DNA of 50,439 nucleotides. It comes from Legionella sp. Lineage in GTDB: Bacteria > Pseudomonadota > Gammaproteobacteria > Legionellales > Legionellaceae. The stretch spans positions 1 through 50,439 of the forward strand of contig PEQM01000010.1 of assembly GCA_002786205.1 (NCBI GenBank), read 5' to 3'. The notes below the pieces were generated by a model, which saw only the letters and a list, made by a program, of their open reading frames with translations, did not search any database and was not told the origin of the DNA. The translations under genes and the position numbers were made by a program. Shown here one piece after another: positions 1 to 50,439 of this stretch; the first letter of the stretch is position 1; every line of letters begins with the position of its first letter.

Positions 1-2
1 CC

Positions 3-143
3 ATTGCATTTACATGGGCTCATCGTACTGGCGAAGGGCAGAATGAGCAAAAGCCAATAAAAATCAAAACACATGGCAGGCCTGCAATTAGTTTGTTTCG
101 TTATGGTCTGGATTTTTTGTGCGACTCTATACTTGGTTTATGA
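3..143 (+). pseudogene. IS4-family transposase, C-terminal fragment
   Basis: The frame is open from the window edge and gives 46 residues before TGA at 141-143. It reads like the end of Legionella IS4-type transposases: an FTWAH segment, then PIKIKTHGRPAIS and FRYGLDFL, a basic His-Gly-Arg tail typical of that group. Because the window begins inside the frame, the rest of the gene may lie upstream. The last few codons overlap a nuclease relic in another frame and no terminal inverted repeat is visible after the stop, so this end looks truncated or fused rather than an intact IS end. The IS4 assignment is from remembered family resemblance. Confidence 0.6.
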
Positions 144-276
144 TGAGATTCATTCTGATGTCTACGAAGCAATAACCAGAGAAAAACGAATCAAGAAATG
201 GAACTGACAATGGAAAATAAACCTTATCGAGCAAAACAATCCACAGTGGCTTGATTTTGGTATCGGATTATTTTGA
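130..276 (+). pseudogene. GIY-YIG nuclease (YhbQ/excinuclease-like) relic
   Basis: From codon 130 the plus strand reads YLVYDEIHSDVYEAI, then TREKRIKKWN, a TGA at 205-207, then QWKINLIEQNNPQWLD and a final TGA at 274-276. This is the C-terminal half of small GIY-YIG domain proteins, whose conserved tail has a REKxIKKW helix followed by a WK-I-LIE-NP-W segment. The TGA sits where the family has Arg, so a CGA to TGA change explains it. The N-terminal half with the catalytic GIY and YIG strands is missing, replaced by the transposase fragment. The gene is therefore dead on two counts. No start codon or ribosome binding site is present. Confidence 0.65.
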
Positions 277-284
277 TGGATGGT

Positions 285-316
285 TGCCCGCCTGCGCGGG
301 CATGGCAGGTTTTTTT
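285..316. repeat. REP-like hairpin after the nuclease relic
   Basis: TGCCCGC (285-291) pairs with GCGGGCA (296-302) around the loop CTGC. An alternative stem CCTGC (291-295) / GCAGG (305-309) is followed directly by seven T (310-316), which could act as a weak intrinsic terminator. GC-rich hairpins of this shape are scattered repeats in many proteobacterial genomes, often next to small GIY-YIG genes. Copy number cannot be judged from this window. Confidence 0.45.
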
Positions 317-530
317 CTCATGTACAGAGGAGTTTGGTTCAAAATCACTATGGAATTATGTCAAAAAACCCACTCGGGACCATGAGTGCACAGGGATTGG
401 ACTATCCAATTGTTATATCAAAATATCTGCTTTTTGATTTTTATTTGCGCACAATATCGCAAGATGATTGACAAAAAACACAATGTGTTATTTTTAACAA
501 AATATTTTTCGTCCTTATAACGCAATTGTC

Positions 531-536
531 GGAGGT
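531..536 (+). promoter_or_regulatory. Strong ribosome binding site fixing a GTG start
   Basis: GGAGGT lies 3 nt before the GTG at 540. It supports that start although GTG is the less common codon, and the signal peptide begins exactly there. Confidence 0.6.
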
Positions 537-539
537 ATC

Positions 540-989
540 GTGAAAAAAAGCATAAGACTATCTATTTTTTATCTTTTCGTATCATCAAAAATTGTATGTG
601 CATCTGTTTCTTGTGATTCTTACAATGATCTTCGAGTTGAATTAAAAAACTATGGATCGGATAATTGTCATCTAATTCAAAGTAAATTATTAAATGGGTC
701 GCTGTACGAAAGCTCTTTTCCGAGCATCCTGGCAGCTACTGGAGAGAAATATTCTTTCACGCTAACTGGTGTTAAAACTGAGGCTGTTTTAAAATACCAA
801 TGTGGAGAGTATAAAAAGTTTACTTTATATATGGGGCAGTATACCAAACCAACACATTATCATACGACAATTGATGCCGAAATGATAAATGCAAATGATG
901 TGTTTGAGAGGCATCAAAAAAAGGAAACTTGGGGTGGTGGATGTACCCATAAGTATCCAGGCACTCTTTTCTGGCAGTTCTCACATTAA
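540..989 (+). CDS. Small secreted protein of unknown function
   Basis: The product is 149 residues starting at GTG, preceded by a near-perfect Shine-Dalgarno. Residues 1-21 form a classical Sec signal peptide: MKKSIR, a hydrophobic core, and a likely cut after VCA. The mature part holds five cysteines, including a pair in the first half (SCDSYND and DNCHL) suited to periplasmic disulfide bonds, and ends HKYPGTLFWQFSH. I do not recognise the family. It stands alone: IS and nuclease debris lies upstream and a possible structured RNA downstream, so it may be accessory DNA. Codon use is AT-rich like the surroundings. A role in the periplasm or outside the cell is inferred only from the signal peptide. 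Confidence 0.6.
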   Translation: MKKSIRLSIFYLFVSSKIVCASVSCDSYNDLRVELKNYGSDNCHLIQSKLLNGSLYESSFPSILAATGEKYSFTLTGVKTEAVLKYQCGEYKKFTLYMGQYTKPTHYHTTIDAEMINANDVFERHQKKETWGGGCTHKYPGTLFWQFSH

Positions 990-1079
990 AACAAAGCAGA
1001 TAATTATTTTCGAAGAAAGTCTTTATCTGTTGAATAATCGAGGAATTAACTAACAACCCTAATTGCTAGGAAAATTTAA

Positions 1080-1168
1080 GTTTTGCATTAGGGCACAAGT
1101 TACGGAGCGCCAGGCCCCTTAGGGGTCTAATTAAGACTGAGTATGATTAGGCGCTCTTATAATCTACA
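1080..1168 (+). ncRNA. Possible small structured RNA
   Basis: This stretch has no credible reading frame but folds compactly on paper. GAGCGCC (1105-1111) pairs perfectly with GGCGCTC (1150-1156). Inside, GGCCCC (1113-1118) pairs with GGGGTC (1122-1127) with one G-U pair, and GTCT/AGAC (1125-1128 and 1134-1137) offers a competing hairpin. An intrinsic terminator follows at 1169. I match it to no known riboswitch or tRNA. It could be a small RNA, or the leader or trailer of a neighbour. Confidence 0.35.
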
Positions 1169-1197
1169 AAAAGCCCATGAAATTTGGGCTTTTCTTA
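1169..1197 (+). terminator. Intrinsic terminator
   Basis: AAAAGCCCA (1169-1177) pairs perfectly with TGGGCTTTT (1185-1193) around a 7-nt loop and runs into a T-rich tail. The A-rich left arm lets it work on both strands. It would end the possible RNA at 1080-1168. Confidence 0.7.
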
Positions 1198-1412
1198 TTA
1201 AAATTCTATTCTATTTTAATTAACTCTCAATCAATAAAGTATCCCTCTTTAGTTTTAATTGAATCCTCATCAACTTGCTCTAGTAAAATAAAAGACAATC
1301 TCATTTTTTTTATATAAGATTGAACTTGAAGACACGGAGCTAGATGCCTAAGGCAAATGGTGGCAGCAAAAATAGTTAACGTTAAATAATGGATAATATA
1401 AAGTGGATTTTT
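1198..1412. other. Intergenic stretch before wecB
   Basis: This is AT-rich sequence without a convincing gene. A 25-codon minus-strand frame around 1226-1303 has an ATG but nothing recognisable. AAGTGGA near 1401-1407 is the probable ribosome binding site of wecB. The promoter of wecB should lie here but no clear -35/-10 pair stands out. Confidence 0.4.
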
Positions 1413-2570
1413 ATGACTCTCAATACGTTATGCATCTTTGGTACTAGGCCTGAAGCCATTAAAATGGCACCTCTTATTAAAAAATTAAATCAAAGCACAA
1501 TAAGTAATAAGGTGTGTATTACCGGACAGCATCAGGAAATGTTGAATTCTGTGTTGGATTTATTTCATATTGTGCCGGACTTTAATTTGAAAGTCATGTC
1601 AGCGAATCAGACATTAAGCCAATTAACCGCAAAAATTCTTATTGGTTTGGAGATGCTGTTTAAAACATACAAGCCCAATTTGGTTTTTGTGCATGGAGAT
1701 ACAACCACCACATTAGCAGCATCATTAGCAGCTTATTATCATCGTATTGATGTGGCTCATGTTGAGGCAGGATTAAGGACGGGCAATGTTTATTCTCCTT
1801 GGCCTGAAGAAATCAATAGAAAGCTTACCGGATCTTTGGCTAAATTTCATTTTGCTCCTACCACTTCTGCCAGGCTCAATTTACTTAACGAAGGGATATC
1901 TCCGAATTCTATTGTTGTCACTGGAAATACAGGAATTGACGCCTTACATGATATATCCAATAGATTGGATACTGATAAGGTATTATGGAATCAGTTATGC
2001 AAACAATTTTATTTTCTTAGTGCCAAACGTAAAATGATTTTAGTTACAGGGCATAGACGGGAAAACTTTGGTTCAGGTTTTCAGAATATTTGTGAGTCAT
2101 TGCGCCAACTGGCGTTGATGCATCCAGATATAGATATTGTTTACCCGGTGCACCTAAATCCTAATGTCCAAAAACCAGTGTATTCTTTGTTAAAAGATTT
2201 AAAAAATGTTTACTTAATTGCACCAGTCGATTATGCGGCCTTTGTTTATCTTATAAAGCAATGTTATCTAATACTTACAGATTCAGGTGGGGTACAGGAA
2301 GAAGCACCTGCTTTGGGTAAGCCTGTTTTAGTCATGCGTGAGATTACAGAACGCCCTGAAGCGCTTGTTTTTGGAGGTGTTAAATTAGTGGGAAGTAATA
2401 CCGAAAAAATTATAATCGAAGTGAATCAGTTACTATTAAATGAAACAGCATATGCTTCTATGATTGCCAAAGTTAGCCCTTATGGTGATGGAACAGCTGC
2501 AAACCAAATAGTAGCGCATCTTTCGGAGTTATATTTTGTTGAAAATCACAGTGTAGGTGCTTGTATTTGA
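1413..2570 (+). CDS. wecB: UDP-N-acetylglucosamine 2-epimerase (non-hydrolysing)
   Basis: WecB interconverts UDP-GlcNAc and UDP-ManNAc in the cytoplasm, feeding ManNAc or ManNAcA into surface polysaccharide. The N-terminus carries the family signature FGTRPEAIKMAPL. Further on come VFVHGDTTTTLA, HVEAGLRTG, WPEEINRKL, TGHRRENFG and the DSGGVQEEAPALGKPVLVMR block of the C-terminal Rossmann domain, which binds the UDP-sugar. The frame is open from an ATG at 1389, but that has no ribosome binding site. The ATG at 1413 is preceded by AAGTGGA and puts the signature at the position seen in E. coli, giving 385 residues against about 376. The gene stands alone, away from the glycosyltransferase and ligase genes at 41-43 kb, which it may nevertheless serve. 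Confidence 0.92.
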   Translation: MTLNTLCIFGTRPEAIKMAPLIKKLNQSTISNKVCITGQHQEMLNSVLDLFHIVPDFNLKVMSANQTLSQLTAKILIGLEMLFKTYKPNLVFVHGDTTTTLAASLAAYYHRIDVAHVEAGLRTGNVYSPWPEEINRKLTGSLAKFHFAPTTSARLNLLNEGISPNSIVVTGNTGIDALHDISNRLDTDKVLWNQLCKQFYFLSAKRKMILVTGHRRENFGSGFQNICESLRQLALMHPDIDIVYPVHLNPNVQKPVYSLLKDLKNVYLIAPVDYAAFVYLIKQCYLILTDSGGVQEEAPALGKPVLVMREITERPEALVFGGVKLVGSNTEKIIIEVNQLLLNETAYASMIAKVSPYGDGTAANQIVAHLSELYFVENHSVGACI

Positions 2571-2639
2571 AAAATAAGGAGTCATTAAGAAGGGGTTATG
2601 TTTTTTGATAACCATTGAAAAGAATTAAAAAGTTCTCAA

Positions 2640-2726
2640 TGGTACCGAGGGTCGGACTCGAACCGACACGATGTCACCATCAACGGATTTTGAATCCGTC
2701 GCGTCTACCAATTCCGCCACCCCGGC
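2640..2726 (-). tRNA. tRNA-Leu (anticodon CAA)
   Basis: The minus strand gives an 87-nt class II tRNA. The acceptor stem GCCGGGG pairs with CCTCGGT including two G-U pairs. A D-arm with GGTAGAC, anticodon stem ACGGA/TCCGT around loop TTCAAAA (anticodon CAA), a long variable arm, T-arm GTCGGTTCGAGTCCGAC, discriminator A and an encoded CCA follow. The long variable arm and A73 are leucine identity features. It decodes UUG. Confidence 0.96.
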
Positions 2727-2738
2727 ACTACGAGGGTC

Positions 2739-2766
2739 ATTATAGCAAAGAAACAGATTCATACAA
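2739..2766 (-). promoter_or_regulatory. Promoter of tRNA-Leu
   Basis: On the minus strand TTGTAT (2766-2761) is followed after 16 nt by a consensus TATAAT (2744-2739). The tRNA 5' end lies 13 nt beyond the -10 box, so transcription would begin a few bases before the mature end. Confidence 0.65.
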
Positions 2767-2786
2767 TGTTTTTCTTTGCATATGAC

Positions 2787-2835
2787 AAAAAAACTATAAT
2801 ATTAAATCGATGGTTTATTGTATTATAGTTTTTTT
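2787..2835. terminator. Perfect 15-bp inverted repeat, bidirectional terminator-like
   Basis: The 15 bases at 2787-2801 (A7, then CTATAATA) are exactly complementary to 2821-2835 (TATTATAG, then T7), with a 19-nt loop. Both strands therefore show a stem ending in seven T. It lies between the divergent tRNA-Leu promoter and the secreted-protein ATG at 2855, only 20 nt upstream of that ATG, an odd place for a terminator. The left arm contains a TATAAT on the plus strand. Confidence 0.55.
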
Positions 2836-2854
2836 GTGTATTTTAGAGTGAATC

Positions 2855-3235
2855 ATGCTGCGATTGTTTGTTTTATTGGTGCTAATGTGCGGGGTTTTTT
2901 TATCAGGGGGATTATGGTCTTTTACTTGTCCTGATCCACAAACTACGTCATTGCGTGATGGTATTCCACCATCTCCTTGGATAATTAATCCTTTTTCTGC
3001 ACACAGACCGGCAGGAGAGGAAGGGGCTTATTTTGTTAGAGCAAACATATTACGAGCCGGAATAGGGCGAGGGGTTTTATGCACTTATCGTATTAGTAAA
3101 GGTGATTATTCTATTTTATGGCAAGCACCGACTAAAATTCCTGCACCAACTGACTATCAATGGATAGCTGTAATGGGAGGGTATGCTTGTTCTTTATCAT
3201 TGGCAATATGTACGTTTGAAACATTGGCGTCATAA
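2855..3235 (+). CDS. Small secreted protein, possibly DUF3757-like
   Basis: The product is 126 residues. A signal peptide covers about residues 1-22 (MLRLFVLLVLMCGVFLSGG). The mature part opens with FTCPDPQTTS, then PPSPWIINPFS, a middle segment AYFVRANILRAG with GVLCTYRI, and ends near CSLSLAICTF. The CPDP opening and a later CxY motif recall DUF3757 proteins found in Legionella and Coxiella, but I am not sure of that assignment. Four cysteines in the mature region suggest disulfides. It stands alone behind a large inverted repeat. Export is well supported by the signal peptide; function is unknown. Confidence 0.6.
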   Translation: MLRLFVLLVLMCGVFLSGGLWSFTCPDPQTTSLRDGIPPSPWIINPFSAHRPAGEEGAYFVRANILRAGIGRGVLCTYRISKGDYSILWQAPTKIPAPTDYQWIAVMGGYACSLSLAICTFETLAS

Positions 3236-3352
3236 GTGTGGTTTGAAATGGTTTATTGTTTTTCAGATACGTTTGATGCACGAAGTCTATTGATTATAAT
3301 TTTTATGTATCTATTCATCCTATTTTAAATGCGTTAGGAGAAAAGTCAGATT

Positions 3353-3394
3353 TGAGTGCATCCTGAGCGGCCAGACCGCATCAAGAGGCACTCA
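3353..3394. repeat. Imperfect long hairpin in an intergenic gap
   Basis: TGAGTGC (3353-3359) pairs with GCACTCA (3388-3394), and inside GCGG (3367-3370) pairs with CCGC (3376-3379). The gap 3236-3466 has no gene. The hairpin lies beyond the end of the secreted-protein gene and nadA, which converge here, but it lacks an adjacent T-run on either strand. It may be a dispersed repeat. Confidence 0.35.
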
Positions 3395-3466
3395 ATATGG
3401 CTTTGCGATGAACAGGGCGAATAGTTACCTTTTTGCTTTTAGTAGTACTCTGATAATACAGTCGTT

Positions 3467-4810
3467 TTAAATTCGGTCTTCTGTAATATCTATCATCATT
3501 TGTAATGATTTTTTGGCATTGTCAATTACCCATTGCTGTTCTGTATCGGATAGCCTGTTGCGAATGCCATTGAACTCATTCACTACATCACCTGCTTTGA
3601 CTTCATTATAGGACAGATTTTTTCCTTGTCTTAGGAGGTCTATCAAGGCAATAAGATGGGGCGGGTCATTGCGTGACATGGTTGCACAGCCACAGCCTAT
3701 GCCTTTTTCATCTGTTGTCTTAGGTGCTTCTGCCAGATTTACAATGTCGATATTTAATGCCTTGCAATATTGTTTAAGATTTTCCACCATATGATTTTCT
3801 GTACCAATGGCATAGCGCTTGGTGCCGGCACGATCATGAACGGCATAATCCCAAATAAAAGCGGTTGATCCCGCATGATTGGCGGCTCGAATTACTGTAT
3901 TTCTACATTCAGGATGGACGATGGTGGTATAACCTTGTTGATGCCAATAGTCGCACATGTCGGGTTGATAGTGAGTATGTACCGCACAATGGCTATCGAA
4001 TAATATCAGTTCGGCTTTATCAAATTGAGCCAGGGTTTCTTTATTTTGCTCAGCCAAAGAATAGCGAGCGCCAGCAGTTCCTCCTGGCCAGTAAGCCAGA
4101 TTATTAATGCCTAACCAATAAGCAATATTTTCCCCCATGTGTCTGTCAGGAATAAATAGTATTTTTTTATTCTTTTTTCTCGCCCATTGTACTATTTTTT
4201 TAACATTGGAGCTGGTACATACAGCACCGCCTTGAGCCCCTGTCATGGCTTTAACACGCCCTGAGGTATTCATGTAGCAGATGGGCAGAATATTTTCTGC
4301 ACCATAGCGTTCATTTAAATCTACAAATGCAGGCTCCACCATAAAATCTTTAGCTAACATTTCCATAGTGCAACCAGATTTTGGATTAGTGATGTACACG
4401 CGCTGGTTATTATGAGCCAAAATGCTGATGGATTCTGCCATGAAATGAACAGCGGATTCGATAATAATGGATTTTTCGGGATGCTCAGCAGCCATCAAGG
4501 CCAGTTGGTAAGAATCACCAATTTTTCCGCCAAACTGTTCTACCAGACGGACTATGTCGCCTCCCATATAATAATGAGCCAATAGCAGCATTTGATCACC
4601 AAAATGATCTTGAGCTTTTTGCATGTAAGGCTTCATCCAGGCTAATATGGTAGTTAATTTTCGATCAGGAAGTGCCTGGTATTCTTCAGCGTAAGGCATA
4701 AATTCTTTTTGATACCAGTCAATAGGATAATCGCTTTGACATAGACTCATGTCCTGGGTGACGTGCATTAAGGTCGACTCAGGTTGGTAGATAGTAGGTT
4801 GGCTAAACAT
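3467..4810 (-). CDS. nadA: Quinolinate synthase A
   Basis: NadA condenses iminoaspartate with dihydroxyacetone phosphate to quinolinate, the second step of NAD synthesis from aspartate, using a [4Fe-4S] cluster. Visible motifs are LLAHYYMGGDIV, GDSYQLA, VHFMAESI, NPKSGCTM (first cluster Cys), CYMNTSGRVKA, GAVCTSSN, FIPDRHMGENIA, HPECR, AIGTENHMV and the GCGCATMS segment near the C-terminus. It is longer than the roughly 350-residue E. coli protein, with an N-terminal extension of about 60 residues and a longer C-terminus. The frame opens at an ATG ending at 4828, but GGGG lies 8 nt before the ATG at 4810, so I chose the latter. It follows nadB by 95 nt on the same strand. Confidence 0.93.
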   Translation of the reverse strand: MFSQPTIYQPESTLMHVTQDMSLCQSDYPIDWYQKEFMPYAEEYQALPDRKLTTILAWMKPYMQKAQDHFGDQMLLLAHYYMGGDIVRLVEQFGGKIGDSYQLALMAAEHPEKSIIIESAVHFMAESISILAHNNQRVYITNPKSGCTMEMLAKDFMVEPAFVDLNERYGAENILPICYMNTSGRVKAMTGAQGGAVCTSSNVKKIVQWARKKNKKILFIPDRHMGENIAYWLGINNLAYWPGGTAGARYSLAEQNKETLAQFDKAELILFDSHCAVHTHYQPDMCDYWHQQGYTTIVHPECRNTVIRAANHAGSTAFIWDYAVHDRAGTKRYAIGTENHMVENLKQYCKALNIDIVNLAEAPKTTDEKGIGCGCATMSRNDPPHLIALIDLLRQGKNLSYNEVKAGDVVNEFNGIRNRLSDTEQQWVIDNAKKSLQMMIDITEDRI

Positions 4811-4905
4811 CAATAAACCCCGGTTCATAAAATACTTGAAAAAGAGTAACTATCCTTTGAATGCATACAGCATATGGTGAATAGTTACAAAACATAAAAA
4901 AGCCC

Positions 4906-6537
4906 TTATTTTAATACATTATCCATGGGATTAAATCGAGCAATGCTTTCTATAGCGATAGGATTTTTTTGCGGAAAATCTTCCCGGTAATGTCCGCCAC
5001 GTGATTCTCTGCGAGCCAAAGCAGCAGTGACTATCAGTTTGGCATTCAATACAATGTTTCTAAGCTCAATAAAATCTCTGGTGATTTGATGACGCCAGTA
5101 ATACTCCTCTATCGTGCGTTCACGCGTGAGGATGAGTTGCAGTAAATCATTAAGGCCTGCTTCAGTGCGTACTATGCCGGCATAAGAGGTCATTTCGCCT
5201 CTTAAACCACGCCATTGCGCATTGATTTGACTGGCGCGTCTTTGATTACTTTGCTCAGGTCCGCTCCAGCAGGAAATAGCATCTCTGTTTTTAGGTGGCG
5301 ATGAAATATCTTTGAGTGTACAGCGCGCCGCATTGGCACCCATAACCAAGGCTTCGAGTAGTGAATTGCTGGCCAGACGATTGGCGCCATGCAGCCCAGT
5401 AAAAGCGACTTCACCTATAGCATAAAGCCGTTGTAGATCCGTACGGCCATCAATGTCAGTTAAAATGCCACCGCACTGGTAATGTGCAGCAGGCACGACA
5501 GGGATTCTATCCTGACTCATGTCAATGCCTATGGTAAGCAAGGTATTGTAGATTTGGGGAAATCGTTTTTGTAAAAAAGCTTTACTCTGATGCGTAATGT
5601 CTAAATAAACAAAGCCTTTTTGATTTTGTTCAATTTCACTAAAGATGGCTCTGGCGACAACGTCTCTTGTGGCAAGCTCTAATTTATCGGGCGCATAATG
5701 AGTCATGAAGCGCTCATTAGTATCCGGGTTAATCAGTACAGCACCTTCTCCACGCACCGCTTCAGAGATTAAAAAATTATTGAGTGAGTGATGATGAAGC
5801 AAGGTTGGGTGAAATTGATAAAACTCCATGTTACCTACACGAGCACCAGCTCGGTAGGCCATAGCAACACCATCACCTGTAGCAACCATAGGATTAGAGG
5901 TGTAGCGATAGGTTTTCCCCGCGCCACCTGTCGCCAATACAACGCAATTGGCTGAAAAAGTATGAATAAGATGGGTTTGACAATCAAGTACGTAAGCACC
6001 GAGGACTTCACCTTGCACATCAGTGCGGTGAGGATGGTAATGGGTGATCAAATTCACGGCAATATGGTATTCAAAAAGATGAATTTGCGGTGATTGTTGT
6101 ACTAAAGATTGGAGTGTCTGGGTTATGTTAAAGCCCGTTTGATCGCCACAGTTATGAATGCGTCTATGCGAATGTCCGCCTTCTTGAGCCAGATGATGAG
6201 TAAAATGAACGGAATAGTCATCCAGCTGTTTAATGATTTCAGGGCCTTGATGAACAATAAATTCAACGGCGGGTTTGTAGCATAAACCATCGCCAGCAAG
6301 CAGAGTGTCTGATGCATGTGATTCAATAGAATCACTTTTCTCAGCCACTGCTGCGATGCCTCCTTGAGCATAGCGACTGTTGCATTCCATCATTTCAGCT
6401 TTGCTGATTAAAGCGATTTTCAAATGAGGTTGCAAGCTCAATAACTGTAAACAATAATGCAATCCAGCCAATCCAGTACCGATGACCAGTACGTCAAATT
6501 GATAGGCTTGTCCTTGTTGAGATTTCAGCTTGGTCAT
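4906..6537 (-). CDS. nadB: L-aspartate oxidase
   Basis: NadB is an FAD enzyme that oxidises L-aspartate to iminoaspartate, which NadA uses immediately. The FAD dinucleotide motif VLVIGTGLAGL is near residue 20. SRYAQGGIAAV, GGHSHRRIHNCGD, LATGGAGKTYRYTSNP, EFYQFHPT, SEAVRGEGAVLIN and PAAHYQCGGI are hallmarks of the succinate dehydrogenase/fumarate reductase flavoprotein superfamily, and NRLASNSLLEALV completes the FAD site. At 543 residues it has normal length. Its ATG overlaps the stop of purB in an ATGA tetranucleotide, so the two are translationally coupled. With nadA it forms a purB-nadB-nadA unit. Confidence 0.95.
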   Translation of the reverse strand: MTKLKSQQGQAYQFDVLVIGTGLAGLHYCLQLLSLQPHLKIALISKAEMMECNSRYAQGGIAAVAEKSDSIESHASDTLLAGDGLCYKPAVEFIVHQGPEIIKQLDDYSVHFTHHLAQEGGHSHRRIHNCGDQTGFNITQTLQSLVQQSPQIHLFEYHIAVNLITHYHPHRTDVQGEVLGAYVLDCQTHLIHTFSANCVVLATGGAGKTYRYTSNPMVATGDGVAMAYRAGARVGNMEFYQFHPTLLHHHSLNNFLISEAVRGEGAVLINPDTNERFMTHYAPDKLELATRDVVARAIFSEIEQNQKGFVYLDITHQSKAFLQKRFPQIYNTLLTIGIDMSQDRIPVVPAAHYQCGGILTDIDGRTDLQRLYAIGEVAFTGLHGANRLASNSLLEALVMGANAARCTLKDISSPPKNRDAISCWSGPEQSNQRRASQINAQWRGLRGEMTSYAGIVRTEAGLNDLLQLILTRERTIEEYYWRHQITRDFIELRNIVLNAKLIVTAALARRESRGGHYREDFPQKNPIAIESIARFNPMDNVLK

Positions 6538-7907
6538 GAAAAAGCCTTGACAAGTTGGGTTGCAAGCCCTGTATAGTTTTGAGGGGTTAAAGCAAGCAAT
6601 TGTTTTTTTGCTTCTTCCGGGATAGACAGGCCTTGAATAAAATGCTTAAGACTGATGGCATCAATACCATTTTTTCCTCGCGTCAGATCTTTTAGCTGTT
6701 CATAGGCATCAGGTACATTGTAGCGACGCATGACTGTTTGTACTGCCTCAGCCAGCACATCCCAATTGGCCTGTAATTCTGCTTCAAGCGCTATTTTATT
6801 GATTTGTAGCTTGTCATTGCCTTTGGCAATAGAATGAAAGGCTATCAGACAATAAGAGAAAGCAACACCTAAGTTTCTTAATACAGTAGAATCAGATAAG
6901 TCTCGTTGCATGCGTGATTGAGTAAGCTTGTTTGCAAAGTGATCAAATAAGGCGTTAGATAAGCCCAGATTGCCTTCTGCATTTTCAAAGTCTATGGGGT
7001 TGACTTTATGCGGCATGGTTGATGATCCTACCTCATTCGCAATGGTTTTTTGTTTGAAATAACCTAAAGAAATATAACTCCAGATGTCCTTGGTGTAGTC
7101 AAGTAAAATATTATTGATACGCACCATGATTTGAGATACTTCAGCTAATCCGTCATGCGGTTCAATTTGGGTAGTATAGGGGTTAAATGAGAGTCCAAGT
7201 GAGGTTACAAAACCTGCGCAATGTTTTCTCCAATCCACTTCAGGATAGGCAACCACATGAGCATTATAGTTACCTACTGCACCATTGAATTTACCGGGAA
7301 TTAATACTTCAGCAAGTTGTTGTAGTGGTCTTTTTAAGCGGGCAGCAAAGTTAACCAATTCTTTACCCATTGTGGTTGGCGTTGCTGGTTGGCCATGAGT
7401 ACGGGCTAACATGGGAATGTCTCCATGCTGTTTTCCTAACAGGGTAATCCCTCCAGTGATTTCAGCAAGAGCGGGTTGAATCACTTGGGCTATTGCCTGT
7501 TTGACCATTAAGGCATAAGCCAGATTATTAATGTCTTCTGAAGTGCAGGCAAAATGGATAAAACCCGTGATGGCTTGCAGTGCTGGAATAGTTTGAAATT
7601 TTTCTTTCAAATAATATTCAATGGCTTTCACATCATGGTTGGTTTGTTTTTCAAGCTCTTTAATTTTCTCCGCTTCTTTTTCATCGAAATTGACTAAAAT
7701 ATCAGCAAGATATTTTTTGACTTCTTTGTTTAGTTTAGGGACTTCCAGTATGGTTTCATTTGCAGCCAGTGCTTCAAGCCAACGTATTTCGACCATCAAG
7801 CGATAATAAGTTAGGGCGAGCTCACTGAAATAAGGGCTTAATGCTCTGGTTTTATTGATGTAACGGCCGTCTATGGGAGAGATGGCGTTTAATGCAGTGA
7901 GTGTCAT
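6534..7907 (-). CDS. purB: Adenylosuccinate lyase
   Basis: PurB removes fumarate from SAICAR and from adenylosuccinate in purine synthesis. The sequence keeps SPIDGRY near the N-terminus, THGQPATPTTMGKE with the catalytic His, GAVGNYNAH, the signature loop GSSTMPHKVNPIDFENAEGN and RDLSDSTVLRNLG. Alignment from memory with E. coli PurB starts at MTLTALNAISPIDGRY, so I use the ATG at 7907 (457 residues). A longer frame opens at 7928, and neither ATG has a strong ribosome binding site. It is the first gene of the purB-nadB-nadA run and overlaps nadB by 4 nt, an unusual pairing of purine and NAD synthesis. Confidence 0.95.
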   Translation of the reverse strand: MTLTALNAISPIDGRYINKTRALSPYFSELALTYYRLMVEIRWLEALAANETILEVPKLNKEVKKYLADILVNFDEKEAEKIKELEKQTNHDVKAIEYYLKEKFQTIPALQAITGFIHFACTSEDINNLAYALMVKQAIAQVIQPALAEITGGITLLGKQHGDIPMLARTHGQPATPTTMGKELVNFAARLKRPLQQLAEVLIPGKFNGAVGNYNAHVVAYPEVDWRKHCAGFVTSLGLSFNPYTTQIEPHDGLAEVSQIMVRINNILLDYTKDIWSYISLGYFKQKTIANEVGSSTMPHKVNPIDFENAEGNLGLSNALFDHFANKLTQSRMQRDLSDSTVLRNLGVAFSYCLIAFHSIAKGNDKLQINKIALEAELQANWDVLAEAVQTVMRRYNVPDAYEQLKDLTRGKNGIDAISLKHFIQGLSIPEEAKKQLLALTPQNYTGLATQLVKAFS

Positions 7908-8140
7908 AAAGCGTTTATCCAGGTTCATAAATCTATATGATATTAGATGCGAGCCTAGATGTGAATTAAAGTACGAAATTTAATAAAAAAAATATTTTTT
8001 GCAGTCTTGTTGGGTTTTTTTTATTCAGCAGCGCATAATTCATTACGCATTTGAAAGGGAGAAGAAAAGAAGGGGAGTAAAAGGAAAAAAGGTGAGTGTA
8101 AATTCAAACGCTCACTAATCTTTTACCATCGGATTAATTA

Positions 8141-8419
8141 TTAGTAAACGATTTTACTCGGATCAATTAACGACCCGGTGATTTCAAAAGTTTTCCTTCT
8201 AGATTTTTCTCCGCGAATTAATTTGATTTGTTTGCTTGGTACGTCAAAGCATTTGGCTAAATATTTAATGAGTGCTTCATTAGCGCGTCCTTCAATGGGT
8301 GGTGCATTTAAGCGAATTTTAAGCGCACCATCATGTAATCCTGATATCTCATTAGATTTTGCGCCAGGCTGAATGTAAAGATTTAGCCTGATGACATCAT
8401 TTTTATATTCGTACCACAT
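8141..8419 (-). CDS. YggU/DUF167 family protein
   Basis: This 92-residue protein belongs to the UPF0235/DUF167 family. It shows LYIQPGAKSNEI, the conserved IRLNAPPIEGRANEAL core and LIRGEKSRRKTFEI. The family forms a small alpha/beta fold of unknown biochemical role, usually downstream of the membrane protein YggT. Here its ATG overlaps the end of a 65-residue hydrophobic frame that may be a YggT remnant. Length matches the family (about 95). Downstream, at 7929-8140, no gene is seen. Confidence 0.88.
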   Translation of the reverse strand: MWYEYKNDVIRLNLYIQPGAKSNEISGLHDGALKIRLNAPPIEGRANEALIKYLAKCFDVPSKQIKLIRGEKSRRKTFEITGSLIDPSKIVY

Positions 8420-8600
8420 ATATTTCTCGCTTTAATTGGTCTGGTATAAAGAGTGACATATGAGAACTAAGACAAGTCATAATGCGCTGACGCAGAACAA
8501 AAAATATTAAACTTATGATGGTATATCCGGACAATTTCACGCCTGGTAATACATAGCCATAATCGACTACAGCGCATACTAAAGGTGTTAGATCAGTCAT
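8403..8600 (-). CDS. Short hydrophobic ORF, possible YggT remnant
   Basis: This 65-residue frame starts at ATG 8600, with an in-frame stop three codons upstream, and its stop overlaps the yggU-like start by 17 nt. It has one hydrophobic stretch (about residues 24-36) after LPGVKLSG. In many proteobacteria yggT, a membrane protein of 180 or more residues with two YGGT domains, directly precedes yggU. The position and the single segment would fit a truncated YggT C-terminus, but the match is weak and the frame might be chance. Confidence 0.25.
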   Translation of the reverse strand: MTDLTPLVCAVVDYGYVLPGVKLSGYTIISLIFFVLRQRIMTCLSSHMSLFIPDQLKREIYVVRI

Positions 8601-8682
8601 GACGAGTGGTTACTGGACGCCTCTTTACGTTACCGATACCATTTGGTGTAATTAAGATCAATTTGTTCTAGGAGTAGATTAA

Positions 8683-9084
8683 ATGTTCTCATTTTTTCAA
8701 AATGGCGGTGCCTCTGTATCCGAAAATGATACTTTCAATTATCAACAATTTAAAGTATGGCTGGATTTTTATCTCAGTTTCATGCAAAAGATTATTGAAT
8801 ACACGGCTTATACAATCGGTGGTATTATGCTGCTCGTGGGACCATTTGATGTGTTTTGTGGGGCGATAATGGCGTTATCAGGTGGTAATGGTCTTGCTTA
8901 TACTGCTGTTTCGCCTTATTTGGTGTTAGCAGCAGGCGCGATAGCCGCATCTTTGTTGACTGTTGTTGGTTTGGCACTTGCCATAACGGCCTGCGCTTAC
9001 TTCATGTCTTCATCAACTGCTGCGTCAAAACAAACAACCAATGCTGTCGATGTTGAACATGAACATTCAGTACCGAGTTATTGA
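8683..9084 (+). CDS. Small two-segment membrane protein
   Basis: The product is 133 residues with AGGAG about 7 nt before the ATG. After a polar N-terminus of about 35 residues, two long hydrophobic stretches (about 38-67 and 77-107) are separated by a short loop around SGGNGLAYTAVSP. A polar tail with DVEHEHSVPSY ends the chain. No family is recognised. Its plan, a membrane hairpin and soluble tail, resembles the unrelated-looking small protein at 47987-48376. It could be an inner-membrane protein or a secreted effector that inserts in host membranes; nothing in the sequence decides. Confidence 0.6.
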   Translation: MFSFFQNGGASVSENDTFNYQQFKVWLDFYLSFMQKIIEYTAYTIGGIMLLVGPFDVFCGAIMALSGGNGLAYTAVSPYLVLAAGAIAASLLTVVGLALAITACAYFMSSSTAASKQTTNAVDVEHEHSVPSY

Positions 9085-9578
9085 TTTGTAGGAAGCAGGT
9101 TAAAGACAAAGCGGTTTTTTTGACAGGGTTACTAGTGTTTACTGGCTATCTGGGCTTGTCCGCGGTACTTAGTAGATGGTCAGATTAAATCGCTTTTTCC
9201 TTTGCCCATTAAATTAGGGTTGTAGGGTGTTTTAAACATTAAATCCTCTATTTACCCAGATATCTTGACAGACCCCTTAAAAAAACGATTCGCCCCATTC
9301 CTATTTTCGGAAAAGATCAGCACTAATTTTAAATTTCCTTTTTGATTCAGAGAGATACTTTTTCCCTGCGCTTCTTTCGCCATGAATAAACTGAAGTACA
9401 TTGGCTTGGTCGCTAAATATAGAAATAAGTTCATTTTGCTAAATATGTCCATTTGACATAAGAAATTGATGGGGGGTATCTTACTCTTTGGTCAGAAAAA
9501 AAACTGTCAGCAGATTGGCATCTCGTATTTTTAAAGATCAAGAGTATAATCGTTGATTTATTATCTGAGTTTTACTTT
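9085..9578. other. 494-nt intergenic region upstream of sulP
   Basis: I see no credible gene here. A 66-codon minus-strand frame at 9252-9452 has no ribosome binding site or recognisable motif. The last 130 nt hold the probable sulP promoter. The remaining AT-rich part could be a decayed gene, but no family can be read from it. Confidence 0.45.
9453..9482 (+). promoter_or_regulatory. Probable sigma-70 promoter for sulP
   Basis: A consensus TTGACA (9453-9458) is followed by an 18-nt spacer containing a run of six G and then TATCTT (9477-9482). The sulP ATG is about 97 nt downstream, leaving a leader of roughly 90 nt. Confidence 0.5.
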
Positions 9579-11210
9579 ATGAAAACACTGATTGCTTCGT
9601 ATAAAGCTGGATTATTTAATCAATCCAATTGGCTTCCTAATATCATCTCTGGAATTATCGTAGGCGTTGTCGCGCTTCCTTTGGCAATGGCTTTTGCTAT
9701 CGCTTCTGGTACAAAACCAGAACAAGGGTTGTATACTGCGATTGTTGCAGGAATATTGGTTTCTCTTTTTGGTGGTAGTCGGGTACAAATTGCAGGACCT
9801 ACGGGTGCTTTTGTTGTGATTCTTTCAGGGATTACCGCAAAATATGGCATTAGCGGCTTGCAAATTGCGACCATTATGGCTGGTTTGATACTCTTCTTTT
9901 TTGGTCTGGCTCGATTGGGAGGAATTATCAAATTTATCCCTATGCCCGTAATCATTGGATTTACTGCTGGTATTGGGCTTGTAATTTGGGTCGGGCAGTG
10001 GACTTATTTTTTTGGTTTGCCAGCTACTGCGGGTGGACATTTTCATGAAAAGTTATGGCAGTTAATACAAGTGCTCCCCCAATTAAGCCTTCCAGCAACA
10101 GGCTTAGGGCTGTTTTCTTTGTTTGTGGTCTTGTATGTGAATAAAATCCCTGGCTTTAAAAAAGTACCAGGGCCTTTAGTGGCTTTAGTGCTTGCTACTG
10201 CAGCTCAGTCGTTTTTTCATTTTCCTGGCATTGCAACCATAGGCAGTCTTTTTGGTGGTATTCCCCAAGGATTGCCTTCTTTTCACCTTCCTACCGTTAC
10301 GTTAGATGAAATCATCACCTTGATAGGCCCTGCATTCACTATCGCGATGCTCGGTGCTATAGAATCCTTGCTGTCCGCTGTGATCGCAGATGGGATGGCT
10401 GGGACTCAGCATGATTCTAATCAGGAATTAATAGGGCAGGGCATTGCCAACATAGTGGCTCCCTTGTTTGGTGGTTTTGCCGCAACAGGCGCGATTGCAC
10501 GTACCGCAACCAATATTCGTAATGGAGGGAATAGCCCTTTGTCCGGTGTGGTACATGGACTGACTTTAATCATCATTATCCTGTTTTTAACGCCACTGGC
10601 AGTAAACATTCCATTGACTGCTTTGGCGGCTATTTTATTCATAGTGGCATGGAATATGAGTGAGGCTAAACATTTTATCAAACTATTAAAAACAGCACCT
10701 CGTGCTGATGTAGTGGTCTTATTGGTTACATTTTTTCTCACTGTATTTGTCGATTTGGTGGTTGCTGTAAATATAGGCGTGATTTTAGCCGTCTTGCATT
10801 TTTTACGTCACATGGCTTCTAGTGTGGCCATACAGCAAATGACTGAACAGCAAATAACTCAAGAACTCAGTCTGCTGGAAGTAGAAAAAATTCCTTCAGG
10901 TTTGGAGATTTATACTATCGAAGGTCCTTTCTTTTTTGCTGTTATTGATGTGTTTCAGCGTGCGCTAGCTGCCACTCATACTGATCCTGAGATTTTATTG
11001 TTTCGTTTTCGCTGGGTTCCGTTGATTGATGTCAGTGGATTACATGCTTTAGAAGAGTGCATTAAGGCTTTACAGCAAAGAAATGTGCGGGTTATGGTCA
11101 GCGAGGCGAATTTGCTAGTTGAAGGAAAATTGCGTAAAGCAGGTATAATTTCTTTACTTGGTTCACAAAATTATCATAAAAATTTATCTTCAGCATTGGC
11201 TGCATGTTAA
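9579..11210 (+). CDS. SulP family anion transporter with STAS domain
   Basis: SulP (SLC26-like) proteins move sulfate, bicarbonate, dicarboxylates or other anions across the inner membrane. The N-terminal part is hydrophobic with family motifs GIIVGVVALPLAMAFAIASG, GLYTAIVAG, FGGSRVQIAGPTGAFVV and GFTAGIG. The conserved NQELIGQGIANIVAPLFGG stretch lies mid-protein. A cytoplasmic STAS domain covers about residues 435-540, with VPLIDVSGLHALEE as its nucleotide-like loop. At 543 residues it is on the short side of the family. It is followed 62 nt later by PEP synthase. Substrate cannot be told from sequence; bicarbonate is worth considering given the inorganic-carbon genes at 30-35 kb. Confidence 0.88.
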   Translation: MKTLIASYKAGLFNQSNWLPNIISGIIVGVVALPLAMAFAIASGTKPEQGLYTAIVAGILVSLFGGSRVQIAGPTGAFVVILSGITAKYGISGLQIATIMAGLILFFFGLARLGGIIKFIPMPVIIGFTAGIGLVIWVGQWTYFFGLPATAGGHFHEKLWQLIQVLPQLSLPATGLGLFSLFVVLYVNKIPGFKKVPGPLVALVLATAAQSFFHFPGIATIGSLFGGIPQGLPSFHLPTVTLDEIITLIGPAFTIAMLGAIESLLSAVIADGMAGTQHDSNQELIGQGIANIVAPLFGGFAATGAIARTATNIRNGGNSPLSGVVHGLTLIIIILFLTPLAVNIPLTALAAILFIVAWNMSEAKHFIKLLKTAPRADVVVLLVTFFLTVFVDLVVAVNIGVILAVLHFLRHMASSVAIQQMTEQQITQELSLLEVEKIPSGLEIYTIEGPFFFAVIDVFQRALAATHTDPEILLFRFRWVPLIDVSGLHALEECIKALQQRNVRVMVSEANLLVEGKLRKAGIISLLGSQNYHKNLSSALAAC

Positions 11211-11272
11211 TTGGTTCCCATTGTAAAGCAATTTAAGTAGAATGAGGGCATTTTTATGGACTTGGGGTATTT

Positions 11273-13648
11273 ATGACAGTAGGACAGCACACTATTGATT
11301 TAGCGCAATTAGGAATGAGCGATTTAGAGCAAGTGGGCGGAAAAAATGCTTCTCTTGGTGAAATGATCAGTCATTTGTCTTCTCTTGGTGTTTCTGTTCC
11401 TGGTGGCTTTGCTACCACAGCAGATTCGTTTAGAGATTTTTTATCTCGTGATGGTCTGGATAAAAAAATCTATGCCAAATTAAGTTCATTGGACACCGAT
11501 GATGTGCGCATGCTTGCTGTTGTCGGACAAGAAATAAGAGCATTGGTGTTAGATACTCCATTTAGCGCTGAATTTGAAGATGCTGTGCGTAAAGCCTATG
11601 AAGCTTTAGCTCAGCGTATTGGTCATAGTGATTTTAGTGTTGCCGTACGTTCTTCTGCGACAGCAGAGGATTTGCCCGATGCCTCTTTTGCCGGTCAGCA
11701 AGAAACCTATTTGAATGTGAAAGGGGTCGATGCGGTATTGTTGGCGATGAAAAAGGTATTCGCTTCTTTATTCAACGATCGAGCCATTGCCTACCGAGTT
11801 CATCATCAATTTGCCCACCACGATGTGGCTTTGTCAGTTGGCGTACAGCAAATGGTACGTAGCGATTTGGCGGTCAGTGGTGTGATGTTTACCATGGACA
11901 CTGAATCTGGATTTAATGAAGTGGTTTTCATTACTTCTTCCTATGGATTAGGTGAAATGGTGGTTCAAGGTGCTGTGAATCCTGATGAATTTTACGTCCA
12001 TAAACCTGGATTAAGAGCCAACAAACCGGCTGTTATTCGTAAGAATTTGGGCAGTAAAGCGCTAAAGATGATTTATAACGAAGATCCAAACACGATAGAG
12101 CGCGTGCATACGGTAGCGGTAGAACCTTCTTTACGGTTGCTTTTTTCTTTAGATGCAAATGAAGTCGAAGAGCTGGCCAGGCAGGCGCTTATCATAGAGC
12201 AGCACTATGGTCGTCCTATGGATATTGAATGGGCAAAAGATGGCACCAATGGCAAATTGTATATCTTGCAAGCACGTCCTGAAACAGTACGCAGCCGTGA
12301 CAACCATCAGGTCTTGGAGCGTTATGTTTTAGCAAAGCAAGGTGTTGTTTTAACAGAGGGTCGCAGTATAGGCCAACGTATTGGTCAAGGCGTTGCTCGC
12401 GTCATCAAACATCTTGATGAAATGCATAAAATTCAACCTGGTGACGTGTTGGTTTCTGACATGACTGACCCTGATTGGGAGCCGGTGATGAAAAAAGCCT
12501 CGGCCATTATTACTAATCGCGGCGGACGGACTTGCCATGCAGCCATTATTGCTCGGGAATTAGGTATTCCTGCTGTAGTAGGGTGTGGTGACGCAACAAA
12601 AGCCATAGCGGACGGGGATGAGGTGACGGTAAGTTGTGCAGAAGGTGATACCGGATTTGTTTATCAGGGGTTGTTGCCTTTTGAGCGTGTTTGCCTGGAT
12701 GTAGAAACCATGCCTCAATTGCCTTTAAAGGTAATGCTAAATGTTGGTAATCCAGAGCGTGCTTTTTCATTTCAATCGGTTCCCAATGATGGGGTAGGGC
12801 TTGCCCGACTGGAGTTTTTAATCTCTAATACCATAGGCATACATCCCAATGCTTTATTAGATTATGATCATTTGCAAGATGCTGAACTTAAGCAATATAT
12901 TACTGAAAAAACAGCAGCTTATGCCTCTCCTGTAGAATATTATATCGAGCGTTTAAAAGAGGGTATAGCAACGATTGCAGCTGCTTTTTATCCCAAACCG
13001 GTTATTGTTCGTTTGTCAGATTTTAAATCCAATGAGTATGCCAATTTGGTTGGTGGTACTTTATATGAGCCGCAGGAAGAAAACCCCATGCTGGGATTTA
13101 GAGGGGCTTCACGTTATGTGGCGCCGTCCTTTGCTGAATGCTTTGCTTTAGAGTGTAAAGCTGTGCGTCGAGTGCGTGAAGAAATGGGCTTAACCAATGT
13201 TGAAATCATGATTCCTTTTGTGCGCACCGTGGCTGAGGCAGCTCAGGTCATTGACGTATTAAAAACGCATGGCTTAGAAAGAGGAAAAGAGGGTTTGCGT
13301 ATTATTATGATGTGTGAACTGCCTTCAAACGCACTATTAGCAGAAGACTTTTTGGAATATTTTGATGGCTTTTCAATTGGTTCTAATGATTTAACGCAAT
13401 TGACATTGGGCCTGGATCGGGATTCTGGTTTGGTTGCTGCCCAATTTGATGAGCGTAATGAGGCGGTTAAGGTTTTGTTGCATTTGGCTATTTCAGCTTG
13501 TAAAAAAGCAGGAAAATACATTGGTATTTGTGGACAAGGCCCTTCAGATCATCAGGATTTTGCTCAGTGGTTAATGAAAGAAGGGATTGACAGTGTGTCT
13601 TTAAATCCGGATTCAGTTTTGGAGACATGCCTCTTTTTAGCTAAGTAG
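11273..13648 (+). CDS. ppsA: Phosphoenolpyruvate synthase
   Basis: PpsA converts pyruvate and ATP to PEP, AMP and phosphate, the entry step of gluconeogenesis. The N-terminal ATP-grasp domain shows [32 protein letters not shown] and DIEWAKDG. The swivelling phosphohistidine domain has [14 protein letters not shown], with His422 at the phosphorylation site (His421 in E. coli). The C-terminal PEP-binding TIM barrel has [37 protein letters not shown] and GICGQGPS. Length 791 equals the family norm. This fits an organism that feeds on amino acids and makes sugars by gluconeogenesis. It may be co-transcribed with the antiporter 23 nt downstream. Confidence 0.96.
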
Positions 13649-13671
13649 TCATATTTAATAAGGATTCTCTT

Positions 13672-15090
13672 ATGCGCGCGCGCTGGTTGGTTTTCCTTCT
13701 ATGTGCTCCTGTGCTGGCTTACGCTGGCGCAGGGGAGCATGGTGATCCGGTGGCTTCAGTTATTTTAGTTGTGACGGGTCTTTTTTTATGTGCTCTTTTA
13801 GGGCGCTATGTAGCTCATCGTTTGCATCAACCTGGTGTATTAGGTGAATTGCTGATGGGTGTTTTATTAGGCAACATTGGTTATTTTTTTGGCTCTCATC
13901 TCATTATTATTTTGCGCGAAGGTCCAGCGATTTTTTCTATAGTGCAAGACATCTTCAATGGTTTTTCTGTTACTGCTGCCGTCCATTCAGTTATTGCCAA
14001 TGCAGATGATGCGCAATCTATTATCAGCGTGTTAAGTAGTGTCCAAAACATCGAGTATTTGAAAATTGCCTATATCGTCGATGTATTTTCACGCTATGGT
14101 GTTATTTTTCTGCTGTTTATGGTTGGCTTGGAAAGTTCGTTTACTGAGTTAAAACATACGGGTAGTGAGTCTTTCAAAGTGGCATTAATCGGTGTGGTTG
14201 CACCGATGATATTGGGTTTTTTCGTGGCTTTTGGGTTATTACCTGATGCATCCTGGCAAACTTGTTTGTTTGTCGGCGCCACGTTAAGCGCAACCAGTAT
14301 TGGCATTACAGCAAGGGTTTTGGCTGATCTAAAAAAATTAAAAACACGCGAAGCACGAACCATTTTGGGTGCTGCCATGCTGGATGATGTTTTAGGCTTG
14401 ATCATTTTGGCTGCGGTAAGTAGTGTGATAACTCAAGGCAGTATTAATCCTTGGGGAATAATGCATATTGCGGTATTGACTTTATTGTTTTTTGCCGGTG
14501 TTTTATTGCTTGGTCCGCTAATATTGCAAAAAGCGATTTATTTTTTTCGGTTTTTACCTTTATGGGAAGCCAAATTGGTTGTTTCTTTTCTATTCGTCAT
14601 GAGCTTGGCTTGGTTGGCGTCTTACATCCAGCTGGCTGCGATAATTGGTGCTTTTGCGGCTGGATTATTAATAAATGACAGTTATTTTGAGTTGGGTACA
14701 GACAAGAATAAAACAGAACTCAATATTTGGCAGTTAATTTCACCCTTAGCGTCTGTATTAACTCCTTTATTTTTTATCGTGATTGGCTTACAAGTCAAAC
14801 TGGAAACTTTTTTTAACAAGCCTGTTTTACTGTTGGCAGCAGCATTAACAGCGGCAGCTATCCTGGGGAAATTGATTAGCGGGCTGGGGGCTAATAAAAA
14901 AGATGACGCTTGGTTAATTGGAATAGGCATGCTGCCCAGGGGCGAGGTGGGTCTTGTTTTTGCATCGATAGGAAAAACTTTAGGCGTTATCTCCGATGCC
15001 TTATTTTCTGCTATTGTGCTTATGGTGGTGGTCACGACTTTTATTGCACCGCCTTTATTAAAAATAAGATATGCAAAAAAGCAACAATAG
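13672..15090 (+). CDS. CPA2 family cation:proton antiporter
   Basis: This 472-residue protein starts with a hydrophobic segment resembling a signal peptide (about 1-18, ending AYAGAG). About twelve membrane segments of the Na+/H+ exchanger domain follow. RYVAHRLHQPGVLGELLMG, FMVGLESSF, GATLSATSIGITARVL and ILGAAMLDDVLGL, with its paired acidic residues, are typical of KefB/NapA-type CPA2 antiporters. GMLPRGEVGLVFA matches the conserved late helix. No TrkA-N regulatory domain is present. It sits between ppsA and nadC in one direction with short gaps (23 and 19 nt). The cation, Na+ or K+, is not decided by sequence. Confidence 0.88.
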   Translation: MRARWLVFLLCAPVLAYAGAGEHGDPVASVILVVTGLFLCALLGRYVAHRLHQPGVLGELLMGVLLGNIGYFFGSHLIIILREGPAIFSIVQDIFNGFSVTAAVHSVIANADDAQSIISVLSSVQNIEYLKIAYIVDVFSRYGVIFLLFMVGLESSFTELKHTGSESFKVALIGVVAPMILGFFVAFGLLPDASWQTCLFVGATLSATSIGITARVLADLKKLKTREARTILGAAMLDDVLGLIILAAVSSVITQGSINPWGIMHIAVLTLLFFAGVLLLGPLILQKAIYFFRFLPLWEAKLVVSFLFVMSLAWLASYIQLAAIIGAFAAGLLINDSYFELGTDKNKTELNIWQLISPLASVLTPLFFIVIGLQVKLETFFNKPVLLLAAALTAAAILGKLISGLGANKKDDAWLIGIGMLPRGEVGLVFASIGKTLGVISDALFSAIVLMVVVTTFIAPPLLKIRYAKKQQ

Positions 15091-15109
15091 TTTCATGTAG
15101 GGAGTCTCT

Positions 15110-15952
15110 ATGAACAGTGATTTAATGCAGGTGAGAGTTGATGTGGCTCGTGCTTTGGCTGAAGATATTGGCAGTGGTGATGTGACTGCCAGTTTATTGC
15201 CAGAACAATTAATGGTTGATGCAGAGATCATCAGCAGAGAACCGATGCTCCTTTGTGGACAGCAATGGGTAGAAGAAGCCTTTCATCAGATAGATTCAAC
15301 GGTAGAATTACAATGGCTGGAGTCAGAGGGCAGCTGGCTTGATACCCCCAGAACTTTATGTCAAATCAAAGGACGGGCAAGAAGCTTGTTAACTGCTGAA
15401 CGCACTGCATTAAATTTTTTGCAAACGCTTTCTGCAACTGCAACGCAAACCTATCAATATGTGCAGCAGTTAAAAGGAAGTAAAACACAATTACTAGACA
15501 CTAGAAAAACCTTGCCCGGCTTACGCCAGGCGCAAAAATATGCGGTTCGTTGTGCAGGCGGTGTGAATCATCGTCTGGGGCTTTATGATGCCTTCTTGAT
15601 TAAAGAAAATCATATTAAAGCCTGTGGCTCTATAGCTCAGGCCATTTTTTTGGCACGACAGGTATCGCCTGCTGTATTGGTTGAAATAGAAGTAGAAACC
15701 TTGGCGGAATTGCAAGAAGCTTTGGCTGCCAGGCCAGATCGTATTTTATTAGATAATTTCAATCAGGAGATGTTGCTTGCGGCAGTAAAACTTAATGAAC
15801 AATATGGCTGTTCTTTAGAGGCATCCGGAGGAATTACTTTAGAGACTATCGCTCAGATAGCAGGCAGTGGAGTTGATTTTATCTCCATAGGAGCCATTAC
15901 CAAGTCAATTCAGGCCATTGATCTTAGTATGCTGGTAAGAGATATCTTATGA
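15110..15952 (+). CDS. nadC: Nicotinate-nucleotide pyrophosphorylase (carboxylating)
   Basis: NadC (quinolinate phosphoribosyltransferase) turns quinolinate and PRPP into nicotinate mononucleotide, the step after NadB and NadA. Family motifs are ALAEDIGSGDVTASL, TAERTALNFLQTLS, LLDTRKTLPGLR, KYAVRCAGGVNHRLGLYDAFLIKENH, VEIEVETLAEL, RILLDNFN and LEASGGITLETI. Length 280 is normal. The gene lies about 8.6 kb from nadA and nadB and on the other strand. Its TGA overlaps the ATG of the MurG-like gene in ATGA, so those two are translationally coupled. Confidence 0.96.
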   Translation: MNSDLMQVRVDVARALAEDIGSGDVTASLLPEQLMVDAEIISREPMLLCGQQWVEEAFHQIDSTVELQWLESEGSWLDTPRTLCQIKGRARSLLTAERTALNFLQTLSATATQTYQYVQQLKGSKTQLLDTRKTLPGLRQAQKYAVRCAGGVNHRLGLYDAFLIKENHIKACGSIAQAIFLARQVSPAVLVEIEVETLAELQEALAARPDRILLDNFNQEMLLAAVKLNEQYGCSLEASGGITLETIAQIAGSGVDFISIGAITKSIQAIDLSMLVRDIL

Positions 15953-17025
15953 ATACAAAAACGATAGTATTTACAGGAGGCGGTACAGCAGGACATGTAA
16001 CGCCTAATTTGGCTTTGATTTCAGCAATGAAGCCAGATGGATGGCACATGCATTATATTGGTTCTCAGGCGGGTATAGAAAAAGCCATGATCGAGCCTCT
16101 AGGCATTTCTTTTCATGCTATTGCCAGTGGTAAATTACGTCGTTATTTTAGTTTACAAAATTTTTTAGACCCTTTTAAAATTATCATAGGAATTATCCAA
16201 TCTTTTTTTCTTTTTCGCAAAATTAAGCCTCAGGTTGTTTTTTCAAAAGGAGGATTTGTTGCTTTCCCTGTCGTAGTGGGTGCATGGTTGCATCGTATTC
16301 CGGTTATTGCTCATGAATCAGATATTAGTCCTGGCTTGGCTAATCGGTTGTCCTTTCCCTTTGTGACCAAGATCTGCCTGACTTTTGACGCCGCGCAAAA
16401 ACATTTTAAAAATCAGCAAAAAACCCTTGTGACGGGTACACCTATTCGTGAACAACTTTTTTTAGGATCAAAAGCCAGAGGCTTGGCTTTATGCGGATTT
16501 AATGAAGACAAACCTTGCCTGCTCGTTATCGGTGGCAGCTTAGGTGCGGGTTCTATCAATCAAAGTATTCGTTCGGCTTTAGATACATTAAGGCAGCAAT
16601 ATCAGGTTATTCATTTATGTGGCAAAGGAAAACGAGATGAATCTTTGGCTAATATGGCTGGTTATTGTCAGTTTGAGTACGCCAATGAGGAGCTGGCTGA
16701 TTTGTTAGCTTGTGCCACCGTGGTTGTTTCTCGTTCAGGAGCGAATTCTTTGTATGAACTTTTGGCTTTAGGCAAGCCTCATGTCCTGATACCTTTGTCT
16801 GCAAAAGTCAGCAGAGGAGATCAGGTGCAAAATGCACGTTATATGCAACAACTCGGTATTAGTGTTGTGATTCAAGATGAGCAGCTGACGCCAAAGACTT
16901 TGCTAACGGCTTTACAGGAAGTAGTTGTTCGGAAACAAGAGATAGAGCAAAAAATAAATGAACTGCATATAAAATCAGCTACAGATAAAATAGTAACTCT
17001 GATTAAGGAATACGCTTGTGTTTAA
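15949..17025 (+). CDS. MurG-like UDP-GlcNAc glycosyltransferase
   Basis: MurG transfers GlcNAc from UDP-GlcNAc to lipid I to make lipid II on the inner face of the membrane. This 358-residue GT-B protein has FTGGGTAGHVTPNLAL, GSQAGIEKAMI, FSKGGFVAFPVVVGA, AHESDISPGLANR, TGTPIREQL, VIGGSLGAGSINQ and SRSGANSLYELLALGKPHVLIPL. Its wording (HESD-PGLANR, SKGGFVA) resembles the form I associate with Firmicutes and other Gram-positives more than the E. coli form (HEQN). The usual murG sits in the division-cell wall cluster, which is not here, so this is probably a second copy. It overlaps nadC by 4 nt and the M20 peptidase by 8 nt. Acceptor specificity is uncertain. Confidence 0.8.
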   Translation: MNTKTIVFTGGGTAGHVTPNLALISAMKPDGWHMHYIGSQAGIEKAMIEPLGISFHAIASGKLRRYFSLQNFLDPFKIIIGIIQSFFLFRKIKPQVVFSKGGFVAFPVVVGAWLHRIPVIAHESDISPGLANRLSFPFVTKICLTFDAAQKHFKNQQKTLVTGTPIREQLFLGSKARGLALCGFNEDKPCLLVIGGSLGAGSINQSIRSALDTLRQQYQVIHLCGKGKRDESLANMAGYCQFEYANEELADLLACATVVVSRSGANSLYELLALGKPHVLIPLSAKVSRGDQVQNARYMQQLGISVVIQDEQLTPKTLLTALQEVVVRKQEIEQKINELHIKSATDKIVTLIKEYACV

Positions 17026-18433
17026 TCCTCAAAAAGCTTATGAGTTTTCTTGTCAACAATGGGATGAAGAAATCCTACCCAGCTTGTGTGACTATATTAG
17101 AATTCCCAATCAATCACCTCATTTTGATGCAGACTGGCGTAGGCATGGTTATATGGACAAGGCCATAACACACATTGCTGCCTGGTGTAAAACGCATGCA
17201 CCTCAGAATATGATTCTCGATATTGTTCAGCTGGCAGAGAGGACGCCATTATTGTTTATGGAGATTCCAGGAACGATTGATGAGACGGTATTAATGTATG
17301 GCCATTTAGATAAACAGCCACCGATGAGTGGTTGGGATGATGGGTTGGATCCCTGGACGCCAGTGATAAAAAATGGACGCTTGTATGGACGTGGTGGCGC
17401 GGATGATGGGTATTCAGCCTATGCTTCTTTAACAGCCATTCGTGCTTTAGAGCAGCAGGGATTGCCCTATCCTCGCTGTGTAGTCATTATTGAAGCCTGT
17501 GAAGAAAGTGGCAGCTATGATTTGCCTTTTTATATTGAACATTTAAAAGAGCGTATTGGTACACCTTCTCTAGTCATTTGCCTGGATTCTGGTGCGGGAA
17601 ATTATGAGCAGTTGTGGATGACGACCTCTTTACGCGGTAATGTGGTGGGTGAGCTTTCGGTCGAGCTAATCACTGAAGGTGTGCATTCAGGAAGTTCTAG
17701 CGGTATTGTCGCAGACAGTTTTAGAGTTGCTCGGCATTTAATCAATCGCATCGAAGAAGAAGAAACAGGTCAGATTAAGCTTGATGCATTGTATTGTTCG
17801 ATACCAGAAGAACGAAAAATGCAAGCCCAAGCTTGCGCTCAGGCTTTAGGTGCGGCAGTTTATCATGCTTTTCCCTGGCATAAAGGGACAAAACCGGTAA
17901 TAGAAGACATTGAACAGCTTATTCTGAATCGAACCTGGCGTCCGGCTTTGACCGTAACCGGGGCAGATGGGTTACCAGCTATTGCTCATGCGGGTAATGT
18001 GATGAGACCTAAAACCGCCTTCAAACTGTCCATGCGTCTTCCTCCATTGGTAGAGCCAGGTAGTGCAGCTCAAGTTTTGCAAGCAACTTTAACCAGTAAG
18101 CCTCCTTATGATGCGAAAGTAGAATTTAAAATAGAAGACAGTTCTAAAGGGTGGAATGCGCCAGAAATGGCGTCTTGGTTGTCTTGTGCCGTGGCTGATG
18201 CATCTTTGGCTTATTATGGTAAGCCTGCTGCGTATATAGGGGAAGGAGGTACCATTCCTTTTATGGGGATGTTGGGTGCGCAATTTCCTAAAGCTCAATT
18301 CATGATCACCGGTGTTTTGGGTCCACATTCCAATGCTCATGGCCCGAATGAATTTTTACACTTGGATATGGCTAGAAAATTAACAGCCTGTGTCTCTCAT
18401 GTTTTATATCATTTTACATTGAAATATCAATAA
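17018..18433 (+). CDS. M20 family metallo-dipeptidase
   Basis: This 471-residue protein belongs to the M20 zinc peptidases (carnosinase/DapE-like). The first metal motif is MYGHLDKQP, followed by GRGGADDGYSAY with the bridging Asp and IEACEESGS with the catalytic Glu pair. A dimerisation lid domain with TEGVHSGSSSG covers about residues 220-380. IGEGGTIPF and LGPHSNAHGPNEF supply the remaining ligands. It starts at GTG 17018 inside the MurG-like gene, an 8-nt overlap. No signal peptide is seen, so it should work in the cytoplasm on dipeptides. Linkage to a MurG-like gene could mean peptidoglycan peptide recycling, which is inference. Confidence 0.9.
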   Translation: MFNPQKAYEFSCQQWDEEILPSLCDYIRIPNQSPHFDADWRRHGYMDKAITHIAAWCKTHAPQNMILDIVQLAERTPLLFMEIPGTIDETVLMYGHLDKQPPMSGWDDGLDPWTPVIKNGRLYGRGGADDGYSAYASLTAIRALEQQGLPYPRCVVIIEACEESGSYDLPFYIEHLKERIGTPSLVICLDSGAGNYEQLWMTTSLRGNVVGELSVELITEGVHSGSSSGIVADSFRVARHLINRIEEEETGQIKLDALYCSIPEERKMQAQACAQALGAAVYHAFPWHKGTKPVIEDIEQLILNRTWRPALTVTGADGLPAIAHAGNVMRPKTAFKLSMRLPPLVEPGSAAQVLQATLTSKPPYDAKVEFKIEDSSKGWNAPEMASWLSCAVADASLAYYGKPAAYIGEGGTIPFMGMLGAQFPKAQFMITGVLGPHSNAHGPNEFLHLDMARKLTACVSHVLYHFTLKYQ

Positions 18434-18539
18434 TTTCATCGGTGATAAAAAAGACTATCGACAAGACTCTTGATTATTGGGATACTGTGCTGACGGCTCT
18501 GGAACGAGCCTTTAGTCCAACTAACAATCAGGAGTTTTT

Positions 18540-18854
18540 ATGAACAGATGTTCAATAGCAGTTTTTCTTTCTTTTATTTTGAGTTCTTCTTTACTTCCTA
18601 TGGCTGTTGCCCAGGCTGCGGAACCAGCATCCATTCAAGAGCCATCCAAGATCAATCTTAATAAAGCCACTGTGGCAGAGCTAACGGGGTCTATTAAAGG
18701 TATAGGTAAAAAAAGAGCTGAGGCGATAGTTGCTTACAGAGACAGTCATAATGGCTTTAAGTCGGTAAATGAGCTTGGCGAAGTAAAAGGCTTAGGCGCA
18801 CATTTTGTAGAAAAAAACCAAGAACAATTGTCTGCTGTGTACACCCTTAAGTGA
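18540..18854 (+). CDS. ComEA-like helix-hairpin-helix DNA-binding protein
   Basis: This 104-residue protein begins with a signal peptide (about 1-26, cut near AQA). A linker and a paired helix-hairpin-helix domain follow: INLNKATVAELTGSIKGIGKKRAEAIV and then FKSVNELGEVKGLGAHFV. Single-domain ComEA proteins in Gram-negative bacteria bind incoming double-stranded DNA in the periplasm and ratchet it inward during natural transformation, and Legionella is competent. AGGAG lies 5 nt before the ATG. It is monocistronic, with a hairpin at 18884-18910 downstream. A short hairpin GGCTC/GAGCC lies in its leader at 18495-18510. Confidence 0.85.
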   Translation: MNRCSIAVFLSFILSSSLLPMAVAQAAEPASIQEPSKINLNKATVAELTGSIKGIGKKRAEAIVAYRDSHNGFKSVNELGEVKGLGAHFVEKNQEQLSAVYTLK

Positions 18855-18883
18855 GTAGATGGGTTTATTTTTAATAGTCCGCA

Positions 18884-18920
18884 CACGATGCGCCTTAATC
18901 GCGCATCGTGCATCAATTTT
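18884..18920 (+). terminator. Terminator after the ComEA-like gene
   Basis: CACGATGCGC (18884-18893) pairs perfectly with GCGCATCGTG (18901-18910) across a 7-nt loop. The tail CATCAATTTTATTTT is T-rich but interrupted, so termination may be partial. Confidence 0.6.
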
Positions 18921-19047
18921 ATTTTGGGTGGCTTGCCTGTAATTGGCAATAAAATAGACTATGATGTGAGTTATTTTTGTCATATTTTTGCCAATTATTT
19001 AAAATACTTCCCTAACAACTGTCGATTTTTATTCAAATTTAAGATAA

Positions 19048-21003
<1,956 letters not shown>

Positions 21004-21007
<4 letters not shown>

Positions 21008-21516
21008 GAGATTTACGCATCAAGCTGTTGTTGGCTTTTTTGGTGGCTCTTGCCTTGTCTATCCTTCCTATGCCTGAGTGGCTTTCTTCTTTTAGACCTT
21101 CCTGGATTTTATTGCTGGTGTTGTACATTGAATATTTTATCCCATGGCGATTACCTATTCTAAGCCTTTTTTTAACCGGATTGATATTGGACGTGCTGCT
21201 GTCTACCATTATCGGTGAACATGCCTTTGCATTATTGCTGGTGACGTGGATTGCATCAACGCGTTCTCGACGATTTCAGTTTTTTTCCATGATGCAGCAA
21301 ATCTTGTTAGTCGGCTTGTTTTGTTTTATGTATCAGTTACTTATTTCGTTTAGTAATGCCATTTTGTCATTTAATTACAGTCTGTGGATGCCATTAGCCA
21401 GTGCTTTATCTAGTATGCTTCTTTGGCCGTGGGTACGCTTGCTAGGTGAAAGTTCTTTATTGGTTTGTTTGCCTTCGAATTCCTTTTTAAAAAGTCATAC
21501 TTCAAGAATTTTATAA
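21004..21516 (+). CDS. mreD: Rod shape-determining protein MreD
   Basis: This 170-residue inner-membrane protein has about five hydrophobic segments and the family features PEWLSSFRPSWILLLVLY, YFIPWRLP and LILDVLLSTIIGEHAFALLL. MreD partners with MreC in the elongasome. Its ATG overlaps the mreC stop. At the 3' end the last 22 nt overlap the convergent pseudouridine synthase gene on the other strand, so no terminator separates them. Length is close to the E. coli protein (162). Confidence 0.92.
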
Positions 21517-22037
21517 TTACCCGGCTGTAATTCGTTAAGCTCCCAATGACTGATTTTATGACGTATTAAACGTAATGTAGGGTGTCCTATTGCTGCAGTC
21601 ATGCGTCGAATTTGATGATTTTTACCTTCTTGTAGTATGATTTCTATCCATGAAGTAGGAATGGTTAATCGAGTTCTGATCGGCGGATTGCGAGGCCATA
21701 GTGAGGCAGGTTCGGCTATTAATTTTGCCGTTGCAGGTAAAAAATGAATGTCTTTTAAATGCAATCCTTTTCTTAACGGGGCTAAAGCTTCTTCAGTGAC
21801 CAAGCCTTCTACCTGTACCCAATAATGCTTTTTTTTATGGTAGTTCGGGTGAGTTAACTGGTGTTGAAGGCTGCCATTGTCAGTGAGCAGTAATAAGCCT
21901 TCACTGTTTTTATCAAGACGCCCCGCGGCATAAAAACCAGGTATTTTAATATAGGCTGCTAAAGTCTGCTCAAAAGCCTCTCCGCTAAATTGAGTGACTA
22001 CACCATAAGGTTTATTGAACAGAATTAATTGAGTCAT
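21495..22037 (-). CDS. rluE: RluE/RsuA-family rRNA pseudouridine synthase
   Basis: The protein has the RsuA-subfamily core without an S4 domain: ILFNKPYGVVTQFSG, then FYAAGRLDKNSEGLLLLTDNG with the catalytic Asp in GRLD, HPNYHKKKHYWVQVEG, RTRLTIPTSWIEIIL and EGKNHQIRRMTAAIGHPTLRLIR. Absence of S4 and the size (181 residues from ATG 22037) point to RluE, which makes pseudouridine 2457 in 23S rRNA. RsuA-type proteins are longer. An upstream in-frame ATG at 22085 would add 16 residues not seen in the family. It converges on mreD with a 22-nt overlap. Confidence 0.88.
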   Translation of the reverse strand: MTQLILFNKPYGVVTQFSGEAFEQTLAAYIKIPGFYAAGRLDKNSEGLLLLTDNGSLQHQLTHPNYHKKKHYWVQVEGLVTEEALAPLRKGLHLKDIHFLPATAKLIAEPASLWPRNPPIRTRLTIPTSWIEIILQEGKNHQIRRMTAAIGHPTLRLIRHKISHWELNELQPGNYKILEV

Positions 22038-22166
22038 AAGTAAATAATTAAAACTAAAAAGACAGTATACTCTTTTTGTAGGCAATTCGTAAAATTTACA
22101 AGAGATTGTTTGCCTCTTTAAAGTTTTATATAATACAAAAATTGAACTATTTATAGAAAAATAATC

Positions 22167-22868
22167 ATGCGTTATGGGTTGATAATAATACTACTGTTTT
22201 TGCAAGCAGGATGCGCTATTCATCATAAAATAATGGTAGGCGATGAGCGTGTTATCATTAAGCAAACAGTAGGGAAAGGAGATAAGACGTATATTCACGT
22301 TCACCAAAATGAAACCACAGCTTTAAAAGCAGCTCGCAAAGCCATTCAGCAACAAGGTGGTAGTTTGATTACTTTGCTCCACTCAGGCGGGCGCACTATT
22401 GTTTTTCATTTGGGTGATCAACGTTATGAATTTGATCCAAATCGTATTTATACTCCTGTAGGAATTAAAAAAACACTGGCACAATACAGTCGTTATACTC
22501 CGCAGGCTTATCAGGAAGTGGATAAGCTGGCTAGAAAAATAAAAGAATTATTACCGGATGGAAAAGTAGTTGCCGTACATAATAATGCCACCTACTCTTT
22601 AAAAGACTATCTACCCGGACATTCTTTGGCAAAAGATGCCAAGACGGTTCATTTAAACCCAGATCATTATTTTCGTAATTTTTACTTAGTCACTCAGTTA
22701 AAAGATTATGCACGATTAAAAGATGAAGGATTTAATGGTGTCTTACAAAATAAATTGGCCACCGATGATGGCTCCTTGTCGGTATACCTTGCGAAAAGAG
22801 AGTATATCAATGTGGAAGCAGGCTATGATCAATTAACACAGCAAGTTAGAATGCTATTGTATGCCTGA
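22167..22868 (+). CDS. Lipoprotein, possible metal-dependent hydrolase
   Basis: This 233-residue protein has a lipoprotein signal ending LQAGC (Cys16 lipidated). The mature part shows YIHVHQNETTALKAA, GGSLITLLHSGGRTIVF, RYEFDPNRIYTPVG, VVAVHNNATYSLKDY and a C-terminal SVYLAKREYINVEAG block. I recall this pattern (HxNE near the start, FDPNRI(F/Y)TP, HNN) from conserved bacterial proteins of unknown function with a zinc-hydrolase look. The His and Glu arrangement could bind metal, but I cannot name the family. It should face the periplasm or the outer membrane, since residue +2 is Ala, not Asp. It stands alone. Confidence 0.65.
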   Translation: MRYGLIIILLFLQAGCAIHHKIMVGDERVIIKQTVGKGDKTYIHVHQNETTALKAARKAIQQQGGSLITLLHSGGRTIVFHLGDQRYEFDPNRIYTPVGIKKTLAQYSRYTPQAYQEVDKLARKIKELLPDGKVVAVHNNATYSLKDYLPGHSLAKDAKTVHLNPDHYFRNFYLVTQLKDYARLKDEGFNGVLQNKLATDDGSLSVYLAKREYINVEAGYDQLTQQVRMLLYA

Positions 22869-22911
22869 TTGCTCGGTGTGATGTGATTTATAAACGATAC
22901 CACTTGAATAG

Positions 22912-23796
22912 CTATAGTTTGGGATGGGAAGCTTTGATTGGATATGGAGAAAATTCAGTACGAACTTCATCGGTATGGGAATTTTCTTGTGCTGGAGTAG
23001 TGGCTTTTTTCAATTCATTAAAGCGGTCTTTTAGTGACCTTCCTTGCCGTATGATGTTTGTTGCAAGAGCTTGCTGATGCTCTTCTAATGTTGTTACTAC
23101 ATAGCGCTCCAATTCGTTGACATGCTCTGGGTAGAGTATTTTGGCTGTATCGTAAGCCAGTGCTAAATTATTCAGGACGCGTAGTGCAGGCACCACTTGC
23201 GAGGCGATTTTTGTTGAATAGCGTAATGCATTGCAAAATTTGCTTAAAGTATGAGGATCTATGGTAGTAGACAACACTTCGATTAATTCAGAACCTACCA
23301 TTTTTTGAATTAATTCGGGTGTATTTTTTTGTAAGAAACTTGCCGTTTTTTGTATTTTCTTTATCTGTTTTTCATTTTTCTGGTAGTCGCTATGTACTGT
23401 TTTAAGTTGCTCTGTTATGCGATCTTGCTCAGTAGATGGCATAGAGATTAACTCATCAATTTTATGAGTTGTTTCACGCACTACAACCCCTAGTATGTCG
23501 TCTGCTCTTTGATTTTTCTCTTGTTGTGCTTCTATGAATGATTGCATTAAACTTTGAGTGACTGATGTCCCTTTTTGTATGAGATAGGAAAGATCCTGGG
23601 GCTCGTTTGTTGATGTGACAAAGGAGAAGGCATTGCCCCATTTGATTTTGGTTATCAGAGTAGGGGGCTGGTGAAAAGCATTGCGGATGGCAGGTACTAT
23701 GGCAGGGCGATTTAGAGGTTTTGTTTTACCAAACATCAGTAATGTTCTGGTTATTCCCATTTGAGTGACTTTATTGGTTAAAAAACGTATAGTCAT
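22912..23796 (-). CDS. Orphan coiled-coil protein, possible Dot/Icm effector
   Basis: No known domain is recognised. From the ATG at 23796, preceded by AAGGATGGA, the protein has 294 residues. A longer frame opens at 23871 but lacks a ribosome binding site. The middle (about residues 85-175) is highly charged and likely coiled coil, with KTVHSDYQKNEKQIKKIQK. Then come helical segments with VLSTTIDPHTLSKFCNALRY and a polar tail rich in Glu, Thr and Ser (TPAQENSHTDEVRTEFS). A soluble helical orphan with a polar tail is the usual look of Legionella type IV effectors, so that is a reasonable guess, no more. Confidence 0.55.
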   Translation of the reverse strand: MTIRFLTNKVTQMGITRTLLMFGKTKPLNRPAIVPAIRNAFHQPPTLITKIKWGNAFSFVTSTNEPQDLSYLIQKGTSVTQSLMQSFIEAQQEKNQRADDILGVVVRETTHKIDELISMPSTEQDRITEQLKTVHSDYQKNEKQIKKIQKTASFLQKNTPELIQKMVGSELIEVLSTTIDPHTLSKFCNALRYSTKIASQVVPALRVLNNLALAYDTAKILYPEHVNELERYVVTTLEEHQQALATNIIRQGRSLKDRFNELKKATTPAQENSHTDEVRTEFSPYPIKASHPKL

Positions 23797-24138
23797 GACA
23801 ATATCCATCCTTGATTTATATTTAGACATATAGTATTTTATTTTGTCTTTGTCAAAGAGCGATACCGTCAATTAACGGCCAAGAATAAGCGTAAGATGGT
23901 GTTGCAAAAATTGTTCAGGCAAGGTTTTGCCTTGTCTGATTGAGTAATAAGTGGTCATTGTTTTGGTGGTGAAGCATTGTGGTTAAAGCATTGACCTAGG
24001 CGGGAGGCTTTATTATCAATGGGGTTTAGGCATTTAGCAGACTACAGGTTATTTCTTGCTAAAAAACAGTTGCACCCACATCCGCGCCTGGCTGATTCCA
24101 TGCTGTTATTGGTTGGGCTGACTGGGCTGTGCTTTTAT
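23797..24138. other. Intergenic stretch with a small hairpin
   Basis: No gene is visible. GGCAAGG (23918-23924) pairs with CCTTGTC (23930-23936), including one G-U pair, around TTTTG. On the minus strand the stem is followed 8 nt later by a short T-run, so it could end the DUF1295 transcript weakly. The promoter of the orphan gene at 22912-23796 should also be here. Confidence 0.35.
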
Positions 24139-24903
24139 TTAATCAAACCAGGATATTTTCGGAAAAAATGCTGGTGTTTTTGATTGATACTCAAGATAAG
24201 CATCTCCTTTTGATTTTAAGGATTCTCTTTCAGTGATTGGAATAGTGATGAATGCCATGATGACATACAAGACTAATGGCGAAAATAGGCTCAACAGGCC
24301 ATAAGGCGCAGTGAGTGAAAACAAGGTGAATGAGGACCAGATGAGCCATTCAAAAAAGTAATTGGGATGCCTGCTGAGACGCCATAATTTTTGATTACAT
24401 ACTTGTCCTGGGTGACTTTTTTTAAACTGTAGCAGCTGTAAGTCTGCTAGTGATTCTAACCCTAAGGCAAAAATAAAAAAAATCAGTCCGATAAGATCGA
24501 TAAGGTTAATATGTGTTGCAGGACTTAAAGAAATAAAATACCAAGAGATGGAGACCATAAAGATAAACAGCCCTTGTAGCTGAAAATTAATAAAAAAACC
24601 TAGTGGTTTTTTTACCGTCCAGGACTGGCTTATGGCCGTATAGCGTTTGTCAATATGCTTTGGTCTGATTCGCGTCCACCACAGATAACCGGCAAGGCGA
24701 CTACCCCACATGAGCAAAGCACTGCCAAGGATTACAGTCCTTATTGATAATGAGGATTGACCTAGATAAATCAGTCCACTTAGTGTCAGTCCTAAAGCCC
24801 AGCCTACATCTACGACTGATGGATTATTCGTTATCCGGTACCAAAGCCAAATAAGAGACATATGCACTATTATCGTTAACAGTACGATTAACAATATCAT
24901 CAT
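24139..24903 (-). CDS. DUF1295 membrane protein (steroid reductase-like fold)
   Basis: This 254-residue protein has six or seven membrane segments and the DUF1295 hallmarks. NPSVVDVGWALGL comes near the start, then LWGSRLAGYLWWTR, the loop DLQLLQFKKSHPG, LWRLSRHPNYFFEWLIWS and a C-terminal AYLEYQSKTPAFFPK. The family is related to steroid 5-alpha reductases and isoprenylcysteine methyltransferases and is often found with photolyase, cyclopropane synthase and DUF2177 genes. Its ATG overlaps the stop of the DAK2-DegV gene in ATGA, so both are made from one message. The substrate is probably lipid; that is inference. Confidence 0.85.
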   Translation of the reverse strand: MMILLIVLLTIIVHMSLIWLWYRITNNPSVVDVGWALGLTLSGLIYLGQSSLSIRTVILGSALLMWGSRLAGYLWWTRIRPKHIDKRYTAISQSWTVKKPLGFFINFQLQGLFIFMVSISWYFISLSPATHINLIDLIGLIFFIFALGLESLADLQLLQFKKSHPGQVCNQKLWRLSRHPNYFFEWLIWSSFTLFSLTAPYGLLSLFSPLVLYVIMAFITIPITERESLKSKGDAYLEYQSKTPAFFPKISWFD

Positions 24904-26714
24904 GTTGCATCACCTTCATTTTCTAGCAGGCCTTGTTGCTTTGGCTCTATTCTGGCTGCTATTGCCACACAGCCTTTTCCTGCATGCAAGCCAATGACCA
25001 GCGAGGCTGGATTAATAAAAAGAGGATCTTTATTAAAGCGCGAAGCACTCATTTTCGCAAGATGTATTGCATCTTCATTATTGTCAGCATGAACGATTGC
25101 ATAGTCGCTTAGTAGAGCATTCGCACTGATGAGTTGTTTTTGAACCAGTTGAATTAATTTGCCAAGTCCTTTTGCTGAAGAGAAGGACTTGCCAGCAATA
25201 ACTCCGCGTCCATGCTCATCAATAGACACGAGGGGCTTGATGTGTGACCAAGCAGCAAATTTTGCTGAAATTTTACTCATTCTTCCGGAGCGGATCATGG
25301 ATTCAAATTGATTCACCAAGACAAAAATAAAAGTATTTTTAATCGCAGCCTTAACTTTTTCGATGATTTCAGTAAAAGGAAGGTTTTTTGCAATCAGTTT
25401 TCCTGAATAATCGAGTAATAATCCATGGGCTGCGGAATTAGTTCTGGTGTCCAATACAGTGATGTTCGGGTCTTCTTTGGCGGCCTCAGCAAAGGCACTA
25501 TGCATGCCGCTCATGGCACTAGAAATGGATAAAATGAGGATGTGATTGTAATGTACGCGCAGCCTGTTTAGGAATTTTTTTACTTGATGTGGTGAAATAC
25601 AGGATGTCTTTGGATAAACAGACATTTGCTGAAGCGCTTTGTAAAAATCATTAGGCTCAAAACTGTATTTATCTAAAAAATCATGGTCTCCAATATGAAT
25701 GTTTAAAGCGATGGTGTGAATTTGATATTGATCTAATAATTCTTGGGGTAAGTCCGCACTTGAATCAGTAACCAATGCAATGCTGTGTTTTTTAGCAAAT
25801 TGAGCCTCATATTGTCGCTGCATGTCATCCACTTTAGGGTATTTTACCGTACCGAGCTGATAGAGGGTGCTAAAGAGATGGCTGGGCTCATTGGTGTGGA
25901 GATGTACTTTAAGTAAATCTTTTGTTCCAATCGCGGCCAAGCTATCACTTTCATGATTCAATTGCTGTAATAATTCTTGAGGGCTTACTTGTGAATTTTT
26001 TAAAATGGCCTCAGTACAATAGCGATGCTGCGGTTTGTCTGTCGATGGATGCAAATGAGCTTGCAATGAATGAATTTTATGAGGTGCAGGTAGCTTTTGG
26101 AGTATTCCGGTCACTAAAAACTCACTGAATCCCTCAATAAAAAAGTAAAAGCCAAGTGCTCCTGCATCAACAACGTTTTCTGCTTGTGCTTGCTTTAAAG
26201 TGGTTGCGGTGCGTTCGACTTCGTTTTTAAGCTGAGGTGTAATGACGCTCATTGTTTTTGCAATAGAGTTTGTCTCATTGGCTAAAGAAGACAATTGAGC
26301 AAGTTTTTTTATGAGCGTAATGATAGTGCCTTCAACCGGATCAGATAACACGGAATTAATTTCTTCTGCAATTTTTTTGAATACAAAAACTAACTGGTCT
26401 ATTTTTAATTTATCGCAAGGTTCAAGATGTTGATGTAGGCCAAGGAAAAAATGAGTGAAAAGAATGCCTGAGTTGCCGCGAGAGCCAATAATCGCAACTT
26501 GTGCTACAGAGTCAAGCGTTGTTTTCACATCTTCCTTGATTTCAGAATATTCGATAATAGCAGCACAAACAGAAGACATATTATCGCCGGTATCCCCATC
26601 AGCAACAGGAAAAACATTAATCCGATTAAGCTCCTCGCGTTGCTCCATGAGCCGGTAACAGCCATTGATTATAGCCGCATGCACTGCCTCAGCATTTAAT
26701 TCATCAAAATTCAT
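24900..26714 (-). CDS. DAK2-DegV fusion protein (FakA/FakB-like)
   Basis: Two domains are joined here. Residues about 5-205 are a DAK2 (DhaL) kinase domain with NVFPVADGDTGDNMSSV, the Mg-nucleotide aspartates, then GSRGNSGILFTHFF and VVDAGALGFYFF. Residues about 308-590 are a DegV fatty-acid-binding domain with ALVTDSSADLPQEL, PKTSCISPHQVKKFL, LSISSAMSGMHSA, VLDTRTNSAAHGL and RSGRMSKISA. In Firmicutes the kinase FakA phosphorylates fatty acids held by the DegV protein FakB; here both parts lie in one chain. The frame can begin at TTG 26717, but ATG 26714 is more likely, with AGGGA upstream. It is divergent from the SDR gene and coupled to DUF1295. Confidence 0.85.
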   Translation of the reverse strand: MNFDELNAEAVHAAIINGCYRLMEQREELNRINVFPVADGDTGDNMSSVCAAIIEYSEIKEDVKTTLDSVAQVAIIGSRGNSGILFTHFFLGLHQHLEPCDKLKIDQLVFVFKKIAEEINSVLSDPVEGTIITLIKKLAQLSSLANETNSIAKTMSVITPQLKNEVERTATTLKQAQAENVVDAGALGFYFFIEGFSEFLVTGILQKLPAPHKIHSLQAHLHPSTDKPQHRYCTEAILKNSQVSPQELLQQLNHESDSLAAIGTKDLLKVHLHTNEPSHLFSTLYQLGTVKYPKVDDMQRQYEAQFAKKHSIALVTDSSADLPQELLDQYQIHTIALNIHIGDHDFLDKYSFEPNDFYKALQQMSVYPKTSCISPHQVKKFLNRLRVHYNHILILSISSAMSGMHSAFAEAAKEDPNITVLDTRTNSAAHGLLLDYSGKLIAKNLPFTEIIEKVKAAIKNTFIFVLVNQFESMIRSGRMSKISAKFAAWSHIKPLVSIDEHGRGVIAGKSFSSAKGLGKLIQLVQKQLISANALLSDYAIVHADNNEDAIHLAKMSASRFNKDPLFINPASLVIGLHAGKGCVAIAARIEPKQQGLLENEGDAT

Positions 26715-26798
26715 CAATTATTTATTCCCTATTAACACTTGCAGTCACCAATATTCTGCTTCATAGTAGACTTTTTTAGCATGAAGGTACACGAAATT

Positions 26799-27497
26799 AT
26801 GGCTCGATATTTAATTATTGCAGCAAGTAGTGCTATTGGTAAATCAGTTGCCCTGTTGCTTCAGCAACAGGGTCATGAGGTGCTCACTACAGCGCAAAGC
26901 ACTGAGAAAATCACACCTGATTTTATTCTTGATGCATCTGATTTTGATGCTGTTGATAAGGTATTTGAGCAAGCAGGTCGTATTGATGGGGTGGTTAATT
27001 GTGCAGGTTCTTTACTGCTTAAGAGTGCTCATATGACCAGTTTGGATGAATTGCAAAAGACAATTAATGCGTCTTTAATTACTTCGTTTGCAACAGTACG
27101 AGCAGCCGGTAAGCACATGTCTAATGGTGGCTCTGTTGTGCTGATTGCTTCTGCCGCAGCCCTGACTGGATTGGCTAATCATGAGGCGATTGCTGCGGTC
27201 AAAGCAGGCGTTATTGGCTTGGCAAAATCAGCAGCAGCAACGTATGCATCTTCTAATTTGCGCATCAATGTGGTAGCACCGGGTATGGTTAGGACGCCTT
27301 TGACGAGTGGATTATTGCATAATGAACTGGTTGTTAAGGCATTAACAGCCATGCATGTGCTAGGGCGAATTGGCGAGCCTTGTGATGTAGCTAAAGCCAT
27401 TCTCTTTTTTCTTAATCCTGAGAACAATTGGATAACAGGGCAAGTTCTTGCTGTTGATGGGGGGTTAAGTTCAGTACGCCCCAAGCTGAAAGTGTAG
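26799..27497 (+). CDS. Atypical short-chain dehydrogenase/reductase
   Basis: This is a Rossmann-fold SDR of 232 residues, taking the ATG at 26799, which has AAGGT 10 nt upstream. The frame is open back to a TTG at 26739. The nucleotide motif is degenerate (AASSAIGKSVALLL instead of TGxxxGxG). GVVNCAGSLL, SVVLIASAAALTG with Ser118, INVVAPGMVRTPLT and ITGQVLAVDGGL are typical. The catalytic YxxxK is altered: Lys135 is present, but the Tyr position reads Ile131. Such a protein may bind NAD(P) yet lack ordinary reductase chemistry. It is followed 15 nt later by the photolyase gene, probably in one operon. Confidence 0.82.
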   Translation: MARYLIIAASSAIGKSVALLLQQQGHEVLTTAQSTEKITPDFILDASDFDAVDKVFEQAGRIDGVVNCAGSLLLKSAHMTSLDELQKTINASLITSFATVRAAGKHMSNGGSVVLIASAAALTGLANHEAIAAVKAGVIGLAKSAAATYASSNLRINVVAPGMVRTPLTSGLLHNELVVKALTAMHVLGRIGEPCDVAKAILFFLNPENNWITGQVLAVDGGLSSVRPKLKV

Positions 27498-27512
27498 TTT
27501 TTAGGGTTTTCT

Positions 27513-29051
27513 ATGCGTAAATTGTGCTTTATTTTGGGTGATCAACTAAGTGAATCACTGCCATCCCTGGCAGTCATTGATAAGCAAGATGATGTGGTTT
27601 TTCTTTGTGAAGTGCTAGAAGAGGCGACTTATGTTGCACATCACCCTAAAAAAATAGCATTTTTATTTTCAGCGATGCGTCATTTTGCCCGACGATTAAC
27701 AGATCTTGGTTATCGCGTTCGTTATACGAAATATGAAGATGCTGGCAATACTGGCTCTTTTGAACAGGAATTACATCGAGTTATTCATGCAGAACAAAGC
27801 TCAGCGGTGCATGTTGTTCATCCTGGCGAGTGGCGTGTTCTGGAAAAACTGAACTTATTAAAACAACAATTGTTGATCCCGCTCATCATTCATGAAGACA
27901 CTCGATTTTTATGCTCCTCAGGCGAGTTCAGGGCCTGGGCAAAGAATAAAAAGCAATTGCGGATGGAATATTTTTACCGCATGATGCGGCAAAAGCATAG
28001 CCTTCTTATGGATGATCGAGGTAAGCCGGTAGGTGGTGTTTGGAACTACGATAAGCAAAATCGAAAAAATGCAAATCACATCAAAGCATTTCCTTCGCGG
28101 TTGGTGCATCCTGTAGATGAATTGACTGTTGAGGTTTTAGACTTGGTAGAAAAGAGGTTTTCTACTCATTTTGGCCAATTAAAGCCTTTTGATTTTGCCG
28201 TGACGCGCGAGCAGGCTCTTGCTGAGGCGAGTCATTTTATTGAGCATTGTCTCATGTATTTTGGCGATTATCAGGATGCCATGCGATCGAATGAAGCCAA
28301 TTTATATCATGCTAAATTGTCTTTTTATCTTAATGCAGGCTTGCTTTTGCCCTTAGAATTATGCCGTATGGCAGAGGAAGCGTTTAAACAAAACAAAGCG
28401 CCTTTAAATGCGGTAGAAGGATTTATTCGTCAATTATTAGGATGGCGAGAATACGTACGAGGTATTTATTGGCTGTTGATGCCTGAGTACGCGGACAGAA
28501 ATTATTTGAATGCATCAAAGCCGTTGCCTGGATTATATTGGGGCCAAGACACGCAGATGTTTTGCATGAAAGAGGTGGTGAGGCAGACCGCAGTTGAAGC
28601 GTACTCTCATCATATTCAACGCTTGATGATTACCGGTAATTTTGCGCTTTTGGCAGGACTTGATCCCAAGGAAGTATGCGAGTGGTATCTGGCTGTTTAT
28701 GCGGATGCGTACGAGTGGGTTGAATTACCTAATACATTAGGGATGGCGCTGTATGGCGACGGGGGCGTGATGGCGAGTAAGCCCTATGCCGCAAGCGGGA
28801 AATACATTCAAAAGATGAGTAACTTTTGTGCATCTTGCGTTTATAATCCCGCTGATGTAGTTGGCGAAAAGGCATGTCCTTTTAATTCGCTTTATTGGAA
28901 TTTTATGGCTCAACACCAGGATAAGCTGAAAAACAATCCGCGCCTTCATTATACCTATCTTAACTGGGATAAAATGGGTGAGGAAAAGAAAAAAGCCATT
29001 CTTTCCAAGGCGGCGATGGTGCTGGCTGATATAGACAAAAACCTCATCTAA
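27513..29051 (+). CDS. Iron-sulfur photolyase/cryptochrome (FeS-BCP, CryPro, PhrB-like)
   Basis: This 512-residue protein belongs to the deoxyribodipyrimidine photolyase-related group that repairs (6-4) photoproducts with FAD and a ribolumazine antenna. The N-terminal alpha/beta domain starts LCFILGDQLSESL. The helical FAD domain has EGFIRQLLGWREYVRGIYW, HIQRLMITGNFALLAG and MALYGDGGVMASKPY. The four cluster cysteines are Cys351 (MFCMKE), Cys439 and Cys442 (NFCASC) and Cys455 (KACPF), the same spacing as in Agrobacterium PhrB. Full length suggests an active enzyme. It follows the SDR gene closely and converges on DUF2177, which lies 6 nt beyond its stop. Confidence 0.93.
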   Translation: MRKLCFILGDQLSESLPSLAVIDKQDDVVFLCEVLEEATYVAHHPKKIAFLFSAMRHFARRLTDLGYRVRYTKYEDAGNTGSFEQELHRVIHAEQSSAVHVVHPGEWRVLEKLNLLKQQLLIPLIIHEDTRFLCSSGEFRAWAKNKKQLRMEYFYRMMRQKHSLLMDDRGKPVGGVWNYDKQNRKNANHIKAFPSRLVHPVDELTVEVLDLVEKRFSTHFGQLKPFDFAVTREQALAEASHFIEHCLMYFGDYQDAMRSNEANLYHAKLSFYLNAGLLLPLELCRMAEEAFKQNKAPLNAVEGFIRQLLGWREYVRGIYWLLMPEYADRNYLNASKPLPGLYWGQDTQMFCMKEVVRQTAVEAYSHHIQRLMITGNFALLAGLDPKEVCEWYLAVYADAYEWVELPNTLGMALYGDGGVMASKPYAASGKYIQKMSNFCASCVYNPADVVGEKACPFNSLYWNFMAQHQDKLKNNPRLHYTYLNWDKMGEEKKKAILSKAAMVLADIDKNLI

Positions 29052-29057
29052 TGGACT

Positions 29058-29471
29058 CTATTTTAAATGATGACCCAAATAACAGGTTATAAAAGAGCTC
29101 CAGGAGCAAAGAACTATACCCCAGAGCCAATCCAGTAGCCCCATAGCGATAGGGAAATCTTTAAAAATAGCAAGACAGGTGAAGTCGTAAACGCCATAGA
29201 TGATCGCGCCTAGAGCTGCGCCGTAACAAGCAGCCCAAAAAGAAGAGTCGTGAGCTAAAGGAATGACGAATACGATAATGCTTAAGGCAAACAATAGATA
29301 CACCATCAGTGTTGCCCACCAAAGTGGTTTTAAATGACCATCCACAAGGTTTAACCAGGGCGCATAATGCTGAAAATACAGCCCCTTGGCAATAAAGCCT
29401 AGCCAAAGCATATCAGTAGCAATAAATACTACAAAGGCAATGAAAAATAGTTTTAATGACAGTCCATTCAT
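29058..29471 (-). CDS. DUF2177 membrane protein
   Basis: This 137-residue protein has four hydrophobic segments and the DUF2177 features FIATDMLWLGFIAKGLY near the start and GAIIYGVYDFTCLAIFKDFP towards the end. The biochemical role is unknown. The family is commonly found near FeS photolyases, DUF1295 and lipid-modifying genes in light- or singlet-oxygen-induced clusters, and it lies directly next to the photolyase gene here, in convergent orientation. Confidence 0.85.
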   Translation of the reverse strand: MNGLSLKLFFIAFVVFIATDMLWLGFIAKGLYFQHYAPWLNLVDGHLKPLWWATLMVYLLFALSIIVFVIPLAHDSSFWAACYGAALGAIIYGVYDFTCLAIFKDFPIAMGLLDWLWGIVLCSWSSFITCYLGHHLK

Positions 29472-29550
29472 TATTTGTCCTTATGGCTTTTTTATAACAT
29501 TCTGCAATCAGTGTAAATTTTATCTTGGGATATGTAAATTTAAAATTCAG

Positions 29551-30402
29551 TCAATATTTTAATTTATCCATGATAAAAAATTCCAAAGATTCAATCGCTG
29601 TATTTTTATTTTCTTTCTTTATTAAAGAGATATGTACGTCTTTTAAAGAGGGGAGAAAAAACTCATCCAGCCTATCGAGATAAGTAGGGATCATACTACG
29701 CTGTATTGCCGTAATTCCAAGACCTGCACGTACTGCTGCCATTTTACCTGCATAACTAGGGCTACTAAATGCCAGGCGCCATTTTAGCTGATGTTGATTG
29801 AGTGACTCAATGACATTGCCTCGGTAAACGCAAGGCGTGGGTGACAGAATGAGTGGAATTATTGCCTTGTCATGAAGTGTTGGTAGCAGTTCTTTTTTAC
29901 CAACCCATTCAACAGGCTCATTCCATACATTTACCCCTTCGGAAAGTTGATTTTTTTCATTTGTTTTTATCAAAATCAAATCAAATTCATCCTGGTTGAA
30001 CCGCTTGATTAAATTCAAGGTTAAGTCACATTCCACATTGAGCATGACCCTGGGATGGAGCCTTGAAAATTCAACCAAGACATCTGAAAGCATCATCGAT
30101 GCAAAATCTTCGGGAAGACCAAAACGAAGTTCTCCTTGCAGCTCTGGTGTTTTAAACCGATCAAGTGACTCGCGATGCAATTCATAAATTCGTTTGGCAT
30201 AGCTTAAAAAAAGCTCTCCATCGGGTGTTAAAGCCAAGTCTCGTCCACGAACAATTAATTGTTTTTCAACTAAATTTTCTAGTTTAGCGATTTGCTGGCT
30301 GATGGCTGATTGTGTGCGACCGACACGTGATGCGGCTTTAGTAAAACTTTGTGTTTCCGCCACGGCTAAAAAGCACTGTAAGGCTATTGTATCTAGTGAC
30401 AT
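29551..30402 (-). CDS. LysR-type transcriptional regulator
   Basis: This is a 283-residue LysR protein. The winged helix-turn-helix spans residues 4-63: CFLAVAETQSFTKAASRVGRTQSAISQQIAKLE. The effector domain follows, with ELRFGLPEDFA and VRAGLGITAIQRSM. Its divergent arrangement with the DAB operon, 88 nt apart, is the classical LysR layout and suggests it controls that operon and itself. In autotrophs related regulators (CbbR, CcmR) control carbon-concentrating genes, but the sequence alone does not give the ligand. TSD: none; no unusual start. Confidence 0.9.
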   Translation of the reverse strand: MSLDTIALQCFLAVAETQSFTKAASRVGRTQSAISQQIAKLENLVEKQLIVRGRDLALTPDGELFLSYAKRIYELHRESLDRFKTPELQGELRFGLPEDFASMMLSDVLVEFSRLHPRVMLNVECDLTLNLIKRFNQDEFDLILIKTNEKNQLSEGVNVWNEPVEWVGKKELLPTLHDKAIIPLILSPTPCVYRGNVIESLNQHQLKWRLAFSSPSYAGKMAAVRAGLGITAIQRSMIPTYLDRLDEFFLPSLKDVHISLIKKENKNTAIESLEFFIMDKLKY

Positions 30403-30490
30403 TAGAATTCCTAATGGTAAATATAAATATTTTTAATTTCACTTATATCAGTATATCTAATATATTTTTATTGTAGCAAAACAATTTCTA
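30403..30490. promoter_or_regulatory. Divergent control region of LysR gene and DAB operon
   Basis: This 88-nt AT-rich gap separates the two divergent genes. It must hold both promoters and any LysR site. Several overlapping AT-rich dyads such as TAAATATAAATATTTTTA are visible, but I cannot single out one T-N11-A operator. AGCAAAACAATTT precedes the dabB start and has no clear Shine-Dalgarno. Confidence 0.45.
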
Positions 30491-32020
30491 ATGGGGAATG
30501 ATGTGAATCAAATAGTTCTATTTTTTTTATGTGGCATGCTGGTCTGTCCAGTCAGTTCGCTGGTCTTGAATTTTGTTTTAGCTTCTCGGCCAATGATGGC
30601 AGCGCGCTGGGCGGGTTATAGTATTGGATTAGGATTCTTGATGGGGGTGGGATTACTTTCTTATTTGTCTTTAGCGCAGGATTCTACAATTTACTGGTTA
30701 ATAAACCTTAATACACTGAACCTGTTATTATGCAACCTGGTGTTATTAGTAAGTTTTGTTGTGCATCGTTTTTCATTAAGGTACATGCATGGAGACAGGC
30801 TCTACAGACGCTTTTTTCTTCTTTTAGCCATGCTAACCCTAACCGCCACGCTTATGGTTCTTGCGGATAATTTATTTTTATTTTGGGGTGTTTGGTCTTT
30901 GTCTAATGTATTTCTTGTGTTGTTGATGATGCATAAGAAAAAATGGGCGGCTTCTAAGAACGCAGGTCTTTTAGCCTTTCAGACCTTGTCGATAGGAAGT
31001 GTGTGTTTGTTAATCGCTTTCATTATGTTAACTGTCACCTACTCAAGCAGTTCTATTTTGACCCTGACTCAGCAAGCCAAGCCTGGCAACTTGTCTTTAC
31101 TTGCATTTGCAATGGGTTTCATCTTGCTTGCTGCATTGGCGCAATCTGGATTGTTTCCTTTTCATCGATGGCTTATCAGCTCTTTGAATTCGCCTACTCC
31201 AGTCTCCGCTTTGATGCATGCAGGGCTGGTTAATGGTGGAGGAATTCTTATTGTCAAATTTGCACCATTAATGAGGTGTTATCCAGAGTTATTAACTTTA
31301 TTGTTCGTAGTGGGTTCTATCTCGGCATTACTGGGTACGGTCTGGAAGTTAATGCAGCATGACATTAAGAGAATGTTGGCCTGTTCTACCATGGCACAAA
31401 TGGGCTTTATGATGATGCAATGTGGCGTGGGTTTATTTTCTGCGGCCATAGCGCATCTGTGTTGGCATGGACTTTTTAAGGCTTATCTTTTTTTAAGTTC
31501 GGGCTCTGCGGTGCAACAAAAAAAAGCAGACACTGGTTCTTTAAAAGCTTCTCCAATGCTGCTCATTATCTCTCTTGCCGGTGGTGTAGTGGCGATGATT
31601 TCATTTGCATTCGTAACGAACAAGTCAATTTCGGTGTATGAGGCAAGTGGCTTTGTTCTTTTTTTTGCTTTTATTGCTGGCGCACAACTGATGCTGACCT
31701 GGATTCGTGCTCAGCAGACGGTATTAAGTATCGTCTCTGGTGTTGTTCTTGCTCTGCTTTCAGGGCTTATGTATGGCGCAAGTATTCAATTGATTCAGTG
31801 GTTAATTCCAAGTGTAGCAACATCAGAAGCGCTTCATTTATCAATAATACATTGGGTAATAATGGCTTTTTTTGGTGCCTTGTGGGTTGGGTTTAATCTA
31901 GGCGGATATCAAGCAATAAGCCAATCAAAGCTGGGCTGCTGGCTTTATGTGACCTTGTTCAACTCAGGCCAGCCTGCCAGAAAAACGGTGACTGCGTTAC
32001 GAAACGATTACAACTGCTAA
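30491..32020 (+). CDS. dabB: DabB: NuoL/antiporter-like subunit of inorganic carbon pump
   Basis: This 509-residue polytopic membrane protein belongs to the proton-translocating NuoL/MrpA antiporter family. The diagnostic stretch is AQSGLFPFHRWLISSLNSPTPVSALMHAGLVNGGGILIVKF, with the key Lys/His region, followed by GTVWKLMQHDIKRMLACSTMAQMGFM. It shows about 13 membrane segments. In DAB systems (DabA plus DabB) it is thought to use the proton gradient to power DabA. The ATG at 30491 lacks a ribosome binding site; the GTG at 30503, with GGGGA just upstream, is an alternative start. It is the first gene of the operon, 18 nt before dabA. Confidence 0.88.
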   Translation: MGNDVNQIVLFFLCGMLVCPVSSLVLNFVLASRPMMAARWAGYSIGLGFLMGVGLLSYLSLAQDSTIYWLINLNTLNLLLCNLVLLVSFVVHRFSLRYMHGDRLYRRFFLLLAMLTLTATLMVLADNLFLFWGVWSLSNVFLVLLMMHKKKWAASKNAGLLAFQTLSIGSVCLLIAFIMLTVTYSSSSILTLTQQAKPGNLSLLAFAMGFILLAALAQSGLFPFHRWLISSLNSPTPVSALMHAGLVNGGGILIVKFAPLMRCYPELLTLLFVVGSISALLGTVWKLMQHDIKRMLACSTMAQMGFMMMQCGVGLFSAAIAHLCWHGLFKAYLFLSSGSAVQQKKADTGSLKASPMLLIISLAGGVVAMISFAFVTNKSISVYEASGFVLFFAFIAGAQLMLTWIRAQQTVLSIVSGVVLALLSGLMYGASIQLIQWLIPSVATSEALHLSIIHWVIMAFFGALWVGFNLGGYQAISQSKLGCWLYVTLFNSGQPARKTVTALRNDYNC

Positions 32021-32038
32021 ACGTATTGAGGAGTATTT

Positions 32039-34324
32039 ATGACTAGTGCAAAACGGTTAACAAAAGATTCAATAAAATCTGGGGTTAAAAATGAAGGCAA
32101 GACCTGTCATGCTGGAAAAAGAAAAGATCTTGAATTACACGCCTTAGTGCATAATGCTGCCAAATGCATCGCCCCGGTGTGGCCACTTGAAACGTTTATT
32201 GCCTGTAATCCATTACAAGGGCTTGAAGCGCAAGCTTTTGAAGAGGCATTAGTTCATGGTGGTTTAAGGCGCATCGCCGCTAGGGATAGCCATGCACTTG
32301 AGGCGGTTAATCGGCAAATGATTAAATGGTGTGGTGGTTTTTTTGATGTAGGGCAAAGCAGTATTGCGATGCCTTATCGTGAACTGGGCTTTTATTATGG
32401 ATTTTTGAAATTAGCAGTTTTTGATAAGCAACTACATCATAATAAAAGAGCAGTAAAAAACTTTTTGCAGCAATTGCCTGACTCAGCAGAAGAAGCCATT
32501 AAAATTTGCTTGCAAAGACTTCATGTTGCAAGAGGACAAGAAGAAGCGTTTTTTGCTCAGACACTTGCTTATTTACCCGGCTGGGCAGGTTTTGTGAAAT
32601 GGAAAACAGACTGGCAGAATGCCAAAAAAGCAGAAAAAGTAAAAGTAACACTTATTGATTTTTTGGCAGTGCGCTTGGTGCTTACCTGCATTCTTTGGCC
32701 TGATGCATTTGGAGAACAACAAAGCAGCAACGACAGCTCTTTTGTTAACAAAGTATTGGTGCAATTAAAAAGCAACGAGGATACCTATCGACAAAAGTTG
32801 TTAAGTCTGCTTTTACCCGAGGCTAAAAAAGAAGTTGTGCCACTTTCTCGCAGGAATGCGCAATTGGTTTTTTGTATTGATGTGCGCTCAGAACCTTTTC
32901 GTCGCGCTATCGAGTCTTTAGGTCATTATGAAACTTTTGGTTTTGCCGGATTTTTTGGTCTTCCGGTGCGTATTAATGAGTTTGATACCAATAAAGACAA
33001 AGAATGCTGTCCTGTCTTATTAAAACCAAAATACGTTGTTAAAGAAACACCAGTTGTTGCTAATAAAGATGATTTTGAACGTTATCAGCGAGGTAAAAAG
33101 CTGATAAACAGCTGCAAAAATCTCTATACGCAACTTAAAAACAATGTATCGACACCCTTTGCTCTGGTTGAATCCTTAGGTCTTTGGTGCGGCCTGAGCA
33201 TGACTCTAAAATCTTTATCGCCTGAATTAAGTAGCCATTCAGGATCTGCATTTAAGCGCTGGTTAAAACCAGTACTTCCGACCAAGGTCGCATATGAGTT
33301 GTGTGAAACTGATGCAGAACAAGGCTTGTCTTTACAAGAGCAAATTAACTATGCCGAGACGGTCTTGCGTCTTATGGGGCTTACTGCTGATTTTGCAAAA
33401 CTCATTATTCTTTGTGGGCACGGCAGTACTACTGAAAATAATCCGTATGCTTCAGCTTTGGATTGCGGTGCTTGTGGTGGAAACCATGGGGGTATTAATG
33501 CCAGATTATTAGCCTCTATTCTTAACAAGCATGAAGTTCGTCAAGCTTTGGAAGAGTCAGGCATGCACATCCCCTTTGATACAGTATTTTATGGTGCATT
33601 GCATAATACTACTACTGACCACGTTGAACTCTACGATGAAGATGTAGCAAAACCGGTTTATCCAGAGCTGTTAAATCAGCTGCAAAACGATTTAACAGCG
33701 GCGCAGCTTCTAACCAATCAAGAGCGCGGCATTAAATTGCAAAGCACTAACGCTCATAAAGACCTTATCCGACGAAGCCTGGATTGGTCTGAAACACGAC
33801 CGGAATGGGGCTTGGCACGAAATGCTGCCTTCATTGTGGCACCTAGGTCTCTCACAAAAAATATTCCTCTTGATGGGCGTTGTTTCTTACATTCCTATTG
33901 CTTCGAACAAGACCATGATGGGGCACTGCTTGAGACGATTTTGACCGCACCCATGGTCGTGGCTGAATGGATAAATACTCAGTATTTATTTTCGACTCTG
34001 GATAATGTTGCTTTTGGCAGCGGGAGTAAAGTGACCCACAATGTAGTTGGGACTATTGGGGTGATGCAAGGTAATGGAAGTGATTTGATGCATGGGCTTC
34101 CCCTGCAATCGGTCATGAGCTCCGATGAGCATGCCTATCATGAACCACAGCGATTATTGACGGTTGTTTATGCACCTAAAGAAAAGGTTTCTCAACTGAT
34201 TGAAAAGCATGCTGTCTTAAAAACTTTATTTTTTAATCAATGGGTTCACTTGGTTGTTATCGATCCCATTAACCTATGTTGTTATCAGTTAAGCAAATCT
34301 GGTGAGTGGAATTTAGTAGAATAA
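32039..34324 (+). CDS. dabA: DabA: beta-carbonic-anhydrase-like subunit of inorganic carbon pump (DUF2309)
   Basis: DabA (UPF0753/DUF2309) works with DabB at the inner membrane, hydrating CO2 one way to trap bicarbonate in the cytosol. The 761-residue sequence starts its domain with APVWPLETFIACNPLQGLE. The carbonic-anhydrase-like site is complete: Cys279 and Asp281 in VFCIDVRSEPFRR, His461 in CGHGSTTENNPYAS and Cys476 in DCGACGGNHGG. The spacing (C-x-D, then H and C 15 apart) matches the Halothiobacillus enzyme (C351, D353, H524, C539). Near the C-terminus HDGALLETILTAPMVVAEWI, MQGNGSDLMHGLPLQSV and RLLTVVYAP complete the family pattern. It is expected to be active. GAGG lies 11 nt before the ATG. 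Confidence 0.94.
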   Translation: MTSAKRLTKDSIKSGVKNEGKTCHAGKRKDLELHALVHNAAKCIAPVWPLETFIACNPLQGLEAQAFEEALVHGGLRRIAARDSHALEAVNRQMIKWCGGFFDVGQSSIAMPYRELGFYYGFLKLAVFDKQLHHNKRAVKNFLQQLPDSAEEAIKICLQRLHVARGQEEAFFAQTLAYLPGWAGFVKWKTDWQNAKKAEKVKVTLIDFLAVRLVLTCILWPDAFGEQQSSNDSSFVNKVLVQLKSNEDTYRQKLLSLLLPEAKKEVVPLSRRNAQLVFCIDVRSEPFRRAIESLGHYETFGFAGFFGLPVRINEFDTNKDKECCPVLLKPKYVVKETPVVANKDDFERYQRGKKLINSCKNLYTQLKNNVSTPFALVESLGLWCGLSMTLKSLSPELSSHSGSAFKRWLKPVLPTKVAYELCETDAEQGLSLQEQINYAETVLRLMGLTADFAKLIILCGHGSTTENNPYASALDCGACGGNHGGINARLLASILNKHEVRQALEESGMHIPFDTVFYGALHNTTTDHVELYDEDVAKPVYPELLNQLQNDLTAAQLLTNQERGIKLQSTNAHKDLIRRSLDWSETRPEWGLARNAAFIVAPRSLTKNIPLDGRCFLHSYCFEQDHDGALLETILTAPMVVAEWINTQYLFSTLDNVAFGSGSKVTHNVVGTIGVMQGNGSDLMHGLPLQSVMSSDEHAYHEPQRLLTVVYAPKEKVSQLIEKHAVLKTLFFNQWVHLVVIDPINLCCYQLSKSGEWNLVE

Positions 34325-34340
34325 CAGTGAGGAGAAAAAA

Positions 34341-34706
34341 ATGAATGTGGTTAAAGTTCAAGAGCGAAAAGATGTTGGGATTAATTTACATCCAATGAAA
34401 AAAATTGAGATCATTGTTGCAGGAGAACATGAGCATCTGATTACATCGATGATGGATGAGGCATCAGTGACAGGATATACCTTGATACGAAACGTTTCTG
34501 GAAAAGGGCATCATGGCTTTCATGAAGGAAAAATGATGTTTAATGACAAAGCTTCATTGGTATTATTTATCGCAGTGGCACCTGAGGAAGTGATTGTAAC
34601 CTTAGCTTTGGGCATGAAAATGCTGTTTCAGAATGAGTCCGGAGTTATGTTTGTTTCTGATGTGTCGGTGGCAAGGCTTGATTATTTTCACATGATGAAT
34701 ACTTAA
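34341..34706 (+). CDS. PII-like regulatory protein of the DAB operon
   Basis: This 121-residue protein has a PII (GlnB)-like ferredoxin fold: strand KKIEIIVAGEHEHLITSMM, an exposed T-loop region with GKGHHGFHEGKMMFND, then LVLFIAVAPEEVIVTLALGM. It lacks the classical Tyr51 uridylylation loop, so it belongs with PII-like proteins such as those found next to bicarbonate transporters and carboxysomes. Three histidines in the loop could bind metal. A strong ribosome binding site (GAGGAG) precedes ATG 34341. An internal Met19 marks the usual start of the fold, so there is an N-terminal extension of 18 residues. It lies 16 nt after dabA and 2 nt before the next gene. Confidence 0.82.
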   Translation: MNVVKVQERKDVGINLHPMKKIEIIVAGEHEHLITSMMDEASVTGYTLIRNVSGKGHHGFHEGKMMFNDKASLVLFIAVAPEEVIVTLALGMKMLFQNESGVMFVSDVSVARLDYFHMMNT

Positions 34707-34708
34707 TC

Positions 34709-35542
34709 ATGTACTATAAAAATCAAAATGTCTTATTAGCCTCTAAACATGAAAAAGAGCAAGCAATGGCTAAACCTTTTCTGGACAGATTATCGTGCAC
34801 CTTGCGGGTGCGCGAGTTTGATACGGATCAGTTTGGTACATTTACTGGAGAGATTGCCCGAACTTTGAGTCCTTATGAAACCTGTCTTTTAAAGGCTAAA
34901 ACGGCAGCAAAACGCTATCATTATGACCTTGCTGTTGCCTCTGAAGGAAGTTTTGGTCCTCATCCTGCTTTTCCTTTTGTACCTGGTGCGCATGAGTTAA
35001 TGGTGTTTATTGATAGAAGGCATGATTGGATTATAGCCGAGCAGTGTATCAGTCAGAAAACGAATTATGCGATGTTGACGGTCAACAAAAATACAAAACT
35101 GGATGATTTTTTGACTCAAGTTCACTTTCCTTCTCATGCGCTTATTGTGCAATTGACCTCTAATAGCCATGTGTTGGCGAAGGGCGTCCATGATTTGGAT
35201 GCATTGACTTATTACCTTAAGCTTGGCTTTAAAACTGACAAAGAGCTTCTTTTAACAACCGACATGCGGGCCATGATGAATCCCACTCGAATGGCGGTAA
35301 TCGGTGAGTTGGCAGATAAATTAACGCAACGCATTAGCCGTCTTTGTATTCAATGTGAACGGCCAGGTTTTGGGTTTAAAACGACTAGAGGTGCATTAGC
35401 CTGTGCGTTGTGTGGTGCTCCTACCTCCTTTTACGAGGAAGAGGTTTGGGGGTGCATCGGTTGTGAACATCAAGAATACAAAAAGCGACAAGACGGTTTG
35501 TTAACCGCCGACCCTACCTATTGTGATAATTGTAATCCTTAG
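34709..35542 (+). CDS. DUF6671-like protein with C-terminal zinc ribbon
   Basis: This 277-residue protein is the last gene of the DAB operon, 2 nt after the PII-like gene. The N-terminal part (about 1-190) reads NQNVLLASKHEKEQAMAKPF, then RTLSPYETCLLKAKTAAK, YDLAVASEGSFGPHP and VPGAHELMVFIDRR. The C-terminal part (about 215-277) has CIQCERPGFG, ACALCGAPTSF, WGCIGCEHQEY and YCDNCNP: four CxxC knuckles, enough for two zinc ribbons. I place it in DUF6671 from memory. No signal peptide is present, so it is cytosolic. Its job is unknown. Position suggests a role with DabA/B, perhaps metal delivery to the DabA site, but that is speculation. Confidence 0.75.
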   Translation: MYYKNQNVLLASKHEKEQAMAKPFLDRLSCTLRVREFDTDQFGTFTGEIARTLSPYETCLLKAKTAAKRYHYDLAVASEGSFGPHPAFPFVPGAHELMVFIDRRHDWIIAEQCISQKTNYAMLTVNKNTKLDDFLTQVHFPSHALIVQLTSNSHVLAKGVHDLDALTYYLKLGFKTDKELLLTTDMRAMMNPTRMAVIGELADKLTQRISRLCIQCERPGFGFKTTRGALACALCGAPTSFYEEEVWGCIGCEHQEYKKRQDGLLTADPTYCDNCNP

Positions 35543-35770
35543 TGAGTAGCTATGGTTTAAGGTATTGTTGTTACTCATTGAATACGATGTCAATCTATCA
35601 ATGAAGAATGAATTGGTGAGGATTTTAGAGGGCCAGTTGATGTTATTATTCAACAATAGTCTTATTATCTGCGTTGCTGTCTTGTTCTGTTTTTTAAAGT
35701 TGATGGGATTCTTCTGCATCACATGATATATTTAATTTTTTAAATGTTCTTTGAAATGACGGAGTAGCTA

Positions 35771-37027
35771 ATGACCTACGATAAAATTAAAGTGCCTGCT
35801 CAAGGCGAGGCGATTACTGTTTCTGCTGAGGGTTCTTTGTGCGTGCCGGATAATCCTATTATTCCTTTCATTGAAGGGGATGGTATTGGTGTGGATGTAA
35901 CACCTCCCATGATTCGTGTAGTGGATGCTGCGGTTAAGAAAGCGTATGGCGAAAAGAGAAAAATTTCCTGGATGGAAGTGTATGCAGGTGAAAAGGCAAC
36001 TCAAGTGTATGGTGCTGATCAGTGGTTACCTAAAGAAACAATAGACGCCTTAAAACAGTATGTTGTTTCGATAAAAGGGCCTTTAACCACACCTGTGGGT
36101 GGTGGTATTCGTTCTTTAAATGTTGCTATTCGTCAAGATATGGATTTGTATATCTGCCAACGACCTATCCGTTATTTTAATGGCGTACCTAGCCCCGTCA
36201 GAGAGCCATGGAAAACTGATATGGTTATTTTCCGTGAAAATTCAGAAGACATTTACGCCGGGATTGAATGGCAGGCAGACTCTGCTGAAGCTAAAAAATT
36301 GATTGCATTTTTACAGTCTGAGTTGAATGTTAAAAAAATACGTTTTCCAGAGCATTGCGGGATTGGTGTGAAGCCTGTTTCTAAAGCAGGAACTACTCGT
36401 TTGGTTAAAGCAGCCATTCAGTATGCCATCGATAATGATCGTCCAGTAGTGACTTTGGTGCACAAAGGTAACATCATGAAGTTTACCGAAGGTGCATTTA
36501 AAGATTGGGGTTATCAAGTCGCGCGCGAAGTATTCGGTGCCACTGAATATCAAGGTGGGCCATGGCTTGCGTTCAACAATCCAAAAACAGGAAAGCAGAT
36601 CATTATTAATGATGTCATTGCAGATGCGTTTTTACAACAAATTTTATTAAGACCGGAAGATTACAGTGTTATCGCAACGCTAAATTTGAACGGAGATTAT
36701 ATTTCTGACGCTTTAGCTGCCCAAGTCGGTGGTATAGGCATTGCCCCTGGAGCTAACTTGAGTGATGATGTTGCAGTATTTGAGGCAACTCATGGCACGG
36801 CCCCTAAGTATGCAGGTCAAGATAAAGTGAATCCTGGCTCTATTATCTTGTCTGCTGAAATGATGTTGCGTCATATGGGATGGAATGAAGCCGCTGATCT
36901 CATCATAAAAGGGATGGATGGCGCGATAGGTGCCAAAACAGTCACTTATGATTTTCAACGTGGCATGGAAGGCGCTACTTTGCTAAGTTGTTCTGCTTTT
37001 GGTGATGCTGTGATTCATCATATGTAA
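35771..37027 (+). CDS. icd: NADP-dependent isocitrate dehydrogenase
   Basis: Icd oxidises isocitrate to 2-oxoglutarate in the TCA cycle. The 418-residue sequence follows the E. coli enzyme: [38 protein letters not shown] with the isocitrate-binding and regulatory Ser, [50 protein letters not shown] and [14 protein letters not shown]. The residues for NADP rather than NAD appear kept near the C-terminal third. CGGAG lies 7 nt before the ATG. It stands alone, with a terminator downstream. The 228-nt gap before it shows no gene. Confidence 0.96.
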
Positions 37028-37033
37028 TTTGTC

Positions 37034-37068
37034 AAGGTCCTTGAGTTCTCAAGGGCCTTCTTTTATTT
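37034..37068 (+). terminator. Terminator of icd
   Basis: AAGGTCCTTGAG and CTCAAGGGCCTT (37034-37059) form a long stem with one G-U pair and a tight loop, followed by CTTTTATTTT. It lies 7 nt after the icd stop. Confidence 0.8.
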
Positions 37069-37257
37069 TCTGTCAATTTAACTCATCACTAATATTATTT
37101 ATGAAAACCAGAAGCATGGTTTTATTATTAGAGTTGGGTTCATTGTGTCCAATATGACATGGATTATTCCAATAATAAAAATTTTATTTAAAATTGGTTG
37201 TTTTTACTGGCCAAAAATGTCGTGGGAGTCTATAAAAAATATAAGGGGTTGTAAGTT

Positions 37258-37581
37258 ATGAGTGGGCAAATTATTAAAGAATTAACCAAGGTAACGCCAG
37301 CAAAGACGCAAGTAGAGACTGAGCTTAAGTTGCCTAAACGATTTAAAGTGGTATTGCTCAATGATGATTATACCCCAATGGATTTTGTGGTGGAAGTATT
37401 GAGACGATTTTTTCAGTTAAGTGAAGAAGTTGCTATACAGGTGATGTTACAGGTTCATGTTCAAGGAAAGGGCGTGTGTGGGGTTTACACACGGGACATA
37501 GCTGAAACAAAAGTAGCCCTGGTTAATGAATACGCACAAATGAATCAACATCCATTGCTATCTAGCATGGAACCCGCGTAG
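37258..37581 (+). CDS. clpS: ATP-dependent Clp protease adaptor ClpS
   Basis: ClpS carries N-end rule substrates to ClpAP. The 107-residue sequence has a disordered N-terminus, then [20 protein letters not shown] with the Asn-Asp-Asp pocket for the N-degron. [25 protein letters not shown], with the His that contacts the substrate amino group, follows. AGGGG precedes the ATG. It lies 28 nt before clpA, the standard clpS-clpA pair. Confidence 0.96.
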
Positions 37582-37609
37582 TGGTGTGAGCTAGAGAGGA
37601 GCAGCGATA

Positions 37610-39877
37610 ATGTTAAATAAAGAATTAGAGTTCACTTTAAACCTTGCGTTTAAAGAAGCAAAAGAGAAAAGACATGAATTCATGACTGTTGAACATCTAT
37701 TGTTGTCCCTGCTTGATAATCCAGCTGCTGGCAATGTATTGCAAGCTTGTGATGCCAATATTGAAGTATTACGGCGTGATCTAGTCGAATTTATTGATGA
37801 AACCACGCCCAGAATCCCAGATGAAGAGGTAGATAGAGAAACGCAACCGACTCTGGGATTTCAGCGTGTGTTGCAGCGCGCGGTATTTCATGTGCAATCT
37901 GCAGGAAAAACGGAAGTGACAGGCGCTAATGTCTTGGCGGCTATTTTTAGTGAGCAAGAAAGTCAAGCGGTGTATTTTCTTCGTAGAGAAAATATTACTC
38001 GTCTGGATGTGATTAACTATATTTCGCATGGTGTTTCAAAATATCAAAGTAATGATGTTAATGAAAACATGAATGCATCCATGGATGAAGACATGATGTC
38101 TGCTGATAGCAATGAATCACCACTGGATGCCTATTGCATGAATCTTAATAAACGCGCCAAACAAGGCAAGATTGATCCTTTGATTGGGCGACATGAAGAA
38201 GTTCAAAGAACTGTACAGGTATTGTGTCGACGCAGAAAAAACAATCCTTTATTAGTTGGTGAGGCAGGCGTTGGTAAGACAGCCATTGCGGAAGGATTAG
38301 CCAGACGGATAGTGGATGGTGAGATTCCTGATTCTATTCGTCATTGTGTTGTCTATTCTTTGGATTTAGGTGCTTTATTGGCCGGAACTAAATACCGCGG
38401 TGATTTTGAAAAACGATTAAAAGCAGTATTGAAGCAACTTGGTCAGCAAGAGGGTGCTGTATTATTTATTGATGAAATTCATACCATTATCGGTGCTGGA
38501 GCTGCTTCAGGTGGTGTTATGGATGCATCCAATCTGATTAAGCCGCTGTTAGCAAATGGTGAATTAAAATGTATAGGATCGACCACCTATCAGGAGTATC
38601 GCGGTATTTTTGAAAAAGATCGGGCTTTGGCACGACGTTTTCAAAAAATTGATATCCCTGAGCCTACTGTAGATGAAACTTTTGAAATTCTGAAAGGTTT
38701 GAAAGGGCGTTTGGAAGAGCATCATGGCGTGAAATTTTCAATTCCTTCCTTAAGAGCTGCAGCAGAATTATCCGCTAAATACATCAATGATAGATTTTTA
38801 CCTGATAAGGCCATTGATGTAGTCGATGAGGCAGGTGCTTATCAAAATTTATTAAATGCAGCAAAACGTAAAAAAATTATCAGTGTGGCTGAAGTAGAAA
38901 ATGTGGTTGCTAAAATAGCGCGTATACCCATTAAGAAAGTTTCTGCTCGAGATAAAGACACTTTAAGAAATTTAGAGCGTGATTTAAAGTTATTAGTATA
39001 CGGACAAGATCAAGCAATTACCGCATTGTCTTCTGCAATTAAATTGGGGCGTTCTGGCTTAAGAGAGCCTCAAAAGCCAGTTGGTTGTTTCTTGTTTGCA
39101 GGACCTACAGGTGTAGGAAAAACAGAAGTGACACGTCAATTAGCCAATGTATTAGGCATAGAATTATTACGATTTGATATGTCAGAATATATGGAAAAGC
39201 ATACTGTATCACGCTTGATTGGTGCCCCTCCAGGGTATGTTGGCTATGATCAGGGGGGATTATTGACCGAAGCGGTGACCAAAAGTCCTCATGCGGTACT
39301 GCTGTTAGATGAAATAGAAAAGGCGCATCCAGACGTGTTTAACTTGTTATTGCAAATCATGGATCATGGCACTTTAACTGATACTAATGGGCGTCATGCA
39401 GACTTCAGGCATATTATTCTGGTGATGACCAGTAATGCTGGAGCCGCTGAGATGGTAAGAAATACTATCGGTTTTGCGCATCAAGACAATACTCATGATG
39501 GATTGGAAGTCATTAAAAAACAATTTACTCCTGAATTTAGAAACCGTCTGGATGCCATTATTAATTTTGCTCCGTTAAGCAATGAAACGATAGGTTTGGT
39601 TGTTGATAAATTTATCATGGAGCTTGATGAACAGTTGAGTCATAAAGGAGTTAGTTTTACCGTAGATAAAGCAGCTCGAGAATGGTTAATTGAGCATGGC
39701 TACGATAAAAACATGGGAGCAAGACCTATGGCCAGATTGATTCAGGAAAATGTGAAAAAGCCTTTAGCTGATGAATTGCTGTTTGGTAAGTTGATTCATG
39801 GTGGGCATGTGGTTCTTAAAGTGAAAGATGGTAAATTACATTTTGATAGTCATGACCATCGAGAAGGCGTGTGTTAA
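37610..39877 (+). CDS. clpA: ATP-dependent Clp protease ATPase subunit ClpA
   Basis: ClpA is the AAA+ unfoldase of the ClpAP protease. In order it has the Clp N-domain (1-145), a linker rich in Asn, Asp and Met (about 150-175), D1 with Walker A GEAGVGKT at 217-224 and the [10 protein letters not shown] Walker B, and D2 with Walker A GPTGVGKT at 498-505, [13 protein letters not shown] and the arginine finger FRNRLDAI. The ClpP-binding loop tripeptide IGF is kept in VRNTIGFAH. Length 755 matches E. coli (758). Shine-Dalgarno GAGGAG lies 8 nt before the ATG. A strong terminator follows. Confidence 0.97.
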
Positions 39878-39893
39878 CGCAGCTTTTTTCCTC

Positions 39894-39928
39894 AATGCCT
39901 TGGCCATTTTAGCCAAGGCATTTTTTTT
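39894..39928 (+). terminator. Terminator of clpSA
   Basis: AATGCCTTGGC (39894-39904) pairs perfectly with GCCAAGGCATT (39912-39922), with a 7-nt loop and a run of eight T (39921-39928). Confidence 0.9.
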
Positions 39929-40034
39929 GTAACTAATTCCTTTTATTCATAATTTTCTATGGAATGGGCTTTAAATAATTGTCTAGTGCATTTTTATTTT
40001 TTTTTGTATGATGATCAAATCACTAGAGGAAATT

Positions 40035-41258
40035 ATGAATAAACATTTTAAAGCCATTTTATTATTTTCAATAATAACTAGTCTAAGTCATGCTGATGGG
40101 TCGATGACAAAAGAATTTCTAGAGCAGCAACTTCAACAATTTAAAAGCCAGTTAACGCTAGAGCTTGATGCCTTGTACGCTAAAAAAGAATCAGTTGATA
40201 AATCCCAGCAAATTGGTCCACAAGGTCCAAAAGGTGAGATGGGTGCTGTTGGTCCACAAGGTCCAAAAGGCGAGATGGGTGCTGTTGGTCCACAAGGTCC
40301 AAAAGGTGAGATGGGAGCCGTTGGTCCACAAGGTCCAAAAGGCGAGATAGGAGCCGTTGGTCCACAAGGTCCCAAAGGCGAAATAGGAGCCGTTGGTCCA
40401 CAAGGTCCCAAAGGCGAAATAGGAGCCGTTGGTCCACAAGGTCCAAAAGGCGAGATAGGAGCCGTTGGCCCACAAGGTCCAAAAGGTGAGGCTGGCCCGC
40501 AAGGTCCTAAGGGTGAGGCTGGCCCACAAGGTCCTAAGGGTGAGGCTGGTGCTGCAGGCCCACAAGGCCCCAAGGGAGAACAAGGGGTTGCGGGAGCACC
40601 AGGCATGAAAGGGGAGCAAGGCTTTCCTGGACCTGGTTTGGTTCGAGGCGGTTTGAAAGGACAGGTTTTAGTCAAAGCCAGTAATGATGATTTTGATACC
40701 CAATGGATTAATAATGTTTCCGGTTTTACCGTAGGGCAATTAGCCATGGGTGGTGTTGTCTTTTGGGTAGATTCCACCGGGCAGCATGGTTTGATTGCTG
40801 CCAAAAAAGACAATGCGGATGCCATTGCCTGGCGCAATACGAATGACCTTTATACTGGAACTGCTACAGGAGATGGGATTTTTGCGGGTAAGGTGAATAA
40901 CGCACAAATTATGGCTATTCAACTGAGTGATGGCAATAATAACTTTGCTGCCAAAGTATGCAAAGATTATGCAATACAAGAAGATGGTAGCAGTCTTTGT
41001 GATTTGACAGGCAATGCGGGCGATTCTTGTTATGCAGATTGGTATTTGCCAGCAAAATTTGAATTGAATCAAATGTATTTACAAAAAGACAAGATAGGCG
41101 CTTTTCTTAATGGCAGTTATTGGAGTTCCACAGAAAGCATTGCCTCAGCTAAAGACGCTGCCTGGTATCAATATTTTGGCGCCAATAACAACAGCAATCC
41201 ACGTGATTATGCAAGCAAGCATGCATTAATGGGGGTTCGTTGCATACGCTCTTTTTGA
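40035..41258 (+). CDS. lcl: Legionella collagen-like adhesin Lcl
   Basis: Lcl is a secreted trimeric adhesin that binds glycosaminoglycans and drives aggregation and biofilm. The frame opens at 40008, but AGAGGA lies 5 nt before ATG 40035 and a signal peptide (about 1-20, ending LSHA) starts there, giving 407 residues. Residues about 24-58 are a likely coiled-coil trimerisation segment. Residues 61-201 are 47 unbroken Gly-X-Y triplets made of GPQGPKGE units. The C-terminal 200 residues are the DUF1566-like Lcl domain, with GVVFWVDSTGQHGLIA, ADWYLPAKFELNQMY, YWSSTES and MGVRCIRSF. Repeat number is expected to vary between strains. It is monocistronic. Confidence 0.92.
   Translation: MNKHFKAILLFSIITSLSHADGSMTKEFLEQQLQQFKSQLTLELDALYAKKESVDKSQQIGPQGPKGEMGAVGPQGPKGEMGAVGPQGPKGEMGAVGPQGPKGEIGAVGPQGPKGEIGAVGPQGPKGEIGAVGPQGPKGEIGAVGPQGPKGEAGPQGPKGEAGPQGPKGEAGAAGPQGPKGEQGVAGAPGMKGEQGFPGPGLVRGGLKGQVLVKASNDDFDTQWINNVSGFTVGQLAMGGVVFWVDSTGQHGLIAAKKDNADAIAWRNTNDLYTGTATGDGIFAGKVNNAQIMAIQLSDGNNNFAAKVCKDYAIQEDGSSLCDLTGNAGDSCYADWYLPAKFELNQMYLQKDKIGAFLNGSYWSSTESIASAKDAAWYQYFGANNNSNPRDYASKHALMGVRCIRSF
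40215..40556 (+). repeat. Tandem 36-bp (12-residue) collagen repeats
   Basis: Seven 36-bp units (40215-40466) encode GPQGPKGE(M/I)GAV: three with Met, then four with Ile. Two 27-bp units (GPQGPKGEA) and one 36-bp unit ending GAA follow. The units are nearly identical at DNA level, differing mainly in third positions, which points to recent expansion by slippage or recombination. The Gly-X-Y frame continues to about 40637 in diverged form. Confidence 0.93.
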
Positions 41259-41404
41259 GTATAAATAATATAGTAAAGCGAAATGAAATCAAAATTGAAT
41301 GATTACTGTGCTTTATTGGTGTGGTGAATGTCAAAGACAAGGTTCCATGGCTCTTTGGTTTTAGTTATAATAGTTTTCTTCAATTATTGTTTGATGTACT
41401 GCCT

Positions 41405-42172
41405 ATGTTGAGTGTGATAGTTATTGCGAAAAATGAAGAAGCCAATATTGAAAATTGTCTTCAATCAGTACAATTTGCAGATGAAATTATTGTATTGGAT
41501 TCAGGCAGCAGTGATAAAACTGTATCTATTGCAAAGCAATATACGGATAAAGTCTTTGAAACGGATTGGCAAGGATATGGCATACAAAAACAACGTGCAC
41601 TGGATAAAGCAACAGGTGATTGGGTTTTAAATCTCGATGCGGATGAGACCGTTAGTATTGAATTGCAACAAGAAATAAAAAAAGTTACGGCGCGGGATGA
41701 GGCTGATGCCTATCGCTTGCCTATACAAATGGTCTTTTATAATCAACCGCTAAAATATTCATACAGTCCTAAGCGTCATGCTCGTTTGTTTAGGCGACAA
41801 GGTGCAGCATTTAGCAGCGATATTGTGCATGAAAAAGTTATATTGCCTTCTCATGCAAGAATAAAAAAAATAAAAATCCCTTTATTGCATCATTCATTTC
41901 AAGATGTGAGTCATGTTTTATATAAGTTAAATAAGTATTCTTCGTATAGTGCAAAAATACGTATAGCCAATAAAAAAACACCCGGATTGATAAAAATCCT
42001 GCTGGCAACGAGTTGGATGTTTATCCGTTGTTTTATTTTGCAGCGTGGATTTCTAGATGGGAGATTGGGGTTTTTATTTGCTGTTTTTAGTGCACAAGGT
42101 ACGTTTTACAGGGGGATAAAACAAATTTATCAAGACGCTAATTTGCATCATCTTCCTGAATTAAATACATAA
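41405..42172 (+). CDS. Family 2 glycosyltransferase (WaaE/KdtX-like)
   Basis: This is a GT2 enzyme of the group that adds a sugar to lipopolysaccharide inner core or related glycans. It starts MLSVIVIAKNEEANIENCL at ATG 41405 (255 residues, the usual length); the frame is open upstream to 41321 but the added 28 residues do not fit the family. EIIVLDSGSSDKT binds the nucleotide sugar, LNLDADET is the metal-binding DxD and YRLPIQMVFYNQPLKYSY with RHARLFRRQGAAF is typical of this clade. It lies 11 nt before the O-antigen ligase gene. It is probably cytoplasmic and membrane-associated. Confidence 0.87.
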   Translation: MLSVIVIAKNEEANIENCLQSVQFADEIIVLDSGSSDKTVSIAKQYTDKVFETDWQGYGIQKQRALDKATGDWVLNLDADETVSIELQQEIKKVTARDEADAYRLPIQMVFYNQPLKYSYSPKRHARLFRRQGAAFSSDIVHEKVILPSHARIKKIKIPLLHHSFQDVSHVLYKLNKYSSYSAKIRIANKKTPGLIKILLATSWMFIRCFILQRGFLDGRLGFLFAVFSAQGTFYRGIKQIYQDANLHHLPELNT

Positions 42173-42183
42173 GGTTTCTTATC

Positions 42184-43386
42184 ATGCTGAAAATAGATCA
42201 AGAAAAAAACATCCAAATAACATCCATCTTGCTTGGTTTATTTATATTCTTCATTCCTATTAGTCCATCTATAAAGTCTGTTATTTTTGTACTTGTTTTA
42301 GGTAGTATTTTTTTAAATCCACTGTATAGATCAGCTATTAAGTATACTGTAACTACCTATTGGGGGCTGAGCGCATTATTATTGTTTTTTTGGATAGTTT
42401 TTGCTTGTTTTTGGAGCCCTGCTTCAGTGTCATTACAAATGACTTTAGTGGAAAAATATTCCAAGCTCCTTTATTTACCCATTCTTGCTGTTGCTTTTGT
42501 GCAACCCGGTACGCGATTTTTAGGAGTTCATGCTTTTTTGGCTGCTATGGTGGTAACTTGTTGTACCGCAATTTTAAAAGTTTATGGTTTGATTCATATT
42601 AATGATCCATTAGATCCCGGTGCATTATTTTTTAGTCATATTATTACTGGCTTTATGATGTCGATGGCTTGTTATATTGCTGCTTTGTATGCTTGTGACA
42701 CAGAAGGAAAAAGACGGTGGTTGTATATTGCAATAGTCTTTTTAACCAGTTATCAGATATTATTTCTTAATACAGGTCGTACGGGATATGTCATTTATGC
42801 ATTATTGCTTTTTTTATTTTTAATACAAAAATTATCGATTAAAAAAGCGCTGCTTAGTGGAGTGGCTTGTTTGGGATTATTTGTTTTGGCATATCAAGCC
42901 AGTCCTGTCTTACATGAAAGGGTGAATGAAATCATTCAGGATGCGGTGTCATCGCAAAAACATCAAGAGCTTAACTCAGTAGGGTTTCGCTTGATGTTTC
43001 ATGATTATGCCAAAGAGATGTTTAAACAACATCCCTGGATAGGCATAGGGACAGGGGGCTTTCAATACACCTATGCGCATGAAAAGCCTTCGTTCACCGA
43101 GTTTTGGGGGCCTGTTTTAACTGATCCTCACAGCCAGTATTGGATGATTTTAGCAGAACAAGGTGTGGTTGGTGCGGTGCTTTTATTTGTCTTTTTAGCC
43201 AGCTTGTTTTATGCCGCTTTTCAACTCAAAGAGAACAGATCCCTTTTATTAGGTATTCTTACTGCTTTTTGTGTTGGCTCCTTATCCGATAGCATCTTAT
43301 GCTATTCTACGATTGGTTACTTGCTCATTGTATTAAGTGCCTTATGTCTTGGTCAGCTTCTTCCTAAGGCTAAAGCACTTCAATGA
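42184..43386 (+). CDS. O-antigen ligase family protein (Wzy_C)
   Basis: This 400-residue polytopic protein has about eleven membrane segments and the Wzy_C signature in a large periplasmic loop. Key pieces are LNTGRTGYVIY, FRLMFHDYAKEMFKQHPWIGIGTG and DPHSQYWMILAEQGVVG with the conserved His. WaaL-type ligases join O-antigen to lipid A-core at the periplasmic face; Wzy polymerases look similar, so exact activity is not settled. Pairing with the upstream glycosyltransferase (11 nt) supports a role in surface glycan assembly. A weak terminator at 43408 follows. Confidence 0.82.
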   Translation: MLKIDQEKNIQITSILLGLFIFFIPISPSIKSVIFVLVLGSIFLNPLYRSAIKYTVTTYWGLSALLLFFWIVFACFWSPASVSLQMTLVEKYSKLLYLPILAVAFVQPGTRFLGVHAFLAAMVVTCCTAILKVYGLIHINDPLDPGALFFSHIITGFMMSMACYIAALYACDTEGKRRWLYIAIVFLTSYQILFLNTGRTGYVIYALLLFLFLIQKLSIKKALLSGVACLGLFVLAYQASPVLHERVNEIIQDAVSSQKHQELNSVGFRLMFHDYAKEMFKQHPWIGIGTGGFQYTYAHEKPSFTEFWGPVLTDPHSQYWMILAEQGVVGAVLLFVFLASLFYAAFQLKENRSLLLGILTAFCVGSLSDSILCYSTIGYLLIVLSALCLGQLLPKAKALQ

Positions 43387-43407
43387 TGTAATCGGCAGGC
43401 TATAGGT

Positions 43408-43430
43408 CTCAGTAGATTCCTGAGCTTTTA
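43408..43430 (+). terminator. Weak terminator after the ligase gene
   Basis: CTCAG (43408-43412) pairs with CTGAG (43420-43424) and is followed by CTTTTATT. It overlaps the 3' end of the convergent Cys-rich gene. Confidence 0.35.
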
Positions 43431-43738
43431 TTGTACGATTTAGTAATCGAACATTCTTCCGAACTGGAGCCATCATTACACATGATTTTACCATCTGTTG
43501 GTATAGCAGGAGATACGCCTCCTTTCCACAGGCAGCATCCTTTAAGTAGCTGTAAGTCCATGACGGCATGGCGATCGCAGTAACAGGCAGAATAAAAGCC
43601 ATTTTGACAGACTAGTCGCCCGGATGAAGAATCGCAGTAATTAATCCCCCCCATTTTATCGCAGCAAGTCTCAGCATGAATGGCGCAAGTGACGAAGACA
43701 AATACGAAGAGCAACCATAGTTTTTTGATGTGTAACAT
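43409..43738 (-). CDS. Cysteine-rich secreted protein
   Basis: The frame opens at 43816, but a signal peptide begins at the ATG at 43738 (MLHIKKLWLLFVFVFV, cut after IHA), so I use that start (109 residues). The mature protein has ten cysteines in about 85 residues: TCCDKMGG, YCDSSSG, VCQNGFYSACYCD, KGCCLWKGG, MCNDG and EECS. Similar Legionella proteins carry a notch-like name in databases because of the cysteines, which says little about function. Disulfides imply a life in the periplasm or outside. It converges on the ligase gene. Confidence 0.7.
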   Translation of the reverse strand: MLHIKKLWLLFVFVFVTCAIHAETCCDKMGGINYCDSSSGRLVCQNGFYSACYCDRHAVMDLQLLKGCCLWKGGVSPAIPTDGKIMCNDGSSSEECSITKSYNKSSGIY

Positions 43739-43850
43739 GTTGATTCTCAGACGAATAGTATTAATTTTAGAATAGCACAGAGTGCAGAAAAAGGTAGTTT
43801 GCTCTAAACAGGGCATAAGACAGAATTGCTTGTTTTATTTGGGCACAGAA

Positions 43851-44426
43851 CTAATTGATGATAAAGCTGGTTAAAATTCCCGCAAATAAGCCCAGCAAAT
43901 GCCCTTGCCATGAAATGCCTTTTTGTTGAGGAAATAGGCCTAAAAATATACCACCAAAGTAGTAAAGACTTAGTATGCCCAAAATAATACTGATGGGGTT
44001 AATGTCTTGATATAGATTGGTGATTAAAAATCCCCAATAGCCAGTAATTAATGCACTGGCCCCAATATAAAGGCCATTTTTTGCAAAAAGCCAAATGGCA
44101 GAGCCACTCAATAGTGTAATGTATAGGGTGACTAACCCATAATAATACAGTCCATTAATTAAAATAAAAGCACTGAGCACAAGCAATGGAATGGAGTTAA
44201 AGAATAAGTGATTAAAATTGGCATGTAAGAGAGGGGCAAAAATAATGCCTGGGAGTCCTCGGAGGCGTCTTGGAATGATGCCTAAAAGTAAAATCACCGG
44301 GCATAAATAACGCGCTACGAAATAAAAAAAACAGGGAAAGAGCAAAATAATGCCTAAAGTAGCAATGTTATTTTGCATCTGAATTTTTATTATATTAATG
44401 CCAACAAAAAATTCGTTTAATATCAT
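43851..44426 (-). CDS. Rhomboid-like intramembrane serine protease
   Basis: This 191-residue membrane protein has six hydrophobic segments. HANFNHLFFN matches the oxyanion His/Asn region of rhomboids, GASALITGYWG carries the catalytic Ser (GxSx) and WQGHLLGLFAG the catalytic His. A short form like this acts in the inner membrane on single-pass substrates, which cannot be named. Its ATG lies 4 nt after the xseA stop, consistent with co-translation and supporting this start over Met17. A second chance start at 44378 remains possible. Confidence 0.82.
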   Translation of the reverse strand: MILNEFFVGINIIKIQMQNNIATLGIILLFPCFFYFVARYLCPVILLLGIIPRRLRGLPGIIFAPLLHANFNHLFFNSIPLLVLSAFILINGLYYYGLVTLYITLLSGSAIWLFAKNGLYIGASALITGYWGFLITNLYQDINPISIILGILSLYYFGGIFLGLFPQQKGISWQGHLLGLFAGILTSFIIN

Positions 44427-44430
44427 AATA

Positions 44431-45762
44431 CTAATTGTAAATATGAGTAATACTACATTCTACAGAGCCTTTTGCTAAACGTACATGAATAGCGTCTTGT
44501 ATTTTTAAGCTATCTACATTATCAATAATTTTTCCATGATGAGAGGTGATTGAATAACCCCTGTCTAAAGTCGCCAGCGGACTTACTGCGTGCAAAGTAG
44601 ACAAGTTGGATTTTAAAACGAACCTTGCTGCATTCATTTTGCTTTCCATGTGATGAGTTAAAGAATTGGTAAGTTGTGTTATTCGATAAGTCACTTGTTG
44701 TAGATAGTGTATGGGATTATTTTTTTGTAATGGATGAATGTACAAGTTTAATTGATTTTTTTTCTGATGGATGAGTCTATTCATCGCGATAAAAAGTTGT
44801 TTTTCCAAATAATCTACTTTTTGCCATTGGGCCGCTATCATTTGATAGGGGGAATGAATGGTGCTGGTCAATAAGGTTAATCTGGTTTGATGTTTTTGCA
44901 TGGCATAGCTCATGGCTTTGTGTAAGCGGGTACAGAGCATTTCTATGTGCTGGGCTAATTCGTCTTTGTGAGGTGTGGCGCGGGCCGCAGCAGCAGTAGG
45001 TGTTTCTGCTCGATAATCTGCAGCAAAATCGGCAATAGTAAAATCAGTTTCATGCCCTACGCCAGAGATAACCGGAATTTTACTTGCTGCAATGCAGCGT
45101 GCTAAGGCTTCATTATTAAAAGCCCAAAGATCTTCTATGCTACCTCCTCCACGCGCTAATAATAAAACATCGCACACTCCCAGCTGATTAGCCTGTAGTA
45201 TTGCTTTAATGAGTTGCTCATGTGCGGTTGCTCCTTGTACTTCGCTTGGAAAAATGAAAATGGATGCCAAGGGGAAGCGTCTGTTTAGGGTAGAGAGCAT
45301 GTCTTGTAATGCGGCACCTGTGGGTGATGTAATAATGCCTATATTTTTCGGAAATCGAGGCAAGGGTCGTTTTCTTTCTGCAGCAAAGAGTCCTTCTTGA
45401 GTTAATTTATTTTTTAATACTTCAAATTGTGCAAACAGATCGCCAACTCCCGCTTCTTGTAATTCATCAATAATCAGTTGGTAATCTCCGCGAGCTTCAT
45501 AAAGGCTGGTTTTGCCTTTGGCAATCACTTTGATTCCTTCTTTTAGCTGTTTGCAAAAGGGAGTAAGGTGGCGGTTTTTAAAAAATACACATCGAATTTG
45601 AGCTTGATTGTCTTTCAGGGTGAAGTAATAGTGTCCTGAGGTGGCTTTAGTGACATTAGACAGCTCGCCTTCAACAGTAACATAACCAATTTCATTTTCT
45701 AAATACTGTTTGATGAAGCGATTCAGTTGGCTTACTGAGAGGATGGAAATCTGTTTCGTCAT
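44431..45762 (-). CDS. xseA: Exodeoxyribonuclease VII large subunit
   Basis: XseA with XseB forms ExoVII, a single-strand exonuclease acting from both ends in repair. The start is MTKQISILSVSQLNRFIKQ at 45762 (443 residues); the frame is open upstream to 45861, but those 33 residues are not part of the family. The N-terminal OB fold shows VTVEGELSNVT and GHYYFTLKD. The catalytic domain has NIGIITSPTGAALQD, LLARGGGSIEDLWAFNNE and SGVGHETDFTIADFAADYRAETPTAAA. A coiled coil and a C-terminal GYSITSHHGK segment follow. xseB is not in the window. Confidence 0.95.
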   Translation of the reverse strand: MTKQISILSVSQLNRFIKQYLENEIGYVTVEGELSNVTKATSGHYYFTLKDNQAQIRCVFFKNRHLTPFCKQLKEGIKVIAKGKTSLYEARGDYQLIIDELQEAGVGDLFAQFEVLKNKLTQEGLFAAERKRPLPRFPKNIGIITSPTGAALQDMLSTLNRRFPLASIFIFPSEVQGATAHEQLIKAILQANQLGVCDVLLLARGGGSIEDLWAFNNEALARCIAASKIPVISGVGHETDFTIADFAADYRAETPTAAAARATPHKDELAQHIEMLCTRLHKAMSYAMQKHQTRLTLLTSTIHSPYQMIAAQWQKVDYLEKQLFIAMNRLIHQKKNQLNLYIHPLQKNNPIHYLQQVTYRITQLTNSLTHHMESKMNAARFVLKSNLSTLHAVSPLATLDRGYSITSHHGKIIDNVDSLKIQDAIHVRLAKGSVECSITHIYN

Positions 45763-45913
45763 AAATAATGGCAGGCAGATAAGTAAAAAACAATTATACC
45801 AGATTATGTGATAAAAGCCTTCTTCGTTAATCCTGAAAGTGGCTTTTAATTGTCTATACATTCAGGCAATTATTCGGGTATTATAAGCGCCTTTACACGA
45901 TTTTTCAAAGACG

Positions 45914-46603
45914 ATGAGCACACAAATTCTACTGCATAAATTCAAAAAAGCTACCTGGATGGCTTTACTGACTATTTTGATTGGTGGTTGCGTGGATTTA
46001 TCAGGATCTCGTAGTACCTACACGAGTACAACAGACAGTCCGACTTGTCATTTTTCTCCCTATTGTGGACAAGTGCACACCATGCTGGGGGGCTTAGGTA
46101 TTTTTAGTAAAGGAATGAATACACTACGTCATTCCGTTGATCAGCGCTTTCACATCCCAGCTTATAGCACCATCTGGTATAATGCAGGCCATGTGACACG
46201 GTTCATAGTTAATCGTTATTATCAGCAGAAAAAACATGAGCCTATTATTTTGATTGGGCACTCTTTGGGCGCGAATGATCAAATTAAAGTAGCGCGTAAT
46301 TTAAATAAAGTCGGAATACCTGTTGCCTTATTGATTACAGTAGATCCCGTATCGCAAACAATCGTGCCACCCAATGTAAAAAAGGCAATAAATTTTTACA
46401 AAACAGGGTATGTGCCTATGTTTAGTGGGTTAAAATTAAGAGCGGCAGATCCAGCAAGAACCGCTGTAGAAAATATTAATGCCGATCAATTAATGAACAT
46501 TCATGTAAATCACTTCACGATTGATAAAAACCCAGTCATCCAAGAAATGATTTTAGAGCAAATTAAAAAGGTAGTCGCTAATGAAACACGAAAAGGTAAT
46601 TAA
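45914..46603 (+). CDS. Lipase-like alpha/beta hydrolase lipoprotein
   Basis: This 229-residue protein has a lipoprotein signal ending ILIGGC (Cys26). A compact alpha/beta hydrolase follows: HTMLGGLGIFSKGMNTL (oxyanion region), ILIGHSLGAND with nucleophile Ser117, ITVDPVS with the likely acid Asp, and NHFTIDKNP with the likely His. This order fits thioesterase or PGAP1-like lipases. Its 3' end overlaps the flavin monooxygenase gene by 23 nt. Lipidation should anchor it facing the periplasm or cell surface. The substrate (lipid, wax ester or polyester) is unknown. Confidence 0.82.
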   Translation: MSTQILLHKFKKATWMALLTILIGGCVDLSGSRSTYTSTTDSPTCHFSPYCGQVHTMLGGLGIFSKGMNTLRHSVDQRFHIPAYSTIWYNAGHVTRFIVNRYYQQKKHEPIILIGHSLGANDQIKVARNLNKVGIPVALLITVDPVSQTIVPPNVKKAINFYKTGYVPMFSGLKLRAADPARTAVENINADQLMNIHVNHFTIDKNPVIQEMILEQIKKVVANETRKGN

Positions 46604-47894
46604 TTCAGCATATAATCCTAAAATTTGTGTCATTGGTGCGGGGCCTAGTGGAGTTACCGCAATAAAAAACTTGCAAGAACAAGGACTTACCAATATGGTT
46701 GTTTTTGAAAAAAACAATCATATTGGGGGAAATTGGGTTTATGATGAGGTAGAAGGGCATTCCAGTATCTATGAAACTACTCACTTGATTAGCTCTAAAC
46801 GATGGTCTCAATTTGATGATTTTCCCATGCCAGACAGTTACCCAGACTATCCTTCACATAAGCAAGTCCTTGATTATTTTAATCATTATGCGCGTCACTT
46901 TGATTTAGAAAAATATATTACATTTAATACAACAGTATTGAAGGTGGAGCAGACCGCTCTAAATAAATGGACAGTTTATTTTCAAAATAGTGAAGGTTGC
47001 AAGGAAGAGGAGTTTGATTATTTATTGGTCGCTAATGGGCATCATTGGGATCCGGTTCATCCATCGTATTCTGGAGCATTTAATGGCGATTTGCTTCATT
47101 CTCATCAGTATAAAAAAGCAGCACCTTATAAAGGGCAACGTGTTTTGGTAGTGGGGGGCGGTAATTCAGCTTGTGATATAGCTGTTGAAACCTCACGAGT
47201 AACACAAAAGACAGCAATCAGTATGAGAAGAGGCTATCATATTTTTCCTAAATTTATTTTTGGCAAGCCTACCGATACGGCAGTAAAAAAAATTCATTGG
47301 ATACCTCCAAGGTTAAGGCAAAAGATTATTAAAGTGGTTATTCGTGCTTTGCAAGGCCGATATGCGAAATACCACCTGATGACTCCTGATGAAGGGCCTT
47401 TAGAGTGTCATCCGGTGATTAATTCAGAATTATTATACGGTATTCGCCATGGCACCATTCAAACCTATCCTGAGATTGAACGATTTGAAGGCAATAAAGC
47501 ATTTTTTGTTAATGGCACCAGTAGTGAATTTGATGCCGTGATTTTTGCCACAGGTTATAAAATCAGCTTTCCTTTTTTCTCTGACCCAAGATTAAACTTT
47601 AGTGAAACTTTAAAAATACCTTTATATCGAAAGATGATTCATCCTGATTTTCCTACTTTGTATTTCATAGGGTTGTTTCAACCTCAAGGATGTATTTGGC
47701 CTTTGGCTGATTATCAAGCTAAAATTGCTGCGCAAATGATTAAAGGTTTAATAAAAAGACCTGAAAAATTAAATCAAAAGATAATGCAAGAAATCAATAA
47801 ACCTCATTATCGTTTCAAAAGCAATAGACGTCATGCTTTGGAAGTGGATTATCATTTATTTAAACGTGAGCTGATATCAATGCTTCATTCTTGA
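46581..47894 (+). CDS. Flavin-containing monooxygenase
   Basis: This 437-residue NADPH-dependent FMO or N-hydroxylating group B enzyme has the FAD motif VIGAGPSGVTAIKNL near residue 13. The FMO fingerprint FNGDLLHSHQY and the NADPH motif VVGGGNSACDIAVETS follow, then the FATGYKISFPF segment. The nucleophilic-oxygen chemistry acts on soft N or S groups, or on ketones in Baeyer-Villiger types; the fingerprint FxGxxxH-x3-Y fits ordinary FMO. It starts inside the lipase gene (23-nt overlap), so the two are probably translated together. No membrane segment is visible. Confidence 0.9.
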   Translation: MKHEKVINSAYNPKICVIGAGPSGVTAIKNLQEQGLTNMVVFEKNNHIGGNWVYDEVEGHSSIYETTHLISSKRWSQFDDFPMPDSYPDYPSHKQVLDYFNHYARHFDLEKYITFNTTVLKVEQTALNKWTVYFQNSEGCKEEEFDYLLVANGHHWDPVHPSYSGAFNGDLLHSHQYKKAAPYKGQRVLVVGGGNSACDIAVETSRVTQKTAISMRRGYHIFPKFIFGKPTDTAVKKIHWIPPRLRQKIIKVVIRALQGRYAKYHLMTPDEGPLECHPVINSELLYGIRHGTIQTYPEIERFEGNKAFFVNGTSSEFDAVIFATGYKISFPFFSDPRLNFSETLKIPLYRKMIHPDFPTLYFIGLFQPQGCIWPLADYQAKIAAQMIKGLIKRPEKLNQKIMQEINKPHYRFKSNRRHALEVDYHLFKRELISMLHS

Positions 47895-47902
47895 AAATAA
47901 CG

Positions 47903-47931
47903 TGGCTACTCCATTTAAAATAGGGTAGCCA
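47903..47931 (+). terminator. Inverted repeat downstream of the monooxygenase gene
   Basis: TGGCTAC (47903-47909) pairs with GTAGCCA (47925-47931), 15-nt loop, shortly after the monooxygenase stop. No T-run follows, so termination is uncertain. Confidence 0.35.
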
Positions 47932-47986
47932 TGCTTGAGCACGAGTTAATACCTGCCATTCTGTTTTGCTTGCAGAAAGCAAGAAG

Positions 47987-48376
47987 TCAGACGTGAATTA
48001 AAACGGATTCTCCAGGGACAATTTCTGTAACTAAACTACTTCGGGGTGGAGCATACAAACTGGACGGATTTGATGAAAGAGTAAGCGATGTGGAATGAGT
48101 AGCCTCACGAGGTTTGACACAGCAGTAGCAGCAGGCAAGCATTGCAACAACCATTCCGCCGGCTAATGCACCAGCTCCGGCTGCCATTTCAAGGCCTCCA
48201 GCCAAATCTACTAAAGCGGTGAGTGCTTTTGCCCCTTGGTCATTGATTCCTTTGGTTTCATTAAAAGCCGGTTCAAGATATTTAACAGAAGCCCAAATAC
48301 CGATACCAAGACCAACAAAAGCGCCTATGCAGGTTGCAGCATTACAAAGTGACATCATGTTTTCTTCTGTTCTCAT
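47987..48376 (-). CDS. Small two-segment membrane protein
   Basis: From ATG 48376 (GGAGAG lies just upstream, favouring it over ATG 48388) the protein has 129 residues. Two hydrophobic segments cover about residues 8-30 (NAATCIGAFVGLGIGIW) and 60-88 (AAGAGALAGGMVVAMLACCYCC), with a Cys cluster at the membrane edge. A Ser/Thr/Pro-rich tail of about 35 residues ends in ESVLIHV. I recognise no family. The layout resembles the small membrane protein at 8683. The Cys-rich membrane edge could be acylated, but only a test would tell. Confidence 0.6.
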   Translation of the reverse strand: MRTEENMMSLCNAATCIGAFVGLGIGIWASVKYLEPAFNETKGINDQGAKALTALVDLAGGLEMAAGAGALAGGMVVAMLACCYCCVKPREATHSTSLTLSSNPSSLYAPPRSSLVTEIVPGESVLIHV

Positions 48377-48415
48377 TGAGCTCTCCATATTAATAATAAA
48401 CAGTGTGTTGGCGCT

Positions 48416-48443
48416 ACTATAAAGAAGTTAAATTTTTTTACAA
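48416..48443 (-). promoter_or_regulatory. Promoter of the small membrane protein gene
   Basis: On the minus strand TTGTAA (48443-48438) is followed after 16 nt by TATAGT (48421-48416), giving a leader of about 30 nt before ATG 48376. Confidence 0.45.
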
Positions 48444-48640
48444 GAATATTTTAATTAGCGGGTGATTAATTCTTTCAGCTTGGCTATTTTTTCCTAACTT
48501 ATTCGCCCTGAAGGGCCTTGGTAACACGCATTTTGAAGCGTTGGATCTTAGGCATAAAACACAAAATCGAGAATGCAAGCCTATTGGATTATAAACAAAT
48601 ATAAGTTAATATTGTCCTTTCTGTTTAAAAAGATACCCCT

Positions 48641-49198
48641 ATGCCTGAATTAAAACAATTTTTTTTCCAAACAGGTGCAAGTGATAATTCCCTGTTATTT
48701 GGTGTTGACCCAACCATTTCTTCGTATTCTTTATTAACGAAAAAACCAGCAAGTTGGCGAAATTTTATTTTACAAGCTTCTCTTGAAATAATAAAAGAAA
48801 AGAACTTTTCATTGAACGACATCCGGTATATTTTGACTGTCATTCGCGATTATATTGTGACTATTTCAGATAATAAAGAATCTCGATTAATCCAACAGAT
48901 CAATCGTTGTTTTTTCAATCCAGATAAAATGGTTGCTTATTTAAATCAAATAAATTTTAAGTGTGATAATTATCTGTCTTTAGTTGATGATTTAGAATCT
49001 TATATACAGTTTTCAAATTTGCTTTTTCATTCTTGGTTGCAAAATAAATTTCATGACCAGTTGCCTTTATTGCAGCAATTGGAATCTGGGCGATTAAAAT
49101 TACAGACCAGAATGCAAGAGCGATTATCGAGTGAGTTTCATGACTCATTATTCTTGTTAGATGCGCTTGAAAAAGAACACAGTAAAGGTCTTTTTTGA
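48641..49198 (+). CDS. Orphan soluble protein
   Basis: This 185-residue protein has no signal peptide, membrane segment or recognised domain. It opens MPELKQFFFQTGASDN, has mostly predicted helical content, and ends with an amphipathic, acidic stretch (LDALEKEHSKGLF). Glu-rich tails are frequent in Dot/Icm substrates, but this one is short. The codon use is AT-rich. It lies 193 nt before an ankyrin relic and an IS5-type element, so the region is unstable and this gene may be accessory. Confidence 0.5.
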   Translation: MPELKQFFFQTGASDNSLLFGVDPTISSYSLLTKKPASWRNFILQASLEIIKEKNFSLNDIRYILTVIRDYIVTISDNKESRLIQQINRCFFNPDKMVAYLNQINFKCDNYLSLVDDLESYIQFSNLLFHSWLQNKFHDQLPLLQQLESGRLKLQTRMQERLSSEFHDSLFLLDALEKEHSKGLF

Positions 49199-49394
49199 TC
49201 AGATTTTATGGAGATGAACAAATTGATATAGTTTTGATCTGCCCTGAGGCAGAACGTATAACTATAATAAAATCAGTTTGTACGTGAAGGCGCTATGGTT
49301 AAAAAAAATAGGTCGTCGATGTCTAGGATCTGGATAGATTAATAGAGTAATCTGATAACCAGTGTTATATGTTGATCATACGCCGGAAGCGCAA

Positions 49395-49523
49395 TTATGA
49401 CCTTGCTTTTAACAATAAGGATTCCAATTCCTCATTGTGATGAGCTTTGGCATAATATAAGGGCGGATGGCCTTCATTATCAGCCAAGTTAATCAACTCA
49501 GGCGGTACGACAGTTAAAAGCCA
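49395..49523 (-). pseudogene. 3' end of an ankyrin-repeat gene, cut by the IS element
   Basis: The minus strand is open from the IS boundary at 49523 to TAA at 49395-49397. Its 42 codons read WLLTVVPPELINLADNEGHPP and then LYYAKAHHNEELESLLLKARS. The second half is an ankyrin motif: D-N-x-G-x-P-P-L-x-Y-A-x-x-x-x-x-E-E-L-x-x-L-L. The next three bases on this strand, inside the IS repeat, are TAA, so a read from inside the IS would stop at once. The 5' part of the gene should resume beyond 50439 if this is a simple insertion. Ankyrin proteins are common Dot/Icm effectors. Confidence 0.65.
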
Positions 49524-49592
49524 TTAGACCTCTTTCGAAACTATCAAATTAATTGATTTTCTGTTAAAAAGGCTCCATAACAAGGAGCTGTA

Positions 49593-50416
49593 ATGAAATA
49601 CCCTCAAATCCAAGGATTAGAAGACGAAAAGTTCCGTCGGCTTACTGGCGTGAAACGTAGTACATTTGAAAAAATGATAAGCATTTTGAAAGAGGCGGAT
49701 ACTAAGAAAAAAGCTCAAGGTGGTCGAAAGAACAAACTATGCATAGAAGATCAACTACTTATGGCTGTGGAATATATTCGTGAATACCGCACTTATTTTC
49801 ATACGAGTCAAAGTTATGGGGTTAGTGAAAGCAGTGCTTATAAAACGATTAAGTGGGTAGAAGATACGCTAATAAAACACCCTGATTTTTCGTTGCCTGG
49901 CCGCAAAGCACTTTTAAAAAGTGGTATGGAATATGAGTTGGTTCTCATTGATGCTACAGAAAGTCCGATAGAGCGCCCAAAAAAAGACAAAAAAAGTTCT
50001 ATTCAGGAAAAAAGAAAAGACATACGTTAAAAACTCAGCTGATTGTGGATAAGAAAAGCAAGGTTGTCATTTGTACAACCTTCACCAATGGCAAGCGTCA
50101 TGATTTTAGATTATTCAAGGAATCAGGAGTACGACTACTGCCTGAAATTAAAACACTTACGGATACTGGTTATCAAGGTATAAACAAGCTGCATGCCAAT
50201 GCTGAATTGCCAAAAAAGAAATCAAAGAAAAATCCCTTAACAAAAGAAGATAAACGTAAAAATCAATTGTTATCCAGCGAACGTGTACTCAATGAAAATG
50301 TGATCGGCATGCTCAAGAGATTTAAAATCATTGCAGATCGATACAGAAACAGGCGAAAGCGATTTGGCCTAAGATTTAACTTAATCGCAGCAATTTACAA
50401 CATGGAGTTGGCTTAA
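49593..50416 (+). CDS. IS5-family transposase, orfA/orfB joined by -1 frameshift
   Basis: OrfA (49593-50030) gives 145 residues: an HTH region with FRRLTGVKRSTFEKM, LCIEDQLLMAVEYIREY, SQSYGVSESSAYKTI and LVLIDATESPIERP with the first catalytic Asp. OrfB is open from about 49985 to 50416 and carries LTDTGYQG (second Asp) and SERVLNENVIGMLKRFKI (catalytic Glu), ending YNMELA. The frames join at a run of seven A at 49979-49985, ahead of G. A -1 slip there gives PKKRQKKFYSG, as expected for the fused family protein. A second A7G run (49989-49996) is an alternative site. AAGGAG lies before ATG 49593. Confidence 0.85.
49979..49986 (+). promoter_or_regulatory. Probable -1 ribosomal frameshift site
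   Basis: The orfA frame reads cca aaa aaa gac over A7 (49979-49985) and G. Slipping back one base makes the following codons aga caa aaa aag, which is the orfB frame. A second A7G run follows at 49989-49996. Confidence 0.6.
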
Positions 50417-50439
50417 TGATGGTTTCGAAAGAGGTCTAA

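What the first reader, a model, noticed from the sequence alone, without database searches (positions are those of the whole stretch)
30403..35542. Complete DAB-type inorganic carbon pump operon in a heterotrophic, Legionella-like genome
DabB and DabA are adjacent and the DabA metal site (C279, D281, H461, C476) has the same spacing as the characterised Halothiobacillus protein. Two more genes are tightly joined (16 and 2 nt), with a divergent LysR gene upstream. DAB pumps feed carbon fixation in autotrophs but are also found in some heterotrophs, where they may supply bicarbonate to carboxylases. No RuBisCO or carboxysome gene is in the window. Inside an amoeba or macrophage vacuole this could decide growth at low CO2.
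Basis: partly seen in the sequence, partly recalled or inferred. Interest (0 to 1): 0.85.

Follow-up and report, generated by a model that had tools for sequence, protein, structure and literature searches.

The report
Bicarbonate-pump operon with unexplained partner gene
This Legionella-genus genome carries a known type of bicarbonate-making pump next to a gene of unknown function that, in a number of other bacteria, sits beside unrelated carbon-dioxide supply systems and enzymes that need carbon dioxide or bicarbonate, hinting at what such pumps do in bacteria that do not fix carbon.

Summary
Confirmed: at 30491-35542 lies an intact operon dabB-dabA-PII-like-DUF6671 with a divergent lysR. 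DabA keeps 20 of 21 mapped DabA2 residues (metal site, Asp-Arg dyad, 'finger' Glu); DabB keeps 7 of 7 proton-path residues but not the ion-pair Lys. The pump itself is ordinary: DAB in Legionella is in print (PMC8552792) and 66 of 143 Legionellaceae genomes have DabA. It does not replace a missing carbonic anhydrase: 137 of 143 have beta-CA, the own genome included.

The parts
29551..30402 (-). LysR-family regulator, divergent from the operon
   Evidence: PF00126 and PF03466; a divergent lysR is seen in 21 of 28 Legionella-labelled loci, several of the others being cut by contig ends
30403..30490 (.). 88-bp divergent intergenic region, strongly conserved in the window and 10 relatives; likely shared promoter/operator
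   Evidence: alignment A2, 11 sequences chosen from the Legionella-labelled loci; promoter-like matches in the area are no more than chance
30491..32020 (+). dabB, NuoL-like proton-conducting subunit, 509 aa
   Evidence: PF00361 and PF00662; best solved relative DabB2 9rd0_B, E 2.8e-36; 7 of 7 proton-path residues identical, K235 position is Q218
32039..34324 (+). dabA, beta-CA-like cytoplasmic subunit, 761 aa
   Evidence: PF10070 790 bits; 9rd0_A E 6.2e-112; 20 of 21 DabA2 functional residues identical
32873..32887 (+). codons of C279, D281, R283: zinc ligand and Asp-Arg dyad
   Evidence: compared with PMC13144422
33170..33172 (+). codon of E378, equivalent of the DabA2 'finger' residue E444
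   Evidence: compared with PMC13144422
33419..33466 (+). codons of H461 to C476: zinc ligands at both ends
34341..34706 (+). PII-like signal protein, 121 aa; closest solved relatives 5d4n/5d4l (recalled to be the bicarbonate-responsive CPII of Thiomonas)
   Evidence: PF00543 73 bits; phmmer E 5.9e-28 and 7.6e-28, gap-free over about 100 residues
34709..35542 (+). DUF6671 protein, 277 aa: ITPase/YjjX-like domain plus C-terminal Cys pairs (zinc-ribbon-like)

Best explanation
The region is a LysR-linked DAB operon. DabB conducts protons and drives DabA, a buried beta-CA-like zinc site, to hydrate CO2 one way and so build up cytoplasmic bicarbonate. The PII-like protein probably reads bicarbonate and adenine-nucleotide status and tunes the pump. 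DUF6671 is a nucleotide-pyrophosphatase-fold (YjjX/ITPase-like) protein with zinc-ribbon-like Cys pairs; it is a shared accessory of several unrelated inorganic-carbon systems (DAB, SbtA, beta-CA) and most likely acts on a nucleotide or nucleotide-bound ligand that couples carbon status to the PII-like protein or to the carbon-using enzymes. In this heterotroph the bicarbonate does not feed carbon fixation but housekeeping reactions that need HCO3- or CO2: t6A tRNA modification (TsaC), anaplerotic carboxylation, and enzymes with a carbamylated lysine. Shown: gene content, order, conserved residues, co-localisation, predicted fold. Inferred: bicarbonate accumulation here, regulation by the PII-like protein and LysR, the activity of DUF6671, and the beneficiary enzymes.
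For: DabA and DabB residues (against PMC13144422 sections read). RuBisCO not found. In Legionellaceae DUF6671 and DabA co-occur (55 both, 11 DabA only, 5 DUF6671 only, 72 neither; Fisher p 3e-22, not corrected for kinship) and 56 of 62 DUF6671 matches lie 274-717 nt downstream of DabA on the same strand. DUF6671 is next to SbtA in G292, G901, G619 and G1114 (PF05982 355-367 bits) and on three Arthrobacter plasmids; it directly follows a beta-CA gene in G034, a Legionellaceae genome without a DabA match. In 27 genome neighbourhoods outside Legionellaceae: DabA 14, SbtA 4, TsaC 7, PyrC 4, IlvD 4, CysD 4, at least one in 21 (phmmer hits of 60 bits or more); 0 of 20 control regions. Family models confirm all 7 TsaC, 4 PyrC, 4 IlvD and 3 of the 4 CysD. 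Clustering without chosen queries gives the same families. TsaC (TIGR00057) follows DUF6671 or DabA in 6 of 28 Legionella-labelled loci, the closest relative L003 included. TsaC uses bicarbonate (PMC11648230, start of abstract).
Against: beta-CA is in 137 of 143 Legionellaceae genomes, and a cytoplasmic CA should dissipate a bicarbonate pool; PMC8552792 says that having both makes little sense (passage). CysD recurs but is not known to need CO2. The PyrC and IlvD copies keep the carbamate Lys, so they are not CO2-independent substitutes. 6 of 27 genome loci show none of the partners, and a divergent DUF6671 group in G281's genus lacks them (6 loci examined). The window has icd, not tsaC, downstream, and 22 of the 28 Legionella-labelled loci show no tsaC in the stretch held. 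DabB lacks the K235 ion-pair residue. The fold is a prediction; the best Foldseek rows are CinA proteins (E 8e-5), YjjX and HAM1 come at 1.5e-3 and 5e-3, and no sequence relative of DUF6671 was found in the PDB.
Confidence: 0.6

Rival explanations
1. Plain DAB operon that replaces carbonic anhydrase as the main inorganic-carbon supply, as MpsAB does in S. aureus; the two extra genes are incidental.
For: DabA and DabB residues are largely intact; MpsAB and CA are interchangeable in staphylococci (PMC8552792 passages; PMC6689103 start of abstract).
Against: beta-CA in 137 of 143 Legionellaceae genomes and 2 matches in the own genome; DabA-positive and DabA-negative genomes hardly differ in it (read off: 64 of 66 and 73 of 77). 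DUF6671 sticks to DabA in 56 of 62 cases and to other carbon systems elsewhere, so it is not incidental.
Confidence: 0.17
2. The islands answer zinc shortage, not CO2 shortage: DabA, CA and PyrC are zinc enzymes, and DUF6671, with its Cys pairs, is a zinc-handling protein.
For: Eight invariant Cys in DUF6671; known zinc-starvation islands hold spare enzyme copies (recalled).
Against: SbtA, TsaC, IlvD and CysD are not zinc proteins (recalled), yet they recur.
Confidence: 0.1
3. DUF6671 is a nucleotide house-cleaning enzyme that serves ATP-consuming neighbours (TsaC and CysD both release pyrophosphate) and has no direct role in carbon supply.
For: YjjX/RdgB/HAM1-like fold; TsaC and CysD next to it.
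Against: Its most frequent partner is DabA (14 of 27 genome loci), and it adjoins SbtA and a beta-CA where neither TsaC nor CysD was found near.
Confidence: 0.15

Closest known systems
DAB2 of Halothiobacillus neapolitanus (DabA2/DabB2; PDB 9rd0; PMC13144422)
   Same: DabA zinc site, Asp-Arg dyad, most tunnel residues and the finger Glu; DabB proton path
   Different: Host has no detectable RuBisCO; DabA is shorter (761 aa; the 9rd0 chain has 870) and Pfam model positions 38-100 are unmatched; the DabB ion-pair Lys is Gln; the operon adds a PII-like gene and DUF6671
MpsAB of Staphylococcus aureus (PMC6689103, PMC8552792)
   Same: DAB-family system in a heterotroph
   Different: S. aureus has no CA (PMC8567241, title and start of abstract); here beta-CA is present. 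Sodium or proton coupling not testable here
CPII-type PII-like protein (PDB 5d4n/5d4l; identity with Thiomonas CPII recalled)
   Same: Gap-free alignment over about 100 residues, E 6e-28
   Different: Sits in a dab operon of a genome without detectable RuBisCO; ligand binding not tested
YjjX / RdgB / HAM1 (ITPase-like) NTP pyrophosphatases
   Different: 12-17% identity in those three matches, extra C-terminal Cys pairs, gene context is carbon supply
SbtA-SbtB bicarbonate transporter with PII partner
   Same: On an Arthrobacter plasmid SbtA, a PII-family gene and DUF6671 lie together, as DAB, PII-like and DUF6671 do here
   Different: Unrelated transporter

Membership tests
DAB/DAC (DabA-DabB) family | DabA domain PF10070 over its cut-off | tested here: met
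   790 bits, cut-off 25
DAB/DAC (DabA-DabB) family | Zn ligands C, H, C and the Asp-Arg dyad | tested here: met
   C279, H461, C476, D281, R283
DAB/DAC (DabA-DabB) family | Adjacent NuoL-like DabB with proton-path residues | tested here: met
   S239, H243, K293, S299, H322, H326, K330 identical, 7 of 7
DAB/DAC (DabA-DabB) family | DabB ion-pair residues (I151, R182, D185, K235 of DabB2) | tested here: inconclusive
   I151 is S136, K235 is Q218, R182 and D185 fall in alignment gaps; Q stands at the K235 position in all 10 Legionella-lineage loci where the motif scan found it, L004-L009, L011 and L013-L015
DAB/DAC (DabA-DabB) family | Energy-dependent bicarbonate accumulation | not testable with these tools
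   needs a transport or complementation assay
Autotrophic CO2-concentrating mechanism | RuBisCO in the genome | tested here: not met
   PF00016 0 of 1 own genome; assembly 87% complete, so a missed gene is possible
DAB as sole DIC supply (MpsAB-like situation) | No carbonic anhydrase in the genome | tested here: not met
   2 PF00484 matches in the own genome; one lies in a frame with a SulP-like region
CPII / PII-like | P-II domain and sequence relation to 5d4n/5d4l | tested here: met
CPII / PII-like | Bicarbonate and nucleotide binding | not testable with these tools
DUF6671 (PF20376) | Score over the gathering cut-off | tested here: met
   181.6 bits, cut-off 23.8
ITPase/YjjX-like NTP pyrophosphatases | Fold | tested here: met
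ITPase/YjjX-like NTP pyrophosphatases | Sequence relation | tested here: inconclusive
   no phmmer match to these in the PDB up to E 10
ITPase/YjjX-like NTP pyrophosphatases | Pyrophosphohydrolase activity | not testable with these tools
   -

The most novel reading that the evidence does not exclude
DUF6671 marks, and probably regulates, a so far unnamed class of low-CO2 survival modules in mostly heterotrophic bacteria: a bicarbonate supply system (DAB, SbtA or beta-CA), often a PII-like sensor, and dedicated copies of bicarbonate- or CO2-dependent housekeeping enzymes (TsaC, PyrC, IlvD, carboxylases), partly plasmid-borne. The Legionella operon is a pared-down example. If so, the modules name the cellular reactions that fail first when CO2 runs short.
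Probability: 0.45. Interest if true: 0.8.

Novelty: new variant of a known kind. Interest (0 to 1): 0.6.

Why it matters
Why heterotrophs keep DAB pumps is open. Several of the genes that travel with the pump and its DUF6671 partner are CO2/HCO3- users (t6A synthase, dihydroorotase, dihydroxy-acid dehydratase, a carboxylase), which gives a concrete, testable list of what the bicarbonate is for. DUF6671, not named in any paper of the held library, would gain a first functional context and a fold.

Tried and rejected
Rejected: DAB replaces a missing CA (137 of 143 genomes have beta-CA; alpha-CA 1 of 143). Rejected: island PyrC/IlvD are CO2-independent replacements (carbamate Lys kept in 9 of 9 IlvD and 7 of 7 PyrC, plasmid copies included). 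Not claimed: a DabA-DUF6671 fusion in L024 (one open frame, but unresolved bases, codon GNN, lie between the two). No useful promoter, terminator or RNA-family signal at the operon. DUF6671 has no phmmer relative in the PDB. Extra copies were tested only for ilvD: a second copy over the family cut-off in 3 of 4 island genomes (G1114, G1151, G618); in G589 only the island copy passes. Not tested for tsaC, pyrC, cysD.

Limits of the counts. The enzyme queries came from the 12 plasmid islands, so the plasmid counts (12 of 12 with a partner) are partly circular; the 27 genome loci are the independent set for PyrC, IlvD, TsaC and CysD, while one SbtA query came from G292, itself one of the 27. The genome draws overlap. 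Dropped before the 27: own genome, G125 and G034 (Legionellaceae); the divergent group of G281's genus (61 of 76 genomes of that order have a match; 6 loci of the group examined; G589's stronger copy was kept); fragments G726 and G1144; below-cut-off G312 and G1117. Two of the 27 are from one genome (G618), two from one genus (G403, G514); some stretches are cut by contig ends. The 20 control regions (19 kb) were placed by hand at an offset, not drawn at random; 16 are from genomes of the 27 and 4 from the dropped group. Besides no partner genes they gave weak LysR hits in 2 and RaiA in 1. In one search I set aside clusters that I took for antisense frames of the same genes; the PyrC cluster there is mixed with such frames, so I use for PyrC.

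Papers: PMC13144422 outline and sections 8-12 read plus passages; PMC8552792 and PMC10880623 passages only; PMC6689103, PMC8567241 and PMC11648230 seen as search listings with the start of the abstract. Not-in-print statements rest on (DUF6671: 0 papers; only 15 of 87 papers listed). The Desmarais 2019 DAB paper is not held; that accessory genes occur in dab operons there is recalled.
Full report
What is there. The window is contig 15 of a 2.10 Mb, 63-contig assembly, 87% complete. The reported genes are present with the stated order and gaps and pass the Pfam cut-offs for LysR, Proton_antipo (DabB), DabA, P-II and DUF6671. The nearest named DabA relatives are a Legionellaceae metagenome genome (80%) and Legionella species such as L. 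anisa (81%), L. waltersii and L. bononiensis (79%); the genome falls in one genus with 44 others of the 143 Legionellaceae genomes searched (read off the handles).

Is it a real DAB? Mapping by the phmmer alignment to DabA2 (9rd0) gives identity at 20 of 21 residues that the 2026 structure paper discusses (the exception is V696, here L), including the zinc ligands C279, H461, C476, the D281-R283 dyad and E378 for the proton-path 'finger' E444. DabB keeps 7 of 7 proton-path residues, but K235 is Q218 and I151 is S136; R182 and D185 are not aligned (PMC13144422 sections). In that paper alanine replacements of the ion-pair residues lower but do not abolish rescue, so the difference need not mean loss of function.

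How common. PF10070 is in 66 of 143 Legionellaceae genomes, 60 of 117 good-quality ones. Beta-CA is in 137 of 143, alpha-CA in 1 of 143, so DAB presence does not track absence of CA. The own genome has two beta-CA matches; one lies in a 774-aa frame that joins a SulP-like region to a CA domain (PF00484 over its cut-off, the NCBIfam SulP and CA models under theirs). RuBisCO large subunit was not found in it.

The fourth gene. In Legionellaceae DUF6671 is in 60 of 143 genomes, and 56 of 62 matches lie 274-717 nt downstream of a DabA on the same strand; the two groups of gaps (16 of 274-383 nt, 40 of 643-717 nt) fit absence or presence of the PII-like gene. Of the six others, one is G034, which has no DabA match and where DUF6671, taken from its conserved start, begins about 10 nt after a beta-CA gene on the same strand. 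In the 56 named loci, DUF6671 is found next to DabA in 29 (28, plus L025), in Legionellaceae, a Parachlamydiaceae genome, Melainabacteria-type cyanobacteria and Spirosoma; 24 of the 28 loci labelled Legionella, Legionellaceae or Legionellales have it.

Outside the family. DUF6671 is rare: 9 of 398 Pseudomonadota genomes (8 over the cut-off, own included), 14 of 385 Alphaproteobacteria, 14 of 369 Gammaproteobacteria (13 over the cut-off, own and another Legionellaceae included); these draws overlap. I read 27 neighbourhoods (phmmer hits of 60 bits or more): DabA in 14, SbtA in 4, TsaC in 7, PyrC in 4, IlvD in 4, CysD in 4, TerC in 2; 21 have at least one of DabA, SbtA, TsaC, PyrC, IlvD, CysD and 6 have none. 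Curated models confirm the calls: SbtA PF05982 in 4 of 4, TsaC by TIGR00057 in 6 and by Pfam Sua5 in the seventh, PyrC TIGR00856 in 4 of 4, IlvD TIGR00110 in 4 of 4, CysD in the 3 of 4 scanned. Twenty 19-kb control regions, 16 of them from the same genomes, have none of these genes; for any of the four enzymes 12 of 27 against 0 of 20, Fisher p 4e-4. Clustering without chosen queries over 42 plasmid and genome loci puts LysR (22 loci), Dab (21), IlvD (9), TsaC (9), TerC (7), SbtA (7) and CysD (6) among the most recurrent families, beside an ABC-ATPase cluster (9) that I take for background. On 12 plasmids the same company appears: DabA 7, SbtA 3, IlvD 5, TerC 5, PyrC 2, CysD 2, TsaC 2; those plasmids supplied the queries, so this is not an independent count.

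Why this points to CO2. TsaC consumes bicarbonate (PMC11648230, start of abstract seen). Dihydroorotase and dihydroxy-acid dehydratase hold a CO2-derived carbamylated lysine (recalled); that lysine is kept in the 7 PyrC and 9 IlvD copies. One locus reads tsaC, DUF6671, biotin carboxylase, and a gene scoring as pyruvate carboxylase B and as oxaloacetate decarboxylase alpha, all on one strand (L151); I take the last two for a two-subunit pyruvate carboxylase. DAB, SbtA and beta-CA are unrelated ways to supply bicarbonate. CysD and TerC are not explained by this; TerC/Alx is alkali-induced in E. coli (recalled), a condition poor in CO2. The theme reaches the Legionella operon itself: in 6 of 28 Legionella-labelled loci a threonylcarbamoyl-AMP synthase follows DUF6671 or DabA, each over the TIGR00057 cut-off, the closest relative L003 among them. 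In the window the place is taken by icd.

Verdict. The pump is a known kind and known in the genus. The association of DUF6671 with three inorganic-carbon systems and with CO2/HCO3--dependent enzymes was not found in the searches of the held literature and is the result worth following.

Noticed in passing
L189 4023-6295, L190 4261-6559, L196 5835-8275: In the three relatives examined for it, DabA is encoded by two overlapping ORFs (roughly residues 11-228 and 231-760), split before the zinc domain; split matches of this kind are listed for seven genomes.
   Followed up: partly
L192 6710-11181 and other about 890-aa DabA frames: Some Legionellaceae carry a second, longer DabA type; the listed ones have no DUF6671 match directly downstream.
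   Followed up: no
L158 3835-7935: DabB and DabA lie in one open frame (about 1335 aa from the start codon) in an alphaproteobacterium, followed by DUF6671.
   Followed up: no
L024 5977-9084: DabA and DUF6671 in one open frame in a Parachlamydiaceae genome; unresolved bases between them leave a fusion unproven.
   Followed up: partly
L161 / L117: DUF6671 directly follows a beta-CA gene in a Legionellaceae genome with no DabA match.
   Followed up: partly
L157, L162-L166: A divergent DUF6671 group in one alphaproteobacterial order (61 of 76 genomes have a match), with none of the queried carbon-system or enzyme neighbours in six loci examined.
   Followed up: partly
L052-L054, L058: CysD near DabA in four loci labelled Nitrospira or Nitrosospira, and TsaC next to DabA in Nitrospira moscoviensis; no DUF6671 was found there.
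   Followed up: no
window 30403-30490: The lysR-dabB intergenic region is highly conserved in the window and 10 relatives, a candidate LysR operator.
   Followed up: partly
window DabB Q218: The ion-pair Lys of DabB2/NuoL is Gln in the window, in 10 of 10 Legionella-lineage loci found by the motif scan, and in L037, labelled Rhodovibrionaceae.
   Followed up: partly
L187 2167-4485: Own genome encodes a SulP-like transporter joined to a beta-carbonic anhydrase domain; PF00484 matches in frames of similar length recur across Legionellaceae, not checked for SulP.
   Followed up: partly
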